DNA of 64,000 nt from Myxococcota bacterium. GTDB taxonomy: Bacteria; Myxococcota; B64-G9. Position numbers and translations under genes: made by a program. This document shows positions 1 to 64,000 of the stretch, piece after piece. The notes below the pieces were generated by a model. It worked only from the letters and a program-made list of their open reading frames with translations, did not search any database and was not told where the DNA came from. Location: NCBI GenBank assembly GCA_022710975.1, contig JAKLGA010000001.1, forward strand, positions 620,001-684,000, read 5' to 3'. Positions within the stretch are counted from its first letter, which is position 1. Each line of letters starts with the position of its first letter.

Positions 1-1128
1 CGTGTCCTCGGTGGCCACCACCACGGTCTGCTGGATCTTGTTCTCCAGCTCCCGGATGTTGCCCGGCCAGTTGTAGCCGACCAGCTTCTGCAGGGCGAGC
101 GGCGAGATCTCGGACACGTCCTTGTCGTGCTCCTTGGCGAACTTGCGCAGGAAGTGGTTGGCCAGCAGCGGGATGTCCTCCTTGCGGTCCCGCAGCGGCG
201 GGATGCGGATGGGCACGATGTTCAGCCGGTAGTAGAGGTCGTCGCGGAACTGGCCCTCCGCGATGGCCGCCTTGAGATCGCGGTTGGTGGCCGAGATGAT
301 GCGCACGTCCACGTGGATGGTCTTGTTGCTGCCGAGCGGCTTGACCTCCTTCTCCTGGAGGAAGCGCAGCAGCTTGACCTGGACCTTGGTGCTGATCTCC
401 CCGACCTCGTCGAGGAACAGCGTGCCGGTGTTGGCCTCCTCCACCAGCCCGGGCGTGTCGGAGTGCGCGTCGGTGAAGGCGCCGCGCTTGTAGCCGAACA
501 GTTCGCTCTCCAGCAGGTTCTCGGGCAGGGCCCCGCAGTTGACCGGCACGAACGGGCGGCTGGCCCTCCGGGAGAAGTAGTGGATGGTGCGGGCGATGAG
601 CTCCTTGCCGGTGCCGCTCTCACCGTAGACCACCACCGAGGCGTCGGTCTGGGCGATGGCCGGCAGCGTCTCGATCACCTTGCGCATGGAGGCCGAGTTG
701 CCCACGACGTGCTCGCGGTCCGTGTACTGGCGGAGCGAGGTCTTCAGCCGGTGGATCTCCCGGGAGAGGTGCAGCTTCTCCATGGCTCGCCGCACGCGGT
801 GGCAGAACACCTCGCGGGTGAGCGGCTTGGTGATGTAGTCGTGGGCCCCGGACTGGAGGAAGTGCACGGCGTCCTCGATGGTGCCGTAGCTCGTCATGAT
901 GATCACCGGGATCTCGGGGTTGAGCTTCAGCACCGCGTCCAGCACGGCGTCCCCGCTGACCTCGGGCATGCGGATGTCGGTCACCACCACGTTGATGTCG
1001 CCGCGCTGGATGAGCTCGAGCGCCTCCTTGCCGTTCGAGGCGAGCACGAGCTCGTACTCCTCGTTCCGGCAAAACACCTCGATGAGGTAGCGGGTGTTGG
1101 GATCATCGTCGACGACGAGGACTTTCAA
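1..1128 (-). CDS. NtrC-family sigma-54-dependent response regulator (3' part cut by window edge)
   Basis: This is a two-component response regulator that would activate sigma-54 RNA polymerase. The start is a TTG at 1128 behind a clear GGAGG (about 1135-1139); no ATG start is available in frame. The receiver domain covers residues 1-120, with acidic residues D7-D9, phosphoacceptor D51 in VVVTDIRMP and the conserved Lys in ITKPL. The AAA+ domain follows, with Walker A GESGTGKE near residues 167-174 and LFLDEVGE as Walker B. The sigma-54 contact loop near 214-219 reads GAFTDA instead of GAFTGA. The protein continues past the edge, so the Fis-type DNA-binding domain is not visible. The gap upstream holds a plus-strand sigma-54 promoter that this regulator might control (inference from proximity). 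Confidence 0.93.
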   Translation of the reverse strand, partial: MKVLVVDDDPNTRYLIEVFCRNEEYELVLASNGKEALELIQRGDINVVVTDIRMPEVSGDAVLDAVLKLNPEIPVIIMTSYGTIEDAVHFLQSGAHDYITKPLTREVFCHRVRRAMEKLHLSREIHRLKTSLRQYTDREHVVGNSASMRKVIETLPAIAQTDASVVVYGESGTGKELIARTIHYFSRRASRPFVPVNCGALPENLLESELFGYKRGAFTDAHSDTPGLVEEANTGTLFLDEVGEISTKVQVKLLRFLQEKEVKPLGSNKTIHVDVRIISATNRDLKAAIAEGQFRDDLYYRLNIVPIRIPPLRDRKEDIPLLANHFLRKFAKEHDKDVSEISPLALQKLVGYNWPGNIRELENKIQQTVVVATEDT

Positions 1129-1319
1129 GGCTACCTCCGGGGCAGACTTGCCGCACCGTCAACATCTCGAAATGAAATAGAAATACAGAATTCTCCAAAA
1201 TCCGCGTGGTAAACATACCCCAATTACTCCGAACATGGCAAGAGAAATCATCTCGGTCGCGCTCCATCAACAGGCTGTTTCCCAAGCGATTATTTTTTTA
1301 CCCGGAGGACCGGTGGTAA

Positions 1320-1335
1320 TGGCACGCCTCCTGCT
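1320..1335 (+). promoter_or_regulatory. sigma-54 (-24/-12) promoter for a small RNA
   Basis: The sequence TGGCACG, four bases, then CTGCT matches the consensus TGGCAYR-N4-TTGCW at all but one position, with the required ten bases between GG (1321-1322) and GC (1333-1334). It points away from the response-regulator gene, and no ORF of its own follows. A transcript would begin near 1346. The 150 bp upstream (1140-1300) is unusually AT-rich for this genome and could hold the activator-binding sites. A short inverted repeat, GAGA-N5-TCTC, lies near 1239-1253. Confidence 0.6.
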
Positions 1336-1345
1336 ATACCTGCCG

Positions 1346-1604
1346 CACGAGGAGTCGGTCCACAGAGTCGGCGAATACAGCGGGTAGGAAGGCGGCTCCT
1401 CACTGAAAACCGGATGCGTTTAGAGGAGGAATCGCTGCGGGCCGGCATGGTTTCCCCCCCGCCTGCGGGTCTGCACGAGAACTCCTCATTTTTTGGGAGG
1501 TGCGCTCTACGGGCATGCGGGTTCCCCCCCCACCCGCGCTCATGAACGCATCTCCCACTTTTTTTGTCCTGAGCGTGCCCGGGCCCCCACCCGGGCATTT
1601 TTTT
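1346..1604 (+). ncRNA. candidate sigma-54-dependent small RNA with two C-rich hairpin loops
   Basis: No convincing protein is encoded on either strand of this gap. It is bounded on the plus strand by a sigma-54 promoter (1320-1335) and an intrinsic terminator (1576-1604), giving a transcript of about 260 nt. Two related units start at 1444 and 1512. Each begins GGCATG and contains a C7 (1454-1460) or C8 (1524-1531) run. In the second unit the C8 run is the loop of a GCGGGT/ACCCGC stem (1517-1537). In the first, the C7 run lies in a loop closed by GCGGGC/GCCTGC. Each unit is followed by CTCCTCA or CTCCCAC and a T-run. Unpaired C-rich and CUCC segments could pair with Shine-Dalgarno sequences. 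The RNA ends inside the stop codon of the convergent protease gene. It is predicted from sequence only. Confidence 0.5.
1576..1604 (+). terminator. intrinsic terminator on the plus strand
   Basis: A perfect 8-bp stem TGCCCGGG/CCCGGGCA with a 6-base loop is followed directly by seven T residues (1598-1604). The T-run is on the plus strand only; read from the minus strand the hairpin is followed by CGCTCAGG. It therefore terminates plus-strand transcription from the left, not the protease operon, and its last two bases overlap that gene's TAA. Confidence 0.7.
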
Positions 1605-4059
1605 ACCGGATCTGCAGAGACAGCCAGGGCAGCAGGGCCAGCGCGGGCTCCTGGCTGAGGGCTGCCAGGGCCGCGAGCTGCTGGAGCGCGCCGCGCAGGC
1701 TCTCGGGCAGGAGCTCCGCCTCGGTCGAGCCCAGGCCGAGCTCTCCCAGGAGTCGCATCAGCGTCCAGCGGGCCTTGGGCAGGTGGACCAGCCGCACCGG
1801 GTCCTCCGGGCCGAGCCCGATGCGCTCGCGGGCCAGGGCGAGGGCCTTGTGCAGGCCCCCGAGCTCGTCCACCAGGCCGCGCGCCCGCGCCTGCTGGCCG
1901 GTCCAGACCCGACCCTGGGCGACCTCCTCGACCCGGGTGCGCTCGAGCTGCCGTCCCTCCGCCACGCGATCGACGAACACCTTGTAGAAGCCGTCGACCA
2001 CCGCCTGCAGCCGGGCGAGCTCCTCCGGCGTGCGGCCGCGCAGGTAGGAGTAGAGGTCGGCCTTCTCGCCGCGCCCGATGACCTCCTGACTCACCCCGAG
2101 CCGGGCCGCCAGCTCGCTGAGATCGAACAGCAGGCTGAAGACGCCAATCGACCCCGTGAGCGTGGCCGGGTTGGCCACGATGGCGTGGGCGGGGACCGCG
2201 ATGTAGTAGCCCCCCGACGCCGCCACACCGACCATCGAGACGATGAGCGGCTTCTTCTCCCGCAGGCGCTTGAGCTCGTTCCACAGCAGCTCGGAGGCCA
2301 GCCCGCTGCCGCCAGGCGAGTCGATGCGCAGCACCACCGCCTCGACCTCCGGATCGCGGGCCAGGCTGCGCAGGGTGCGGAGCAGCTCACGCACCGGCAT
2401 GCCAGGCAGCAGGCCCCCCTGCCCGTAAGAGATGCTGCCCTGGGCGTGGACCACGGCGATGGTCGGCGGAGGGCTCCAGCGGTCGTCCAGCCAGCGCTCC
2501 TCACGGTAGCGCCCCAGGTAGCTCGGGGCGTGGCCGAGCAGCTTCTCGAGCGGCGCGTCGAGATCGTGGATGTGCTCGATCCCGTCCACGAGGCGCCGGG
2601 TGAGCGCCTCCTCCGGGGTGAGCAGGCCCTCGTCCACCGCCTGCTGGACCTGCTCGCGGGACAGGCCACGCCCCTCGGCGATGGCCGTGAACTGCTGGTC
2701 GGCGAGCTCGTCCGCCAGGCTGTCGAGCACCTCGCGGCTCTCCGGGCTCGGCTCCTCGCGGGTGAACATCTCCACCGCCGACTTGTACTTGCCGGCCTGC
2801 ACCGACTCGGCCCGGCCGCCCACGAGGGTCAGGGCGCCGCCGAGGAACAACGCCGACACCTGCGGTCCGGTCACGGCCCAGCTCCCGCCCGGCGAGAGGA
2901 AGATGCGGTCCGCGCCGGCGGCCAGGTAGTAGCTCTCGTTGGTCGCGGTCTCCAGGTGGAAGACGAGCTTCTTGCCTGCGGCCCGGACGGCGGCGCAAGC
3001 CTCGCGCAGCTCCTGGACGCGGGTCAGGCCGAGCTCGACGTCCTCCACCCGCACCAGCACCGAGTCCACGCCCTCGTCGCGGGCGGCGTAGCGCAGGGCG
3101 AGCTCCGCGTCGTACAGGGTCGGGCGGCTCGAAAACAGCCCGCGCTTGACGTCGGCGTCGGCCAGCTCCCCGTCGAGGACGATCACGGCGGTCTGCCCGT
3201 GCAGCACGCGGAATCCCGGGCGGGGCTCGAGCGACATGCGGGCGCCCACCACCAGGCCCTGGTTGACGTACTCCTCCTCGCCGCCGAAGCTGGTGTAGCC
3301 CGAGACGCCGAGGTGAGGCAGGTCCAGCGCCAGGCCGAACCCGAAGGCGCCCTCCAGGTCGGCCGAGGCGAACAGCGACAGCCCCTCCCAGACCTGGGCC
3401 TGGGCCGTGAAGCGGATGGACGGGTCGCCCAGATCCTCGAGCATGCGGTAGTCGACCGCCAGCGTCAGCGTCTCCGGCGCGAACCACAGGGGACGCGCGG
3501 CCACGGACAGATCCAGGCTGCGGTGGCCGTGGCTGCCCCCGAGCCGGGCCTCGGCCAGATCGCGGCCCACCAGACCGAAGGACAGGTAGCGCCAGGGGCG
3601 CAGCATCACGCCGACGAACCAGTCCACCGCGGGATCCGCGTCGGTCTCGGTCGGATCCAGGACGCTCAGCCCCACGGCCAGGGCCGCCAGGTCCCACAGC
3701 GGCGCGCTCAGCGCCAGGTCGAACTTGAGGTAGTCTCGCGCCTGATCGTCCACGTTGGGGTTCAGGTACTGGACCGAGGCGCTCACCCAGGGCGTGGAGA
3801 TGAACAGGCCATCGGCCCGGCCGGCGGCCTGGAACTGCTGACCCCAGCGCTCGTGGTGCAGGTAGGCCACCTCGAGCGTGCCCCCCCAGGCCAGGCCGGC
3901 CGGGTTCCAGGCCAGGCACAGCGGGCCGCGGCACGCGGCCGCCGAGTCGGCCGGCAGGGCCATGTCGTAGGCGCCGGCGCTCTGGGCGCGGGCGAGTCCG
4001 CTGGCCAGCAGGCACGGCGCCAGGATCGCGGTCAGGGCGGCGGGCACCAGGCGTCTCAT
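1603..4059 (-). CDS. sppA: signal peptide peptidase SppA (S49) fused to an N-terminal barrel-like domain
   Basis: This is an 818-aa exported Ser/Lys protease of the S49 family. After a signal peptide (residues 1-25) come about 250 residues that do not belong to SppA. They include NPAGLAW and a run of amphipathic segments with alternating glycine and aromatic residues, resembling PorV/OmpP1-type outer-membrane proteins. The tandem SppA halves follow. The catalytic Lys is K426 in KYKSAVE and the nucleophile S615 in GVAASGGYY; TGSIGVF and QGRVWTGQQA are also present. E. coli SppA has 618 residues and a membrane anchor instead of this extension. The ATG overlaps the stop of the upstream sigma-54 activator by 4 bp (ATGA), so the two are coupled. 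The protease assignment is firm; the barrel reading of the N-terminus is inferred. Confidence 0.92.
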   Translation of the reverse strand: MRRLVPAALTAILAPCLLASGLARAQSAGAYDMALPADSAAACRGPLCLAWNPAGLAWGGTLEVAYLHHERWGQQFQAAGRADGLFISTPWVSASVQYLNPNVDDQARDYLKFDLALSAPLWDLAALAVGLSVLDPTETDADPAVDWFVGVMLRPWRYLSFGLVGRDLAEARLGGSHGHRSLDLSVAARPLWFAPETLTLAVDYRMLEDLGDPSIRFTAQAQVWEGLSLFASADLEGAFGFGLALDLPHLGVSGYTSFGGEEEYVNQGLVVGARMSLEPRPGFRVLHGQTAVIVLDGELADADVKRGLFSSRPTLYDAELALRYAARDEGVDSVLVRVEDVELGLTRVQELREACAAVRAAGKKLVFHLETATNESYYLAAGADRIFLSPGGSWAVTGPQVSALFLGGALTLVGGRAESVQAGKYKSAVEMFTREEPSPESREVLDSLADELADQQFTAIAEGRGLSREQVQQAVDEGLLTPEEALTRRLVDGIEHIHDLDAPLEKLLGHAPSYLGRYREERWLDDRWSPPPTIAVVHAQGSISYGQGGLLPGMPVRELLRTLRSLARDPEVEAVVLRIDSPGGSGLASELLWNELKRLREKKPLIVSMVGVAASGGYYIAVPAHAIVANPATLTGSIGVFSLLFDLSELAARLGVSQEVIGRGEKADLYSYLRGRTPEELARLQAVVDGFYKVFVDRVAEGRQLERTRVEEVAQGRVWTGQQARARGLVDELGGLHKALALARERIGLGPEDPVRLVHLPKARWTLMRLLGELGLGSTEAELLPESLRGALQQLAALAALSQEPALALLPWLSLQIR

Positions 4060-5942
4060 GCGTCACCTCCATCGCTCGGGGCCGGCGGTTTCAGGCCGAG
4101 GCGCTCGAGCTTGAGCAGCAGCGCCTGGCGGGTGATGCCCAGTTGCCGCGCGGCGTGGGTGCGGTTGCCTCCGCAGCGTGTCAGCGCCTCCTCGACCAGG
4201 ATGCGCTCGACCCGCGCGAGCTGCGCCTTGAGCTCCCCCTGGCCGGCCGCGCGGCAGGCGCGCGCCAGGGGATCCTCCTGGGCGAAGGCCAGGTGACCCA
4301 GCTCGATGCGGGCCTCGCCGGCCGCCGCGATGAGCGCGCGGTGCACCTCGTTGGACAGTTCGCGCACGTTGCCCGGGTAGTCGCGGGCGGACAGCGCCCG
4401 CATCGCCTCCGGGGACACCTCCGGCACGGGCAGGCTGTCCTGCGCGGCCAGGCGCGCGAGCAGGTGCTCGACCAGCAGCGGGATGTCCTCGCGGCGCTCG
4501 GCCAGCGAGGGCACCTTCAGGGGGAAGACGTGGATACGGTAGAACAGATCCTCGCGGAAGCGGCCGGCGCGCACCTCGGCCGCGAGATCGCGGTGGGTGG
4601 CGCAGATCACCCGCACGTCCACCCGCTTGGTCCGCGTGCCGCCGACCGGCTGGACCTCGCGGGTCTCCAGGACGCGCAGCAGCTTGACCTGCAGGGCCGG
4701 GCTCATCTCGCCGATCTCGTCCAGGAACAGGCTGCCGCCGTGGGCCACCTCGAACAACCCCTCGCGGTCGCGGTGCGCGCCGGTGAAGGCGCCCTTGCGG
4801 TGGCCGAACAGCTCGCTCTCCAGCAGGCTGTCCACCAGGGCCCCGCAGTTCAGCGCCGCGAACAGCCCGGCGTGGCGCAGGCTCTGGCGGTGGAGCTCGC
4901 GGGCCACCAGCTCCTTGCCGGAGCCCGAGGGCCCCAGGACGAGCACCGTGGCGTCGGTCACGGCCACGCCGCGGAGCTCCTTGCGCAGCCGCTCCATGGC
5001 CGCGCTCCGGCCGACCAGCTCCTGGCCGGCCCGCCCCTCGGCCCGCTCGCGCAGGTAGCGGTTCTGGGCCAGGAGCTGGGCCCGGGCCCGCTCCAGGGCC
5101 GCGAGCGCCGCGAGCTCCGCCAGGCGGCGGGCGAGGAAGGCGGCCGCGAGCTGGAGGCCGTCCAGCTCCTCGGCCGGAGGCGCCTCCGCGCGGAAGCGCA
5201 CCAGCAGGCTCGCCACCGCCCCCTGAGGGGCCGGCAGCGGCACGGCCACCATGGCTCCGCGGGCGTCCGCCGGGCGCAGCACCAGGAGCTCTCCAGCGGC
5301 GCCGGGGGGCGGCGCCGTCCACGCGTCCAGCGCCGCGGCGGGCCCCCACAGCACCTCCCGCGCGGCGTCGGCCGGGCCGAGCCACAGGCCCGCGTCCGCC
5401 CCGGGCAGGTTGCCGGGCAGCCACCCCGCGGCCACCCGGCGCACCGCGGCCGCCTCGTCCGCGCGCCCCAGGGCCTCGGCCAGCTCGAGGAAGGGCGCCA
5501 GCCCCCGCCCCGCGGCCTGCAGCCGCCCGGACAGCTCCAGCGCCCCGGCCAGCCTGGCGGTCGCCACCAGGGTGAGGCCCGCGGGTGGAGCCGCGCCGGC
5601 CCCGGCCGCGCTGGCGCCGGCGCTGGCCGCCAGCACCTCGAGCACCAGCGGCGTCGCGTCCGAGCCCAGCAGCAGCCGGTCCCCGGTGCGCAGCTCCAGC
5701 CCGGGCCCTCCCGGCGCGAGCGGTGTCCGCAGCCCGGCCCGCTCCAGGGCCGAGCCGTTGGTCGAGCGCAGGTCCTCGACGGCGTAGCCCTCGCCCCGCC
5801 GCTGGATGCGGGCGTGCAGCGCGGACACGTGGGGATCGTCCAGGACGAGGTCCGCCGGCGCCCCCCGGCCGAGGCTGACGGACTCGGCCTCCTCCGGGAA
5901 GTCGAACACGGGGCCCTCGGGCAACCTTCGCAACCGCAGCAA
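4056..5942 (-). CDS. FHA-domain sigma-54-dependent transcriptional activator
   Basis: This 628-aa enhancer-binding protein takes its signal by phosphopeptide recognition, not by a receiver domain. An FHA domain occupies residues 10-105 (SLGRGAPADLVL, VSALHARI, DLRSTNGSALERAG). A GAF-like region follows (about 150-285), then the AAA+ domain with Walker A GPSGSGKE near 336, GAFTGA near 381 and LFLDEIGE. A Fis-type helix-turn-helix ends the protein (GGNRTHAARQLGITRQALL). It lies 24 bp after the TPR protein gene and two genes after the Ser/Thr kinase. In Myxococcus such FHA activators are tied to Ser/Thr phosphorylation, so this kinase is a plausible partner (inference). It overlaps sppA by 4 bp. 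Confidence 0.93.
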   Translation of the reverse strand: MLRLRRLPEGPVFDFPEEAESVSLGRGAPADLVLDDPHVSALHARIQRRGEGYAVEDLRSTNGSALERAGLRTPLAPGGPGLELRTGDRLLLGSDATPLVLEVLAASAGASAAGAGAAPPAGLTLVATARLAGALELSGRLQAAGRGLAPFLELAEALGRADEAAAVRRVAAGWLPGNLPGADAGLWLGPADAAREVLWGPAAALDAWTAPPPGAAGELLVLRPADARGAMVAVPLPAPQGAVASLLVRFRAEAPPAEELDGLQLAAAFLARRLAELAALAALERARAQLLAQNRYLRERAEGRAGQELVGRSAAMERLRKELRGVAVTDATVLVLGPSGSGKELVARELHRQSLRHAGLFAALNCGALVDSLLESELFGHRKGAFTGAHRDREGLFEVAHGGSLFLDEIGEMSPALQVKLLRVLETREVQPVGGTRTKRVDVRVICATHRDLAAEVRAGRFREDLFYRIHVFPLKVPSLAERREDIPLLVEHLLARLAAQDSLPVPEVSPEAMRALSARDYPGNVRELSNEVHRALIAAAGEARIELGHLAFAQEDPLARACRAAGQGELKAQLARVERILVEEALTRCGGNRTHAARQLGITRQALLLKLERLGLKPPAPSDGGDA

Positions 5943-5966
5943 GCGCGTGCCTCCCCGTCCAGGGCG

Positions 5967-6854
5967 CTACAGCTCGAATTGCAGGCCGGCGGCCAGGCCG
6001 ATCGTCAGCGACGTGCGGCCCTCGTCGGGCAGCGCCGTGAGGGCGGGCACCACGCACACGCCCAGCCGGAGCCAGGACAGCAGGCGGAAGTCCACGCCCA
6101 GCCGCAGGGGGACCCACACGCCGCTCTTGGCCTCCTCGCCCAGGACGCCGAAGTGGTGGAGGCCGAAGCCCAGCATGGCCTGCAGGCCCACCGGCCCGAC
6201 GTCTCCCGCCACGCCCACCTCCAGCCAGGCGCCCAGCGCCTGCAGGGCCGCGTCCCTGCCCTCCGTCCGCAGGCCGTGCTGGGACCAGCGCAGGCCCAGC
6301 CCCACCCGCACCAGGGCGTTGAGCTCGAGCGAGGCCTCGAGCTCCAGCAGCGGCCCGTGCTGCAGGAGCTCGGCGTCGCGGCCCAGCAGGAACTCCCCGC
6401 CACCTCCCAGGCCGAGGCGCAGCCAGGTGTCGGCCCGGGCTTCGGCCTGGGCGTCGGCCCGGGCGTCACCCGGGCCGGGCCCGGGCGTCCGCAGGCGGCG
6501 GGCCTCCTCAAGCGCGGCCTGGAGCTTGGGCGGGGCCTCGGCCGGCAGGGCCAGGCTGGGCTCCCGCTCCAGCAGGCGCTGCAGGGCGGCCACGGCCGCC
6601 TCGCGCTGGCCGAGCGCCAGGTGGCTCTCCGCCAGCCGGGTCAGGCCCAGCCGCAGCCGCTCCGCCGGCAGGTACGGCGCCGTGCAGGCCGCGCCCAGCA
6701 GCTCCACCGCGCAGGCGTAGTCCAGCTCGGCGAAGCACTGCAGGCCTGCCTCGAGCGGATCGGCCTGGTCCGCGGGTCGGGCTGGCGTGGGCAGCAGCAG
6801 GGCCCAGGCGCACAGGCCGACGAGCAGGCCGGAGGGCAATCGCGGTTCAGGCAT
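5967..6854 (-). CDS. exported TPR-type protein with barrel-like C-terminal half
   Basis: The 295-aa product has a signal peptide (about 1-28, ending PTPARPADQ). Helical repeats follow at about 30-130, resembling tetratricopeptide units (ERLRLGLTRLAESHLALGQ and AVAALQRLLEREPSLALP). The C-terminal 150 residues show alternating hydrophobic strands (LRLGLGGGGEFLLG, LGLRWSQHGLR) and a terminal LQFEL, suggesting a small outer-membrane barrel. It sits between the kinase and FHA-activator genes in one operon, 24 bp from each. I recognise no named family. A role as cell-surface sensor or cargo of the kinase pathway would be a guess. Confidence 0.75.
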   Translation of the reverse strand: MPEPRLPSGLLVGLCAWALLLPTPARPADQADPLEAGLQCFAELDYACAVELLGAACTAPYLPAERLRLGLTRLAESHLALGQREAAVAALQRLLEREPSLALPAEAPPKLQAALEEARRLRTPGPGPGDARADAQAEARADTWLRLGLGGGGEFLLGRDAELLQHGPLLELEASLELNALVRVGLGLRWSQHGLRTEGRDAALQALGAWLEVGVAGDVGPVGLQAMLGFGLHHFGVLGEEAKSGVWVPLRLGVDFRLLSWLRLGVCVVPALTALPDEGRTSLTIGLAAGLQFEL

Positions 6855-6878
6855 GACGGGCGCAGTCTAGCCCAAGGC

Positions 6879-8600
6879 TCAGCGCACCGCCAGGGTGAGC
6901 GCCAGGGGTGGCCCGCCGGCCGCGGCCAGCTCGAGCCGGTGGAGGCCGCTGGCGAGCTCCAGCCCGCCCATGGGCGTCATGCCGCGGGGCCTGCCGTCCA
7001 GCCGCACCACGGAGGCGGGTGCGCTGCGCAGTGCCAGCCTGGCGGGCTGGCCCGCTCCTGCCGGCACCTCGAGTCGCACCTGCACCTCGAGCCCCGCGGC
7101 CTGCAGCCGCAGGCTATGCACTCCCGACCCGAACCGCCGTCCGGCCAGCGACCCAGGCTGGACCACCCCGTCCTCGCCGGCCCAGCCCCGCAGCCCGGCG
7201 CAGGTGAGCTCCACACCCGGCCCAGGCTCTGGCTCCGGCCCGGCCTCCACCGGATCCGTCGCGCTCTCGTCCGGCAGGATCGGTACGATCTGCGCCGGTT
7301 CCTTATCCCTCGAGGAAAAATCTTTCTTTGAGGGTGAGGCAGGAGGGGGAGGAGGGCTGGCATGCCCCGCCTGGTCGGTCGCGGCCAGGCCCGCCTCGCG
7401 GACCAGGGAGGCGAGCGCGAGGCTGGATCTGGACGATTCCGGCCATGCCCTCGGGTCTCCCACCCTCAATGAAAATCCTTCTTTCTGGGGCTGAAGAGGA
7501 TTGGAAGGGGGAGGGGCGGGCTGGGGGCGGAGGGTCAGCCAGGCGGCCAGCGCGGCGGCCGCCAGGCTGCCGGCCAGGGCGAGCCAGGTCGCCCACGCGC
7601 GCCCGCCGGAGCGGGCCGGCGCCCGGGTGCCGACCCCGCGGTCGGCCACCCGCGTGCGGGCGGCGGGGGGCAGGGGCGCGGGCGCGGCCTGCGGGTCCGG
7701 GCCGAAGGCCTCCACCTGCTCGGCCACGCTGCGCGGGCCGGCGTCCACCCCCAGCCCGGCCGCCAGGCGCTCGAGGTCCTCCAGCATGTCCGCCGCCGCG
7801 GCGTAGCGCTCGGCCGGCTGTGCGGCCAGGGCCCGCCGCAGGACGAGGGCCAGGCCCGGGTGCAGCGCGGGGGCGCGGCCGGCGAGCTCGACCACGCCGC
7901 GCCGCGCCTGGGCCAGGGCCTCGGCGGGGCCGGGGCCCGGCCAGGGCGGCGCGCCGGTCAGCAGCTCGAGCAGCACCCCGCCCAGCCCGAACACGTCGGC
8001 GGCCGGGCCGGCCGGCGCGCCCTGGGCCACCTCGGGCGCCAGGTAGGCCGGCTTGCCCGCGCCGCTCGACGGGCCGGCCGTCAGCCCCTGCAGCCGGGCC
8101 AGCCCGAAGTCCGCCAGCTTCACCTCGCCCGCCCGGCCGAGCAGCACGTTGGACGGCCCCAGGTCGCCGTGGACCACCGGGGGCGACTGGGCGTGGGCGT
8201 AGGCCAGCGCGCGCAGGCAGCCCTGGGCCACGGCCAGCGTCAGGCCCAGCGGCAGGCCCTCGGGCCCCTGCCCGGCCGCCCTGCGGGCCGCGAGCAGGCG
8301 GGCGAGGTCGAGCCCCTCCACCAGCTCCATGGCCAGGTAGGCCAGGTCGCCCTCGCGGCCGTAGTCGAGCACCTGGGCCACGTGCGGGTGGTTCAGCGAG
8401 GCGGCCAGGCGGGCCTCCTGGGCGAACTGGTCGCGGAAGGCGGGCAGGCAGGCCAGCTCGGGCCGCATGCGTTTCAGCGCCACGAGCTTGCGGAAGCCCT
8501 CGTCCCGGTCGAGCTGGGCCAGGAAGACCTCGCCCATCCCGCCGGCGCCGAGGGGCCGCAGCAGGCGGTAGGGGCCGAGCCTCTGGGGCGCGTCAGGCAT
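6879..8600 (-). CDS. Hanks-type Ser/Thr protein kinase with transmembrane segment and PEGA-like tail
   Basis: This 573-aa protein has a kinase domain at residues 10-270: glycine loop GAGGMGEV, ATP lysine K43 in VALKRM, catalytic loop HGDLGPSNV near 141-149, and ADFG near 161-164. The loop lacks the Arg before Asp and the Lys of the usual HRDLKPxN. The Asp and DFG remain, so activity is possible but unproven. One membrane span (about 335-355) leads into a Pro/Gly-rich extracytoplasmic linker holding two short AT-rich insertions. The end (SVVRLDGRPRGMTP) looks like a PEGA domain. It heads the kinase > TPR > FHA activator > SppA operon. Start chosen as the ATG at 8600; there is no Shine-Dalgarno, but a -10-like element lies 8 nt upstream. 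Confidence 0.9.
   Translation of the reverse strand: MPDAPQRLGPYRLLRPLGAGGMGEVFLAQLDRDEGFRKLVALKRMRPELACLPAFRDQFAQEARLAASLNHPHVAQVLDYGREGDLAYLAMELVEGLDLARLLAARRAAGQGPEGLPLGLTLAVAQGCLRALAYAHAQSPPVVHGDLGPSNVLLGRAGEVKLADFGLARLQGLTAGPSSGAGKPAYLAPEVAQGAPAGPAADVFGLGGVLLELLTGAPPWPGPGPAEALAQARRGVVELAGRAPALHPGLALVLRRALAAQPAERYAAAADMLEDLERLAAGLGVDAGPRSVAEQVEAFGPDPQAAPAPLPPAARTRVADRGVGTRAPARSGGRAWATWLALAGSLAAAALAAWLTLRPQPAPPPSNPLQPQKEGFSLRVGDPRAWPESSRSSLALASLVREAGLAATDQAGHASPPPPPASPSKKDFSSRDKEPAQIVPILPDESATDPVEAGPEPEPGPGVELTCAGLRGWAGEDGVVQPGSLAGRRFGSGVHSLRLQAAGLEVQVRLEVPAGAGQPARLALRSAPASVVRLDGRPRGMTPMGGLELASGLHRLELAAAGGPPLALTLAVR
7307..7334. repeat. short AT-rich repeat, copy A
   Basis: A 28-bp segment begins CCCTC and ends GAGGG around an A/T-rich core (GAAAAATCTTTCTTT). 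It stands out from a neighbourhood above 75% GC. It lies in frame in the kinase linker. Similar segments occur at 7463-7490 and 10831-10857. Confidence 0.4.
7463..7490. repeat. short AT-rich repeat, copy B
   Basis: This 28-bp segment shares the CCCTC start and a GAAAATCC-TTCTTT core with copy A, 156 bp away, and ends GGGG. It is also in frame inside the kinase linker. The match to copy A needs one single-base gap. Confidence 0.35.
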
Positions 8601-8608
8601 CAGCCTCG

Positions 8609-8637
8609 AGAGTGGCGGAGGGTGGGCTGCGGGTCAA
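8609..8637 (-). promoter_or_regulatory. candidate vegetative promoter of the kinase operon, leaderless
   Basis: On the minus strand TTGACC (-35) is followed after 17 bp by CACTCT (-10), and the kinase ATG starts 8 bp later with no Shine-Dalgarno. The -35 is good and the -10 weak. The geometry matches other start-proximal promoters in the window (50296-50324 and 21682-21711). Confidence 0.35.
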
Positions 8638-8662
8638 GGTCGGAGGCGGGCGCGCGGCGGCC

Positions 8663-10618
<1,956 letters not shown>

Positions 10619-10672
10619 GGCTCGATCCTCCATCGGTTCGGGTTCGCCGCTCTTGGGACCGCCGGACCGTGT

Positions 10673-10688
10673 TACAAGCCCCGTGCCA
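10673..10688 (-). promoter_or_regulatory. possible sigma-54-like promoter of the Cys-rich lipoprotein gene
   Basis: On the minus strand TGGCACG is followed by four bases and TTGTA. The -24 half is perfect and correctly spaced, but the -12 element has GT where GC is almost invariant. Transcription would begin about 44 bases before the lipoprotein ATG. The -24 half also lies in the inverted repeat GCCAGCC/GGCTGGC (about 10685-10706). Confidence 0.25.
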
Positions 10689-10830
10689 GCCCCGACCCAG
10701 GCTGGCCCAGCACGGCTGGCTCGAAGCCAACACGTTCTTCTTCAAGTGGAAAGAGCTCCGGCCGGGAGGCGCCGCGGTCCACCTGGGTCTCGTGGGCAGC
10801 CGACAACCTCGATTGTCGCCTCCGCGCTTA

Positions 10831-10857
10831 CCCTTTGAGAAGTCCTTTTCTTCCATC
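10831..10857. repeat. short AT-rich repeat, copy C (weakest)
   Basis: This segment begins CCCTTTGAGAAGTCC and continues TTTTCTTCCATC, resembling the two copies inside the kinase gene but more diverged. It lies in the non-coding 296-bp gap between the two Cys-rich lipoprotein operons. Apart from short inverted repeats, that gap holds no gene I can support. Confidence 0.25.
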
Positions 10858-10898
10858 ATGTTGATTGTTTTCCAGGCTGTGACAGGCGGACCCTGCGG

Positions 10899-10918
10899 GT
10901 GACAACGGCGGTTGTCAC
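10899..10918. terminator. inverted repeat at the end of the Kazal-lipoprotein operon
   Basis: GTGACAAC and GTTGTCAC form a perfect 8-bp stem around a 4-base loop. The stop codon of the 142-aa gene (10915-10917) lies inside the right arm. There is no T-run, so it may be a factor-dependent terminator or an RNA-stability hairpin. Confidence 0.4.
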
Positions 10919-11343
10919 TCCAGGGAGGGCAGGACCCAGAACTTGCCCTCGGCCTCCACGCGGACCTTGTCCAGCGCGAAGATCAGGCTGGGGCTGCGCT
11001 CGCCCTCCTCGGCCAGGGGCGAGATCAGCAGCTCGACCTGCATGCCGTCCGGGCCGGTGGAGTCGAAGGAGCTCAGCGACACCCCGCTCCCGAACGAGAT
11101 CTCGGTCGGGAAGGCCGGCTGGCCGGACAGGCGGGCGACCAGGCGCGCGTCCAGGGTGACGGCGACCGACAGCGTCTGCCCGCGCCGGCCGAAGTCCGGC
11201 CGGAGCTGGCAGGGGAACACCTCGCGGTTCCCGCGCTGGACGGTCTCCAGGGAGGAGAGGGCATCGCTGCATCCCGACGGACCCGCCAGGGTGAGCCCGG
11301 CCGCAGCCAGGGCCGCGAGGCCGGTGCCGCGCAGCCAGCTCAT
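10915..11343 (-). CDS. small exported protein, probable lipoprotein
   Basis: The 142-aa product has an N-terminal hydrophobic segment (LAALAAAGLTLAG) followed by PSGC, a weak lipobox with C25. The mature part is predicted beta-rich (TLSVAVTLDARL, GMQVELLISPL) and ends KFWVLPSLE. Its ATG overlaps the stop of the upstream inhibitor-domain lipoprotein by 4 bp (ATGA), so the two are translationally coupled and probably act together. I do not recognise the family. Confidence 0.75.
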   Translation of the reverse strand: MSWLRGTGLAALAAAGLTLAGPSGCSDALSSLETVQRGNREVFPCQLRPDFGRRGQTLSVAVTLDARLVARLSGQPAFPTEISFGSGVSLSSFDSTGPDGMQVELLISPLAEEGERSPSLIFALDKVRVEAEGKFWVLPSLE

Positions 11344-13130
11344 GGACTGCACACGCCGCCCTGGCAGGTCTGGCCGGCCGGGCACTCCGCGTCCGTGCGG
11401 CAGGCGATGACGCACACCCCGGACACGCACACCTCGCCCGCGGCGCAGTCGGCGTCGGAGGAGCACGCGCTCGGGCAGTCCTCGTCGATCGCGCCGTCGC
11501 AGTCGTTGTCCACGCCGTCGTCGCAGGCCTCGGCCGCCCCGGGGTTCACCGCGGCGTCCCCGTCGTCGCAGTCCTCCGGGGGCGCGTACCCGTCGCCGTC
11601 GAGATCGACCGGGGCGCGGGCGCAGGTGCCAGCCACGCACACCAGGTCGGCCGGGCAGTCCGCGTCGGTGGAGCAGGCGGGTGGGATCTCGCACCAGCCG
11701 TCGAGGCAGAGCTCGCCAGCGGCGCACTCGGCGTCGCCGGTGCAGGTCGTGGCGCAGCCCTCGTCGACGAGCCCGTCACAGTCGTTGTCCACGCCGTCGC
11801 ACAGCTCGGCCGCCGGCTGGCAGGTCTGCCGGCACAGGCCCGTGGCGACGTCGCAGGTCTCGCCCGCGGCGCAGTCGGCGTCCGCTCGGCAGGCCGGACA
11901 GCCCTCGTCCACCAGCCCGTCGCAGTCGTCGTCCAGGCCGTTGCAGCTCTCCACCAGGCAGCCGGTCGCCGGGCGGCACACGCCTGCCTCGCAGGTCTGG
12001 CCGGCCGGGCAGTCCAGGCCGGCCGCGCAGGGGGTCGGCGCGGCGCAGGTGCCAGCCTGGCACACCAGGCCGGCCGGGCAGTCCGCGTCCGCCGCGCAGG
12101 GGCCCGCGCAACCCTCGTCGGCGTACCCGTCGCAGTCGTTGTCCAGCCCGTCGCCGCACACCTCGGCGTTGCAGGTGTCGCAGGAACCCTGGTGAGCCAG
12201 GCCGACCCCGGCGCAGGCGAGCTCGCAGGCGTTCGGGTAGGTGCGCCCGTCACGGCCGCAGACGGGCGCGTAGGCCGCGCCGCCGCAGTCACAGGCCGGC
12301 TGGCAGGCGCCGGCCTGGCAGCGCATGCCGGCCGGGCAGTCGGCGTCGGCCGCGCAGGCCGGGCTGGCGCAGGCGCCCGTCTGGGCGAGCGCGACCCCGG
12401 CGCAGGCGAGCTCGCAGGCGTTGGCGTAGGTGAGGCCGTCCTGCCCGCACACCGGCGCGTAGGGGTCCGCGGCGCAGTCGCAGGTCGACTGCTCGCGCTG
12501 GCAGCTCCCGTCCCGGCAGACGAAGTCGAGCGGGCAACCGGCGTCGCCGGTGCAGCCCGCCGCGCAGGCGCAGGTCGGGCAACCGCCGGCGTCGGAGGCC
12601 AGCCCGTTCGGGCAGTACAGCCCGCACACCAGGGCGGGGCAGCGGGGCGCCTCGCAGCCCGCGAGGCAATCCACCACCAGGCTGTAGGCGAGGCCCGCGC
12701 GGTCCGGGTCCGCGGCCAGGACGAGGTAGTCTCCGGCGGTCGCCAGGGGCGGTGCGCTCAGGGCCGTCCCGCCCGGGGTGACCCGGGGGGTCCAGGCCAG
12801 CGCCGCGCCGAACAGTCCGTCGGACCGGCGGGGGCCGTACAGCGCCAGGCTCACCCCGGCCCCGGAGTCCAGCTCCAGGGACAGCAGGGTGCCGCCGCCG
12901 ATCCCGACCACCAGGCCGGTGTAGCGGGTCTGGCCCGTGAAGCGTCCCTGCGCGGGGCTGCCGAAGGACACGGCCTCGGGGACGAGCTCCACCCGGCCCT
13001 CGAGCCCGGCCTGATCGAGCAGCAGCGGGGGCGTGAAGGCCTGCTCGCCCTGGCCGCAGGCGCACAGGCCGGCCAGCCAGGCCAGCCCCAGCAGCGTCCG
13101 CGCGCCGGTCACTCGAGATCCTCCTGCCAT
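11340..13130 (-). CDS. Cys-rich lipoprotein with antistasin-like, Kazal-type and MopE-type modules
   Basis: The 596-aa product starts at the ATG at 13130, behind AGGAGG. A lipobox near C23-C25 (LAGLCAC) predicts lipid anchoring. After a beta-type domain (about 35-175) comes an antistasin-like module (CGLYCPNG then GGCPTCAC). Two Kazal-like modules follow, each with the pattern CDC, YAPVCG, DGxTY and NACELACAGV. Four MopE-type CDGxDNDCDG motifs and several DADCPAGxxC modules, with one VDLDGDGYAPPEDC loop, complete the protein. Kazal and antistasin domains are known serine-protease inhibitors, so it may shield the cell from its own or competitors' proteases (inference). It shares repeat types with the lipoprotein at 8663-10618. 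Confidence 0.85.
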   Translation of the reverse strand: MAGGSRVTGARTLLGLAWLAGLCACGQGEQAFTPPLLLDQAGLEGRVELVPEAVSFGSPAQGRFTGQTRYTGLVVGIGGGTLLSLELDSGAGVSLALYGPRRSDGLFGAALAWTPRVTPGGTALSAPPLATAGDYLVLAADPDRAGLAYSLVVDCLAGCEAPRCPALVCGLYCPNGLASDAGGCPTCACAAGCTGDAGCPLDFVCRDGSCQREQSTCDCAADPYAPVCGQDGLTYANACELACAGVALAQTGACASPACAADADCPAGMRCQAGACQPACDCGGAAYAPVCGRDGRTYPNACELACAGVGLAHQGSCDTCNAEVCGDGLDNDCDGYADEGCAGPCAADADCPAGLVCQAGTCAAPTPCAAGLDCPAGQTCEAGVCRPATGCLVESCNGLDDDCDGLVDEGCPACRADADCAAGETCDVATGLCRQTCQPAAELCDGVDNDCDGLVDEGCATTCTGDAECAAGELCLDGWCEIPPACSTDADCPADLVCVAGTCARAPVDLDGDGYAPPEDCDDGDAAVNPGAAEACDDGVDNDCDGAIDEDCPSACSSDADCAAGEVCVSGVCVIACRTDAECPAGQTCQGGVCSP

Positions 13131-13414
13131 CGCGACCTCCTGCGCCACGGGCGCAGGCTGTGCACGAATGATACCAGGTGGGACGCCAGGCTCCAACCCC
13201 AGGCCGCGGCGGGGATCGGACGCCGCCCCGGACCGGCCGGTTCGCTGGCGCGGGCGACAAGCGGGCTTGACGGCCCGGAGGCGGCCAGGGGAAAGTGCTT
13301 GTGGACAGGGCTCCTGGCTCGTGCCGCCCCTGCGCGGGAGCCGTCAAACGCTCTTGTCACCCCGCGCGGCGGGGTGTCCCGCGGGTGGAGGCGTGGCCTC
13401 CGGGGAGGGTCGGG
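13131..13414. other. divergent intergenic region, 284 bp
   Basis: This gap separates the divergent inhibitor-domain lipoprotein and PAS kinase genes. I see TTGACG at about 13267 on the plus strand and no convincing -10. It contains several GC-rich inverted repeats (for example CCCCGCGCGGCGGGG near 13361) but no gene or clear promoter. Confidence 0.4.
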
Positions 13415-14584
13415 ATGGAGCACGTGCTGCCACAGGGCCCGGCGGTCGGGCTGATGCTCTCCCAGGTGCACGAGGGGCTGTTCGTGGTCGACGCCCGGCC
13501 GGCCCTGGCCTACATCAACGACTACGGGGCGCGCGTGCTCGGGTACGCCGACGCGGCCGAGCTCCTGGCCAGCGGCGCCAGCATGTCCGCCTTCTTCACC
13601 GCGCCGGAGGAGATGCAGGCCCTGGTGCGAAATACCCGGGAGCAGGGCACGGTCCCGGGGGCCGAGTTCCAGGTGCGCCGCCGCGACGGAGCCAGCCTGT
13701 GGCTGGAGGTGTCGGCCCACACCGTGCGCGATCCTGCCGGCGCGGTGACCGGCTTCTGGGGGGTGTTCCGCGATCTGACCGCCCGGCGCGAGGCCGAGCT
13801 GGCCCGCGACCGGCTGCACGCCGAGCTGGTCGAGGCGCACCGCCGGCTGGAGAGCACCGGCCGGGCCCTGCGCGAGAGCAACGCGGCCCTGCAGAAGCGC
13901 AACCGCCACCTGCGCGAGTTCACCGCCGCGGTGACCCACGATCTGCGCGCGCCGCTGACCACGCTGAAGGGCTTCGCCGAGATGCTGCAGGCGGATCACG
14001 CCGCGGCGCTCGGGGAGCAGGGCGGCCGGCTGGTCGCGCGTATTCGCGCGGGCGCGGAGCAGATGGCGCTGGTCATGCGCGGTCTTCAGGAACTGGTGCT
14101 CCTGGGGGAGGAGAGCGAGCGGCGGGTGGAGGTGGATCTCGCCCAGGTCATGCGGCAGGTGCTCGAGGGTCGGAGGGCGGATCTCGAGGCGTGCGGAGCG
14201 CGGGTGGAGGTGGCCCCCGAGCTGCCCCGGGCCCTGGCGCATCCGGTCAAGCTCTTCCTGCTGCTGGACAACCTGCTCTCCAACGCGCTCAAGCACCACG
14301 GCGGCCCGGGCGCGCCCCGGGTGTCGCTCGGCTGGCGGCGCGAGGGGGGCGGGGTGTCCTACTGCCTTGAGGACGACGGCCGGGGCGTGTCCGAGGCCGA
14401 CCGGGAGCGGGTCTTCGAGCTTGGCTTCCGCGCGGATCGCGACCGACCCGGGGCGGGCATCGGCCTGGTCATCGCCCGGCGGGTGGTGGAGCTGTACGGG
14501 GGGCGCATCTGGGTCGAGCGCGCCAGCTCGGGCGGGGCGCGCTTCTGCTTCCAGCTCAGCGACGTTCCCCCAGCAGTCGTTTGA
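13415..14584 (+). CDS. PAS-domain sensor histidine kinase, soluble
   Basis: The 389-aa kinase has no membrane span. It has one PAS domain (residues 8-118, with VHEGLFVVDARPALAYIN), a coiled-coil linker (about 120-168), and a HisKA domain with phospho-acceptor H175 in AAVTHDLRAPLTTLKG. The HATPase domain shows LLDNLLSNALKHH (N box), EDDGRGV (G1) and GAGIGLVIARRVVELYGG (G2). The architecture resembles bacteriophytochrome-type kinases without the chromophore modules. The start is the ATG at 13415 after GGGGAGG; an upstream in-frame ATG at 13295 lacks a ribosome site. No response regulator is adjacent, so its partner is unknown. The 3' end overlaps the convergent amidotransferase by 29 bp. Confidence 0.9.
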   Translation: MEHVLPQGPAVGLMLSQVHEGLFVVDARPALAYINDYGARVLGYADAAELLASGASMSAFFTAPEEMQALVRNTREQGTVPGAEFQVRRRDGASLWLEVSAHTVRDPAGAVTGFWGVFRDLTARREAELARDRLHAELVEAHRRLESTGRALRESNAALQKRNRHLREFTAAVTHDLRAPLTTLKGFAEMLQADHAAALGEQGGRLVARIRAGAEQMALVMRGLQELVLLGEESERRVEVDLAQVMRQVLEGRRADLEACGARVEVAPELPRALAHPVKLFLLLDNLLSNALKHHGGPGAPRVSLGWRREGGGVSYCLEDDGRGVSEADRERVFELGFRADRDRPGAGIGLVIARRVVELYGGRIWVERASSGGARFCFQLSDVPPAVV

Positions 14585-15245
14585 CCAGGGCGGGCGCCAC
14601 GCGGCTGTCCCGCACCGGGCCGGCCAGCGCGCGCTCGAAGTCGGCCCGCTGGGCGGGCCAGCGCGAGATGGAGCCCCGCAGGAACCCCGCGCCCTCCTCG
14701 GGCCCGACCTCGGGGTGGGCCTGGACGCCCCAGACCGCGAGCGCGCCCCAGCGGAGCGCCTGCACGGCGCAGCCGGGGCTCCTGGCCAGCAGCTGCAGCT
14801 CCGGGTGGCAGCCGGGCACCACCTCGTCGAAGTGCGACACCCAGCAGGCGAAGGGGGCCGCGGGCAGCAGCTCGTCCGCGCAGTCGACCTGGACCTCGAG
14901 CCAGCCGAACTCGGGCGTGGCCGAGCGGCGCACGGCCCGGGGGCCGGCGAAGGCATAGGCGATGAGCTGGTGCCCCCAGCAGGAGCCCAGGATGCGCGCC
15001 CCACGCCGGGCGGCCTCGCGCACCCAGGCGGCCTCGGCCTCGGCCCAGGGCGCCCGCTCGCAGATGGAGGCCTCCGAGCCGGTCAGGATGACCGCGCGGT
15101 GGAGCCCCGGCTCGGGCAGCGCCTGGCCCGAGACCGGGTGCACGCAGTCCGGCGCGAAGCCGGCCGCGGCGGTCCAGTGGCCGAGGGGCCGGTAGAAGTC
15201 GTGGTCCAGGGCGTTGTCGATGACGAGCAGGGGGCTGGGCTTCAT
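14556..15245 (-). CDS. class I glutamine amidotransferase-like protein
   Basis: The 229-aa product is a stand-alone GATase-1 domain. The nucleophile is C89 in GSCWGHQL, and the other triad residues are H177 and E179 in QAHPEV. It resembles the GMP-synthase-like amidotransferase proteins that hydrolyse gamma-glutamyl bonds; the substrate cannot be told from sequence. The start is the ATG at 15245 behind GAGGAGG. Its last 29 bp overlap the convergent histidine kinase gene, so neither gene has its own terminator. Confidence 0.85.
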   Translation of the reverse strand: MKPSPLLVIDNALDHDFYRPLGHWTAAAGFAPDCVHPVSGQALPEPGLHRAVILTGSEASICERAPWAEAEAAWVREAARRGARILGSCWGHQLIAYAFAGPRAVRRSATPEFGWLEVQVDCADELLPAAPFACWVSHFDEVVPGCHPELQLLARSPGCAVQALRWGALAVWGVQAHPEVGPEEGAGFLRGSISRWPAQRADFERALAGPVRDSRVAPALVKRLLGERR

Positions 15246-15384
15246 CCGTGGGCCTCCTCGGGGAGGTATACCGCGGCCCAGGGTGGGGCTCAAACACGAT
15301 CGGGCGTGGGTGGACACCGGGGCGGGTGTCTGGTGGCTAGTGGCGAGTGGCGAGTGAGGAGGGAGAGTGTGATAACTTCGGCGC

Positions 15385-16905
15385 ATGCGCAGGGTCCAGG
15401 GCATGGTCCTCGTGGCTGTCGTGCTGGTTGCCGTGGCGTCCGCGTTCGCACGGGACGTGCCGGTCTCGACCGTGGCGGAGCTCAGGGCGGCCGTCCAGGC
15501 CGCGCAGCCGGGGGACGTGATCCTGCTCGCCGATGGGACGTACGCCTTCGATCAGGGCGGGTGGGCGCTCGACTGCGCAGCGGCGGGCAGCGAGGCCCAG
15601 CCCATCGTGGTACGCGCGGTGAACCCCCGGCAGGCGCGGATCGAGCTCGGGAACGCGGCCAGCGGTTCGGTGGTGGAGGGCTTCCACGTCAGCGGGCCGC
15701 ACTGGCGCGTCGAGGGGCTCGACGTCCGGGGCACCTGCGCGGACGACTCGGCCTGCGAGCACGCCTTCCACGTGGTGGGCGGGGCGGTGGGCTTCGTGCT
15801 GCGGGGCAACCGGATCGTGGACTTCAACGCCCAGCTCAAGGTGAACGCGGACGGGGATCACCGGCTGCCCGACGGCGGGCTGGTCGAGGGGAACGAGGTC
15901 TTCGACACCCGCGCGCGCCAGACCGGCAACCCGGTCACCAAGCTCAACATCGACAACGCCTCGGGCTGGGTCGTGCGCGACAACCTCCTGTACGATTTCC
16001 ACAAGGTCGGCGGGGTGTCCTACGGGGCGTTCCACAAGGGGGGCAGCCAGGACCCGGTGTTCGAGCGCAACCTGGTGCTGTGCGCCTGGCACGACACGGG
16101 CGGTGACACCCGCATCGGCCTGTCCTTCGGCGGCGGCGGGATGGGGGCCGGGCTGTGCCCGCCCTGGGACGGCTCGGACTGCAACCCCGAGACCGTGGGC
16201 GGCGTGATGCGGAACAACATCGTGATCCAATGCAGCGACGTGGGCATCTACCTGAACGAGGCGCAGGACACGCGGCTGCTGCACAACACGCTCGTCGAGA
16301 CCACGGGCGTGGACTTCCGCTTCGCGACCTCCACGGGTGAGGCGCATGGCAACGTGCTGTCCTCGGTCATCCGCACCCGCGACGGCGCGAGCTTCACCGG
16401 CGACGACAATCTCACGGGCGTCGCCGCCGCCGACTTCGCCGCCTGGTACGCAAACCCCCTCGAGGGCGACCTGCGCCTGCGCGGAGACGTGTCGGCCCTG
16501 CTCGATCGCGGCGGCGCGACGGCGGGGGTGGCCGACGACTTCTGCGGGCGAGTCCGGACGGACGGGAGGTACGACTGGGGGGCGCTGGAGCACTCGCTCG
16601 GGGACTGCGAGGACGGAGCGGACGGATCGGACGGATCCGACGGATCGGACGGATCGGACGGATCGGACGGATCGGACGATGTGGACGACGGGTCCGACGA
16701 CGGATCCGACGGATCGGACGGATCCGACGGATCGGACGGATCGGACGGATCCGACGGGGCGGACGGTTCGGACGGATCGGACACGGCCGACCACGCGACC
16801 CTCTCCGGGAGCTGCGGCTGCGGCGCCGGCGGGGCGACCTCGCTCTCCCTCGGGTTGCTCGCGCTGGCCTGCCTGGCCCTCGCGCGGAGCCGGCGGCGCG
16901 CCTGA
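15385..16905 (+). CDS. secreted right-handed beta-helix protein with Gly-Ser-Asp linker and MYXO-CTERM-like tail
   Basis: The 506-aa product has a signal peptide (1-24). A parallel beta-helix at about 30-400 opens with VSTVAELRAAVQAAQPGDVI and DGTYAF, an entry seen in chondroitinase-B and pectate-lyase-like proteins. Repeated coil motifs follow (VVEGFHVSGPHWRVEGLDV, VLRGNRIVDFN, VMRNNIVIQCSDVGIYL). A long (G-S-D)n linker spans residues 412-468. The end has Cys residues in SCGCGAGG, a hydrophobic span and RSRRRA. That is the layout of MYXO-CTERM sorting tails, processed by myxosortase and linked to the cell surface. No myxosortase gene is in the window. Polysaccharide binding or cleavage is inferred. 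The ATG is close to a TGATAAC element, so the mRNA may be nearly leaderless. Confidence 0.85.
   Translation: MRRVQGMVLVAVVLVAVASAFARDVPVSTVAELRAAVQAAQPGDVILLADGTYAFDQGGWALDCAAAGSEAQPIVVRAVNPRQARIELGNAASGSVVEGFHVSGPHWRVEGLDVRGTCADDSACEHAFHVVGGAVGFVLRGNRIVDFNAQLKVNADGDHRLPDGGLVEGNEVFDTRARQTGNPVTKLNIDNASGWVVRDNLLYDFHKVGGVSYGAFHKGGSQDPVFERNLVLCAWHDTGGDTRIGLSFGGGGMGAGLCPPWDGSDCNPETVGGVMRNNIVIQCSDVGIYLNEAQDTRLLHNTLVETTGVDFRFATSTGEAHGNVLSSVIRTRDGASFTGDDNLTGVAAADFAAWYANPLEGDLRLRGDVSALLDRGGATAGVADDFCGRVRTDGRYDWGALEHSLGDCEDGADGSDGSDGSDGSDGSDGSDDVDDGSDDGSDGSDGSDGSDGSDGSDGADGSDGSDTADHATLSGSCGCGAGGATSLSLGLLALACLALARSRRRA
16617..16790 (+). repeat. tandem 9-bp-type repeat coding for Gly-Ser-Asp
   Basis: Units of GACGGATCG or GACGGATCC are repeated about 15 times, broken once by a short acidic stretch (DDVDD) near 16677. 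They code for the flexible acidic linker of the beta-helix protein. Such arrays change length by slippage, so linker length may vary between strains. Confidence 0.85.
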
Positions 16906-16959
16906 GCGGGCGCTCGATCCTTGACAGCCCCCGGGGGCTGGGGGACCTTGCTAGTCGGC

Positions 16960-18351
16960 ATGATGAACTGGATCTGGATCGGCCTGCTGGTCTTCTCCAT
17001 CCTGTGCGCCGGCTTCACCGGCCAGATGCAGGCGCTCACCCTGGCCTCCTTCGAGTCCGCCCAGGAGGCGGTCTGGCTGGCGCTCAAGCTGGTCGGGATC
17101 ATGGCCTTCTGGCTGGGCGTCATGCGGGTGGCCCAGGACAGCGGGCTGATGGGCTCGATCGCCCGGCTCCTGCGCCGGCCCATGCGCTGGCTCTTCCCCG
17201 ACGTCCCCCCCGAGCACCCGGCCATGAGCGCCATGATCATGAACTTCGGGGCCAACATGATCGGCCTGGCCAACGCGGCCACGCCCTTCGGCATCAAGGC
17301 CATGGTCGAGCTGGACAAGCTGAACCGGCACCGGGGGACGGCCACCAACGCCATGTGCCTGTTCCTGGCCATCAACACCTCCAGCCTGTCGCTCTTCCCC
17401 ACCGGCACCATGGGGCTGCGGGCCGCGGCCGGCTCCAAGGATCCGGCCTCGATCTGGCTGCCCACCCTGCTGGCCACGGCCTGCTCCACCCTGACCGCCA
17501 TCGCGGTGGTGAAGCTCCTGCAGCGCCTCAGGCGCTACCAGCTCCCGGCCGAGGGGGTGCAGGCCGAGGTGCAGGCCGCCGCGGCGGCGCCCGAGACCCC
17601 GGTCGTGCCCCTGGCCGCGCCCGCTGTGGCCGGACCCGCGGCGCGGATCTTCGTGTGGCTGAGCCTGGCCGGCTTCCTGGCCGCGCTCCTCTACCACCAC
17701 CTGGGGCTGGTGTGGCGGGTGGAGCGGGTGGCCACGGCGGCCGAGGCGCTCAGGTCCCTGGCCCCCTGGCTCGACCCGCTGCTCGGGCGGCTGATCGACC
17801 CGCCCGCGCTCGGCGTGGGCACGCTGGTCAAGAACGCCTTCTCCTTCTGGGCCATCCCGGCGCTCATGGGCGGGCTGCTGCTCTACGGGGTGGCGCGCGG
17901 GGTGCGGGTCTACGAGAGCGTGGTGGAGGGCGCCAAGGAAGGCTTCCAGGTGGCGGTGCGCATCATCCCCTACCTGGTGGCGATCCTGGTGGTGGTGGCC
18001 ATGTTCAAGGCCTCGGGCGCCATGGATCTCCTCAAGGCCACGGTCGGCCGCCTGACCGAGCTGGTGGGCATGCCGGCCGAGGCCGTGCCCATGGCCATCA
18101 TCCGGCCGCTGTCGGGCAACGGCGCCTTCGCCTACATGAGCTCGATCTTCACCCAGTACGGGCCGGACTCCTACCTGGGGCAGATGGTGTCGGTGATCCA
18201 GGGCAGCATGGAGACGACCCTGTACGTGCTGGCCGTGTACTTCGGCGCGGTGGGCGTCTTCCGCGTGCGGCACGCGCTGGCCGCCGGGCTCCTCGCGGAC
18301 CTGGCCGGGGTGATCGCCGCGGTGGTGCTGACGAGCCTGTTCTTCGGGTGA
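16960..18351 (+). CDS. SpmA-SpmB fusion membrane protein (spore maturation / nucleoside-recognition family)
   Basis: The 463-aa membrane protein joins SpmA (residues 1-190; MMNWIWIGLLVFSI, NFGANMIGLANAATPFG, NTSSLSLFPTG) and SpmB (about 280-463; IIRPLSGNGAFAYMSS, GSMETTLYVLAVYFG), separate proteins in Bacillus. The two halves carry the nucleoside-recognition 'Gate' motif. Both proteins affect spore-core dehydration in Bacillus, but fused homologues are widespread in non-sporulating Gram-negatives, where the role is unknown; transport is inferred. The start is one of two adjacent ATGs (16960, 16963). A TTGACA at 16921 may be its -35, without a clear -10. The rhomboid gene follows after 4 bp. 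Confidence 0.88.
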   Translation: MMNWIWIGLLVFSILCAGFTGQMQALTLASFESAQEAVWLALKLVGIMAFWLGVMRVAQDSGLMGSIARLLRRPMRWLFPDVPPEHPAMSAMIMNFGANMIGLANAATPFGIKAMVELDKLNRHRGTATNAMCLFLAINTSSLSLFPTGTMGLRAAAGSKDPASIWLPTLLATACSTLTAIAVVKLLQRLRRYQLPAEGVQAEVQAAAAAPETPVVPLAAPAVAGPAARIFVWLSLAGFLAALLYHHLGLVWRVERVATAAEALRSLAPWLDPLLGRLIDPPALGVGTLVKNAFSFWAIPALMGGLLLYGVARGVRVYESVVEGAKEGFQVAVRIIPYLVAILVVVAMFKASGAMDLLKATVGRLTELVGMPAEAVPMAIIRPLSGNGAFAYMSSIFTQYGPDSYLGQMVSVIQGSMETTLYVLAVYFGAVGVFRVRHALAAGLLADLAGVIAAVVLTSLFFG

Positions 18352-18355
18352 GGCC

Positions 18356-19126
18356 ATGCCGGGCGAACCCTACCAGCCGGCCTTCAACCGCTTCGGGCTG
18401 AGCATGCGGCTGACCCGGGCGGTCAAGTGGCTGCTGCTCGCCAACGCCATCGTGTTCGTGCTCGAGCTGGTGGTGGGCCGCCTCGACGGCGGGCTGGACC
18501 TCATCCTGGACGAGCTGGCGATCTCCTTCGACGGCGTGTTCGGCCGGGCGCGCCTGTGGCAGCCGCTGACCTACATGTTCCTGCACGATCCCATGGGCAT
18601 CTCCCACATCCTGTGGAACATGCTCATGCTGTGGATGTTCGGCTCGCCGCTCGAGGGCTTCTGGGGCGCCCGGCGCTTCCTCCGCTTCTACCTGCTGACC
18701 GGGCTGCTCGCCGCCGGCGCCATCCTGCTGGTGGCGGCCGTGTTCCCCGGACAGCGCCTGGCACCGACCCTGGGCGCCTCGGGCGCGCTATACGCCCTGC
18801 TGGTGGCCTTCGGTTTCAACTTCCCCGACGTGGTCATCTACCTGTTCGGCCTGTTCCCCATCAAGGGCAAGCACCTGGTGCTGCTGTTCATCGGGTTGGG
18901 GGTGCTGCAGGCCTTGACCCTCGGTGCCAGCAACGTCTCCCTGGCGGCCCACTTCGGCGGCATGCTGGCCGGGCTGATCCTGGTCACCGGCCTGTGGCGC
19001 CCCAGCCGGGTGGCCAGCTACGCGCGGCTGGGCTGGATGAAGCTCCGTTACCGGCGGCTCAAGCGACGGCTCAAGGTCGTCGACCGCCAGGACGACGAGC
19101 CGCCCCCCGGCGGGTGGCGGCACTAG
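18356..19126 (+). CDS. rhomboid-family intramembrane serine protease
   Basis: This 256-aa protein has six predicted membrane spans between residues 20 and 220. The catalytic dyad is visible: S142 in LGASGALYALL and H199 in AAHFGGMLAG. N88 in HILWNMLML is the oxyanion residue of the HxxxN motif, and WQPLTYMFLHD is the family L1 signature. A basic cytoplasmic tail (RRLKRRLKVV) follows. Rhomboids cut single-span membrane proteins; the substrate here is unknown. It is in an operon with the SpmA-SpmB gene. The stop codon begins the sequence TAGAAACTCGA, which recurs after the TonB-dependent transporter. Confidence 0.93.
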   Translation: MPGEPYQPAFNRFGLSMRLTRAVKWLLLANAIVFVLELVVGRLDGGLDLILDELAISFDGVFGRARLWQPLTYMFLHDPMGISHILWNMLMLWMFGSPLEGFWGARRFLRFYLLTGLLAAGAILLVAAVFPGQRLAPTLGASGALYALLVAFGFNFPDVVIYLFGLFPIKGKHLVLLFIGLGVLQALTLGASNVSLAAHFGGMLAGLILVTGLWRPSRVASYARLGWMKLRYRRLKRRLKVVDRQDDEPPPGGWRH

Positions 19127-19134
19127 AAACTCGA
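19124..19134 (+). repeat. TAGAAACTCGA element, copy 1 (overlaps a stop codon)
   Basis: The rhomboid stop TAG is the first three bases of TAGAAACTCGA. The identical 11-mer overlaps the stop of the gene ending at 49298. In both places a GCGAAG-containing palindrome and an ACTGG follow within 40 bp. Confidence 0.4.
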
Positions 19135-19157
19135 GCGCGCCTCTCCGCGCGAAGACT

Positions 19158-19221
19158 GGACTTTCTAGCGCCGAAGGCGCGCTGAAAGTCCTGCTTGTCC
19201 CGTGGCGCGAAGCGACACGGG
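19158..19221. terminator. double hairpin between convergent genes
   Basis: The first hairpin (19158-19191) pairs GGACTTTC with GAAAGTCC and has an inner CGCC/GGCG stem. The second (19199-19221) pairs CCCGTG with CACGGG and has CGC-GAA-GCG inside. They fill the gap between the convergent rhomboid gene and the 792-aa protein gene. No T-run follows either, so the pair could be a bidirectional terminator or a REP-like element. Confidence 0.5.
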
Positions 19222-19229
19222 GCTGAGGC

Positions 19230-21608
19230 TCAGCTCTCCTCCAGCCAGATGTTCTTGATCGCGTCGTTGAACACGAGGATGCGCTCGATGTTGGCCTGGT
19301 CGAGCTTCGGGAACAGGGTGAAGCCCTTGCGGTTGGGGTGGTAGTCCGGCGAATGGCCCTCGAGGTTGCGCCCGTCGATCATGCGCAGCTTGAGCGCCGT
19401 GCCCGACTTGGCCGGGTAGGCCAGGCCCGGCGGCAGCATGAGGAAGATGGCCTTGAGCGCCAGCGCGTTCAGCTCCTCGGCCTGACCCTGGCCGGTCGCG
19501 GCCGGCTCGAGGCGGATCCAGTCCGCGTCCAGGTCGATCTCGGAGACCGTGCCGCGTTTGCTGGCGCCGTCCTTGAAGTGCACGGTCGCCTTGCGTGGCC
19601 CCCGGAGATCGTTCGGCCGCCCCTTGGCCCCGGCCGCGGCCGGCCGGGCGGAGAGCGGCTTGCCCTTGGCGGCGGTCTGCCGGGTGGCCGGCGCGGGCCG
19701 GGCGCCCGCCGCGGGCCGGGCACTCGCCGCGGACCGGGCGCCCGCCGCGGGCCGGGCACTCGCCGCGGGCCGGCCCCTCGCCGGAGCAGGGGCCTCGGCC
19801 GCGTCGTCGGCCTCGGAGAACAGGCTGCCCATCAGGTCGGCGCCCTGGTCCCTGGGCTCGGCCTTGGCCACCGGGGCCGGGGCAGGCCTGGCCGCCGCGG
19901 GCCTGGCCGCGGCGGGCTGGGCGGTCACCTTGACCGCCTGCACGTTGAGCGCCGGCAGCGGGCGGGCGCCGCCCGCCTTGGCCCTGGCCGCGGGCGCGGG
20001 CGAAGGCGCAGGCAGGGCCGGCGCGTCGTCCGCCTCCGGGAAGGGCACGCTGGCCGCGGGCTTCGCGCCGCGGACCGGGGCCGCGGCGGGTCGGGCGGCC
20101 ACGGTCGGGGAGGTCGTGGGCTCGTCCGCCAGACCCCAGAAGGAGTCCAGCTCCGAGGGGGCCTGGGGCGGCGCGAGCGGCACCGCGTTGGGCTTGCTCA
20201 CCTGGGACATGTCCTCGGCCTCGAACTCCGGCACGGCCGAGAGGTCGTCGTGCATCGCCTTCTGGTAGTCGTAGTCCGGCTCGACCGCGGGCTTGCGCTG
20301 GCCCGGCGGCGCCTCCTCCGGCTCGACCAGCAGGCCGAGCTCGGACTCGGCGGCGTCCGAGAAGTCCGGGACGTCGTCCAGGCGCGCCTCGGAGATGCCC
20401 GCCGCGGTCGCCATCCGGCCCGCGGGAGAGTCCTCGGCCTGGGTCACCATGGGCACGTTGGCCACGGTGGGCTCGGCCCGGGCCGGCCGCACCGCCGCCT
20501 CGGCGTCTGCACCCGGGGCGGTCGTGCCCTCGGCGAAGCGCGGGGTGCGGGCGGCCTCGCTCAGCGTCCCGGGCGCGGTCTCGCCGTCGGAGAAGCGCGC
20601 CACCGGACGGGGCCGGGCCGGGGGCTCGGGCGGCGGCGCGGGCGGGGGTGGCGGCACGAGGAAGGCGCTGGTCGGCGCCTCCGCGTCGGCCTCCTGGCTG
20701 ACGGGGATCTCGTGGCCCTGCTCGTCCACCTGCCAGGTCTCGGTGACCTCGACCGCCTGGCCCTTCTGCTCGGCCTCCCGCATGGCCTGGCGCACCAGCT
20801 CGTCGTCCAGCCTGGTCGACTCGTCGTCCGCGGACACCTCGAAGGAGGTGCGTCCACCGCGGGACACGTCCTTCTGGTCGTAGTCCGAGGTCATGGTCTT
20901 CTGCAGCAGGGCCTCCAGCTCCGGATCGAGCTCGTCGGCGCGGGTGGGCACCTCGGGCTCCGGGTCGGGGTCGATGTTCGCCTGGCGTGCGCGATCGACC
21001 AGGTCCGGCACGACCGGGGCGCGGGCGGCCTCCTTCTCCAGCCTGGAGGCCAGCCCGTCGTCGAGCTGGATGACGAACGGGTTGGCGGGGGCCTCGCGCC
21101 CGGCGATGGGGGTCTCGTCGGTCATGTCCACCTGGAACGAGCGTTTCATACCGGCCTGGTGGGGCAGCTCCTCCTCCTCCGCCGGTTGCTCCTCCTCCAG
21201 CCCCAGGCCCTTGAGGTCGCTCGAGAGGTCGACGGCGAAGGGCGACAGGCCCTTCTGCTGGAAGGTGGCCTTGCCCTCGCGGGAGTCCTTGATCACCTTG
21301 GCCTTGGGCTCCCGCTCGACGTCCTTCTCCCAGGCCTTCTCGGCCTTGAAGTCCTCGGCCTTCTCCAGCAGGTCCTCGGCCACCTCGGTGGCGAAGGCGC
21401 CGTCGGCGGTGGTGCGGGTCTTGCCCGCGGGCGCCTCCTCGACCACCTCGTGCCGCTTGACCTCCTCGGCGTCGCCGAGCGTCTCCTCCAGGAAGCGCAG
21501 GCGCTCCTCCTCCTTCGGCAGGAGCCGGCCCGAGGCCGCCTTGCGCGCCCGCAGGATCTTGAGCTCGCGGTGGAGCTTCTTCCATTCGGCCGAGCGTTCG
21601 TTGAGCAT
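19230..21608 (-). CDS. large Ala/Pro/Glu-rich protein with a conserved globular C-terminal domain
   Basis: The 792-aa product starts at the ATG at 21608 (MLNERSAEWKK); the longer reading upstream is out-of-character sequence. The N-terminus is a charged helix (EWKKLHRELKILRARKAAS). The middle 500 residues look disordered and acidic or Ala/Pro-rich, with repeats of ARPAAGARSAAS. Only the last 125 residues look folded (KATVHFKDGASKRGTVSEI, MIDGRNLEGHSPDYHP, QANIERILVFNDAIKNI). That end resembles an uncharacterised domain found in myxobacterial regulatory proteins. I cannot assign a function. It is divergent from the GT9 gene. Confidence 0.8.
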   Translation of the reverse strand: MLNERSAEWKKLHRELKILRARKAASGRLLPKEEERLRFLEETLGDAEEVKRHEVVEEAPAGKTRTTADGAFATEVAEDLLEKAEDFKAEKAWEKDVEREPKAKVIKDSREGKATFQQKGLSPFAVDLSSDLKGLGLEEEQPAEEEELPHQAGMKRSFQVDMTDETPIAGREAPANPFVIQLDDGLASRLEKEAARAPVVPDLVDRARQANIDPDPEPEVPTRADELDPELEALLQKTMTSDYDQKDVSRGGRTSFEVSADDESTRLDDELVRQAMREAEQKGQAVEVTETWQVDEQGHEIPVSQEADAEAPTSAFLVPPPPPAPPPEPPARPRPVARFSDGETAPGTLSEAARTPRFAEGTTAPGADAEAAVRPARAEPTVANVPMVTQAEDSPAGRMATAAGISEARLDDVPDFSDAAESELGLLVEPEEAPPGQRKPAVEPDYDYQKAMHDDLSAVPEFEAEDMSQVSKPNAVPLAPPQAPSELDSFWGLADEPTTSPTVAARPAAAPVRGAKPAASVPFPEADDAPALPAPSPAPAARAKAGGARPLPALNVQAVKVTAQPAAARPAAARPAPAPVAKAEPRDQGADLMGSLFSEADDAAEAPAPARGRPAASARPAAGARSAASARPAAGARPAPATRQTAAKGKPLSARPAAAGAKGRPNDLRGPRKATVHFKDGASKRGTVSEIDLDADWIRLEPAATGQGQAEELNALALKAIFLMLPPGLAYPAKSGTALKLRMIDGRNLEGHSPDYHPNRKGFTLFPKLDQANIERILVFNDAIKNIWLEES
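19691..19773 (-). repeat. 36-bp tandem repeat inside the Ala/Pro-rich protein gene
   Basis: Two near-identical 36-bp units (CGGGCCGGGCGCCCGCCG followed by CGGGCCGGGCACTCGCCG) encode repeated ARPAAGARSAAS in a predicted disordered region. One base differs between the units. Confidence 0.7.
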
Positions 21609-21681
21609 TCCATCCGCCTCGTCGGGAACCTGGGGCGAGCATAACCGAAAGGTCCGGAAGCGCCAAGCTCCTGGCGCGCAT

Positions 21682-21711
21682 TTGACGGGCGGGATCCTCG
21701 CCTGGCATGCT
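21682..21711 (+). promoter_or_regulatory. candidate vegetative promoter, leaderless, for the GT9 gene
   Basis: TTGACG (-35) and CATGCT (-10-like) are separated by 18 bp, and the ATG starts 8 bp after the -10. There is no Shine-Dalgarno between them. The -10 match is only partial. Confidence 0.35.
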
Positions 21712-21719
21712 CTGGAGCC

Positions 21720-22745
21720 ATGCCGGACGCGCGCATCCTCGTCATCCGCACGGGCGGGCTGGGCGACTCGTTGCTCCTGTGGCCGGCGGTCGCCGCCGCG
21801 CGCCAGCGCAGGCCCGCGGCGCGGCTCGAGCTGCTCGGCCACCGCGGCCGGCTCGGGCTGCTGTGTGGGCCGGGCGGAGCGGACGCCGCGCTCGAGGTCG
21901 AAGGCTCAGGCCTGCACCACCTGTACTCCCCGGAGGCCGCGCCGCCCGCGGAGGTGCGCGCGCGTTTCGGGGCCTACGACGTGATCGTGGCCTTCACCGC
22001 GGTCGGCGACTGCGCCCTGGCCGAGAACCTGTCCGCCTGCGGGGCCGGGGAGGTGCACGCCTTCCTGCCCCGGCCCCCCGAGGGCGTGCACGCCGCCGCC
22101 CACGCCCTGGACGCCCTGGTCCGCGCGGGCCTGGCCGCGCCCGGCGACGCCTCGCGCGCCCCGCCGCTGCCCGTCCCGGCCGGGGCCGTGGAGCAGGGTC
22201 GGACCAGGCTGGCCGCGGCCGGCCTGGCGCCCGGGCGTGTGGCGCTGCTCGCCCCGGGCAGCGGCAGCCCGGCCAAGTGCTGGCCGGCCGAACGCTTCGC
22301 GGCCCTGTCGGCCCTGCTGGCGCGGGACGGCTGGCGGGTGGCGCTGTGCGGCGGGCCCGCGGACGCGGACGCCCTGGCGGCCGCGCAGGCGGCCGCGCGG
22401 GCGGCGGGCGCGCCGGCCACGCCCACGCTCACCGACCAGGATCCCTCCGAGCTCCGGGCGCTGCTCGCGGCCTGCGAGCTGTTCGTTGGCAACGACTCCG
22501 GCCCGGCTCACCTGGCAGCCCTGCTCGGCCGGCCCACGCTGGTCCTGTTCGGGCCGACCCAGGCGGACACCTGGCGCCCCCTGGGGCCCAGGGTGGCGAT
22601 CGCCCGCGGCCAGGCCCCGTGCGCGCCGTGCGCGCCGGAGCGGCTCGAGGAGTGCGGCGGGCGCGCCTGCTTCGATGGGCTCGGACCCGAGCAGGCCTGC
22701 GAGGCCGCGCGGCGCCTGACGCAGGCGGCCCGGGAGACGGGCTGA
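21720..22745 (+). CDS. glycosyltransferase family 9 (heptosyltransferase-like)
   Basis: The 341-aa product has the GT9 fold. An N-terminal Rossmann-like start (ILVIRTGGLGDSLLLWPAV) matches the acceptor-side domain. The donor-side half has VALLAPGSGSPAKCWPAERF, then the family signature FVGNDSGPAHLAALLGRPTLVLFGPT. Members such as WaaC, WaaF and RfaQ add heptose to the lipopolysaccharide core; the sugar here cannot be told. No other LPS gene is adjacent. Confidence 0.9.
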   Translation: MPDARILVIRTGGLGDSLLLWPAVAAARQRRPAARLELLGHRGRLGLLCGPGGADAALEVEGSGLHHLYSPEAAPPAEVRARFGAYDVIVAFTAVGDCALAENLSACGAGEVHAFLPRPPEGVHAAAHALDALVRAGLAAPGDASRAPPLPVPAGAVEQGRTRLAAAGLAPGRVALLAPGSGSPAKCWPAERFAALSALLARDGWRVALCGGPADADALAAAQAAARAAGAPATPTLTDQDPSELRALLAACELFVGNDSGPAHLAALLGRPTLVLFGPTQADTWRPLGPRVAIARGQAPCAPCAPERLEECGGRACFDGLGPEQACEAARRLTQAARETG

Positions 22746-22755
22746 GCCTTGGGGC

Positions 22756-22784
22756 TTGCACGGGCTCGCTGGCCTGGGTAGCAT
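22756..22784 (+). promoter_or_regulatory. candidate vegetative promoter of the FHA gene
   Basis: TTGCAC (-35), 17 bp and TAGCAT (-10) lie 26 bp before the ATG at 22811, leaving room for a short leader with AAAGGTG as ribosome site. Both hexamers match the consensus at four of six positions. Confidence 0.5.
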
Positions 22785-22810
22785 GGGCACGCGAGACGAA
22801 AGGTGCTCCC

Positions 22811-23209
22811 ATGTTCCAGCTGTTCGACGAGGGTCGGCAGAGGACGTTCTCGTTGACCGGGTTGATCAAGGAGATCGGCCGCGGCGACGAGTGCGACATC
22901 GCCATCGCCGAGGATCCCAGCCTGTCCCGGGTGCACGCGCGGCTCGACCGGCAGGGCGAGGACTGGGTCCTGGTCGATCTGGAGAGCACCAACGGCACCT
23001 TCGTCAACGGCGAGCGGGTGCGCGAGGCCCGGCTGAAGCCCGGCGATCTGATCGAGCTGGGCGACACCCGGCTGCGCTTCCTGCCGGCGCCCGTGGCCGG
23101 CCAGGCCGTGCAGAAGAAGACCACCAAGGTGAACATGCGGCCCGTGGACGAGGAGGAGAAGCCGAGGGGCATCTTCTCCCGGGTCAAGACCGTGCTGACG
23201 AAGAAGTGA
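22811..23209 (+). CDS. small FHA-domain protein
   Basis: The 132-aa product is one FHA domain (residues 5-100) with the phosphothreonine-binding signature IGRGDECDIAI, SLSRVHARL and LESTNGTFVNGERV. A short basic tail (GIFSRVKTVLTKK) follows. FHA domains bind phosphothreonine, so it could be an adaptor for a Ser/Thr kinase such as the one at 6.9-8.6 kb (inference). It has its own candidate promoter and is followed after 43 bp by a gene of unrelated type. Confidence 0.93.
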   Translation: MFQLFDEGRQRTFSLTGLIKEIGRGDECDIAIAEDPSLSRVHARLDRQGEDWVLVDLESTNGTFVNGERVREARLKPGDLIELGDTRLRFLPAPVAGQAVQKKTTKVNMRPVDEEEKPRGIFSRVKTVLTKK

Positions 23210-23252
23210 GGTCCGCACCGGCAAGCCCCCCGAGGGGGGAATGGAGGGGACG

Positions 23253-23837
23253 ATGAGGCGGCGCGCGTTCGGGTTCCTGGCGGTGGCCCTGATCTCGGCG
23301 ACCGCCCTGGCGGCCGGTGTGGCCACGGTGGAGGGCAAGACCTACCAGCCCACCCTGAGCCAGGAGGGCAAGGAGCTGAAGCTCCTCGGGGCCGGCCTGC
23401 GGGAGAAGTGGTTCGTGGACGTGTACGTGATGGCCGCGTACTCCGAGAGCGGCTCGTGCGCCACGGCCGACATCGTCGCCAAGGACGAGCCCAAGTACCT
23501 GCGCATGGATCTGCTGCGCGACGTCTCGGCCGAGAAGATGGCCGACACCATCGGCGGCTCCTTCGAGGAGCACATGCCGGCGAACGCCTCCGAGAAGCTC
23601 AAGGCCCAGCGCAAGACCTTCGAGGGCTACTTCAAGGACGAGTGCACCGAGGGCACCGTGCTGGAGTTCTTCTACCTGCCAGGCACCGGCACGCTGATGA
23701 AGCAGAACGGCAAGCAGCTCGGTCCGGTGCTGGACGGCTTCGACTTCGCCAGGGTGCTGTGGGACATCTACTTCGGCAAAGAGACCTGCTGCGAGGACAT
23801 GAAGATCGACATCCTCAAGCACTGCCGCGGCAAGTAG
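23253..23837 (+). CDS. exported chalcone-isomerase-like domain protein
   Basis: The 194-aa product starts at the ATG at 23253, behind GGAGGGG. It has a signal peptide (1-21, ending ALAAG). The mature region matches the CHI-fold family found in bacterial periplasmic proteins: LKLLGAGLREKWFVDVYVMAAY, YLRMDLLRDVSAEKM, TIGGSFEEHMP and GPVLDGFDFARVLWDIYFG. Bacterial members lack flavonoid activity and are thought to bind fatty acids or other hydrophobic ligands. It lies 16 bp before the methyltransferase gene. Confidence 0.82.
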   Translation: MRRRAFGFLAVALISATALAAGVATVEGKTYQPTLSQEGKELKLLGAGLREKWFVDVYVMAAYSESGSCATADIVAKDEPKYLRMDLLRDVSAEKMADTIGGSFEEHMPANASEKLKAQRKTFEGYFKDECTEGTVLEFFYLPGTGTLMKQNGKQLGPVLDGFDFARVLWDIYFGKETCCEDMKIDILKHCRGK

Positions 23838-23853
23838 GGCCCCGGGCGGCCGC

Positions 23854-25962
23854 ATGGGACGGGCGCGCCAGGGCCGGGACGGTGTGGCCGGGGCGCTGCT
23901 CGAGACCGCGCGGGCGCTCGATCGGACCTGGCCGGGGCGCAAGGCCTCGGCGCTGCGCGAGGCCGCCGTCCTGGCGTTGCTGCGCCGCAGCGCCCTGGCC
24001 GGGCTGCACCCCGGCCTGGAGCCCGAGCGCGCCTGGGGCGAGGCGGCGGCCGCGGGCTGCCCGCTGCTGGACCCCGCGCTCGACCCGAGGCCGGAGGAGG
24101 CTCGGCCGGCCTGCCGGCTGGCCAGCCCCCCGCCGGAGGCCGAGCCCGAGCGGCTCTACGAGCGGCTCCAGGACCTCGAGCTGGCGAGGCGCGCCGGCGC
24201 CCTGAACCTCGGCCGGGCGCGCGAGGAGCGCCGCGCGCGGGGCGCGTTCTATACCCCGGCCTGGATGGTCGCGCGCCTGGTGGACCTGGCCCTGGACGAG
24301 CTCGCGCCGGGCGCCCTCCCGCCCTGCGTCCTCGACCCGGCCTGCGGCGACGGCCGGCTGCTGGTGGCAGCGGCCCGGCGCCTGGGGCGCGCCGCGGTGC
24401 TCGGCGTGGATCGCGATCCCCTGGCGGTGGCCCTGGCCCGCACGAACCTCTGGCGCCTGGCCGCGGCGGGTGGAGGCCCGGCCGCGACCGTGGTGTGCGG
24501 CGACGCCCTCACCGGTCCGGTCCGCCCCGGGCCCGGCGCCGCGCCGCCGGGGGCGATCGACTGGACGCGCGCCTTCCCCGAGGCCGGGGACCCAGGGCGG
24601 CAGGGCTTCGACGTCATCCTGACCAACCCGCCCTTCGAGGTGCTGACCGGCTTCCGCCGGGAGCCGCGCCGGCGCGCCTACGCCGCCCTGCTGCGGCGGG
24701 CCGGGTACCAGCTCTCCCTCGAGGGGGTGCTGAACACCTGCCGCCTGTTCCTCGAGCGCTGCCTCGAGCTGCTCGCCCCGGGCGGCCGGCTGGCCATCGT
24801 GCTGCCCTTCAGCTTCCTGATGGATCGCGCCTCCACGCCGCTGCGCGCCCACCTGCTGCGGCGGGGGCAGCTCGACCAGGTGGTCTTCTTCCAGGAGAGC
24901 CTGCAGACCTTCGAGGGCGTGGGGCAGGGCGTCCTGCTGCTGTCCGCGGTCCAGCGCTCCGCCCCCGGGCACGGCGTGCGCGTGGTGGACGGGGCGAGCG
25001 GCCGCGAGGAGCGCCTCGAGTTCGAGCACCTGGTGGCCCTGGACCCGGAGAACCTGCCCCTGCCCCTGGAGGGCGCCGCGGGCGTGGGGCTGGCGGCCCG
25101 GCTCCGGTCGCTGAACCCGGGCGAGCTGTCCGAGCTGGCCGAGGGGCGGGTGGGGGAGGTGGACCAGACCGTGCACCGCCCCTTCATGCGCAGCGCCCCG
25201 GCCTCCGCGCTCCTGGTGCGGGGCGCGCACCTCGCGCCCTACCGGGTGGAGCTGGGGCTGGACCAGCCCGAGGAGCGCTGGCTGGACGCCGAGGGCTTCG
25301 GCGCGGCCCGGGGCGGCGGCTGGCGTGAGGACGTGACCCGCGCCAGGGTGGTGCAGACCGGCATCGTCAACCTGGAGGCCGGCCGGCGGCTGGTGGCGGC
25401 CGAGGTGCCCGCGGGCGTGTACCTGGGCAACTCGGTCAACGCCTGGGTGCCGCGCCCGCGCGAGGAGCTGGACGAGGAGGCGCTGCGGGCCTACCTGCTC
25501 GGGCTGCTGAACTCCGCGCCGCTCGAGTGGCGCTTCCGGCTGACCTCCTCCAACCACAACGTGAACCTGTACGAGGTGCGCGCGCTGCCGCTGCCGCGCC
25601 TGGGGCGGCGGCTGCCGGCCGAGCGGCTCGAGGCCTTCGCCGCGGGCGCGGCCGCCCTGGTGGCCGGGAGCCGGGCGAGCCCGCTGGGCACGGTGCACCG
25701 CATCACCGGCGGCTGGGGCGTGCCCGCGCGCGAAGATCGTGCCGTGGCCCTGCTGATCGGGCGCGTGGCGCGCCTGCGCCAGTCCGCCCAGGAGCCCGGC
25801 CGGGCGGCCTGGCTGGACCAGGTGCTCGATCATCTGGTCAACTGGCACCTGGGCCTCGAGGAGTCGGATCTCGCGCGCATGCTGGAGCGCATGCCCGCCA
25901 GGGACCCGGCCCGGGACGAGCGGCAGGAACCGCCCAGGCAAGGCGGAGAGGTGCAGCCATGA
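23854..25962 (+). CDS. solitary N6-adenine DNA methyltransferase, type IIG/Eco57I-like
   Basis: This 702-aa protein has the GAFYTPAWMVARLVD entry and the SAM motif LDPACGDG (162-168). Catalytic motif IV is NPPF (N258-F261), which predicts N6-adenine methylation. A C-terminal region resembles target-recognition domains of Eco57I/TaqI-type enzymes (GNSVNAWVPRPREE, LLNSAPLEWRF, SSNHNVNLYEVRALPLP). The first 120 residues show no PD-(D/E)xK nuclease motif that I can see, and there is no restriction gene nearby. It may be a regulatory orphan methylase or a nuclease-dead IIG enzyme. It is embedded in a run of exported-protein genes and coupled by ATGA to the hydrolase that follows. Confidence 0.85.
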   Translation: MGRARQGRDGVAGALLETARALDRTWPGRKASALREAAVLALLRRSALAGLHPGLEPERAWGEAAAAGCPLLDPALDPRPEEARPACRLASPPPEAEPERLYERLQDLELARRAGALNLGRAREERRARGAFYTPAWMVARLVDLALDELAPGALPPCVLDPACGDGRLLVAAARRLGRAAVLGVDRDPLAVALARTNLWRLAAAGGGPAATVVCGDALTGPVRPGPGAAPPGAIDWTRAFPEAGDPGRQGFDVILTNPPFEVLTGFRREPRRRAYAALLRRAGYQLSLEGVLNTCRLFLERCLELLAPGGRLAIVLPFSFLMDRASTPLRAHLLRRGQLDQVVFFQESLQTFEGVGQGVLLLSAVQRSAPGHGVRVVDGASGREERLEFEHLVALDPENLPLPLEGAAGVGLAARLRSLNPGELSELAEGRVGEVDQTVHRPFMRSAPASALLVRGAHLAPYRVELGLDQPEERWLDAEGFGAARGGGWREDVTRARVVQTGIVNLEAGRRLVAAEVPAGVYLGNSVNAWVPRPREELDEEALRAYLLGLLNSAPLEWRFRLTSSNHNVNLYEVRALPLPRLGRRLPAERLEAFAAGAAALVAGSRASPLGTVHRITGGWGVPAREDRAVALLIGRVARLRQSAQEPGRAAWLDQVLDHLVNWHLGLEESDLARMLERMPARDPARDERQEPPRQGGEVQP

Positions 25963-27884
25963 AACGCGGTCGGTCGGCGCAGGCGTGGGTGGTGCTCCTG
26001 GCCGTGGGGCTGGGTGGGCTCGGACCGGGCTGCGCCGGCGGCGGCGGGCCGGACGGCTGCCCCGAGGGCAGCGACTGCTCGGTGCCCGGCACGGCGCTCG
26101 TCTTCCTGGCGCGCTCCGCCCGGGCCGACTTCTTCGAGACGCCCTGGCCGTGCGACGCGCGCCTGCGCCCGGACGGCCGGCTCGATCTGACCGGGTTCCC
26201 CAACCCTGGGCCGAGCTCCATGCTGCAGGACATCCTGGCCACCATCGAGGCCGAGACCGTGGGTTTCGGCACCAACCAGGCCGACTACCTCACCTTCGAC
26301 GGCCCCCTGGACCCGGCCGCGCTGGTCGACGGCGTGTTCCTGCTGGACGTCTCGGACGGGCCCGGCCGGGGCGAGCGCAGCCCCGTGGCCGCGCGCTTCT
26401 TCGCCCAGGCCCGCCAGTTCACCCCGGAGAACACCCTGGTGGTGCGGCCCGAGCTCGGCTTCCCGCTGCGGGAGAAGACCACCTACGCGCTGGTCGTGCT
26501 GCGCTCGGCCGGCGGCGCGCTCGGCCCGCTCGGCTCGACCTCCGACTTCGAGCGCATGAAGCTGCCGCAGCAGCCCGAGGATCCCCGCCTGGCGGCCTGG
26601 TGGCGGGTCCTGCAGCCGGCCTTCGCCGTCCTGGACGTGCCCGCCTCCGAGGTCGCGGCGCTGACGGTCTACACCACCCAGGACGTGCTGGGCGAGATGC
26701 AGCGGGTGCGCGACTTCGCGGCCGCGGACACCGCGCCCGCGGCCAGCCGCTGGGCCCACCAGACCGATCGGACCGACTGCTACCGGTTCGAGGGCTGGTT
26801 CCCGGTGCCCGAGCTGCAGGCGGGCGAGCCGCCCGACTTCGAGGGGGGCGGGGGCTTCGTGTTCGACGCGGGCGGCGCGCCCGTGGTCCAGCGCCGGCCG
26901 GAGATCCCCTTCACCCTCACCACGCCCAAGGGCGCTCCCCCGGCCGCGGGCTGGCCGGTGGTGATCTACGCCCACGGCACGGGCGGCAGCCGCACGTCCT
27001 TCGTCGGGGAGGGGGTGGGGGACAACCTGGCCCGCGCGGGCCTGGCGGTCGTCTCCATCGATCAGCCGCTGCACGGGGATCGCAACCCCTGGGGACGGAA
27101 CGAGGACATCGTCACCTTCAACCCGTACAACGTCCTGGCCATGCGCGACAACTTCCGCCAGGGCGCGCTGGACGTGCTCGTGCTGCGGCGGCTGCTCGAG
27201 GGGCTGGCGGTCCCGGCCGGGGTGTCCCCCACCGGGGCCGCCCTGCCGCTGGACGGGACCCGGGTGGCCTTCTTCGGCCACAGTCAGGGCAGCCTGAACG
27301 GGCCGATCTTCCTGGCGGTGAGCCGGGACACCGCGGGCGGCGTGTTCTCCGGCCCGGGCGGCGGGCTGGGGGTGGCGCTGCTGGAGAAGGTCGAGCCGGT
27401 GGACATCCGCGCGCTGATCGTGGCCGGGCTGGGCCTGGTCGACGGGGAGTTCGATCTGGACCACCCGGTCATCACCGTGTTCACCGCCTTCGCCGAGCGG
27501 GCCGACCCGCTGAACTACGGCCCGCGCCTGCTGCTCGACCCGCCCGCGGGCACGCCCTCCAAGCACCTGCTGTTCACCCAGGGGTTGCTGGATGTGTACG
27601 CCATGCCGGCCCAGGCGGCGGCCATGGCCGCGGCCTCGGGCTGCGCGCCCATGGTGCCCCTGCAACAGCCCTTCGCGCCCTTCACCGCGCGCGGGGTGCA
27701 GCCGCTCGCCCCGCCGATCTCCGGCAACGCCCAGGGCCCGGACGGCCAGGCCTACACCGCCGTCATGATCCAGTACCCCGAGGACGGCCACTTCGCCGTG
27801 TTCCACAACGCGGACGCCATGCGCCACTACACGGACTTCCTCGACAGCCTGCTGCACGCGGGCGCGCCGACGGTCGGCCCATGA
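25959..27884 (+). CDS. secreted alpha/beta-hydrolase lipoprotein (lipase/esterase-like)
   Basis: The 641-aa product begins with a signal sequence and a possible lipobox (LGPGC). Residues 40-280 form a beta-rich N-terminal domain seen in large bacterial secreted lipases (DFFETPWPCDARL, TYALVVLRSAGG). The alpha/beta-hydrolase part follows: WPVVIYAHGTGGSRTSF for the oxyanion region, nucleophile S442 in GHSQG, and a C-terminal EDGHFAVFH as the likely catalytic His. An outer-membrane or secreted lipase or esterase is inferred. The ATG overlaps the methyltransferase stop by 4 bp, and the stop overlaps the next ATG by 4 bp, so three genes are coupled. Confidence 0.85.
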   Translation: MKRGRSAQAWVVLLAVGLGGLGPGCAGGGGPDGCPEGSDCSVPGTALVFLARSARADFFETPWPCDARLRPDGRLDLTGFPNPGPSSMLQDILATIEAETVGFGTNQADYLTFDGPLDPAALVDGVFLLDVSDGPGRGERSPVAARFFAQARQFTPENTLVVRPELGFPLREKTTYALVVLRSAGGALGPLGSTSDFERMKLPQQPEDPRLAAWWRVLQPAFAVLDVPASEVAALTVYTTQDVLGEMQRVRDFAAADTAPAASRWAHQTDRTDCYRFEGWFPVPELQAGEPPDFEGGGGFVFDAGGAPVVQRRPEIPFTLTTPKGAPPAAGWPVVIYAHGTGGSRTSFVGEGVGDNLARAGLAVVSIDQPLHGDRNPWGRNEDIVTFNPYNVLAMRDNFRQGALDVLVLRRLLEGLAVPAGVSPTGAALPLDGTRVAFFGHSQGSLNGPIFLAVSRDTAGGVFSGPGGGLGVALLEKVEPVDIRALIVAGLGLVDGEFDLDHPVITVFTAFAERADPLNYGPRLLLDPPAGTPSKHLLFTQGLLDVYAMPAQAAAMAAASGCAPMVPLQQPFAPFTARGVQPLAPPISGNAQGPDGQAYTAVMIQYPEDGHFAVFHNADAMRHYTDFLDSLLHAGAPTVGP

Positions 27885-28513
27885 GCGCGCTGGCGCTGCT
27901 CGTCGCGGCCGCGCTGCTGGCCGCGCCGGAAGCGGCCTCCGAGGCCGAGGCGCTGTGGCAGGCGGCCGTGCGGCTGGCCGCGGCCAACCGCGGCTGGGTG
28001 GCGGGCAAGGTGGTCATCACGGTCGAGCAGCTCGACGAGAGCGGCTGGCCGGCCTCGAGCAAGCAGGTGGTCCGGCTCTACCCGGCCGGCCCGGGCGAGC
28101 GGCCCGCGACCCGGAGGCCGCGCTCCGTGGCCGGCACCCAGGTGCGCACCGGCCCCCACCCGTTCCTGCCCGAGGTGCAGGCCGGGCTCGAGCGGGTGGC
28201 GCTCGAGACCCGGCGCAGCGTGGGCGGGGTGGCCTGCCAGGGCTTCCGCTACTCCTTCCGCGAGCCGGGCGGATCGTCCCAGACGGGCGAGGCCTGGCTG
28301 GCCGAGGAGGACGGCCGGCCGGTGGAGCTGGCCTACCGCCTGAGCCCCGCGCCCGCGGGCCTGGCCGAGTGCCAGGTGCGGGTGCGCTACGCGCCGGCCG
28401 CCGAGGGGGCCTGGCGCCGCGCGAGCATGGTGATCGAGGCTCGCCGCGCGGGCGACGACGAGGACGAGCGCAACCGGGCCACCTTCCTGTTCCAGGACTA
28501 CTGGCGCCGCTGA
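27881..28513 (+). CDS. exported protein of unknown function
   Basis: The 210-aa product has a signal peptide (1-18) and a mature part with alternating beta-like segments (WVAGKVVITVEQLDESG, GLAECQVRVRYAPAAEGAW, MVIEARRAGDDEDERNRA). The pattern recalls outer-membrane lipoprotein-sorting-like LolA/LolB folds, but I see no diagnostic motif. It is translationally coupled to the hydrolase and ends 16 bp inside the convergent ThuA-like gene. Confidence 0.75.
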   Translation: MSALALLVAAALLAAPEAASEAEALWQAAVRLAAANRGWVAGKVVITVEQLDESGWPASSKQVVRLYPAGPGERPATRRPRSVAGTQVRTGPHPFLPEVQAGLERVALETRRSVGGVACQGFRYSFREPGGSSQTGEAWLAEEDGRPVELAYRLSPAPAGLAECQVRVRYAPAAEGAWRRASMVIEARRAGDDEDERNRATFLFQDYWRR

Positions 28514-29184
28514 GCCCCCGCCGCCCAGGCGGCGGCGTTGGCGATCAGGCGCTGGACCATCGGGTGGTGCAGGCTCGGGCAGCTCTCGTGCCCGAAGCGC
28601 AGGTAGGCCACCCGGCCCTCCGCCGCGCGCCACACCAGCCCCGAGGGGAAGCCCTTCCCGTGGCGCGGGAAGAAGGACTGCACGATGACCGCCTCGGGCG
28701 GCGGCACGTGGAAGGGCGCGGCGTAGAGCTCCTCGGCCGCGAGCTCGAAGTCCTGGACGCCCTCGGCCACCGGGTGCCAGGGCGCGCACACCCGCACCTG
28801 CTCCGGGCCGCCGTCCTCGTCCCAGCCGCCGCCCAGGTCGCCGCTCGCGCCCAGCGCCTGCCTGAAGGGCTTGGAGTGGTGCCCCGAGTGGAGCGCGAGG
28901 AGCCCCAGGCGGCCCGCGTGCACGCGCGCCACCAGCTCCGCCACCCGCCCATCGGCGAGCTCGGCGTGACGCCGGTGGCCCCACCACAGCAGCACCTCGG
29001 CCGCGTCCAGGCGCGCGGGCGGGAGGCCCTGCTCCGGCTCGTCCAGGTGGGCCGGTTCGAGCTGGAAGCGGCCGCTCTGCGCGAGCGCCCCGGCCAGCGC
29101 CCCGCGGATGCCCTGCGGGTAGACCGCGCGGGGCACGTGCGCCCCGTTCTCGTCCCACACCAGGGCACGGATCCCCGGGCTCAT
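28498..29184 (-). CDS. ThuA-like trehalose-utilisation domain protein
   Basis: The 228-aa protein has the ThuA/GATase-like fold: IRALVWDENGAHVP at the start, LLWWGHRRHAEL, LLALHSGHHSKPF, HPVAEGVQDFELAAEELYA and VAYLRFGHESCPSL. ThuA proteins are linked to sugar catabolism in rhizobia, with the reaction unresolved. The ATG overlaps the stop of the FAD dehydrogenase by 4 bp, and the 3' end overlaps the convergent exported-protein gene by 16 bp. Confidence 0.85.
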   Translation of the reverse strand: MSPGIRALVWDENGAHVPRAVYPQGIRGALAGALAQSGRFQLEPAHLDEPEQGLPPARLDAAEVLLWWGHRRHAELADGRVAELVARVHAGRLGLLALHSGHHSKPFRQALGASGDLGGGWDEDGGPEQVRVCAPWHPVAEGVQDFELAAEELYAAPFHVPPPEAVIVQSFFPRHGKGFPSGLVWRAAEGRVAYLRFGHESCPSLHHPMVQRLIANAAAWAAGAQRRQ

Positions 29185-30779
29185 GGGGCCTCCCGGGCGG
29201 CCCAGGCGAGCAGCGCGTCCGCGGCCTCGAGCCCGTCGAGCGCCGACGAGGTGATGCCGCCCGCGTACCCGGCCCCCTCGCCGGCCGGGAACAGGCCGGC
29301 GGCGCCCAGGCTCATGCCGTCGGGCCCGCGCGGGATGCGCACTGGGCTCGAGGTGCGCGTCTCCAGCCCGAGCAGCAGGCTGTCCGGGTGGTCCAGACCG
29401 CGCAGCCGCTGGCAGAACACCCCCAGCCCCGCGCGCAGCGCCGCGCCGAGCGGCGCGGGCAGCAGGGCGCCGAGCTCGGCCGGGACCACGCCCGGCCGGT
29501 AGCCGCAGGCGGGCAGCGCCCGCGGGGCCCGCCCGGCCAGGAAGTCCTGCAGCCGCTCGGCCGGGGCCCGGTAGCCGCCCCCGCCCGCCTGGTAGGCGGC
29601 CCGCTCCAGGCGCCGCTGGAGCTCCACCCCGGCCAGCGGCCCGTCCGCGCCGAAGTCCGCGGGCGTCACCCCCACCACCACCGCCGCGTTGGCCTCGCCC
29701 GAGTCGCGGGCCGAGCTGGACATGCCGTTGAGGCACAGGCCCTCGGGCTCGGTGGGGGTCGGCACCACCTGGCCGCCTGGGCACATGCAGAAGCTGAACA
29801 CCGGCCGCTCCTCGGCGCGCGCGGTGAGCCGGTAGCTGGCCGGGCCGAGCGCCGGGTGGCCCGCCGAGCGCCCGTGCTGGATGCGGTCGATGACGGCCTG
29901 GGGGTGGGTCATGCGCACCCCCAGCGCGAAGGGTTTGGGAGCCAGCGGCAGGCCCGCGGCGAGCAGGCCGGCGAACAGCTCTCGGGCGCTGTTGCCCGGG
30001 GCCAGCACGGCGGCCTGGCAGGCGTGCTCGCCCTCGCGCGTGCTGAGCGCGGCCAGCCGGCCCCCCCGCAGGCGCACCCCGGTCACCTGGAGCCCGAAGC
30101 GGAAGCGGCAGCCGGCCGCCTCCAGCGCGGCGCGCAGCGACTCCAGGGCCGGCGGCCAGCGATCCGTGCCTACGTGGGGCTGGGCGTCGACCAGCAGGCG
30201 CTCGGCGCTCCCGGCCCCGTGGCGCCAGAGGGTCTCGAGCACCCAGCGGACCCCCGGGCTGTCCAGGCGGGTGAACAGCTTGCCGTCCGAGTAGGTGCCC
30301 GCGCCGCCCAGCCCGAAGTGCAGGTTGGCCTCGGGGTCTAGCTCGCCGCGCGTGAGCAGGGCCGCCACCGCCTCGTGCCGGCGAGGGAAGGCCGGGCCGC
30401 GCTCCAGGAGCACGGGCCGCAGCCCGGCCTGGACCAGGCGCAGGGCGGCGAACATGCCCGCCGGCCCGGTGCCCAGCACGGCCACCTCGAGCCCCGCCCG
30501 CGCCGCGCGGGGCGGGGGCAGGACCGGCGCGGGCGGCAGGGGCGCCAGCCCCCTGGCGCCCGCGGGTGGCGGGCCGGCCAGCTCGAGCGCCAGGTGCAGC
30601 ACCAGGCGCGGGGGCTTCTTGCGCGCGTCCACGGCCCGGCGCACCACCCGCGCGGTGAGCACCTGCGCCGCGGCCAGGCCGAGCCTGCGGGCGGCCAGCT
30701 CGGCCGCGGGCAGCGCCGCGTCCTCGAGCCTCACGGCCACGTCGCGCAGCAGCCAGGGGGTGGGCGCAGCGGCGGTCAC
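29181..30779 (-). CDS. FAD-dependent dehydrogenase (COG2509 type)
   Basis: The 532-aa flavoprotein starts with GTG at 30779, overlapping the upstream stop by 4 bp. An N-terminal domain of about 95 residues precedes the Rossmann FAD motif G103-x-G105-x-x-G108 (VLGTGPAGMFAAL). Later signatures are FGLGGAGTYSDGKLFTR, CMCPGGQVVPTPTE, MSSSARDSGEANAAVVVGV and LFPAGEGAGYAGGITSSA. These match the uncharacterised large FAD dehydrogenases; the substrate is unknown. It belongs to the three-gene minus-strand operon with the MFS/spermidine-synthase fusion and ThuA. Confidence 0.88.
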   Translation of the reverse strand: MTAAAPTPWLLRDVAVRLEDAALPAAELAARRLGLAAAQVLTARVVRRAVDARKKPPRLVLHLALELAGPPPAGARGLAPLPPAPVLPPPRAARAGLEVAVLGTGPAGMFAALRLVQAGLRPVLLERGPAFPRRHEAVAALLTRGELDPEANLHFGLGGAGTYSDGKLFTRLDSPGVRWVLETLWRHGAGSAERLLVDAQPHVGTDRWPPALESLRAALEAAGCRFRFGLQVTGVRLRGGRLAALSTREGEHACQAAVLAPGNSARELFAGLLAAGLPLAPKPFALGVRMTHPQAVIDRIQHGRSAGHPALGPASYRLTARAEERPVFSFCMCPGGQVVPTPTEPEGLCLNGMSSSARDSGEANAAVVVGVTPADFGADGPLAGVELQRRLERAAYQAGGGGYRAPAERLQDFLAGRAPRALPACGYRPGVVPAELGALLPAPLGAALRAGLGVFCQRLRGLDHPDSLLLGLETRTSSPVRIPRGPDGMSLGAAGLFPAGEGAGYAGGITSSALDGLEAADALLAWAAREAP

Positions 30780-33373
30780 GGCGCCGGTCCCTCCCCGGCC
30801 GGCAGCAGGCAGCCGAGCTCGAGCTCCAGCAGGAAGTCCAGGTAGGCGCCGGGGCCCACCAGGGCGCGGGCGGCCAGGACGTACTCGCGGGCCTCGTCGA
30901 AGCGGCCCTGCCGCTTCGGGGGGGTGGAGCGCAGCGCCAGCCCCGCCGCGGCCAGCTCCAGCGACAGGCGCTGGAGCTGCCAGGGCCCGGCCCCGACCAC
31001 GGGCGGGGGGTGGGCCAGGTCGAGCAGGGCCCCGGGCGCGAAGGGCGCGGGGTCCACGGACAGGAAGTACTCCACCCCGGGCCAGTCGTCGGTGATCAAC
31101 CGCGCGCCCGCGGTCCAGCGCGCGAGCGCCGCCGTGCCCGCCACGTAGGTCCCCAGGACCGCCTCGGCCGAGCCGAAGCCCACCTCGGCCAGGGCGGAAG
31201 CCACGCCGGGCTCGGAGGCGCGCTGCCGCCAGCGCCCGAGCGACAGGTCGAGGGGCTGCTCGGAGGCCAGCAGCACCGCCTCGTGGTCGGAGGGGATCCA
31301 CAGGCTGACTTCGGGGAACACCGCCTGGAGCGAGCGGACCAGGCCGCGGACCAGCGCGTCCGGGGGCTGGTCGAGCGGGATCCACTGGGCCAGCACGCCC
31401 CCGGCCCGCAGGCGCCCGCGCACCAGGCGGTAGAAGTCGACGCTGTAGAGGTTGACCACCCCGGCCGCGGTGGGCGGGGGCGGCTCGAAGGAGATCACGT
31501 CGAACTCCCGGGAGTCGGCCAGCAGGAAGTGGCGCCCGTCGTCCACCACCACCTCCACCCGCGGGTCCTGGAGCGCCCCGTGGTTGTGCTCGGCGAACAG
31601 CGGCGCGGCCGCGAGCACGTCGGGGTTCGTGTCCACCACGGTCAGGCGCTCGAGCCGCGGGTGGCCGAGGAAGGCCCCGGCCGTGCTGCCCGTGCCGAAA
31701 CAGACCAGCAGTGCCTCCCGCGCGGCCGGGTGGGCCAGCATGGGCAGGTGACCGAGCGCGGCCATGTAGCGCTTGCGCGGCAGCACGGTGTTGGCGTAGG
31801 ACACCGAGCCGAACACGAGCTGCTGGTGGCGGAAGGCGCGCTCGCGGCAGCCGGGCCCGCAGGCGTACAGGCCCGAGCCGCAGGTCGAGGCCGCGTCGTA
31901 CTCGAGCACGGCCAGCGGTCCGTCGATGCCGTCGCGCAGGAAGACGAGCCGGGCGTCGGGCCGCACGCAGAGCCCGGCCCACAGCATGTCGCCCGGCAGG
32001 AGGGAGAGCGCCAGCGCGAGCAGCGCGGCCGTGGCCCAGCTGCCCAGCCGCCGGAGCCGGGGCGCGGGGGTGGGCTCCAGGGCCTGGAAGAGGAGGGCCA
32101 GCGCCGCGCTCGCGCCGATCAGCAGGGCGTAGGTCGCCTGGGTGCCGAGCCAGGGGATGAGCGCGAAGCCCACCGCCAGCGAGCCGGCGATGCCGCCCAG
32201 GGTGTTCAGCGAGTAGAGCAGGCCCACCTGGCTGGCCGCCCGGGACAGGTGGCGGGTGGTGAGCTGGACCACCCCCGGGAAGACGAGCCCGATCAGGGTG
32301 GCCGGGGCGAGCAGGACGAGCGCGGACAGCAGCAGCATGGCCCCGATGCCCGCGCGCGGTCCGTCGAGCCAGGCGCCGAGCTGTGCGCGCAGCCACGGGG
32401 CGAGCGCCAGCAGCACCAGCGACACGAGCCCGGCCAGCGCCAGCCAGAGCTCGATCCGCGCGAGGCGGCCGAGGCTGCCCGGCCCCGGCAGCCGGGTGTA
32501 GGTGAGCCCGCCCAGCACCAGGCCCAGCAGGAAGGTGGTGAGCAGCACGCTGAAGGCGTAGGCCGTCGAGTCGAGGTAGGTGGCCAGCACCCTGAACCAC
32601 AGCACCTCGTAGCCGATGGACACGAAGCCGCAGGCCGCGAAGCCGGCCACGAGCAGCGCCCGGCGCGCCCCGTCGAGCGCCGCCGGCGCGCCCGCCTCGA
32701 CGTCCGCGAGCGGAGCGGCGCTGGCCATCGGGGCCGGGCGGGCCAGCGCGTGCAGCAGCCACGCCAGGCAGCCCACCGCCAGGTTGGTCACCGCCGCGAT
32801 CCGCGCGGTGCCCGCCAGGCCCAGGCCGCCCAGCAGCACGAAGCCCGCCAGGCCGCAGCCCGCGGCCGCCCCCAGGGTGTTCAGCGCGTACAGCCCGGCG
32901 AACGAGCGGCCCAGCGTGCCGAGCTCCCGGGCGGCGAAGCGCACCAGGACCGGCAGCGTGCCGCCCATCAGGAAGGTGGGCGGCAGCACCACGGCGAAGG
33001 CGACCACCGCGCGCAGCGCGAGCGGTCCGCCGCCCGGGCTGCCCAGGCGCTCCAGCAGCCCGGGCAGGGCCGGGAGCAGGGCCGAGACGCCGAGCGCGCT
33101 CGCCCCGGTGAGCACCTCCAGCAGCCCGTACGCGAGCAGCGGCCGCCGCACCTGGTCGGCCAGCCGGCCGAGCAGCAGGCTGCCCAGCACCAGCCCGGCC
33201 AGGAAGGCCGCCACCACCAGGCTGACCGCCAGCGAGGTGTGGCCGACGAGCAGGCCGAGCTCCCGCACCCACAGCAGCTCGAAGACCAGGCCGCTGGCCC
33301 CGGACACCACGAACAGGGCGGTGACCGCCGCGCGGACGGACCGGGGCGCAGGCGGGTGCGAGGTCGGCTCCAC
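30776..33373 (-). CDS. fused MFS-like membrane domain and spermidine-synthase-like domain
   Basis: The 865-aa protein has about 12 membrane spans in two blocks (residues 10-215 and 235-455), with ELLWVRELGLLVGHTSLAV and NTLGAAAGCGLAGFVLL. A cytoplasmic methyltransferase-fold domain of the spermidine-synthase type follows at about 480-760 (KRYMAALGHLPML, VCFGTGSTAGAFLGHP, TVVDTNPDVLAAAPLFAEHN). The catalytic DxxDP of true polyamine synthases is replaced by SFEPPPPTAAGVVNLYS. It is probably not a spermidine synthase; this fused family is known but unassigned. It heads the operon with the FAD dehydrogenase (GTGA overlap). Confidence 0.87.
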   Translation of the reverse strand: MEPTSHPPAPRSVRAAVTALFVVSGASGLVFELLWVRELGLLVGHTSLAVSLVVAAFLAGLVLGSLLLGRLADQVRRPLLAYGLLEVLTGASALGVSALLPALPGLLERLGSPGGGPLALRAVVAFAVVLPPTFLMGGTLPVLVRFAARELGTLGRSFAGLYALNTLGAAAGCGLAGFVLLGGLGLAGTARIAAVTNLAVGCLAWLLHALARPAPMASAAPLADVEAGAPAALDGARRALLVAGFAACGFVSIGYEVLWFRVLATYLDSTAYAFSVLLTTFLLGLVLGGLTYTRLPGPGSLGRLARIELWLALAGLVSLVLLALAPWLRAQLGAWLDGPRAGIGAMLLLSALVLLAPATLIGLVFPGVVQLTTRHLSRAASQVGLLYSLNTLGGIAGSLAVGFALIPWLGTQATYALLIGASAALALLFQALEPTPAPRLRRLGSWATAALLALALSLLPGDMLWAGLCVRPDARLVFLRDGIDGPLAVLEYDAASTCGSGLYACGPGCRERAFRHQQLVFGSVSYANTVLPRKRYMAALGHLPMLAHPAAREALLVCFGTGSTAGAFLGHPRLERLTVVDTNPDVLAAAPLFAEHNHGALQDPRVEVVVDDGRHFLLADSREFDVISFEPPPPTAAGVVNLYSVDFYRLVRGRLRAGGVLAQWIPLDQPPDALVRGLVRSLQAVFPEVSLWIPSDHEAVLLASEQPLDLSLGRWRQRASEPGVASALAEVGFGSAEAVLGTYVAGTAALARWTAGARLITDDWPGVEYFLSVDPAPFAPGALLDLAHPPPVVGAGPWQLQRLSLELAAAGLALRSTPPKRQGRFDEAREYVLAARALVGPGAYLDFLLELELGCLLPAGEGPAP

Positions 33374-33402
33374 GGACGGGACTCTAGCGGAGGTCGGGCC
33401 GT

Positions 33403-33440
33403 GGTTCCAGCCCGTGGAGCGAAGCGCCCGGGCTGGAACC
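33403..33440. repeat. perfect 12-bp inverted repeat (REP-like) in a divergent promoter gap
   Basis: GGTTCCAGCCCG (33403-33414) and CGGGCTGGAACC (33429-33440) are exact complements around a 14-base loop containing GCGAAGCG. The stretch CCCGTGGAGCGAAGCG differs at one of 16 bases from 19199-19214. Both flanking genes are transcribed away from it, so it is not a terminator. Confidence 0.55.
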
Positions 33441-33483
33441 GCGCGCGGGCCTCGTGGTACGTTCTGCGCGGGAGGTGACGAGC

Positions 33484-34092
33484 ATGAGGCGATCCATGTG
33501 CGTGGTCGCGCTGGGGCCTTGCCTGGCGCTGCTCGGGTGCGCAGGTGGGGCGGCGGAGCAGCGGACCGTCCGTCCGGCCCAGCCCCAGGTGCAGTGCTAC
33601 GCCGGCAAGGGCGAGGTGACGCTGGCCGACGGGCGCAAGCTGCCGACCGGCGAGAAGGTCGTGCGGCGCACCCTGGATCCGCTCAACAGCCGCATCCTGG
33701 AGGAGGTCCTGGAGCTGGATCCCTCCGGCGAGCGGCCGCCCCAGGTGTGGGTGGTGCGCCTCAAGGTCGAGCGGAACCCACGGCCGGATCCGGCCGCGGT
33801 GGAGCCCAACCTGCGCTGCGCCTTCTTCTTCCGGGCCTCGGAGGACACGGACCGCTTCGAGGGCCTGGGCTGCCTCGAGGGGGAGGCCTGGGCCTGGCAG
33901 GCCTGGACCGCCAGCTACCGGCTGGCCACGCGCGGCAAGGTCGAGTCCAGCGACCGCCTCGAGGCCGACGGCCTGCACGTGACCCAGAAGGTGTGGAACG
34001 ACATGGACGTCCTCGAGGCGCAGGTCGAGGAGCTGCTCGTGCCCGTGGGCGCGGAGGTGTGCTCCGGGCGGCTCCCTCCTCCGGGCCGCTGA
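33484..34092 (+). CDS. lipoprotein of unknown function
   Basis: The 202-aa product starts at the ATG at 33484 after GGAGGTGA, and has a lipobox LLGC with C19. The mature protein has YAGKGEVTLADGRKLPTGE and a C-terminal half with paired Cys and many Trp residues (GLGCLEGEAWAWQAW). The pattern suggests a small beta-sheet domain, but I recognise no family. No neighbour points to a role. Confidence 0.8.
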   Translation: MRRSMCVVALGPCLALLGCAGGAAEQRTVRPAQPQVQCYAGKGEVTLADGRKLPTGEKVVRRTLDPLNSRILEEVLELDPSGERPPQVWVVRLKVERNPRPDPAAVEPNLRCAFFFRASEDTDRFEGLGCLEGEAWAWQAWTASYRLATRGKVESSDRLEADGLHVTQKVWNDMDVLEAQVEELLVPVGAEVCSGRLPPPGR

Positions 34093-34216
34093 GCCCCGTA
34101 GCTGCGTATCCCCGTTCGCACTGACTCCCGAGTCGGGAATCCGCGGTGGCGTGCCCGCAGGTGTGACGCGGCGCACGAAACGTTGTTTTTCGATGGGTTG
34201 CCTGTGGGGACCTGCC

Positions 34217-34232
34217 TGGCCGGCTCCTTGCT
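34217..34232 (+). promoter_or_regulatory. sigma-54 (-24/-12) promoter of the 79-aa gene
   Basis: TGGCCGG, four bases and TTGCT match 14 of the 16 consensus positions, with GG (34218-34219) and GC (34230-34231) ten bases apart. Transcription would start near 34243, 28 bases before the ATG at 34271. A perfect inverted repeat TCCCGA-G-TCGGGA (about 34127-34139) lies 80-90 bp upstream, a typical distance for an activator site. Confidence 0.55.
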
Positions 34233-34270
34233 TGGATGCAGGGCGCAGGGAGCGAGGAAAGGAGGTCATC

Positions 34271-34510
34271 ATGGTGCGTCAGGTGTTCGACGAAGAGGTG
34301 CAGATTTCCTCCTCCATGGTCCGGAGCGTGTTCGGTCAGCTCAAGGCCAACGGCTACTCGGAGTCCCAGATCCTGGCCCTGTCCAGGGACCTGGCCGAGC
34401 TGGCGGTCAAGGCCCTGCCCCGCCCGTCCGAGGACCACGTCCTGATCCCCACCAACTCCCGGTGGGGGCTGTGCTTCGAGGTCAACCTCGAGCAGCTCGG
34501 GTACGTCTGA
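34271..34510 (+). CDS. 79-aa small protein, probably sigma-54-controlled
   Basis: The product is a soluble, mostly helical protein (MVRQVFDEEVQISSSMV, VFGQLKANGYSESQIL, LSRDLAELAVKAL) ending in a beta-like segment (NSRWGLCFEVNLEQLGYV). The ribosome site is nearly ideal: AAAGGAGGTCATC precedes the ATG. It ends 101 bp before the gap gene, which has its own promoter. No family is recognised. The strong translation signal, sigma-54 promoter and small size suggest a regulated abundant protein (inference). Confidence 0.75.
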   Translation: MVRQVFDEEVQISSSMVRSVFGQLKANGYSESQILALSRDLAELAVKALPRPSEDHVLIPTNSRWGLCFEVNLEQLGYV

Positions 34511-34536
34511 GCCCCCCGCGGCCTCCCCAAAAAGGT

Positions 34537-34565
34537 TTGACTCGCTCCCGGGGCTGGGATAGAAG
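34537..34565 (+). promoter_or_regulatory. vegetative promoter of the gap-pgk-tpiA-secG operon
   Basis: TTGACT (-35, 5 of 6), 17 bp and TAGAAG (-10, 4 of 6) lie 47 bp before the gap ATG, which is preceded by GGAGGTGTC. This is the best sigma-70-type promoter of the window. Confidence 0.6.
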
Positions 34566-34611
34566 TGCCCGGCCTGTGGTGTGCTCGCACGCCACGCAAG
34601 GGAGGTGTCGC

Positions 34612-35622
34612 ATGGCTATCCGTATCGGGATCAATGGGTTCGGGCGCATCGGTCGGATCGTCACCCGGGTCATCTACCAGCGCGGCCTGGCCGGGAAGTA
34701 CGAGGTCGTGCACATCAACGACATCAGCGAGCCCAAGACCCTGGCCCACCTGCTCAAGTACGACTCGGTGCACCGCACCTTCCCCCACGAGGTGAAGGCC
34801 CTGGAGAAGGGCATCGCCGTCGACGGCCGGACCATCGACGTGTCGGCCATCAAGGACCCGGCCGAGCTGCCCTGGGCGGCCAAGAAGGTGGACATCGTCC
34901 TGGAGTGCACCGGCAAGTTCCTCGACCGGGCCGGCGCCGACAAGCACATGAAGGCCGGCGCGCCCTACGTGTTCCTCTCCGCGCCCCCGAAGGACAAGGA
35001 CATCCCGGCCTTCGTGTTCGGGGTGAACCAGGCGAAGTTCGATCGGGCCAAGGACAAGGTGTTCTCCAACGCCTCCTGCACCACGAACTGCCTGGCCCCG
35101 ATGGCCAAGGTCGTGCATGAGACCTTCGGCATCGAGCATGGCCTGATGACCACCATCCACTCCTACACCAACGACCAGCGCGTGCTGGATCTCGAGCACA
35201 AGGATCTCCGGCGCGCCCGGGCGGCGGCGCTGAACATGATCCCCACCACCACGGGCGCGGCCAAGGCCGTGGGCATGGTGCTCCCGGAGCTCAACGGCAA
35301 GCTGGACGGCTTCTCCATGCGCGTGCCCACGCCCAACGTGTCGGTGGTGGATCTGGTGGCGGTGCTCGAGAAGGCGGCCACGGCCGAGGCCATCAACGAG
35401 GCGCTGCGCAAGGCCTCCGAGGGCAGCCTGAAGGGCATCCTGGGCTTCACCATGGAGCCGGTGGTCTCCAGCGACTTCCTGGGCGACGATCGCTCCTCCA
35501 TCGTGGACGGCTCGATGACCAAGGTGCTGCACGGCAACCTGGCCAAGATCCTCACCTGGTACGACAACGAGTGGGGCTTCTCCTGCCGCATGCTGGACAT
35601 GGTGGGGCACGTGGTCGGTTGA
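34612..35622 (+). CDS. gap: glyceraldehyde-3-phosphate dehydrogenase (type I)
   Basis: The 336-aa enzyme oxidises glyceraldehyde-3-phosphate to 1,3-bisphosphoglycerate with NAD. NAD motif [13 protein letters not shown] begins at residue 3. The catalytic Cys is C156 in [29 protein letters not shown] and [15 protein letters not shown] are the family signatures. Length is normal. It starts the operon gap-pgk-tpiA-secG, with 4 bp to pgk. Confidence 0.97.
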
Positions 35623-35626
35623 GCGC

Positions 35627-36802
35627 ATGGGCGTCCGGTTCATCGAGGATCTGCCCATCACGGGCAAGCGCACCTTCATCCGGGTGGACCTCGACGTCCC
35701 CCTGAAGGACGGCCAGGTGTCCGACGACACCCGGGTGCGCGAGGCCCTGCCCACCATCCGCCACGCGGTGGCCCGGGGGGCGCGGGTGATCCTGGCCAGC
35801 CACCTCGGCCGGCCGCGCGCCAAGGTCCACGAGGGTCTGCGCCTCGAGCCGGTCGGCGCCAAGCTGGCCGAGCTGCTCGAGGTGGACATCATCGCCGCGG
35901 ACGACTGCATCGGCGACGGGGTGCGGAAGCTCTCCCAGGATCTCCGCGACGGACAGGTCCTGCTGCTCGAGAACCTGCGCTTCCACGCGGGGGAGGAGGC
36001 CAACGAGCCGGCCTTCGCCGAGCGCCTGGCCGCCCTGGCGGAGGTGTACGTCAACGACGCCTTCGGCAGCGCGCACCGCGCCTGCGCCTCCACGGTCGGG
36101 GCGCTGAAGCACTTCAAGCACCGGGGCGTCGGCTACCAGATGCGCAAGGAGCTGCGCTTCCTGGGGGAGACGCTGGTGAAACCCAACCACCCGTTCGTGG
36201 CGGTGGTGGGCGGGGCCCGGCTGTCCGAGCGGCTCGGCCTGCTGCAGAGCCTGCTCGCCCGGGCCGACGTCCTGCTGCTCGGCGGCGCCCTGGCCTGCAC
36301 CCTGCTGAAGGCGCGCGGGGTGGCGGTGGGCGCCTCCCTGGTGGAGCCGGACAAGGAGCGCGCCGCGCTCGAGTTCCTGGAGGCGGCCCGCGAGCGCAAG
36401 GTGGAGGTCGTGCTGCCCGAGGACCACGTGGTGGCCAGCGGCCCCGAGGCCACCCAGGGCGAGACCGTCGTGGGCGCCATCCCCGCCGGGGGCGTCGGCC
36501 TGGACATCGGCCCCCGCACCCTGGCGCGTTTCGAGCGGGCCCTGCAGGGCGCCCGCACGGTGTTCTGGACCGGCTCGCTGGGCATGTTCGAACGGCAGGC
36601 CTTCGCCGCCGGCACCCTGGGGATGGCCCGGGCGGTGGCCGGGGCGCAGGCGGTGAGCGTGGTGGGTGGCGGCCAGGCCGCGCTGGCCCTGGCGCAGGCG
36701 GGACTCGTGGACAGGGTGAGCCACGTGTCCACCGGCGGGGCCGCGAGCCTGGAGTACGTCGAGGGACGGATCCTGCCCGGCGTGGCGGCCCTGGAGGGCT
36801 GA
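35627..36802 (+). CDS. pgk: phosphoglycerate kinase
   Basis: The 391-aa enzyme makes ATP from 1,3-bisphosphoglycerate. Signatures are [47 protein letters not shown] and [14 protein letters not shown]. In the C-terminal half are [14 protein letters not shown] (a variant of the usual VxGGAKVxDK) and [17 protein letters not shown]. The lysine of the usual VSDK is replaced by Arg in this stretch. The length is normal, and the gene is 4 bp from gap and 32 bp from tpiA. Confidence 0.95.
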
Positions 36803-36834
36803 GCCGGCCGGGGCAGACAGAGAGCGAGGCGAGC

Positions 36835-37584
36835 ATGCGCAGGAAGTTCATCGCCGGCAACTGGAAGATGCACCTGCTGCCGCCCGAGGCGCGGGCGCTG
36901 GCCCGGGCGGTCAAGGAGCTGGCGGCGGGGCTGCCCCAGGTGGACGTCGCGGTGGCGCCCACCTTCGCCGGCCTGGCCGCGGTGGCCGAGGAGCTCAAGG
37001 GCAGCCGCGTGGGCCTGGCGGCGCAGAACTGCCACTGGGAGATCCAGGGGGCCTTCACCGGCGAGGTCTCGGCCGAGATGCTGCGCGCGCTGGGCGCGAC
37101 CCACGTGATCGTGGGCCACTCGGAGCGGCGCCAGCTCTTCGGCGAGACCGACGAGACGGTGAACAAGAAGACCCACGCCGCCCACCGGGCGGGCCTGAAG
37201 CCCATCGTGTGCGTGGGCGAGACCCTGGCCGAGCGCGAGGCGGGCCGCACCCTCGAGGTGGTCGAGCGCCAGGTGCGCGGCGCGCTGCGCGAGGTGGCCC
37301 CGGAGCGCATGCCCCAGCTCACCCTGGCGTACGAGCCCGTGTGGGCCATCGGCACCGGCAAGGTTGCCAGCCCGGCCCAGGCCCAGGAGGTCCACGCCCG
37401 GCTGCGAGAGCTCCTGGGGGAGCTCTACGGCCGCGGGCTGGCCTCCGAGGTGCGGCTCCAGTACGGCGGTTCGGTGAAACCCGACAACGTGAAGGACCTG
37501 ATGGCCCAGCCCGACATCGACGGCGCCCTGGTGGGCGGGGCGAGCCTGAAGGCGGATAGCTTCGCCGCGTTGCTTCGCATGTGA
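36835..37584 (+). CDS. tpiA: triosephosphate isomerase
   Basis: The 249-aa enzyme interconverts dihydroxyacetone phosphate and glyceraldehyde-3-phosphate. Catalytic residues are visible: K11 in AGNWKMH, H95 in VGHSERR and E167 in [12 protein letters not shown]. The phosphate loop YGGSVKPDN and GGASLK are present. It completes the glycolytic trio ahead of secG, a gene order common in bacteria. Confidence 0.97.
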
Positions 37585-37606
37585 CAGCGGCGGGAGGAAC
37601 GATCCC

Positions 37607-38068
37607 ATGTACGTCTTGATCGTGGTCCTGTATGTGTTCTGCTCCCTGTTCCTGATCATGGTGGTGCTGCTGCAGCAGGGCAAGGGCTCCGGGATGGGCG
37701 CTGCCTTCGGCGGGGCCAGCAACACGCTCTTCGGCGCGCGCGGTCAGGTGACGCCCCTGCAGAAGATCACCACCATCTCGGCGGTGCTGTTCATGGCGCT
37801 GTCGGTGATCCTGACCTCCTTCTCCACCGGTGCCTCCTCGGACCTGGCCGGAGAGGAGGGCGAGGTGCCCGCCGGCCAGGAGGAGGGGCTGCAGCCGGCC
37901 GACCAGGGCGGCAGCATGGGCACGAGCCAGCCGGGCGACGCCAAGCCGGCCGAGGCGCCGATCGACGCCCAGCCGGTGGACGCCCCGAAGCCGGTCGAGG
38001 CGCCGAAGCCCGCCGAGGCCCCCGCGCCGGCTCCCGCCCCCGCGCCTGCGCCCGCTCCCGCGCCCTGA
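37607..38068 (+). CDS. secG: preprotein translocase subunit SecG with Ala/Pro-rich tail
   Basis: The 153-aa protein has the two SecG membrane spans (YVLIVVLYVFCSLFLIMVVL, and ITTISAVLFMALSVIL) with the family motif QQGKGSGMGAAFGGASNTLFG between them. SecG is a non-essential subunit of the SecYEG channel. Beyond residue 80 the protein carries an acidic, then Ala/Pro-rich, low-complexity tail ending in repeated AP dipeptides, so it is about twice the minimal SecG length. Confidence 0.93.
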   Translation: MYVLIVVLYVFCSLFLIMVVLLQQGKGSGMGAAFGGASNTLFGARGQVTPLQKITTISAVLFMALSVILTSFSTGASSDLAGEEGEVPAGQEEGLQPADQGGSMGTSQPGDAKPAEAPIDAQPVDAPKPVEAPKPAEAPAPAPAPAPAPAPAP

Positions 38069-38071
38069 TCA

Positions 38072-38110
38072 GACCGATCCGACCGATCGGTCGGATCCGT
38101 CGGATCGGTC
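38072..38110. terminator. long perfect inverted repeat between convergent secG and exbD
   Basis: GACCGATCCGAC (38072-38083) and GTCGGATCGGTC (38099-38110) form a 12-bp stem. The inner bases form an overlapping 22-bp perfect palindrome (38076-38097). Placement between two stop codons suits a bidirectional terminator, although there is no T-run. The unit resembles the GATCSGAC repeats of the Gly-Ser-Asp linker at 16.6 kb. Confidence 0.6.
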
Positions 38111-38125
38111 CACGCTGAAAAGCTG

Positions 38126-38590
38126 TCAGCCGCCCGAGGGCTCGGGCGCGTCGGACTTGGCGCCGGGGATCTGGAACTTCTCGCCTTCCTTGAGGGTGAT
38201 GACGGCCATCTTCTCCAGGCCGGCGTTGCGCACCGTGTCCACCACCTTGACCGAGTCGCCGTAGTTGGCGTCCGGGTCGATGTTCAGGAAGATGGTCTTC
38301 TCCCGGCGGTTGCGGAAGATGTCGTCCAGCGACTTGCGCAGCTGGGCCAGCTCGACTTCCTTGGTGTTCAGGTAGACGTGCTTGTCGCGGGTGAAGGTGA
38401 GCACCACCTGATCCTGGGTCACGTCCGGCGGGAGGTCCACCTCGGCCTTCTTGGGGACCTCCAGGCGGTGCTGCATCATCATCAGCGGGGTGACCACCAT
38501 GAAGATGATGAGCAGCACCAGCAGGACGTCGATCAGCGGCGTCACGTTCATCTCGGAGTTGACGCCCTTGGCACCTACTTGCATCGACAT
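38126..38590 (-). CDS. ExbD/TolR-family protein, second copy
   Basis: The 154-aa protein has one N-terminal membrane span with the proton-path Asp (NVTPLIDVLLVLLIIFMVVTP) and a periplasmic domain (VVLTFTRDKHVYLNTKEV, FLNIDPDANYGDSVKVVD). ExbD works with ExbB to use the proton gradient to drive TonB. It lies 4 bp after the first exbD. Paired exbD genes are common in Bacteroidetes and Deltaproteobacteria and may form heteromers. Confidence 0.93.
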   Translation of the reverse strand: MSMQVGAKGVNSEMNVTPLIDVLLVLLIIFMVVTPLMMMQHRLEVPKKAEVDLPPDVTQDQVVLTFTRDKHVYLNTKEVELAQLRKSLDDIFRNRREKTIFLNIDPDANYGDSVKVVDTVRNAGLEKMAVITLKEGEKFQIPGAKSDAPEPSGG

Positions 38591-38594
38591 GGGG

Positions 38595-39038
38595 CTAGGC
38601 CCCCTCTTTGGTCTTGATCTCTTCGGTGGCCAGCTTGACCTGCTGGAACCCCGACTCGTGGCACATCTGCATCACCTTGCGCACCGCGCCGTAGGTCAGG
38701 CGCTGGTCGCCCTTGAGGTAGATCTCCCGGCCGGGGTCCTTGCGCAGCTCGTCCGCCAGGCGGGTGCGCAGGCCCTCTTCGTCCACCAGGCCCTGGCCCA
38801 GGTACAGGTTGAAGTCGAAGGTCGCGCCGCGCTTCACGTACTCGACGGAGACGACCAGATCCTTGCCGTCGTCGTTCTGCTTCTCGGGCATGGCGACCTG
38901 CGGCAGCATGACCGCCTTGCCGCGCTGGAGCATGGGGGTGATCACCATGAAGATGATCATCAGCACCAGCATCACGTCGACCAGGGGGGTGACGTTGATG
39001 GTGGCGTTGAGCTCCTTGCTCCCCAGCTGCATCGACAT
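38595..39038 (-). CDS. ExbD/TolR-family protein, first copy
   Basis: The 147-aa protein has the same layout as its neighbour: NVTPLVDVMLVLMIIFMVITP with the membrane Asp, then a periplasmic domain with DLVVSVEYVKRGATFDF and EIYLKGDQRLTYGAVRKVM. The two copies share the N-terminal span but differ in the periplasmic half, so each may touch a different partner. It lies 31 bp after exbB. Confidence 0.93.
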   Translation of the reverse strand: MSMQLGSKELNATINVTPLVDVMLVLMIIFMVITPMLQRGKAVMLPQVAMPEKQNDDGKDLVVSVEYVKRGATFDFNLYLGQGLVDEEGLRTRLADELRKDPGREIYLKGDQRLTYGAVRKVMQMCHESGFQQVKLATEEIKTKEGA

Positions 39039-39069
39039 GGGAAGCCCTCCTCGCGCCCCGCGGGGCGCC

Positions 39070-39738
39070 TCAGGCGGCCTTGGCCGACTGCTTGATCAGC
39101 AGGTCCAGGACCTCGGTGGCCGACTCGCGCGTGTCCACGGCCAGCGACTCCACCTTCGAGGTGAAGTAGTTGTAGACCATGACCGCCACGATGGCCACGC
39201 CGATGCCCACCGCGGTGGTGATGAGCGCCTCGGCGATGCCGCCGGCCACCGCGCCCAGGCCGCCGCCGCCCTCGCGGGCCATGCCCTGGAAGGAGTTGAT
39301 GATGCCGAACACGGTGCCGAACAGCCCCACGAACGGGGAGGTCGAGCCCACCGTGGCCAGGCCGCCCAGGCCGCGCCGCAGCAGCGCCATCTGGCGATCG
39401 CTGGTCTTGTCGATGGCCCGGTTCACCGCGTCCATCACGTCGTAGCCGGTCTTGCCCTCGGAGCGCACGTACTCGCCCAGGCCGGCCTTGATGATGCGCG
39501 CGATGTGGCTGCCCTCGAAGCCGGAGGCGGCCTCGGCGGCGGCCTTGTAGTCCTTCTTCTCCAGCAGGCCGCGGATGAGCTGGGCGTACTTGCGCGACTG
39601 GCTCTTGGCCTTGGCGAACACGATCATGCGCTCCGCGGCCACGCCGATCACGTAGATCGACATGATGCCCAGGACGATGACCACGACCTTGGCGATGACG
39701 CCCATCTGGGCCCACATCTGAGTCAGGGTGAAATCCAT
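39070..39738 (-). CDS. ExbB/TolQ/MotA-family proton-channel protein
   Basis: The 222-aa protein starts at the ATG at 39738 behind GAGGAGG. It has three membrane spans: near residues 12-32, then 125-150 (GSTSPFVGLFGTVFGIINSF, the conserved ExbB core) and 165-190 (AEALITTAVGIGVAIVAVMV). With the two ExbD proteins it would form the motor for the adjacent TonB. Confidence 0.93.
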   Translation of the reverse strand: MDFTLTQMWAQMGVIAKVVVIVLGIMSIYVIGVAAERMIVFAKAKSQSRKYAQLIRGLLEKKDYKAAAEAASGFEGSHIARIIKAGLGEYVRSEGKTGYDVMDAVNRAIDKTSDRQMALLRRGLGGLATVGSTSPFVGLFGTVFGIINSFQGMAREGGGGLGAVAGGIAEALITTAVGIGVAIVAVMVYNYFTSKVESLAVDTRESATEVLDLLIKQSAKAA

Positions 39739-39804
39739 ACTTGGCCTCCTCACGACCTCACGCGACCGGGTTTGCGCGCCAGGGGTTGGGACGGATGCGT
39801 ATCC

Positions 39805-40563
39805 TCACTCGAGCTTGAACACGAACTTGTAGACCGTGTAGGTGCCCACCGGGCGCCCGTTGACCATGTGGGGCGCGAACTTCCAGGTGGCCAGCGCCTC
39901 GCGGATCGCCGGCTCGAAGTGCTTGTCCGTCTTCAGGAAGGTCACGTCCGCCACCTTGCCCTCGGGGGTGATGAAGATCTTGGCCACGACCACCGCCTCC
40001 AGGCCTGCGGCCCGGGCGATGCGCGGGTATTCGGGCTGGGCGCCGGACACGAGGCGTTTCACCAGGACCTCGGGCGCCTGGTACTCGGGCTTGGGCGGGG
40101 GAGGCGGGGGCGGGGGCGGAGGCGGGGGCGCCTCCATCTCTCCGCCGATCACGCCGCCGACCACGCCGCCGACCACGCCGCCCTCGACGCCGCCCTCGAC
40201 GCCGTCGTCCAGGCCCTCCTCGGGCACCTCGGGCTCCTTGGGCTTCTCGGAGGGGATCTCCTTGGGCGCCAGGAACTCGCGGATCTTCGGCTCGACCTTG
40301 GGCTGCTCGATCTTGGTCTCCTTGGGCTTGGAGCGCTTCTTGGGCGGGGGCGGGGGCGGGGGCGGCGGCGGCAGCGAGGCGAAGTCGACGAAGGTGATGG
40401 TGACCGGCGGCGCCGGCATGACCTCGACCCGCAGGTGATCCAGGAACAGCACGACGCCCAGCAGCGCCCCGTGCATGAACACGGAGCCGACCAGCACCTT
40501 GCTCATGCGCCTGGTGCGGGTCTCCTGCTTCTCGGTGAATGACTCGAGCATGGCTTCCACCAT
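39805..40563 (-). CDS. tonB: TonB-family energy-transducing protein
   Basis: The 252-aa protein has a short cytoplasmic N-terminus, one membrane span (about 24-42), and a periplasmic linker with two proline tracts. Between the tracts lies an unusual Gly/Val segment (EGGVEGGVVGGVVGG). The C-terminal TonB domain (about 170-252) has PEYPRIARAAGLEAVVVAKI, FITPEGKVADVTFL and FAPHMVNGRPVGTY. Start is uncertain between 40563 and the ATG at 40551, which sits behind GGTGG. It is in an operon with exbB and two exbD genes and opposite a TonB-dependent transporter. Confidence 0.93.
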   Translation of the reverse strand: MVEAMLESFTEKQETRTRRMSKVLVGSVFMHGALLGVVLFLDHLRVEVMPAPPVTITFVDFASLPPPPPPPPPPKKRSKPKETKIEQPKVEPKIREFLAPKEIPSEKPKEPEVPEEGLDDGVEGGVEGGVVGGVVGGVIGGEMEAPPPPPPPPPPPPKPEYQAPEVLVKRLVSGAQPEYPRIARAAGLEAVVVAKIFITPEGKVADVTFLKTDKHFEPAIREALATWKFAPHMVNGRPVGTYTVYKFVFKLE

Positions 40564-40623
40564 CCCGCGCTGCGCTCGACCGGGCCGCGGCCCGTCGAGG
40601 AAGGAAGTGCGCCCAACCTCGCT

Positions 40624-41658
40624 TCAGTTGGACGGCTTCCCGCCCTGCTCCGATCCGCTCCCCGCCGGGGCGGCCTCCGGCCCGGACGCCGGCGCCCCCG
40701 GGGCCGCCGCGCCGCCCTTGGCGGCCTCCTCGGCCTGCTTGCGCTCCAGCATGATCTCGCCGGCCGTCTTGCGCAGCTCGAACGCCCGGTTCTGGGAGAA
40801 GAACCTGGACTGCTCGTCCGGCTCCAGGCCGACCCGCTTCAGGTACAGGAGGTTCGCGTAGATCATGGCCTCGGCGTACTTGTCCTTGAGCTTGATCGCC
40901 CGCAGGCAGGCCTCGGTGCCCTGATCGGCCAGCTTGAGCGCGTCCACGCCCTTCACCCGGTCGGGCTGGTAGTGCAGCAGGTTCCAGGCGTAGGTGCCCA
41001 CCTCGTAGAAGAGCGTGGCCTTCTTCTCCTGATCCTGCACGGTCTCGGCCCGCCTCCAGTACCACTCCAGCGCGGCCTGGGTCTGCTTGCTCTTGTCGGC
41101 GATGATGGCCAGGATCTTCATCGTCTCGATGTCGTCCTTCTTCTCGTCCAGCTTGGCCTGGAAGAAGGCCACCGCGTCCTCGTAGCGCCGGCAGTCGATG
41201 AACAGGGTGATCAGGTACTGGCGGGCCTCGTGATCCTGGGGGTCCTGCTTGAGCATGTCGAGGAAGGTGCTCAGCGCCTTGTCGGCCAGCTCCTTCTCGA
41301 ACGGCGCGGACTTGAGCAGCGTCTTGATGCGGAACACCTTGGCGCTGTCGTCCCCGGGCACCTTCTGCAGGTGTCTCTCGAAGGCCTCGACGGCGGCCTT
41401 GGCCGCGGCGCGATCCTCGGGTTTCTCGGAGGCCGGGTCGTACACGCTGAAGTACGCGTACCCCAGGTTGAGGTACAGGTTGGGGGTCTCCGGATCGAGC
41501 TTCAGGGCCTCCTCGTACTTCAGGATGGCCGTCCGGTAGTCCGAGGCCAGGTAGGCCTCGTTGCCCTCGCGGGCCAGGGAGCGGGCCTCGATGACCGTGC
41601 AGCCCGTGGTCAGCAGGCCGGCACCCCAGAGTGCCAGGATTGGCCAGCAGCTACGCAC
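40624..41658 (-). CDS. TPR lipoprotein leading the TonB operon
   Basis: The 344-aa product has a lipobox LTTGC with C20. It contains several TPR units between residues 28 and 270 (AREGNEAYLASDYRTAILKY, YLNLGYAYFSVYDP, YEDAVAFFQAKLDE). The tail is Ala/Gly/Pro-rich. It is probably anchored in the outer membrane facing the periplasm. It is first in the operon with TonB, ExbB and ExbD, so it may act as a scaffold for the transporter system (inference). Confidence 0.88.
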   Translation of the reverse strand: MRSCWPILALWGAGLLTTGCTVIEARSLAREGNEAYLASDYRTAILKYEEALKLDPETPNLYLNLGYAYFSVYDPASEKPEDRAAAKAAVEAFERHLQKVPGDDSAKVFRIKTLLKSAPFEKELADKALSTFLDMLKQDPQDHEARQYLITLFIDCRRYEDAVAFFQAKLDEKKDDIETMKILAIIADKSKQTQAALEWYWRRAETVQDQEKKATLFYEVGTYAWNLLHYQPDRVKGVDALKLADQGTEACLRAIKLKDKYAEAMIYANLLYLKRVGLEPDEQSRFFSQNRAFELRKTAGEIMLERKQAEEAAKGGAAAPGAPASGPEAAPAGSGSEQGGKPSN

Positions 41659-41950
41659 CGCGCTCTCCTTCGCTTGCCCCAGCGCGTCCAGTCGAGGGGG
41701 GCCGTCAGGCCCTTTCCCTTAACGGGTTTTTTTCCGGGGTGCAAGACAATTCTGTGACACGCCCGGAGCCCCTGGCGCGGCGCGGAACACCGCGAGGCAG
41801 CTCGAAATTCCCGGAATCATTTTTTCCTTGCAGGGTTGCTGGGCTTCATGGTAGCAGCTTACCGCCGATGACGTTTCCGTGACAGAGCGCGGGTGAGCCC
41901 GCGCGCACATGCTTTGAATGGGGTTCGACCTAACACTCCTGGAGGCCATG
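41659..41950. other. divergent intergenic region of the TonB/transporter block, 292 bp
   Basis: The gap is less GC-rich than its surroundings. It contains T-runs at 41725-41732 and 41819-41825, a run of GTGACA-type words (41754 and 41879), and no gene. It must hold the promoters of both the TonB operon and the lipoprotein-transporter operon, which suggests coordinated control, but I cannot identify a convincing -35/-10 pair. Confidence 0.4.
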
Positions 41951-44900
41951 ATGAACGGAGCGATCAGAAAGTGGGCCCTGGCTTCGCTCGCGGGCTTGGT
42001 GCTCGTGCCCCTGTGGGCATGTGACACCGAGTACGATCCGGAGGGCGTGCTGAAGTACGTCGAGGTGCGGGGCACCATCCGCATCCCCGGCGCGCTCAAC
42101 CCGCTGCTGCCCTCCGAGGCAACGGCCGGAGCGACGGTCCCGGGCGCTGAGCCATACAACTGCACGAGCGCGGACACCGCGATCGCCAACGCTGCCCCGC
42201 TGCCCATGGTCGTCGCGGACCAGCCTGCCCTGCAGGTCAAGGGCGCGATCACGCCGATGTACCAGGGTGGGTGGTGCGACATCGCAACCGTCTGGTACAA
42301 GTTCAGGGTCGACAAGAAGTCGAGCCTGTCGGTGAGGACCGAGTGGGCCAGCGCCAACGATGGCTACGTGACCGGGCTGTACGTGATCCCGGACGGCCAG
42401 GCGGCAAACGCCACCAACGCAGCCTTCGTGACCTGGGATCTCAGCGGCGTCAGCCCGACCGTGCTGAACGTGGTTGCCAACCCCAACAGCACCTACTACA
42501 TCCGGCTTCTGAAGTGGTACTACGGGGATGGTCCGGTGGACTACACCCTCTCGCTCTCGGCCGTGTCGGGCGTGGTGGTGGGCAAGGTGCTGATCGGCCT
42601 GTACGGCGACCCCGAGCCCTACAAGATCGTCCCGGGCAACTACGCCAACACGGACGACCTCGAGGGCTTCGCGGATCGCGGCGACCCCAAGCACCCCATG
42701 GGCGGCACCACGGTGAGCGGGCTGCAGGTGGATCCGGTCACCGGCGACATGACCGGCTGGTACGACGGCCTGCTGGTGCCCGAGATCGGGTGCCGCGAAG
42801 ACAGCGACTGCACCCCGGCCACCTGCGACACGATCTCGGGCTACTGCCGCTACTACGTGTTCGCCTACGCGGACAACGACGGCAGCCACCTGCTGAACTT
42901 CGCCATGAATGGACCGCCTGGCTCGGCCGACTTCGTGATGGACGGCACCCTGCCGGTGCCTGACGACAAGGTGGACTTCGACAAGGGCTGGAAGCTCTAC
43001 ACCATGCGCGAGCTGGTGATCGGCGGGACCGTGGCCGACTCCGACTTCGACAGCGTCGAGGACGGCGACCGCAACGGCGACGGGCTGCCCGACGACAACT
43101 GCCCGGCCGCCTACAACCTGGACCAGGCCGACGCGGACGGGGACGGCGTGGGCGACGTGTGCGACAACTGCCTCGACACCCCGAACCCCGCCCAGGACAA
43201 CTGGGACGGGGTGGGCCCCGGCGACGTCTGCAACGGCGCGCTGGACAGCGACGGGGACGACGTGGAGTATCGCCCGGCGGAGACCGAGAAGGGCGACAAC
43301 TGCCCCGAGGCCGCCAACCCCGAGCAGGCCGATCTGGACAACGACGGGCTGGGCGACGAGTGCGACGCGGACGCGGACAACGACAACGTGCCCAACGAGT
43401 CCGACAACTGCGAGCTCGCCGGCAACGCGGACCAGGCCGACGCGGACGGGGACAGCGCGGGCGACGCGTGCGACAACTGCCGCGGGCCGATGCTGGCCTG
43501 CCTGGACACGGACCCGGTCGGCGACCGGGTGTTCGACAACCCGCGCCTGGAGTGGGACGCCGCCTGGGCGGCCTGTGAGCGCCTTTCCAGCTACACCCAG
43601 GCCGAGTGCGGGCAGCTGAACACCCGCTGCCTGGAGACCGCCTGCGGCGACTGCGCCGAGGGCGGGGTGGACTGCCTGGCCTTCTCCGGCTGCAGCGAGG
43701 CGAGCGTCGCGGCCTGCGAGGCGGCGCTCGGCGCCTGCATCGCCAAGTGCGACCGGTTCCCGGCCGAGCTCGAGGGAGATCAGGACGACTGCTACAAGCG
43801 CTGCGAGTCCACCCGCGACCGCTGCGTGGACGAGGGCGCCTGCAGCCGCCAGAAGTACGACCGCTGCACCACCTGCATGGGCGTGTGCACCGAGCTGTGC
43901 TCCGGCTACGACGGCCTGTGCCAGGCCTACGGCGCGGACTGCGGCGCGAGCTGCGCGGTGGGCAACCCGGACCAGGCCGACAACGACGGGGACGGCATCG
44001 GCGACGCGTGCGACGCCGACGACGACAACGACGGCACCCTGGACGCCGACGAGGCCAGCGGGCTGTGCCAGATGTTCCCGAACGGCACGGCCGACGCCGA
44101 CGGCGACCTGATCCCGGACGACTGCGACGTGTGCACCAACGAGTACGACCCGGACCAGGACGACGCCGACGGCGACTTCTGGGGCGATCTGTGTGACAAC
44201 TGCCCGGACGTCGCGAACGACCAGGCCGACACCGACGGCGACCTCCTGGGCGACGCCTGTGACCCCGACCTGGACGACGACGGCGTGCTGAACGCCGCGG
44301 ACGACTGCCCCGCGGTCTTCAACGGGCTCCCGGCGTGCGCGGCCGACGAGGACTGCGCCGGCGCCGGCGCGCTGTGCAACATCGACGGCGACCCCGCCAC
44401 CACGGACTTCTGCACCGGCCAGCGCGACACGGACGCCGACGGCTTCGGCGACGCCTGCGACGTGTGCCCGGCGGTGGCCGACGCGGCCCAGGCCGACGGC
44501 GACGAGGACGGGGTGGGCGACGCCTGCGATAACTGCGCGGCCATCGGGAACGGGCGCCCGGCCTGCAGCCTCACGAGCACGTGCGGATCCGCGTCCGGCC
44601 TGTGCCTCGCGCGGACGGAGGCCTGCGGCTACGCCGCCTGGCTGTGCATGGTCCCGACCGGCTCCGCGGACGGCGTGTGCGTGGAGCAGCAGAACAGCGA
44701 CGGGTTCGGGGCCGTGACCACGGACCTGCTCGGCGATGAGTGCGATCCGGACGACGACGGGGACGGCGTGTGCGATCCGGGCGTGGTCGTCTCCGGCTGC
44801 AGCGGCGCGGACAACTGCCCGACCATCGCCAACGCCAGCCAGGCCGACGAGAACGGCGACGGGGTCGGCGATGCCTGCTCCGATGACGCCGATCTCGACG

Positions 44901-46567
44901 GGGTGTTCGACGGCCAGGACAACTGTCCCGACAACCCGAACGGCCATGACTGCGAGACCTTCGCCAGCCGCTGCGACGTGGACGGGGCCGGCGGCACCTC
45001 CGCGGAGGAGCTCGCCCTGGGGGCGCAGCTCGACTCCGACGCGGACGGCGTGGGCGACGCCTGCGATCTCTGCCCGGGTGCGCCCGACGGCCGGACGGAC
45101 ACGGACGGCGACGATATCGGCGACGCCTGCGACCCCGACGACGACAACGACCTGGTGCTCGACGCCAGCGACAACTGCCCGCTGATCCCCAACCGGGATC
45201 AGTCGAACACCGACGGCGACGCGCTGGGCGACGCCTGCGACAACGACTTCGACAACGACGCCGTCCTGAACGACGCGGACGCCGACGACGACAACGACGG
45301 CATCGCCGATGACAACGACAACTGCCCGCGGGTCCCCAACCAGGACCAGGCCGACAGCGAGGTCGACGTCGAAGGCCAGGCGGACCCGGACGGGTTTGGC
45401 GACGCCTGTGACAACTGCCCGGTCCTGGTGAACGAGGGGCAGGAGGACGTCGACAAGGACCTGATCGGCGACACCTGCGACCCGGACCTCGACGGGGACG
45501 GGCTGGACAACGCCTCTGACAACTGCCCGGCGAACGCCAACGGCATGGGTTGCGACGTGACCCCGCTCAACTGCAACGTGAATGGCGATGACGAGGTCAC
45601 CGCCGAGGAGATCGCGCTGGGCGCCCAGCTCGACACGAACACCAACGGCCTCGGCGACGCGTGTGAGGCCGGCGAGGTCGTCACCGAGTTCTTCGAGCAG
45701 GAGCCCAACGACCTGTACCAGGGCGACGCCCAGGATCTGACCGCGGACGGCGACATGAAGCCGGGCTACGGCTACCACATCCAGGGCTACGTCGAGGCCG
45801 CGGACGCGGCCGGGAGCAACCAGGACGAGGACTTCTTCTTCCTGACCTTCTCCGAGCCTGGCACCTTCCGCTTCGTGCTCGACTGGGCCGTGGCGGGCGC
45901 CGACTACGACATGGACATCTTCTACGAGGAGGTCCCCGGCAGCGGCTCCCTCACCCGCTACCCGGACAACTACATGGCCAGCACCACGTACCAGCCCGAG
46001 GTGCTGATCATCGACGTCGAGCCCGGGCGGCTGTACGCCCTCAACGTGACCGGCTACGACGGCGGGGCCGGCCTGTACTCCCTCGACTTCGGGTACGTGT
46101 CCGTCGAGGAGACCGAGCCCAACGACTGGTTCAACCCCTGGACCGGCGACGAGCTGGCCGGGCAGCCCAGCGACGCGGGCGCGCTGGGCTTCACCTACAA
46201 CTACACGGACTACCCGCTGGACGGCGGCGTGCCGACCAAGGCCGGCATCCACCTCCTGGGCGAGCTCCCGGCGATCAGCAACGACGGCGCGATGCCCACC
46301 GGCGACATCGACTGGATCATGTTCGTCGCCGAGTCGGATGGGTTGATGGACGTGGTGTTCGACTGGTCGGCCGCGGGCGCGGACTACGACATGCTGGTCA
46401 TGGACAACACGGCCGGGGAGTACGTGGCCCAGCAGATGACCGCGGACAAGCCCGAGGTCGCGACGGACGTGCCCGTGGTCGCCGGGCACCTGTACATCGT
46501 GATGGTCGCCGGCTGGTCCGGGGACCCGGGACCCTACAATGTGCACGTCACAATCGACGCGCCCTGA
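41951..46567 (+). CDS. giant thrombospondin type-3 repeat lipoprotein with C-terminal PPC-like domains
   Basis: The 1538-aa product starts at the second of two adjacent ATGs (41951), 5 bases after GGAGG. Lipobox LWAC gives C24. Residues 30-350 hold a beta-rich region with CREDSDCTPATCDTISGYC. About 370-1245 hold calcium-binding thrombospondin type-3 repeats (DADGDGVGDVCDNC pattern) interrupted by a Cys-rich insert (about 535-675). The C-terminus has two pre-peptidase C-terminal-like domains, each beginning with EPNDLYQGD or EPNDWFNP and containing DWxxAGADYDM. It is 28 bp ahead of the TonB-dependent transporter gene, so the two are surely co-transcribed. A surface-exposed partner or cargo of the transporter is inferred. 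Confidence 0.9.
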   Translation: MNGAIRKWALASLAGLVLVPLWACDTEYDPEGVLKYVEVRGTIRIPGALNPLLPSEATAGATVPGAEPYNCTSADTAIANAAPLPMVVADQPALQVKGAITPMYQGGWCDIATVWYKFRVDKKSSLSVRTEWASANDGYVTGLYVIPDGQAANATNAAFVTWDLSGVSPTVLNVVANPNSTYYIRLLKWYYGDGPVDYTLSLSAVSGVVVGKVLIGLYGDPEPYKIVPGNYANTDDLEGFADRGDPKHPMGGTTVSGLQVDPVTGDMTGWYDGLLVPEIGCREDSDCTPATCDTISGYCRYYVFAYADNDGSHLLNFAMNGPPGSADFVMDGTLPVPDDKVDFDKGWKLYTMRELVIGGTVADSDFDSVEDGDRNGDGLPDDNCPAAYNLDQADADGDGVGDVCDNCLDTPNPAQDNWDGVGPGDVCNGALDSDGDDVEYRPAETEKGDNCPEAANPEQADLDNDGLGDECDADADNDNVPNESDNCELAGNADQADADGDSAGDACDNCRGPMLACLDTDPVGDRVFDNPRLEWDAAWAACERLSSYTQAECGQLNTRCLETACGDCAEGGVDCLAFSGCSEASVAACEAALGACIAKCDRFPAELEGDQDDCYKRCESTRDRCVDEGACSRQKYDRCTTCMGVCTELCSGYDGLCQAYGADCGASCAVGNPDQADNDGDGIGDACDADDDNDGTLDADEASGLCQMFPNGTADADGDLIPDDCDVCTNEYDPDQDDADGDFWGDLCDNCPDVANDQADTDGDLLGDACDPDLDDDGVLNAADDCPAVFNGLPACAADEDCAGAGALCNIDGDPATTDFCTGQRDTDADGFGDACDVCPAVADAAQADGDEDGVGDACDNCAAIGNGRPACSLTSTCGSASGLCLARTEACGYAAWLCMVPTGSADGVCVEQQNSDGFGAVTTDLLGDECDPDDDGDGVCDPGVVVSGCSGADNCPTIANASQADENGDGVGDACSDDADLDGVFDGQDNCPDNPNGHDCETFASRCDVDGAGGTSAEELALGAQLDSDADGVGDACDLCPGAPDGRTDTDGDDIGDACDPDDDNDLVLDASDNCPLIPNRDQSNTDGDALGDACDNDFDNDAVLNDADADDDNDGIADDNDNCPRVPNQDQADSEVDVEGQADPDGFGDACDNCPVLVNEGQEDVDKDLIGDTCDPDLDGDGLDNASDNCPANANGMGCDVTPLNCNVNGDDEVTAEEIALGAQLDTNTNGLGDACEAGEVVTEFFEQEPNDLYQGDAQDLTADGDMKPGYGYHIQGYVEAADAAGSNQDEDFFFLTFSEPGTFRFVLDWAVAGADYDMDIFYEEVPGSGSLTRYPDNYMASTTYQPEVLIIDVEPGRLYALNVTGYDGGAGLYSLDFGYVSVEETEPNDWFNPWTGDELAGQPSDAGALGFTYNYTDYPLDGGVPTKAGIHLLGELPAISNDGAMPTGDIDWIMFVAESDGLMDVVFDWSAAGADYDMLVMDNTAGEYVAQQMTADKPEVATDVPVVAGHLYIVMVAGWSGDPGPYNVHVTIDAP

Positions 46568-46595
46568 AGCCAGCGCGAAAGAAAGGAGAACGAGC

Positions 46596-49298
46596 ATGAG
46601 ACTCTTCAGAATCTCGACGTACGCGTCGTTGTTCGTCGTTCCGCTCGTGCTGGCGCTCGCGGCGCCCGCCCTGGCCTCGGAGCAGACCGGCAAGCTGGCC
46701 GGCAACGTGTTCGATCCGGACGGGGTGCCGCTGGCCGGCGTGACCGTCACCATCACCGGCGAGAACCTGATGGGCCAGCGCCAGATCCAGACCGCCGAGG
46801 ACGGCAGCTTCCTGTTCTTCGGCCTGCCCCCCGGCAAGTACGTGATCGGCATCGAGCAGCCCGGCTTCCTGCCCTTCAAGCAGGAGGCCGTGCGCGTCAA
46901 CATCGGCGGCACGGTGACCCTCGACATCCTGCTCGAGCTGCCCACCGCCGAGGAGACCGTGGTGGTCACCGCCCGTAGGCCCGTGGTCGACAAGGAGAAG
47001 ACCAGCCTGGGCGGCAACTACGACGACGAGTTCCTGGAGAGCATCCCGCTCTCCCGGCAGTACCAGAGCGTGGCCTCGCTGGCCCCCGGCGTGGTGGGCG
47101 GCGGCAACCCCAACATCCACGGCGGCTCGCTGTACTCCAACCAGTACCTGGTCGACGGGGTGAATACCACCGACCCGGTGACCAACACCTTCAGCGCCAA
47201 CTTCAACTTCGACGCCATCAAGGAGGTCCAGGTGCTGACCGGCGGCCTGGACGCCGAGTACGGCCAGTCCACGGGCGGCATCATCAACCTGGTGACCAAG
47301 AGCGGCGGCAACGAGTTCCAGCTCGACGTGTCCTTCTACGCCAACCCGGACGTGTTCGCCTACAAGGACGACTTCGAGCAGGAAGGCGCCCCGACCACCG
47401 ACGCCTACAACTTCAACGTCAACATCGGGGGCCCGATCCTGAAGGACAAGCTGTGGTACTTCGCCTCCATCGAGATCGACAGCAGCATCCAGAAGATGAG
47501 CTCGAGCCCGGACTACTTCAACCCGGCCAACCCGGACAAGATCCAGCACCCGTCGCGTAACTGGTTCAGCGTGTACTACCTGGCCAAGCTGACCTACCAG
47601 GCCACCGACAAGCACAAGCTGACCGTGATGGCCCAGGGCGATCCGACCTGGATCGAGAACGTGGACCAGAGCTCCTTCATCTCGGCCGAGGCCGAGACCG
47701 AGCAGGACCAGGGCGGCTACTTCCTCATGGCGTCCTGGGAGGCCCTGTGGACCAAGAACCTGTTCCAGAAGACCATGCTGGCCTACAAGCAGTCCACCCT
47801 CGACATCTACCCCATGGGCTGCCGTGACAACAACGACCCGGCCTGCCGCAGGCACTCCGACTCGGTGACGGGCCTGATCACCGGCAACTCGGCCGACGAC
47901 ACCCTGACCTTGCGCAACCGGCTGCAGTTCGACTCGGCCTGGACCTACTACCTGGACGACTTCCTGGGCGACCACGAGTGGAAGCTGGGCTGGCAGTTCG
48001 CGCATGTCTGGAACGACGTGACCGAGGGTATCCCCGGCGGCGCCACCTACAACGACCAGAACGGCCGGCCCTACCGCATCACCGAGCTCGCGCGCAACGA
48101 GCAGGGCGAGTACGAGAAGCTCAAGGTCCAGCTCACGGGCGACATCCTGGGCGTGTACCTCCAGGACGCCTGGAAGATCACCAAGAACCTGACCTTCAAG
48201 CCCGGCCTCCGCGTGGACTGGGCCCAGATGCGCAACTACAACGACACGGTCATCACCGAGTTCCTGACCACCAGCCCGCGCATCAACCTGGTGTGGGACA
48301 TCACCGGCGACGGCAAGACCGTGATGCGCGCCGGGTACAACCGCTACGTCGACTCCGGCTACCTGATGCTCCCGGACTTCGTGGGCAAGAGCCTGGCCAC
48401 CAACACCTACGAGTACAACCCGGCCACCCAGCAGTACGACATCCCCGTCACCAGCGCGGGCGGCGACGACGGCGTGGTGGTCAAGGACAACCTGACCGCC
48501 CCGCACGTGGACGAGCTGAACCTCCAGATCGAGCGGGAGCTGTTCACCGACTTCTCGCTGGCGGTCAACGGGCTGTGGCGCCAGACCATGTACATCTTCG
48601 AGGACGACGAGTCCAACCTGATCTGGAACCGCGAGGGCACGGACGTCATCGGCTACAAGAACGGCGAGGAGAGCTACATCTGGTCGCTCGGCACCCCGCG
48701 CGAGGCGTGGCGCCGGTACTGGGGCTTCGAGATCGTGGCCCACAAGGCGTTCTCGGACAACTGGCAGATGAACGCCTTCTACACCTACTCCCGCGCCGAG
48801 GGCGCCCCGGACGACCTGATCTCGTCCTACCTGGACAACCCGCGCCAGAACAAGTACTTCTGGAGCTGGCTGGGCTACGATCGCCGCCACAACATCCGGG
48901 TGGACGGCTCCTACCGCCTGCCCTACGGCATCGAGATCGGCGCGGGCGTCTTCTGGCGCACGGGCTACCCGTACTCCAAGTCGGTCAAGAACAACTACTG
49001 GGGCGGCTACAACAACTACGACTACGTCTCCGGCTACGACCGGGATCACCCGGGCGACCCCTACTGGAACCGCACCTTCGACATCTTCCAGCTCGACCTC
49101 AAGCTGGTGTGGGACCTCAAGGAGCTGACCGGCCAGCAGCTCGACATCATCGCCGACTTCGTCAACGTGCTGCACCTGCGCGACAAGACCGGCCTGATCA
49201 CCACGGACTACCCCGAGGGCGCTCCCCAGCAGTACGGCGACTACACCGCGCACCGCTCGGGCTTCAACTGCGGCCTGGGCCTGCGCTACAGGTACTAG
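46596..49298 (+). CDS. Oar-like TonB-dependent outer-membrane transporter
   Basis: The 900-aa product starts at the ATG at 46596 behind AAAGGAGAA. It has a signal peptide (1-27). A carboxypeptidase-regulatory-like domain follows at 30-105 (GKLAGNVFDPDGVPLAGVTV). A TonB-box-like ETVVVTARRP lies near 107. The plug domain has NPNIHGGSLYSNQYLVDGVN and AEYGQSTGGIINLVTKSGG. The beta barrel runs to LGLRYRY, with the terminal aromatic residue typical of outer-membrane proteins. Myxococcus Oar, with this architecture, is needed for secretion of the protease PopC, so secretion as well as import is possible. Its stop TAG starts the TAGAAACTCGA element. Confidence 0.92.
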   Translation: MRLFRISTYASLFVVPLVLALAAPALASEQTGKLAGNVFDPDGVPLAGVTVTITGENLMGQRQIQTAEDGSFLFFGLPPGKYVIGIEQPGFLPFKQEAVRVNIGGTVTLDILLELPTAEETVVVTARRPVVDKEKTSLGGNYDDEFLESIPLSRQYQSVASLAPGVVGGGNPNIHGGSLYSNQYLVDGVNTTDPVTNTFSANFNFDAIKEVQVLTGGLDAEYGQSTGGIINLVTKSGGNEFQLDVSFYANPDVFAYKDDFEQEGAPTTDAYNFNVNIGGPILKDKLWYFASIEIDSSIQKMSSSPDYFNPANPDKIQHPSRNWFSVYYLAKLTYQATDKHKLTVMAQGDPTWIENVDQSSFISAEAETEQDQGGYFLMASWEALWTKNLFQKTMLAYKQSTLDIYPMGCRDNNDPACRRHSDSVTGLITGNSADDTLTLRNRLQFDSAWTYYLDDFLGDHEWKLGWQFAHVWNDVTEGIPGGATYNDQNGRPYRITELARNEQGEYEKLKVQLTGDILGVYLQDAWKITKNLTFKPGLRVDWAQMRNYNDTVITEFLTTSPRINLVWDITGDGKTVMRAGYNRYVDSGYLMLPDFVGKSLATNTYEYNPATQQYDIPVTSAGGDDGVVVKDNLTAPHVDELNLQIERELFTDFSLAVNGLWRQTMYIFEDDESNLIWNREGTDVIGYKNGEESYIWSLGTPREAWRRYWGFEIVAHKAFSDNWQMNAFYTYSRAEGAPDDLISSYLDNPRQNKYFWSWLGYDRRHNIRVDGSYRLPYGIEIGAGVFWRTGYPYSKSVKNNYWGGYNNYDYVSGYDRDHPGDPYWNRTFDIFQLDLKLVWDLKELTGQQLDIIADFVNVLHLRDKTGLITTDYPEGAPQQYGDYTAHRSGFNCGLGLRYRY

Positions 49299-49306
49299 AA
49301 ACTCGA
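49296..49306 (+). repeat. TAGAAACTCGA element, copy 2 (overlaps a stop codon)
   Basis: The 11-mer is identical to 19124-19134 and again starts with the gene's TAG stop. A palindrome CCCGCGAAG-TTCGCGGG (49318-49335) and ACTGG follow. Confidence 0.4.
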
Positions 49307-49361
49307 AGAGTGACTTGCCCCGCGAAGTTCGCGGGACTGGCTGATTGGACCTGATCCCGAC

Positions 49362-49399
49362 GGGCCGCTCCCTGCGAAGGGGGCGGCCCTTTCTTGTTT
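49362..49399 (+). terminator. intrinsic terminator of the transporter operon
   Basis: GGGCCGC pairs with GCGGCCC, with a further CTCC/GGGG in the loop region, and is followed by TTTCTTGTTTC. It closes the lipoprotein-transporter operon before the YfiR-like gene. Confidence 0.75.
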
Positions 49400-49434
49400 C
49401 GCGCCGCGTCGGAGGGGCGAGTTGACCGGACGGC

Positions 49435-50055
49435 ATGTGCGTGCTACCTAAAAGAGGGGAGGGGATTGGGGCCATCCTGAACCCGAGACGTCTGCTGCCG
49501 TGCCTGGTCCTGGCGTTCAGCCTCCTGCTGGGCGCGCCGGTCGCGATCGCCGGGGACGCCCCGTCCCTCTCGAGCAAGGTCAAAGCCCTGCTGACCGCCG
49601 TGGGCTACCACCGCTCCAAGGCGATGAGCTCCAAGAAAAACATCGTGATCGCAATATGTTATGACGACGACACCCCGCCCGAGGTGGTCGCCCAGGCCAG
49701 GGCCGCCTTCGAGGAGCACAAGCGCGTCAAGATCGGCGGCAGGAGCTTCACCACGATCGACCTCGTATACAAGGACTCCAAATCTTTCGACGCGGAGCTC
49801 CGGGCCCAGGGCGTCGGGGCGGTCTTCCTGTGCGAGGGCACCCGCAAGTCCGTGCGTCAGATGCTCAACGTGACCATGGTGGTGAAGGTCCTGTCCTTCA
49901 CCACGGACGCGGACTACGTCCACTGGCTGGGGGTCTCCCTGGGGGTGGAGCGGGAGGGCAAGGAGCCCAAGCTGATGGTCAACCTGTCCGGCTGCAAGAA
50001 CGAGGAGGTCGAATTCGATTCCCGCCTGCTGCGCCTGGCCACCGTGTTCTTCTGA
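49435..50055 (+). CDS. exported YfiR-like (DUF4154-type) protein
   Basis: The product is up to 206 aa, with a signal peptide that would run from LNPRRLLPCLVLAFSLLLG to AIAG. The mature region shows NIVIAICYDDDTPPEV, GVGAVFLCEGTRKSV and LVxNLxGC-like MVNLSGCKNEEVEFDSRLL, the layout of YfiR/DUF4154 periplasmic proteins that control diguanylate cyclases. No cyclase is adjacent. The start is doubtful: a promoter-like TTGACC-17-TACCTA (49422-49450) overlaps the ATG, and a GAGGGGAGGGG lies at 49453-49463, so translation may begin downstream at a non-ATG codon. Confidence 0.7.
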   Translation: MCVLPKRGEGIGAILNPRRLLPCLVLAFSLLLGAPVAIAGDAPSLSSKVKALLTAVGYHRSKAMSSKKNIVIAICYDDDTPPEVVAQARAAFEEHKRVKIGGRSFTTIDLVYKDSKSFDAELRAQGVGAVFLCEGTRKSVRQMLNVTMVVKVLSFTTDADYVHWLGVSLGVEREGKEPKLMVNLSGCKNEEVEFDSRLLRLATVFF

Positions 50056-50063
50056 TTTTTCTG

Positions 50064-50092
50064 TTGCCCCCTCAAATGTCGTGTGGTAGACA
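50064..50092 (+). promoter_or_regulatory. candidate promoter of tRNA-Leu
   Basis: TTGCCC (-35), 17 bp and TAGACA (-10) end 32 bp before the mature tRNA. The gap contains a GC-rich stretch like a discriminator. Confidence 0.45.
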
Positions 50093-50124
50093 ACCCTCCG
50101 CGCTTCGCGCCCCTCACACGCGAT

Positions 50125-50205
50125 GCCGAGGTGGTGGAATGGTATACACGTACGTTTGAGGGGCGTATGCCTTACGGCTTGCGGGTTCGAGTCCCGCCCT
50201 CGGCA
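50125..50205 (+). tRNA. tRNA-Leu (anticodon GAG)
   Basis: The acceptor stem GCCGAGG pairs with CCTCGGC, and discriminator A is at 50205. The anticodon stem TACGT/GCGTA holds the loop TTGAGGG, giving anticodon GAG, which reads CUC and CUU. A long variable arm and the T arm GCGGG-TTCGAGT-CCCGC are typical of tRNA-Leu. The CCA end is not encoded. Confidence 0.93.
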
Positions 50206-50219
50206 TGCAGTCCTTGATC

Positions 50220-50247
50220 GGCCCGCTCCCCGCGAGGGGGGCGGGCC
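50220..50247 (+). terminator. hairpin after tRNA-Leu
   Basis: GGCCCGC pairs with GCGGGCC, with an inner CCCC/GGGG, 14 bp after the tRNA end. No T-run follows. It probably stops the tRNA transcript or protects its 3' end. Confidence 0.5.
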
Positions 50248-50295
50248 GAGTCGTATCGGACGAGGTTTTCCCGAGATTTTCCAGCGCTCGGCGGC

Positions 50296-50324
50296 TTGCC
50301 TTGCCCCCGGGCTTGGGCTATCCT
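50296..50324 (+). promoter_or_regulatory. candidate promoter giving a leaderless mRNA for the 806-aa gene
   Basis: TTGCCT (-35), 17 bp and TATCCT (-10) are followed by only 7 bp before the ATG at 50332. Transcription would begin at or next to the start codon, and no Shine-Dalgarno is present. Confidence 0.4.
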
Positions 50325-50331
50325 CGGCGCC

Positions 50332-52752
50332 ATGATTGCGGTCTGCCTGCTGGCCCTGGGCCTGTGGAGCGGCGGGGGCGAGGAGCCCGCCCGGGTGCGC
50401 CTGGCCCAGTCCTTCGATCTGCCCGGGAGCGAGGAACCCGCCCCGGCCAAGAAGAAGCCCGCCGACAAGGCCGAGAAGAAGAAGCCGCCCAAGAAGGAGC
50501 CCGAGAGCGAGGCCGATCTGTGGAGCCCCGAGGAGGATGACGGCTCCAGGGAGCCCCCGACCGAGACCCCCGAGGGGGAGGTCGAGGACGTCGAGCAGGC
50601 CGGGGACGACAAGGGCGAGGCCAAGGACGATCGCACCGGCGGCGGCTGGGGAGCGAAGGCCGAGCAGGAGAGCTGGGGCGACGAGGCCTACCAGGACAAG
50701 GGCGAGGTCCGCACCGACGTGCCGGGCGGCGACGGCGCCAGGAAGAAGCCCGACGCGGGGACCCCCGGCGGGCAACCCGGGGTGATCCGCATCCCGGGCC
50801 TGGACGGCGGGCAGGGCGCAGCCGACGCCGGGCCGGGCGGAGCCGACGGCGCGCCCGCCGCGCTGGCGGCGCCTGGCGCGGCGGACGGAGGCGCCGAGCC
50901 GCCCCTCGTGGCCCCGCCGGACGGCCCGCCGCCGGAGGGGCTGGGGGTGATCCGCCCGCCCTCGGGCACGCTGGCGGACCTCGGAGCGCTGTGGGAGACC
51001 CGGCGGCTGCACCTGGAGCAGCGCGACTTCGAGCTCGCCCGGCTGGACCTCGAGCGCTTCGTCAAGCTCAAGGAGGAGCTGGGGCTCCAGAACACGCCGC
51101 TCCACTCCCTGGCGCTGGCGCGCGAGTCCGAGCGGGAGGCCGCCCGCGGCGACCCCGAGGCGGCCGCCGAGCGCCTGGCGACAGCGATCAGGCTGTCGCC
51201 CGACCTGCCCGGGCTGCACCTGATCCAGGCCTGGCAGGCCTTCCGCGACTCGCCCTGGGCGCTCGGCGCCGTGGCCGGTCCGCTGCTGAACGCGGCCGGG
51301 GCGGCCTGGCGCGATCCCTTCGTGCGCAACCGCTGGCTGGCCAACGGCCTGCTGGGCCTGCTGCTGGGCCTGGGCCTGGCCGTGGCCGTGTTCACCCTGA
51401 CGGAGCTGCTGCGCTACGTGCGGCTGTTCCTGCACGACTTCCACCACCTGTTCCCGGCCGGGGCGGCCCGCATCCAGACGGGGCTGCTGGCGCTCATCCT
51501 GCTGCTGCTGCCGGTGTTCCTGCGGGCCGGGGCGCTGCCCATCCTCCTGTCCTGGCTGGCGGTGGCCTGGATCTACCAGGGCAGGAGCGAGCGCGCGCTG
51601 AGCCTGCTCGCGGTGGCGCTCCTGGCCGCCGCACCGCTGGGGCTCGGCCTGGTGGTCGCGGGGCTGGAGCGCCCGCGCACCGAGCTGGCCGACATCCTGG
51701 CCGTGGAGCGGGGCCCGGCCCCCGAGGAGAGCCTGCGGCGGCTGCGGATGGCCCTCGAGGCCAGGCCCGCGGATCCGGTGCTGCTGGTCACCCTGGCGGG
51801 CCACCACAAGCGCGGCGGCGATCTGGTCCGGGCCCGGGAGCTGCTGGAGCGCGCGCTCGCCGCGCAGCCCGGCTCGGAGGTGGTGCTCAACAACCTGGGC
51901 AACGTCTGCTTCCTGCAGGGGGAGCTGCCCAGGGCGCTGGAGCACTACCAGCGGGTGACCATGCTGCGGCCCGACCTGGTGGCCGGCTACTTCAACATCA
52001 GCCGGGCCTACTTCAGCAGCATGCAGCTCGACAAGGGCCGGGCGGCCCGCCAGCAGGCCATCCAGCTCGACCCTGACCTCACCCGCGAGCTGAGCCAGCG
52101 CGCCGAGACCGGCGCGGCCAACCTGGTGCTGGCGGATCTGCCGGTGCCGGAGGCCTGGCTGGGCGCGGCGGCCGGGCGGCTGTCGCCCGAGCGGCTGGAG
52201 AAGGCCGAGCTGATGCTGTGGCGCTCCTCCGCCGGCACCGGCACGCCGCTGGCAGGCTGGTTCTGGCTGGGCGGGACGCTGCTCGCCTTCGGCCTGCTGG
52301 CGATGGCGCGCGGCAAGGTGTTCGCCACCCACGGCTGCGTGCGCTGCGGCCGGCCGGTGTGCCGGCGCTGCGAGGCGGAGCTGCGCGACAACAGCCTGTG
52401 CGGCCAGTGCTTCCACGCCTTCGTGCGCAAGGACAAGGTGGACGCGCGGGTGCGCATCTCCAAGGAGATCCAGGTCCGGCAGCACCGCGCGCGGATCGAG
52501 ACGCTGGCCCGCGCGCTGTCCTTCGTCGCCCCCGGGGTGGGCCAGCTCCTCAAGGACCGGCCGCTGCGGGGCGTGTTGATCCTCTCGGCGTGCTCGCTCA
52601 GCCTGGTGCTGGCGCTCCTCCAGCCGGCGGTGCTGCGCGATCCGTGGGACGCCGCGGCGGGCGTGGAGTGGCTGAAGGTCGCTCCGCTGGCCGTGGTTTT
52701 CCTGGCCTTCTACCTGTGGGCCGTCCTGGACGCCTTCCGCGCCGAGGACTGA
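50332..52752 (+). CDS. TPR membrane protein with zinc ribbon
   Basis: The 806-aa product starts with a hydrophobic signal (MIAVCLLALGLW) and a charged, disordered region to about residue 215. A helical segment (225-300) precedes about four membrane spans (340-445). TPR units follow at about 465-590 (LLERALAAQPGSEVVLNNLG, YFNISRAYFSSMQLDKGRA). Another span (near 645) leads to a four-Cys zinc ribbon (CVRCGRPVCRRCEAEL, then CGQCFHAF), and two spans end the protein. I know no named family. The architecture suggests a membrane scaffold. It lies 13 bp before the DUF4388 gene. Confidence 0.82.
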   Translation: MIAVCLLALGLWSGGGEEPARVRLAQSFDLPGSEEPAPAKKKPADKAEKKKPPKKEPESEADLWSPEEDDGSREPPTETPEGEVEDVEQAGDDKGEAKDDRTGGGWGAKAEQESWGDEAYQDKGEVRTDVPGGDGARKKPDAGTPGGQPGVIRIPGLDGGQGAADAGPGGADGAPAALAAPGAADGGAEPPLVAPPDGPPPEGLGVIRPPSGTLADLGALWETRRLHLEQRDFELARLDLERFVKLKEELGLQNTPLHSLALARESEREAARGDPEAAAERLATAIRLSPDLPGLHLIQAWQAFRDSPWALGAVAGPLLNAAGAAWRDPFVRNRWLANGLLGLLLGLGLAVAVFTLTELLRYVRLFLHDFHHLFPAGAARIQTGLLALILLLLPVFLRAGALPILLSWLAVAWIYQGRSERALSLLAVALLAAAPLGLGLVVAGLERPRTELADILAVERGPAPEESLRRLRMALEARPADPVLLVTLAGHHKRGGDLVRARELLERALAAQPGSEVVLNNLGNVCFLQGELPRALEHYQRVTMLRPDLVAGYFNISRAYFSSMQLDKGRAARQQAIQLDPDLTRELSQRAETGAANLVLADLPVPEAWLGAAAGRLSPERLEKAELMLWRSSAGTGTPLAGWFWLGGTLLAFGLLAMARGKVFATHGCVRCGRPVCRRCEAELRDNSLCGQCFHAFVRKDKVDARVRISKEIQVRQHRARIETLARALSFVAPGVGQLLKDRPLRGVLILSACSLSLVLALLQPAVLRDPWDAAAGVEWLKVAPLAVVFLAFYLWAVLDAFRAED

Positions 52753-52765
52753 GGGGACAGGCTGC

Positions 52766-53962
52766 ATGGCGCTCAAGGGAACCCTCAAGGACTTCGGCAT
52801 CGCCGACATCTTCCAGCTGATCAGCCATCAGTCGAAGACCGGCGTGCTGCACCTGTCCTCCAAGGACCGCGAGGTGCGCATCTCGTTCGTCAACGGCGAC
52901 GTGGTGCGGGCCGAGTCCAGCACGCGCAAGAAGAAGGACCTGCTGGGCGCGATGCTGGTGCGCGCCGGGGTGATCGGCGCCGAGCAGCTCGAGTCCGCCC
53001 TGGAGACGCAGAAGCGCACCCTGCGGCGGCTGGGGGACGTGCTGGTGGAGCAGCTGCAGGTGCTGACCCGCCAGGAGCTGAAGCAGTTCACCCAGCTGCA
53101 GACCACCGAGACCCTCTACCAGCTGTTCAACTGGGAGAACGGCACCTACGCCTTCGAGGCCGAAGAGGTCAACTACGACCGGGACTCGGTCGACCCCATC
53201 CGGAGCGAGAACGTGCTCATGGAGGGGTTCCGGATGGTCGACGAGTGGCCCATGATCCGGAAGCGGATCACCTCCTACGACCTGACCTTCAAGAAGCTCA
53301 AGGAGCTGCCGGGCTCCGCGGCCAAGGCGGGCGCCGCCGAGGCCGACGTGGACGGCGCCCTCGACAACATGTTCGGCGAGGGCGGCAAGAAGAGCCTGCC
53401 CAAGGGCATCGGCGCCTCCGAGCTCAAGGTCTTCAGCCTGCTGACCGACGACCGGGACGTGCAGAAGCTCATCGACCTCTCCCGCCTGGGCGAGTTCGAG
53501 ACCTGCAAGGCCCTGCTGAACCTGGTCGAGCAGGAGTACATCAAGGTGGCCGGCCGGCTGACCGGCGCGGAGGAGGCCCCCAGGGGTCGCCCGGGCGGGA
53601 CACGCCGCGCCTTCCCCTTCGGGCGGCTGCTCATCCAGCTGGGGATGTACTTCGTCGTGGTGGGCGTGCTGCTGGTGCTGTACAAGGTGCTGGGGCTGGA
53701 TCCGATGAGCGTGCTCGACGAGTCGGGCCTGCGCCGCTTCCAGGATCCGGCCGCGCGCGAGCTGATGGACGACGGCCAGCGCGAGCGCCTGCGAAACGCG
53801 CTCGAGCTGTACCGGCTGGAGCTGGGCCATTACCCGGAGAAGCTGGCCGAGCTGGTCGACGCGGGGCTGGTGGCCGAGGGCGATCTACGCTTCCCGTGGC
53901 GCCAGGAGCGCATCTACCGCCGCGAGGGCAGCGGCTACCTGATCCTGCGCCCCTTCGAGTGA
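52766..53962 (+). CDS. DUF4388-domain (PATAN-like) protein
   Basis: The 398-aa product opens with the DUF4388 signature (LKDFGIADIFQLISHQSKTG, VRISFVNGDVVRAES) and a helical region (LLGAMLVRAGVIGAEQLE). A second DUF4388-like part follows (LYQLFNWENGTYAFEAEEV). One membrane span (about 293-312) and a 85-residue C-terminal domain (LYRLELGHYPEKLAELVDAG) end it. DUF4388 proteins are common in Myxobacteria and often sit in signalling or gliding operons; the function is unknown. The gene is 4 bp ahead of the PhoH gene. Confidence 0.9.
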   Translation: MALKGTLKDFGIADIFQLISHQSKTGVLHLSSKDREVRISFVNGDVVRAESSTRKKKDLLGAMLVRAGVIGAEQLESALETQKRTLRRLGDVLVEQLQVLTRQELKQFTQLQTTETLYQLFNWENGTYAFEAEEVNYDRDSVDPIRSENVLMEGFRMVDEWPMIRKRITSYDLTFKKLKELPGSAAKAGAAEADVDGALDNMFGEGGKKSLPKGIGASELKVFSLLTDDRDVQKLIDLSRLGEFETCKALLNLVEQEYIKVAGRLTGAEEAPRGRPGGTRRAFPFGRLLIQLGMYFVVVGVLLVLYKVLGLDPMSVLDESGLRRFQDPAARELMDDGQRERLRNALELYRLELGHYPEKLAELVDAGLVAEGDLRFPWRQERIYRREGSGYLILRPFE

Positions 53963-53966
53963 ACCC

Positions 53967-54990
<1,024 letters not shown>

Positions 54991-55004
<14 letters not shown>

Positions 55005-57576
55005 GCCGACCCGGGAGCGGCGCCTGGCCACCTGGCTGGCCGAGCTCCGCGACTGGCGCGCCTGGGTGCGCTCGCTGGGCTTCTGGGCCGGGCTGTGCCT
55101 GCTGGGGGTGACGGTCGCCATCATGGTCAACCCGGCCACCACCAGCCCCAGCCTGCCGCTCCTGGACGAGGAGATCGGCCGGGTGGCCAGGGCGGACATC
55201 CGCGCGCCGATGAGCTTCCCGGTCCCGGACGTGGAGACCACCGAGCGCAAGCGCCAGGAGGCCTCCGACTCGATCCTGTCGGTCTACGATCACGAGGCCG
55301 AGCTGGGCGCCCAGCGCATCCAGCGCCTGCGGGACGCCTTCGGCGAGATGCAGCGGGTGATCGAGACCCACCGGGCCCAGGTGGCCGCCCTGGAGGCGGA
55401 GCTGACCGCGGCCGGGGTGGACCTGCGCGCCCCGGCCGAGGACGCCGGCCGCAAGCCCAGGCCGCCCAGGGGGCACGCCCCCGGGCCCGGCGCGGCCGCG
55501 GAGCCGGAGGCCGTCCCGGCCAACCCGCGCGACGAGCTGGAGAGACTCAAGGCCAGCCTGGACGGCCTGCTGGATCAGCAGAAGGGCCAGTTCCTGCGCG
55601 CCCTGCAGGTGGTGGTCAAGGACGAGGACTTCGCCCGGCTGAAGGCCGAGGGCTTCTCCCCGGCCAGCCTGAACGCCATCGCCAGCCTGGTGGACCGCGT
55701 CATGCGGAACATGGTGGTCTCCAGCCGCGAGCTGCTGGAGGCCGACCGCTCCAAGGGCCTGACCGTCAGGTTCCTGAAGGACGGCACCTCCCAGTCGGAG
55801 GCCCTGGTGACCTCCTTCGCCCGGCTGCTGGACATGGAGGAGGCGCTCCAGCGGGTCCGGCAGAACGCCGCCCTGGAGCTGCCGGACATGCAGCCGGGCC
55901 TGCGGGTCACCGTCATCCGCCTGGCCGAGAGCCTGGTGACGCCCAACCTGTTCTTCAACCGGGTCGAGACCGATCGGCGCAAGCAGCAGGCCCGCGCCCG
56001 GGTGCAGCCGCTGGAGATCAGCATCCGCAAGGGCGAGAAGATCATCCGCGAGGGTGATCTCATCGAGAAGCGCCACATCCGCGTGTTCCAGGAGATGGCC
56101 CGGCGCACGGACCTGTCCAACGCCCCCCAGCTCATGCTGGGCATGGTGCTGCTGGTCACGGTGCTGCTCTACCTGCTGAGCCAGTTCGCCCGCTTGAACA
56201 TCCGCAAGTTCCGCGCCGGGGCCAAGGAGCTGGCCCTGATGGGCGTGGTGATGTTCACCTTCCTGGTGTCGGTCAAGCTGTGGTTCTGGGTCTTCGGCGC
56301 GGTCTCCACGCTCTACCGCACCATCCCGCTCGAGTCGTACTACTTCGCCATCCCCTTCGCCGCCGGGGCCATGCTGGTGCGCTTCGTGCTCAACAGCGAG
56401 ATGGCGCTCACCTTCACCGCGGCGGCCTCCTTCCTGGCCGGCATCCTGATGGAGGGCAGCCTGCCCTACGGCGTGTTCTGCCTGGCCAGCTCCCTGGTCG
56501 GCGCGGGCGCCCTGCGGCACGTGAAGCAGCGCAACTCGCTGCTGCGCGCGGGCGCCACGACCGGCCTGCTCAACGTGCTGCTGGCCCTGTCGATCTCCAT
56601 GCTCGGGCAGGACTTCCTGACCGCCACGACGCTGTGGAACGCCCTGTTCGCCTTCTCCGGGGGCATCCTGGCGGCCATCATCGTGCTGGGGGTGGCCCCC
56701 ATCCTGGAGGCCATCTTCGGCTTCACCACGGACATCACGCTGCTGGAGCTGGCCAACCTGAACCACCCGCTGCTGAAGGAGCTGATCGTCCAGGCCCCCG
56801 GCAGCTACCACCACAGCATCATCGTCGGCTCCCTGGTGGAGGCCGCGGCCGAGACGATCCACTGCAACCCGCTGCTGGCGCGGGTGATGGCCTACTACCA
56901 CGACATCGGCAAGATCAAGAAGCCGCAGTACTTCTCCGAGAACCAGCGCGACGGGACGAACCGGCACGACAAGCTGAAGCCCTCGCTGTCCGCCTCCGTG
57001 CTCAGGGCCCACGTCAAGGACGGAGCCGAGCTGGCCCGCGCCAGCCGCCTCGGGCGGCCCATCGTGGAGGCCATCCAGCAGCACCACGGCACCTCGCTCA
57101 TCAAGTTCTTCTTCCAGCGCGCCAAGGACCAGGCCGGCGCCGACGAGGTGGTGCGCGAGGAGGACTTCCGCTACCCCGGCCCGAAGCCCCAGAGCCGCGA
57201 GGTGGCCCTGGTCATGCTGGCCGACGCCGTGGAGGCCGCGGCCAAGAGCGTGTCCGACCCGTCTCCGGCCCGGCTGCAGGGCCTGGTGCAGAACATCATC
57301 AACCGCATCTTCGTCGACGGCCAGCTGGACGAGTGCGATCTCACCCTCAAGGATCTGCACGTCATCGCCCGCGCCTTCAACCGCGTGCTGACCGGCATCT
57401 ACCACCACCGGCCCGACTACCCCGAGGCTGCCACCAAGGAGACCCGTGAGCGCGAGGCGCGCGAGGCCGAGCGCCTGGCCGCGGATCTGGAGGCCGAGCT
57501 GGCGCGGGGCGAGGCCGCGGCCCGGGCCGAGGCCGAGGGCAGCCGGCCCGAGGACATCAAACGCCTGGGACAGTGA
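54991..57576 (+). CDS. 7TM-HD phosphodiesterase, PgpH-like
   Basis: The 861-aa protein has an N-terminal span (about 30-48), a large extracytoplasmic 7TMR-HDED domain (50-370), seven membrane spans (about 375-575) and a cytoplasmic HD domain. The HD metal ligands appear in GSYHHSIIVGSLVEAAAE and AYYHDIGKIKKPQYF (about 605-645), with AIQQHHGTSLI and MLADAVEAAAK after them. PgpH hydrolyses the messenger c-di-AMP in Listeria; whether this organism makes c-di-AMP cannot be judged here. A Glu/Ala-rich helix ends the protein. It lies between ybeZ and ybeY. Confidence 0.93.
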
Positions 57577-57588
57577 AGGAGGCACCCC

Positions 57589-58041
57589 GTGAGCGTGCAA
57601 CTCCGCCGCCAGCGCGGCGCGCCGGCCCTGGATCACCGCCCACTCGCGCGTGCGGCCGGGCGCCTGCTGGCCGAGCTGGGGCTGGCCGATCGTGAGCTGT
57701 CCGTGCTGCTGACCGATGACGCGCGCATGCGCGCGCTCAACCTGGCCCACCGCGGCCGGGATCGGGCCACCGATGTGCTGTCGTTCTCGCAGCTCGAGGG
57801 CGAGGGCGGGGGGCTCCACCCCGAGCTCCTGGGCGACGTGGTGATCTCCTTGACCAGCGCGCGGCGTCAGGCGCGCGCCCGGGGCGTGCCCCTGCGCCAC
57901 GAGCTGCTCACGCTGCTGGTGCATGGGGTGCTGCACCTGGCGGGCTTCGACCACGAGGGCGTGGGCCCGGCGCGGGCGCGCGCCATGCGGGCCGAGCAGG
58001 CGCGGCTGGTCGCGCTGCTCACCGGCCCCGGGCGTCGATGA
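57589..58041 (+). CDS. ybeY: endoribonuclease YbeY
   Basis: The 150-aa protein starts with GTG at 57589, behind GGAGG. The zinc-binding signature HGVLHLAGFDHE (about 111-122) is complete, and ATDVLSFSQLE and LGDVVISL fit the family. YbeY matures the 3' end of 16S rRNA. The stop overlaps the lnt ATG by 4 bp. Confidence 0.95.
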   Translation: MSVQLRRQRGAPALDHRPLARAAGRLLAELGLADRELSVLLTDDARMRALNLAHRGRDRATDVLSFSQLEGEGGGLHPELLGDVVISLTSARRQARARGVPLRHELLTLLVHGVLHLAGFDHEGVGPARARAMRAEQARLVALLTGPGRR

Positions 58042-59699
58042 AGCCGCGGCGCGCCAGCACCGCCCAGGATCTCGGCGCCGCCCTCGGCAGCGGGCTGCTG
58101 CTGGCGCTCGCGCTGCCGGTGCTGCTCCCGGCCCTGTCCCCGGACGAGCTCTTCGCCGGGGGCTGGAGCGAGCCTCTGGCGCTGTTCGGGCTGGTGCCGC
58201 TGCTCGACCGGCTGCGCGCGGCCAGCCCCGGCCGCTGCTTCGCCCTCGGCTACCTGGCCGGCCTGGCCTACTTCGGGCTGGCGCTCTACTGGCTGACCGA
58301 GGTCATGACCACCTTCGGTCACCTGCCCATGCTGGTGGCGCTGCCGGTCCTGCTGCTGCTGGTGGGCTTCCTGGCGCTCTTCTGGGCCCTGCCGCTGTGG
58401 CTCGCCAGGCGCCTGGAGCTCCAGCTCGGCTGGCGCTCGCTGTGGAGCCTGCCGCTGCTGTGGGTGGGGTTCGAGCTGCTGCGCAGCCACGTGCTGACCG
58501 GTTTCCCCTGGGCCCACGTGGGCTACACCCAGGTGCGCAGCCTGTGGCTGCTGCAGCTCGCCGCGCTGGGCGGGGTGCACCTGGTCGGCGGCCTGGTGAT
58601 CTTCAGCAACGCCGCCCTGGCGGCCGGCTGGGGCTGGCTGCGCTGGCGTGGTCCGCGCGCGCTCGGCGGGCTCGTCACCCTGGCCGGGTTGCTGCTCCTG
58701 GCGGGCGGCTGGGCCGTGCTCCGCCTGGGCGGGGTGCCGGCGCCGGCCGAGGCCCGGCGCCTGGTGGCGGCCGTGGTCCAGGGCAACCTGGACGAGAAGG
58801 CCTACCTGCGGGGTCCGGCGGCCACCCGCTGGGTGCTCGAGCGGCTGCTGCGGGAGAGCCGCGCGGCGGTCGAGCGGGGCGCGCGCCTGGTCGTCTGGCC
58901 CGAGGGCAGCCTGCCCGAGGCGCTGCCGGCCGAGGGCGCCGAGCTCGGCGTGGCCGCCGGGCTGCCCGCGCCGCTCGCGGCCGAGCTGGTGATTGGCGCG
59001 GTGGGCCGGGAGCGGGGCGGCGAGGCGCGCCAGTGGAACAGCGCCTTCCTGCTGTCAGGGCAACTGCGCGCCCAGGCGCGCTACGACAAGGTCCACCTGG
59101 TGCCCTTCGGCGAGTACGTGCCGCTCGGCGCCATCCTGCCCTGGGAGTGGTTCGTGCCGCCCGGGGTGCGCTTCTTCACCCCCGGCGAGGAGCCGCGCCC
59201 GCTGCCCGCCCAGGCTGGACGGCTGGGGCTGCTCATCTGCTACGAGGCCATCTTCCCGGAACTGGCCCGCGCCCAGGTGGGGCAGGGGGCGGAGCTCCTG
59301 GTCAACATCACCAACGACAGCTGGTTCGGGCGCACCTCCGCGCCCTGGCAGCATCTGGCCATGAGCCGGATGCGCGCCGTGGAGGCCGGGCGCTACCTGC
59401 TGCGGGCGGCCAACACCGGGGTGAGCGCGGTGGTCGATCCCCGCGGCCGGGTGCTGGCCGAGCTCGGGCTGGGGCTGGCCCGGACCCAGGCCGAGCGCGT
59501 GCGCGCCAGCGAGCTCGAGCCGCCCGGGTGGCTGTCCGCGGAGGTGGCGCTGCTCGACGGGCGGACGCCGTACGCCTGGCTGGGCGATCTGCCCGCCTGG
59601 GCCTGCGCGGCCTTCGCCGCCGGGGCGTGGGGCGCGTGCGCGCTCCGCGCCTGGCGGGCGCGGCGGCAGGCGCGGCGGCAGGCGCCGCTCAGCGCTTGA
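58038..59699 (+). CDS. lnt: apolipoprotein N-acyltransferase
   Basis: The 553-aa membrane enzyme adds the third acyl chain to lipoproteins in the inner membrane. Eight or so spans (residues 10-240, plus one near the C-terminus) flank a nitrilase domain. The catalytic triad is E289 (VVWPEGSLPE), K351 (RYDKVHLVPFGEY) and C401 (LLICYEAIFPEL). NITNDSWFGRTSAPWQHL is also typical. The many lipoproteins in the window are its potential clients. The gene overlaps the convergent zinc-ribbon gene by 11 bp. Confidence 0.95.
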   Translation: MKPRRASTAQDLGAALGSGLLLALALPVLLPALSPDELFAGGWSEPLALFGLVPLLDRLRAASPGRCFALGYLAGLAYFGLALYWLTEVMTTFGHLPMLVALPVLLLLVGFLALFWALPLWLARRLELQLGWRSLWSLPLLWVGFELLRSHVLTGFPWAHVGYTQVRSLWLLQLAALGGVHLVGGLVIFSNAALAAGWGWLRWRGPRALGGLVTLAGLLLLAGGWAVLRLGGVPAPAEARRLVAAVVQGNLDEKAYLRGPAATRWVLERLLRESRAAVERGARLVVWPEGSLPEALPAEGAELGVAAGLPAPLAAELVIGAVGRERGGEARQWNSAFLLSGQLRAQARYDKVHLVPFGEYVPLGAILPWEWFVPPGVRFFTPGEEPRPLPAQAGRLGLLICYEAIFPELARAQVGQGAELLVNITNDSWFGRTSAPWQHLAMSRMRAVEAGRYLLRAANTGVSAVVDPRGRVLAELGLGLARTQAERVRASELEPPGWLSAEVALLDGRTPYAWLGDLPAWACAAFAAGAWGACALRAWRARRQARRQAPLSA

Positions 59700-60603
59700 G
59701 GACCTGGGAGCGCAGGGTCGGCCAGGTGCCGAGGGCCGCCACCCCGGCCGACAGCAGGGCCAGGAACACGCCGAACTGGACCTGGGCCTGGGCGGGGACG
59801 TCGAGATCGGCCTCGGGCACCATCACCTTGATGGAGTTCAGGGTGAGCAGCTTGGACAGGCAGAACAGGATGGCCAGCGCCACCGCGCCCACCTGGCCGA
59901 GGGCCAGCGGTTTCTGCCGGGTCTGCCAGTGGGGGCTCTTGCGCAGGAAGACCGCCCCGCCGATGCAGCCGGCCAGCAGGATCAGCACCCAGCCGCCCAC
60001 CTCCAGCCCGATCCTGGCGCCCTGGTGCTCGATGCTCACCCAGGGGAAGAAGCACATCAGGAACATGCCGCCGGCGCCGAGCAGGCAGAGCTGATCCGGA
60101 CGCTCGAGGCCCTTGTAGGCGCCCTTGCCCTTGGAGAAGACCGCCTTGAGGTCGCCGACGATGCGCTGCTCCTCGCTCAGCTTGGGCTGGGGCGGGGCCT
60201 CCGCGGCCTGGCGCTGCTCCTCGGCGGCGCGGCTCTCGCGCTCCCGCCGGAGCTCCGCGCGCCAGTCGTCGTTGGGGTCGCCGCCCTCCTCGGGCTGCGC
60301 CTGTGGCTCGTCCGCCACGAAGTCGTCGGTCTCGCCCTGCTTGCCGGCGATGAAGCGCGAGCCGTGGCGCGGGGGCCTCGCCGGCGCGGCCGGGCGCGCC
60401 CGGCTGGGGACCGGCGGCGGTCCCGCCTGGGTGTCGTCCTCGGCCGTGGGCGCGCGCTTGACGCCGGTGTCCTCGCCCTCGGCGCGCGCGTCTGCCCCGT
60501 CCTCGCCGTCACCGGCCAGGAAGCTGTCGTCCAGGATGAAGTCGCAGCTCTGGCAGATGGAGGCGCCTTCGCGGTTCTGCATGCCGCACTGGGGACACTT
60601 CAT
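59689..60603 (-). CDS. zinc-ribbon membrane protein of unknown function
   Basis: The 304-aa product starts at the ATG at 60603 behind GAGGAGG. A zinc ribbon (MKCPQCGMQNREGASICQSC, four Cys) is followed by a disordered acidic and Arg-rich region (30-165) and about four membrane spans (175-300). The pattern of ribbon, linker and membrane block is common in Deltaproteobacteria, but its role is not known. It is divergent from the CpaF gene, with facing promoters in a 155-bp gap. Confidence 0.8.
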   Translation of the reverse strand: MKCPQCGMQNREGASICQSCDFILDDSFLAGDGEDGADARAEGEDTGVKRAPTAEDDTQAGPPPVPSRARPAAPARPPRHGSRFIAGKQGETDDFVADEPQAQPEEGGDPNDDWRAELRRERESRAAEEQRQAAEAPPQPKLSEEQRIVGDLKAVFSKGKGAYKGLERPDQLCLLGAGGMFLMCFFPWVSIEHQGARIGLEVGGWVLILLAGCIGGAVFLRKSPHWQTRQKPLALGQVGAVALAILFCLSKLLTLNSIKVMVPEADLDVPAQAQVQFGVFLALLSAGVAALGTWPTLRSQVLKR

Positions 60604-60632
60604 CCGGTCCACCTCCTCGAGCGGGCGCACGC

Positions 60633-60661
60633 AGTGTAGCACCCCCGCGCGGGTGTCTCAA
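60633..60661 (-). promoter_or_regulatory. promoter of the zinc-ribbon membrane protein gene
   Basis: On the minus strand TTGAGA (-35), 17 bp and TACACT (-10) precede the ATG by 29 bp. Each hexamer matches at four or five of six positions. Confidence 0.5.
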
Positions 60662-60696
60662 GGCACCCGACCGGACGAGGCGCCGGCACGAGAAGC

Positions 60697-60725
60697 TTGA
60701 AGCGCAGGGCGAGATTCCCTACCAT
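60697..60725 (+). promoter_or_regulatory. promoter of the cpaF-like gene
   Basis: TTGAAG (-35), 17 bp and TACCAT (-10) precede the ATG at 60759 by 33 bp. It diverges from the promoter at 60633-60661, with 35 bp between the two -35 elements. Confidence 0.5.
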
Positions 60726-60758
60726 GCAAGGGCGGAGCCACACGCCGCGAGGTGCTGC

Positions 60759-62444
60759 ATGGGCGACGAAGAGGTCGTAGAGATATACAAGAAATCCCTG
60801 GCCGCCTTCCTCCGGCCGGTGGCCAAGTACCTCGACGACAAGAGCGTCTCCGAGGTGATGATCAACGGCCCCAACGACATCTGGGTCGAGCGCAAGGGCC
60901 GGCTGTACAAGACCCGGGCCAAGTTCACCGCCGAGGGGCTGGAGGCCGCCGCCCGCAACATGGCCCAGTACGTGGGGCGCACCATCACCAACGAGCGGCC
61001 CCAGCTCGACGCCCGCCTGCCCGATGGCTCCCGCATCCACGTGGTGCTGCCGCCCATCGGGCGCAAGGGCACCACCATCTCCATCCGCAAGTTCTTCCCG
61101 GGCAAGCTGACCATCAAGCAGCTCGTCGAGTTCGGCTCGATGAGCAAGCCCATGGCCCGGCTGATCGAGGCCTGCGTGGTCACCTCCCAGAACCTGGTGG
61201 TCTCCGGCGGCACCGGTTCGGGCAAGACCACCTTGCTCAACGTCGTCTCCTCGCTGATCCCCAACGAGGAGCGCATCCTGACCATCGAGGACTCGGCCGA
61301 GCTGCAGATGCAGCAGGATCACCTGGTGCCCTTCGAGTCGCGGCCGCCCGACAAGTTCGGCAAGGGCGAGGTCAACATGGCGGCCCTGCTCCGGTCCGCC
61401 CTGCGCCTGCGGCCCGATCGCATCGTCATCGGCGAGGTGCGCGGCGGCGAGGCCTTCGACCTCATCCAGTCGATGAACACCGGCCACTCGGGCTCCATGT
61501 GCACGGTGCACGCCAACACGCCCACCGACACCCTGCGCCGGCTCGAGTCCCTGTGCCTGATGTCCACGGTCGAGCTGCCCATGGTGGCCGTGCGCGCCCA
61601 GGTGGCCTCGGCCCTGAACGTGGTCATCCAGTGCGCCCGCCTGCATGACGGCTCCCGGCGCACGACCCACATCAGCGAGGTGCTGCCGCTCAACGACAAG
61701 GGCGACTACCGCACCCAGGACCTCTTCGTGTTCACCATCACCGGCAAGGACAAGGATGGGCGCTTCCAGGGCTACCACGCACCCACGGGCATCCTGCCGA
61801 CCTTCTTCAACAAGCTGCGCGCCTACGGCTTCACCGAGATGGACGAGAGCTTCTTCGACCCGGCCAGCCACGGCCTGCCGCGGCCCCCCGTCGTGGCGGT
61901 GCAGGAGTTCAAGGTGCGCTGGGTGGCCCGGATGGAGGAGGGCGTGGAGCGGCAGCCGGGCCAGCCCTTCAACCCGGAGCAGCAGAAGGTCCTGGACAAG
62001 GCCTTCCAGGACACGCTCGAGGAGAAGGATCTGATCCCGCCGCCCATGCTGCCCGAGGAGAAGGACGAGGCCCCGGACGCTCCGGCGGGCGAGGCCGCCC
62101 CGGGCGACGCGGCCGCCGGGCAACCGGCCGCCAAGGCCGAGGAGAAGCCCGGCGCGCCGGTCGGCGACAAGCCTGCCGACAAGCCCGCGCCGCCGGCCGA
62201 GGGCGGGGACAAGGCCGCCGCCAAGCCGGAGCGGCGGCTGCCGCTCGGCGTCGGCCGCAAGCCGGCCGAGGAGGGCGGGGGCGCCGGGGCCACCGAGGGC
62301 CGCACGGCCGCCTCCCTGCTGCAGCGGCAGCTGCAGCGCCAGCGGCAGGCCGCGGGTGAGGAGTCCGCCGAGAGCCCGGCGCGCCGGCCGCTCGGGCTGC
62401 GGCCGCGGCCGAAGGCCGGGGATCCGGGCGAGGAGCAGGGCTGA
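60759..62444 (+). CDS. cpaF: CpaF/TadA-family secretion ATPase with long C-terminal tail
   Basis: The 561-aa ATPase has an N-terminal domain (LDDKSVSEVMINGPNDIW), Walker A GGTGSGKTTLLN (about 149-160), the Asp box (ILTIEDSAELQMQQ), Walker B (IVIGEVRGGEAFDL) and the His box (GHSGSMCTVHANTP). CpaF ATPases drive Tad pili or type II-like secretion. Residues 420-561 are an Ala/Pro/Lys-rich tail with a Gln/Arg helix (LLQRQLQRQRQ), not usual in the family. No cpaE, tadB, tadC or pilin gene is visible downstream, so it may serve a partner system elsewhere. Confidence 0.93.
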   Translation: MGDEEVVEIYKKSLAAFLRPVAKYLDDKSVSEVMINGPNDIWVERKGRLYKTRAKFTAEGLEAAARNMAQYVGRTITNERPQLDARLPDGSRIHVVLPPIGRKGTTISIRKFFPGKLTIKQLVEFGSMSKPMARLIEACVVTSQNLVVSGGTGSGKTTLLNVVSSLIPNEERILTIEDSAELQMQQDHLVPFESRPPDKFGKGEVNMAALLRSALRLRPDRIVIGEVRGGEAFDLIQSMNTGHSGSMCTVHANTPTDTLRRLESLCLMSTVELPMVAVRAQVASALNVVIQCARLHDGSRRTTHISEVLPLNDKGDYRTQDLFVFTITGKDKDGRFQGYHAPTGILPTFFNKLRAYGFTEMDESFFDPASHGLPRPPVVAVQEFKVRWVARMEEGVERQPGQPFNPEQQKVLDKAFQDTLEEKDLIPPPMLPEEKDEAPDAPAGEAAPGDAAAGQPAAKAEEKPGAPVGDKPADKPAPPAEGGDKAAAKPERRLPLGVGRKPAEEGGGAGATEGRTAASLLQRQLQRQRQAAGEESAESPARRPLGLRPRPKAGDPGEEQG

Positions 62445-62452
62445 GGGACGCC

Positions 62453-62929
62453 ATGGGTGGCTTCTTCGAGATGGTGTGGTCGAAGATCCTGGACCTCCTG
62501 GAGGGCGTCCGGGAGCTGTTCGGCAACCTGCTCCAGGACTTCAGGGACTCCAACCGCTACTTCAAGCTCAAGGCCGGGATGATCGTCGGATACGTGCTGG
62601 TGGGCCTGGCCACCGTGCTGGTGTTCGTGCCGCCGGGCGAGCTCAACGAGATCGACGCGCGGCTGCGGGTGAGCAAGACCGAGATCATCGGCGGGCGCTA
62701 CTTCCTGGTGGTGAACCAGGGCACCGCGGTGTGGAAGGACGTGCACCTGAAGCTCAACAACACCTTCGACGCGCGCTGGCCGGTGCTTCGGCCCGGGCGG
62801 AAGAAGGCCTTCTTCTTCAGCCAGTTCCAAGATGCACGCGGCGTCCCGCCGGCCGAGGACATCGGCCTGCAGCGGCTGCGCATCGAGTGCAGCGCAGGGG
62901 TGTTCGAGCGCGACTTCACCAGGCAATAG
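62453..62929 (+). CDS. small membrane protein of unknown function, downstream of cpaF
   Basis: The 158-aa product has an amphipathic N-terminal helix (MVWSKILDLLEGVRELFGNL), one membrane span (about 44-60) and an exported domain (YFLVVNQGTAVWKDVHLKLN, IECSAGVFERDF). It starts 8 bp after the cpaF stop, so it is co-transcribed with it. No family is recognised. Confidence 0.8.
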   Translation: MGGFFEMVWSKILDLLEGVRELFGNLLQDFRDSNRYFKLKAGMIVGYVLVGLATVLVFVPPGELNEIDARLRVSKTEIIGGRYFLVVNQGTAVWKDVHLKLNNTFDARWPVLRPGRKKAFFFSQFQDARGVPPAEDIGLQRLRIECSAGVFERDFTRQ

Positions 62930-62984
62930 ACCGGTGGGGCCGCCCGTCCAAGCAGGCGGCGGGGCGGGAGACGGAGGACGGTTC

Positions 62985-63665
62985 ATGAACGCGAGGTGGC
63001 TGGCACTGGCGCTGGCGGTCTGCCTGGGCCTCGGTCCGGGTGGAGAGGCGCTGGCGGCAGGCAAGAAGAGCTCCAAGAAGAAGGACCGCTACAACAACGT
63101 CACCAAGACCATCCCCAAGAAGGAATTCACCGAGGCGCTGATCAAGCTGGCCAAGGATGACCGCATGCCCGTGGCCTCCTCGACCCTGGTGGAGAAGGGG
63201 CGCAGCGAGGACTACTACGGGGTGATCAAGCTGGTGGACGGGTTGCCGGAGACGTTCTGGGCCGAGGGCGCCAAGGGCTCGGGCAAGGACGAGTGGGTGG
63301 CCTTCTACGTCCCCGACGAGACCACGCACCTGGAGCTCACCCCGGGCGCGGGCAAGGACGACTTCGCCAACTTCAACCGGCCCAGGGATCTGCTGGTGGA
63401 CTACTACCAGGTCAAGCTGGAGCGGGACAAGGAGTCGGACGAGTACAAGCCCCGCTTCGTGTGGCTCGGCCGCTCCAAGTTCGCCTTCAAGGACGCACCC
63501 ACCCCGGTGCGGATGGAGGTGCCGGTCAAGCTGCCCGAGCTGGCCATCACCGACCGGACCATGTACGTGGGCGTGGTGATCCTGCAGCGCATCTACAAGG
63601 GGCAGTTCGACGACACCTGCATCGCGGAGCTCAAGGCCTCGGCCGTCTGGGGCGACGACCGCTAG
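62985..63665 (+). CDS. secreted protein with discoidin-like carbohydrate-binding fold
   Basis: The 226-aa product has a signal peptide (1-25, ending ALAAGK). The start is the ATG at 62985 behind GGAGG. The mature region fits the beta-sandwich pattern of discoidin-type domains (VASSTLVEKGRSEDYYGV, KLVDGLPETFWAEGAKG, WVAFYVPDETTHLELTP). It resembles the NADase-type glycan-binding domain family, so surface glycan binding is a reasonable guess. It lies 55 bp after the previous gene, in the same direction as cpaF. Confidence 0.8.
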   Translation: MNARWLALALAVCLGLGPGGEALAAGKKSSKKKDRYNNVTKTIPKKEFTEALIKLAKDDRMPVASSTLVEKGRSEDYYGVIKLVDGLPETFWAEGAKGSGKDEWVAFYVPDETTHLELTPGAGKDDFANFNRPRDLLVDYYQVKLERDKESDEYKPRFVWLGRSKFAFKDAPTPVRMEVPVKLPELAITDRTMYVGVVILQRIYKGQFDDTCIAELKASAVWGDDR

Positions 63666-63671
63666 CGGCCG

Positions 63672-64000
63672 TCACTCCTCGTCCTTGCGGTTGCGCCCGG
63701 AGCGCGAGCGGTTCGGGCCGCCGCCGGTGCCGATGCTGCGCACGTACTCGATGAACGCGGCGCGATCGTCCATGATGTTGTGGTAGTCGCCCCGGCCGCG
63801 CCCGCCCCGGTGGCCGCCGTCGTGGCGCCGGGCTCCGCCGCGGTCGTCCCGGCGCTCGCCGCCAGCCGGGCGGGGAGGCCGGCCAGCGCTGCGCGCGCCG
63901 AGCGCCATGGTCAAGAGCTCGCCGCACAGGGCGTCCAGCTCGATCCCCTCCTGGCGGGCCAGGAAGGCCAGCTCGCGGTGCAGCCCGGCGCTCACCTTGA
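63672..64000 (-). CDS. HicB-like ribbon-helix-helix protein, 5' part cut by window edge
   Basis: At least 109 codons are visible, and the reading frame stays open to the window edge. The first visible residues (KVSAGLHRELAFLARQEG, then ELDALCGELLTMAL) match a ribbon-helix-helix fold of the HicB/antitoxin type. An Arg/Gly/His-rich low-complexity stretch follows, ending in a short helix (DDRAAFIEYVRSI) and a basic tail (GPNRSRSGRNRKDEE). A GTG at 63995 could be a start, but the RHH beta-strand begins before it, so the true start is probably outside. DNA binding is inferred. No toxin gene is visible on this side. Confidence 0.6.
   Translation of the reverse strand, partial: KVSAGLHRELAFLARQEGIELDALCGELLTMALGARSAGRPPRPAGGERRDDRGGARRHDGGHRGGRGRGDYHNIMDDRAAFIEYVRSIGTGGGPNRSRSGRNRKDEE

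Follow-up and report, generated by a model that had tools for sequence, protein, structure and literature searches.

In a 64,000-nucleotide stretch of Myxococcota DNA (the window), a sigma-54 promoter and a nearly private activator site lie ahead of a gene for an unnamed, phylum-wide protein that is predicted to fold as a hairpin. This arrangement is very likely real, new in detail and known in kind. It is probably best explained as an activator-gated, usually monocistronic sigma-54 gene whose small product would be a regulator or an adaptor. The promoter, the activator-site motif, the protein family and its linkage to gap were established by comparing sequences among relatives. The features are as follows.

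1-1158, minus strand: response-regulator sigma-54 activator, start near 1158 (L108:1349-2659)
4056-5942, minus strand: FHA-type sigma-54 activator
34103-34120, no strand: probable upstream activator site, dyad TGCGTA-TCCCCG-TTCGCA, 12/12 to TGCGWA-N6-TWCGCA
34126-34138, no strand: palindrome TCCCGA-G-TCGGGA (TCCCGAGTCGGGA), judged not functional (chance level, not conserved)
34162-34179, no strand: possible weak second dyad TGTGACGCGGCGCACGAA, 8/12, uncertain
34216-34232, plus strand: sigma-54 -24/-12 promoter CTGGCCGGCTCCTTGCT, with GG-N10-GC kept ahead of the orthologous gene across families
34260-34265, plus strand: ribosome-binding site AGGAGG, from the sequence
34271-34510, plus strand: 79-aa protein, member of an unnamed family
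34537-34565, plus strand: sigma-70-type promoter of gap, TTGACT-N17-TAGAAG
34612-35622, plus strand: gap, glyceraldehyde-3-phosphate dehydrogenase (Pfam Gp_dh_C 9e-68, Gp_dh_N 1e-35)
35627-36802, 36835-37584 and 37607-38068: pgk, tpiA and secG after gap, read from sequences and order

The probable promoter and its altered -12 element in Myxococcaceae

A sequence-only reading had proposed a sigma-54 promoter for the 79-aa gene, and its elements are all present: the site at 34216-34232, AGGAGG at 34260-34265, the ATG at 34271 and an open reading frame to 34510. Within the site, the GG of the -24 element is at 34218-34219 and the GC of the -12 element is at 34230-34231, N10 apart. The site matches TGGCACGN4TTGCW at 14 of 16 positions, a count that includes the four Ns and amounts to 10 of the 12 specified bases. 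By itself this match is weak evidence, since four sites in the 64-kb window reach at least 14/16 with GG and GC in place. The site is convincing because it is kept in relatives. GG-N10-GC was found upstream of the orthologous gene at 8/8 loci of the window's own family (f1), 18/18 of the Anaeromyxobacter group (f13), 9/9 of family f23 and 6/6 other tabulated loci, and the GG is 39-124 bp from the start codon at the tabulated loci that carry it. Among the sampled members outside the Myxococcaceae, all but two or three have GG-N10-GC shortly before the start codon; those without it are L012, a second copy (L068) and possibly another second copy (L075). The genome also has rpoN, as its one Sigma54_DBD gene, and 41 complete sigma-54 activators were recovered from it. 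Judging from this conservation, the promoter of the 79-aa gene is very probably real, and transcription is predicted to start near 34243.

A scan demanding GC at -12 found no sigma-54 site in the Myxococcaceae (f8). When the sequences were read directly, the -24 half TGGCACG was kept and the -12 half was mostly TTGA or TTGT. At 21 loci the -12 dinucleotide is GA (17) or GT (4), making 21/21 non-GC. A further 29 loci, which come from another collection and perhaps include some of the same strains, have GA in 25 cases, GT in two and GC in two. Loci L043-L058, L077-L082 and L128-L168 mostly carry GA or GT, with GC still present in the MAGs L160 and L168. Replacement of GC by GA or GT at -12 usually harms sigma-54 promoters. 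The altered sites are therefore candidate promoters, and this point counts against the explanation that we prefer.

Upstream dyads and comparison with known regulons

The dyad at 34103-34120, which the sequence-only reading had overlooked, is the only match to TGCGWA-N6-TWCGCR in the 7.13-Mb genome. A control pattern gave one match per strand in the same genome, so a lone match is near background and it is the position of the dyad that counts. Its centre lies about 106 bp before the GG. The motif recurs upstream of the small gene throughout Myxococcota, and most loci have two upstream dyads. Of 62 loci, 49 have a best upstream dyad of at least 11/12, a score reached by 2 of 1240 shuffled sequences. 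The comparison is partly circular, because the motif was first spotted by eye in upstream regions and scored afterwards, and part of this very set went into its definition. A genome-wide search is somewhat more independent. It found 82 exact dyad sites in 30 genomes, of which 20 lie ahead of the small gene and no more than 450 bp from it (0.006 expected). The dyads of the window's own family are weaker (9/12 at five of the eight loci), and that of the window alone is perfect; this too counts against the preferred explanation.

The distances between dyads fall into two clusters, 41-45 bp at 27 loci and 52-55 bp at 13, and none measures 46-51 bp. They correspond to about four and five helical turns, the pattern to be expected of activator oligomers that have to sit on the same side of the DNA. 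In the window a single dyad is perfect, and any second one would be weak. The sequence at 34162-34179 scores 8/12, which is also the commonest score in shuffled sequences, and it is included here solely because two dyads are usual in relatives. Phased dyads about 50-150 bp upstream, as in NtrC-type enhancers, are thus found here at the sequence level, with the spacing clusters coming from relatives.

NtrC-type sigma-54 promoters are alike in combining GG-N10-GC with one or two helically phased upstream dyads. The present arrangement differs from them in two ways: in several lineages a genome has the dyad motif at only one or a few positions, and most Myxococcaceae have GA or GT at -12. Since the motif is so restricted, its activator should be findable by pull-down.

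Two regulons of Myxococcus xanthus were considered for the window dyad, and membership in both was rejected. NmpR sites have the form GCGCA-N5-TGCGC, lie mostly 14-15 bp apart and, where bound, all share a GCA-N5-TGC core (PMC11841059). The likeness consists of two GC-rich dyads with similar half-sites upstream of a sigma-54 site in Myxococcota. In contrast, the dyads here read GCGWA-N6-TWCGC, with a 6-bp spacer and A/T inner positions, and are 41-55 bp apart centre to centre; the window dyad TGCGTATCCCCGTTCGCA lacks the core of the NmpR consensus (PMC11841059). Nla28 sites are tandem half-sites CT(C/G)CG(C/G)AG, with a similar CTGCG core, whereas a by-eye comparison found the window dyad to be inverted, not tandem, with different inner bases (PMC7910581).

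Just upstream of the activator site, 33484-34089 (plus strand) encodes a putative lipoprotein, about 200 aa long, for which Pfam gave no match. In another genome a second exact dyad (G078:C1:981256-981273, L093) precedes a sigma-54-like site, GTGGCACCGACCTTGCG, by about 100 bp. The reading frame that contains this dyad matches NAD-GH and DAGK in Pfam, and the dyad may mark a second target.

The small protein and its relatives

A search with the single sequence recovered the small protein from 11 of 58 genomes, counting the one it comes from, and a profile search found the family in 144 of 195 Myxococcota genomes, with Anaeromyxobacter, Myxococcus, Corallococcus and Archangium among the named relatives. 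A scan of public genomes with the single protein sequence gave no match. The core reads roughly KILAxSxFxxLRxNGYSxxQILxLSTELIDLVT. The protein had been described as unrecognised, which agrees with the lack of family matches in Pfam and NCBIfam. AlphaFold placed helices at residues 14-26 and 31-48; over residues 11-50 the block means of pLDDT are 90-98, and confidence is low elsewhere. A two-helix hairpin with a disordered C-terminal tail is predicted. A fold search with this model returned no similar solved structure, and a PDB sequence search returned short repeat-like matches only. Judging by gene order, MXAN_2813 is presumably the orthologue in M. xanthus; a literature search found no paper mentioning it. 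The protein would act by contacting other proteins, serving as a regulator or adaptor that is induced by a signal. The SinI-type anti-repressor of Bacillus is also a small helical-hairpin protein that acts by protein contact, and the likeness is meant as an analogy. Homology to SinI was rejected at an hhalign probability of 0.4%.

Outside Myxococcota, some Desulfobacterota/Deltaproteobacteria have small proteins with a homologous hairpin (11 of the 247 genomes sampled). Nearly all of these relatives have a sigma-54 site upstream, for example TTGGCATGCTAGATGCA in one of the Desulfobacterota, about 49 bp before the start. Because the Desulfobacterota gene again comes with such a site, the sigma-54 association of the small protein extends to two phyla. 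Where examined, this gene lies beside cmk and aroA, not gap; L340, also from Desulfobacterota, has a sigma-54 site and gap downstream. Another conserved upstream motif, TATTGCA...CACAG, was seen in Deltaproteobacteria/Desulfobacterota MAGs (L170-L182 without L173, and L185).

In Burkholderiales and relatives (Massilia and Herbaspirillum relatives), GAF-domain proteins end in a C-terminal hairpin that is likewise homologous to the small-protein core. In contrast to the small protein, the hairpin there is fused to a GAF sensor domain, and these genes have no convincing sigma-54 site. The GAF-hairpin loci are L183:3395-4126, L184:3359-4168, L186:3647-4147 and L189:1817-2575.

Alternative readings and the proposed circuit

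The sequence-only reading had called the palindrome TCCCGAGTCGGGA activator-like and had pointed to two activators encoded in the window as proteins that might bind it. The palindrome is present at 34126-34138, and its position about 80 bp upstream of the GG is plausible. The genome has no second copy of the exact sequence, but for a 13-mer this is not unusual. When the upstream regions of relatives were compared, GG-N10-GC was conserved and the palindrome was not; its best match in seven same-family relatives is 8-9/13. A search for more such palindromes, also suggested in that reading, turned up 66 perfect 6+1+6 palindromes in the window, which is chance level. Judged from these comparisons, the palindrome, which starts 6 bp after the perfect dyad stops, lies beside the probable activator site by coincidence, and the dyad is likely the better candidate. 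The case for the two activators was weakened as well. No reciprocal best hit to either turned up in G038 or G187, although an orthologue there could have been missed; since both genomes keep the promoter and dyads, the window activators are unlikely regulators. The response-regulator activator also has no Fis-type DNA-binding domain by Pfam. We regard binding of either activator to the palindrome as very improbable.

The response-regulator activator may not need to bind DNA, or its DNA-binding domain may be divergent. Reciprocal best hits across G000, G038, G187 and G133 identified four activator types common to all (L220, L223, L224 and L226). The best conserved, the L220 type, occurs also in genomes where the small gene was not detected and is thus not specifically linked to it.

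A different reading is that the sigma-54 promoter serves to raise expression of the gap-pgk-tpi operon, with the small ORF mainly a leader. The small gene is immediately upstream of gap in most families: at nearly all non-Myxococcaceae loci with gap in reach, gap is 69-263 bp downstream on the same strand (38 bp at L012), and the L340 locus points the same way. In the window no terminator was found before gap, so read-through is possible there. However, TTGAC with a -10-like hexamer precedes gap at 32/32 gap-adjacent loci; with a sigma-70-type promoter of its own for gap, the small gene would normally be a separate transcription unit. A terminator-like hairpin lies between the two genes in 21 of the 32 intergenic regions. 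In Myxococcus the order is FAD-dependent dehydrogenase, small gene, amidase-like protein, gap and pgk, and the Myxococcaceae dyads persist even though gap is about 3.8 kb away. The other Desulfobacterota genes are sigma-54-linked beside cmk and aroA instead. The small protein is also conserved as a protein, with 907 substitutions at third codon positions against 434 and 405 at the others, an excess expected of a translated gene. We consider the operon-leader reading unlikely. The third-position excess, the conservation of the protein across the phylum and a search of Rfam that gave no match also speak against a regulatory RNA as the functional product. Short monocistronic transcripts can be small RNAs, but such a product is highly improbable here.

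We favor the activator-gated sigma-54 gene for a small hairpin protein. An NtrC-type enhancer-binding protein would bind at 34103-34120 and, in most relatives, also at another dyad in phase with the first. It would reach RNA polymerase-sigma-54 at 34216-34232 via DNA looping and trigger transcription near 34243. The mRNA would be translated into the 79-aa protein, whose conserved part is the predicted two-helix hairpin, while gap downstream would be driven by its own sigma-70-type promoter. Of these steps, activator binding and the start site, like the function of the protein, are what we infer.

The lasting linkage to gap suggests that the small gene may be linked to central carbon metabolism. 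A broader and rather doubtful extension is that a dedicated enhancer-binding protein has essentially one target per genome throughout the phylum. This target would be an ancient small hairpin protein that couples some sensed signal to central carbon metabolism, perhaps through binding to GAPDH or to a regulator, and the Myxococcaceae would run the circuit from a promoter altered at -12. Throughout the phylum, in model organisms such as Myxococcus and Anaeromyxobacter too, the promoter and the activator site have stayed with their product, a protein that is still unnamed. The change from GC to GA at -12 across most Myxococcaceae provides a natural experiment on sigma-54 promoter recognition.
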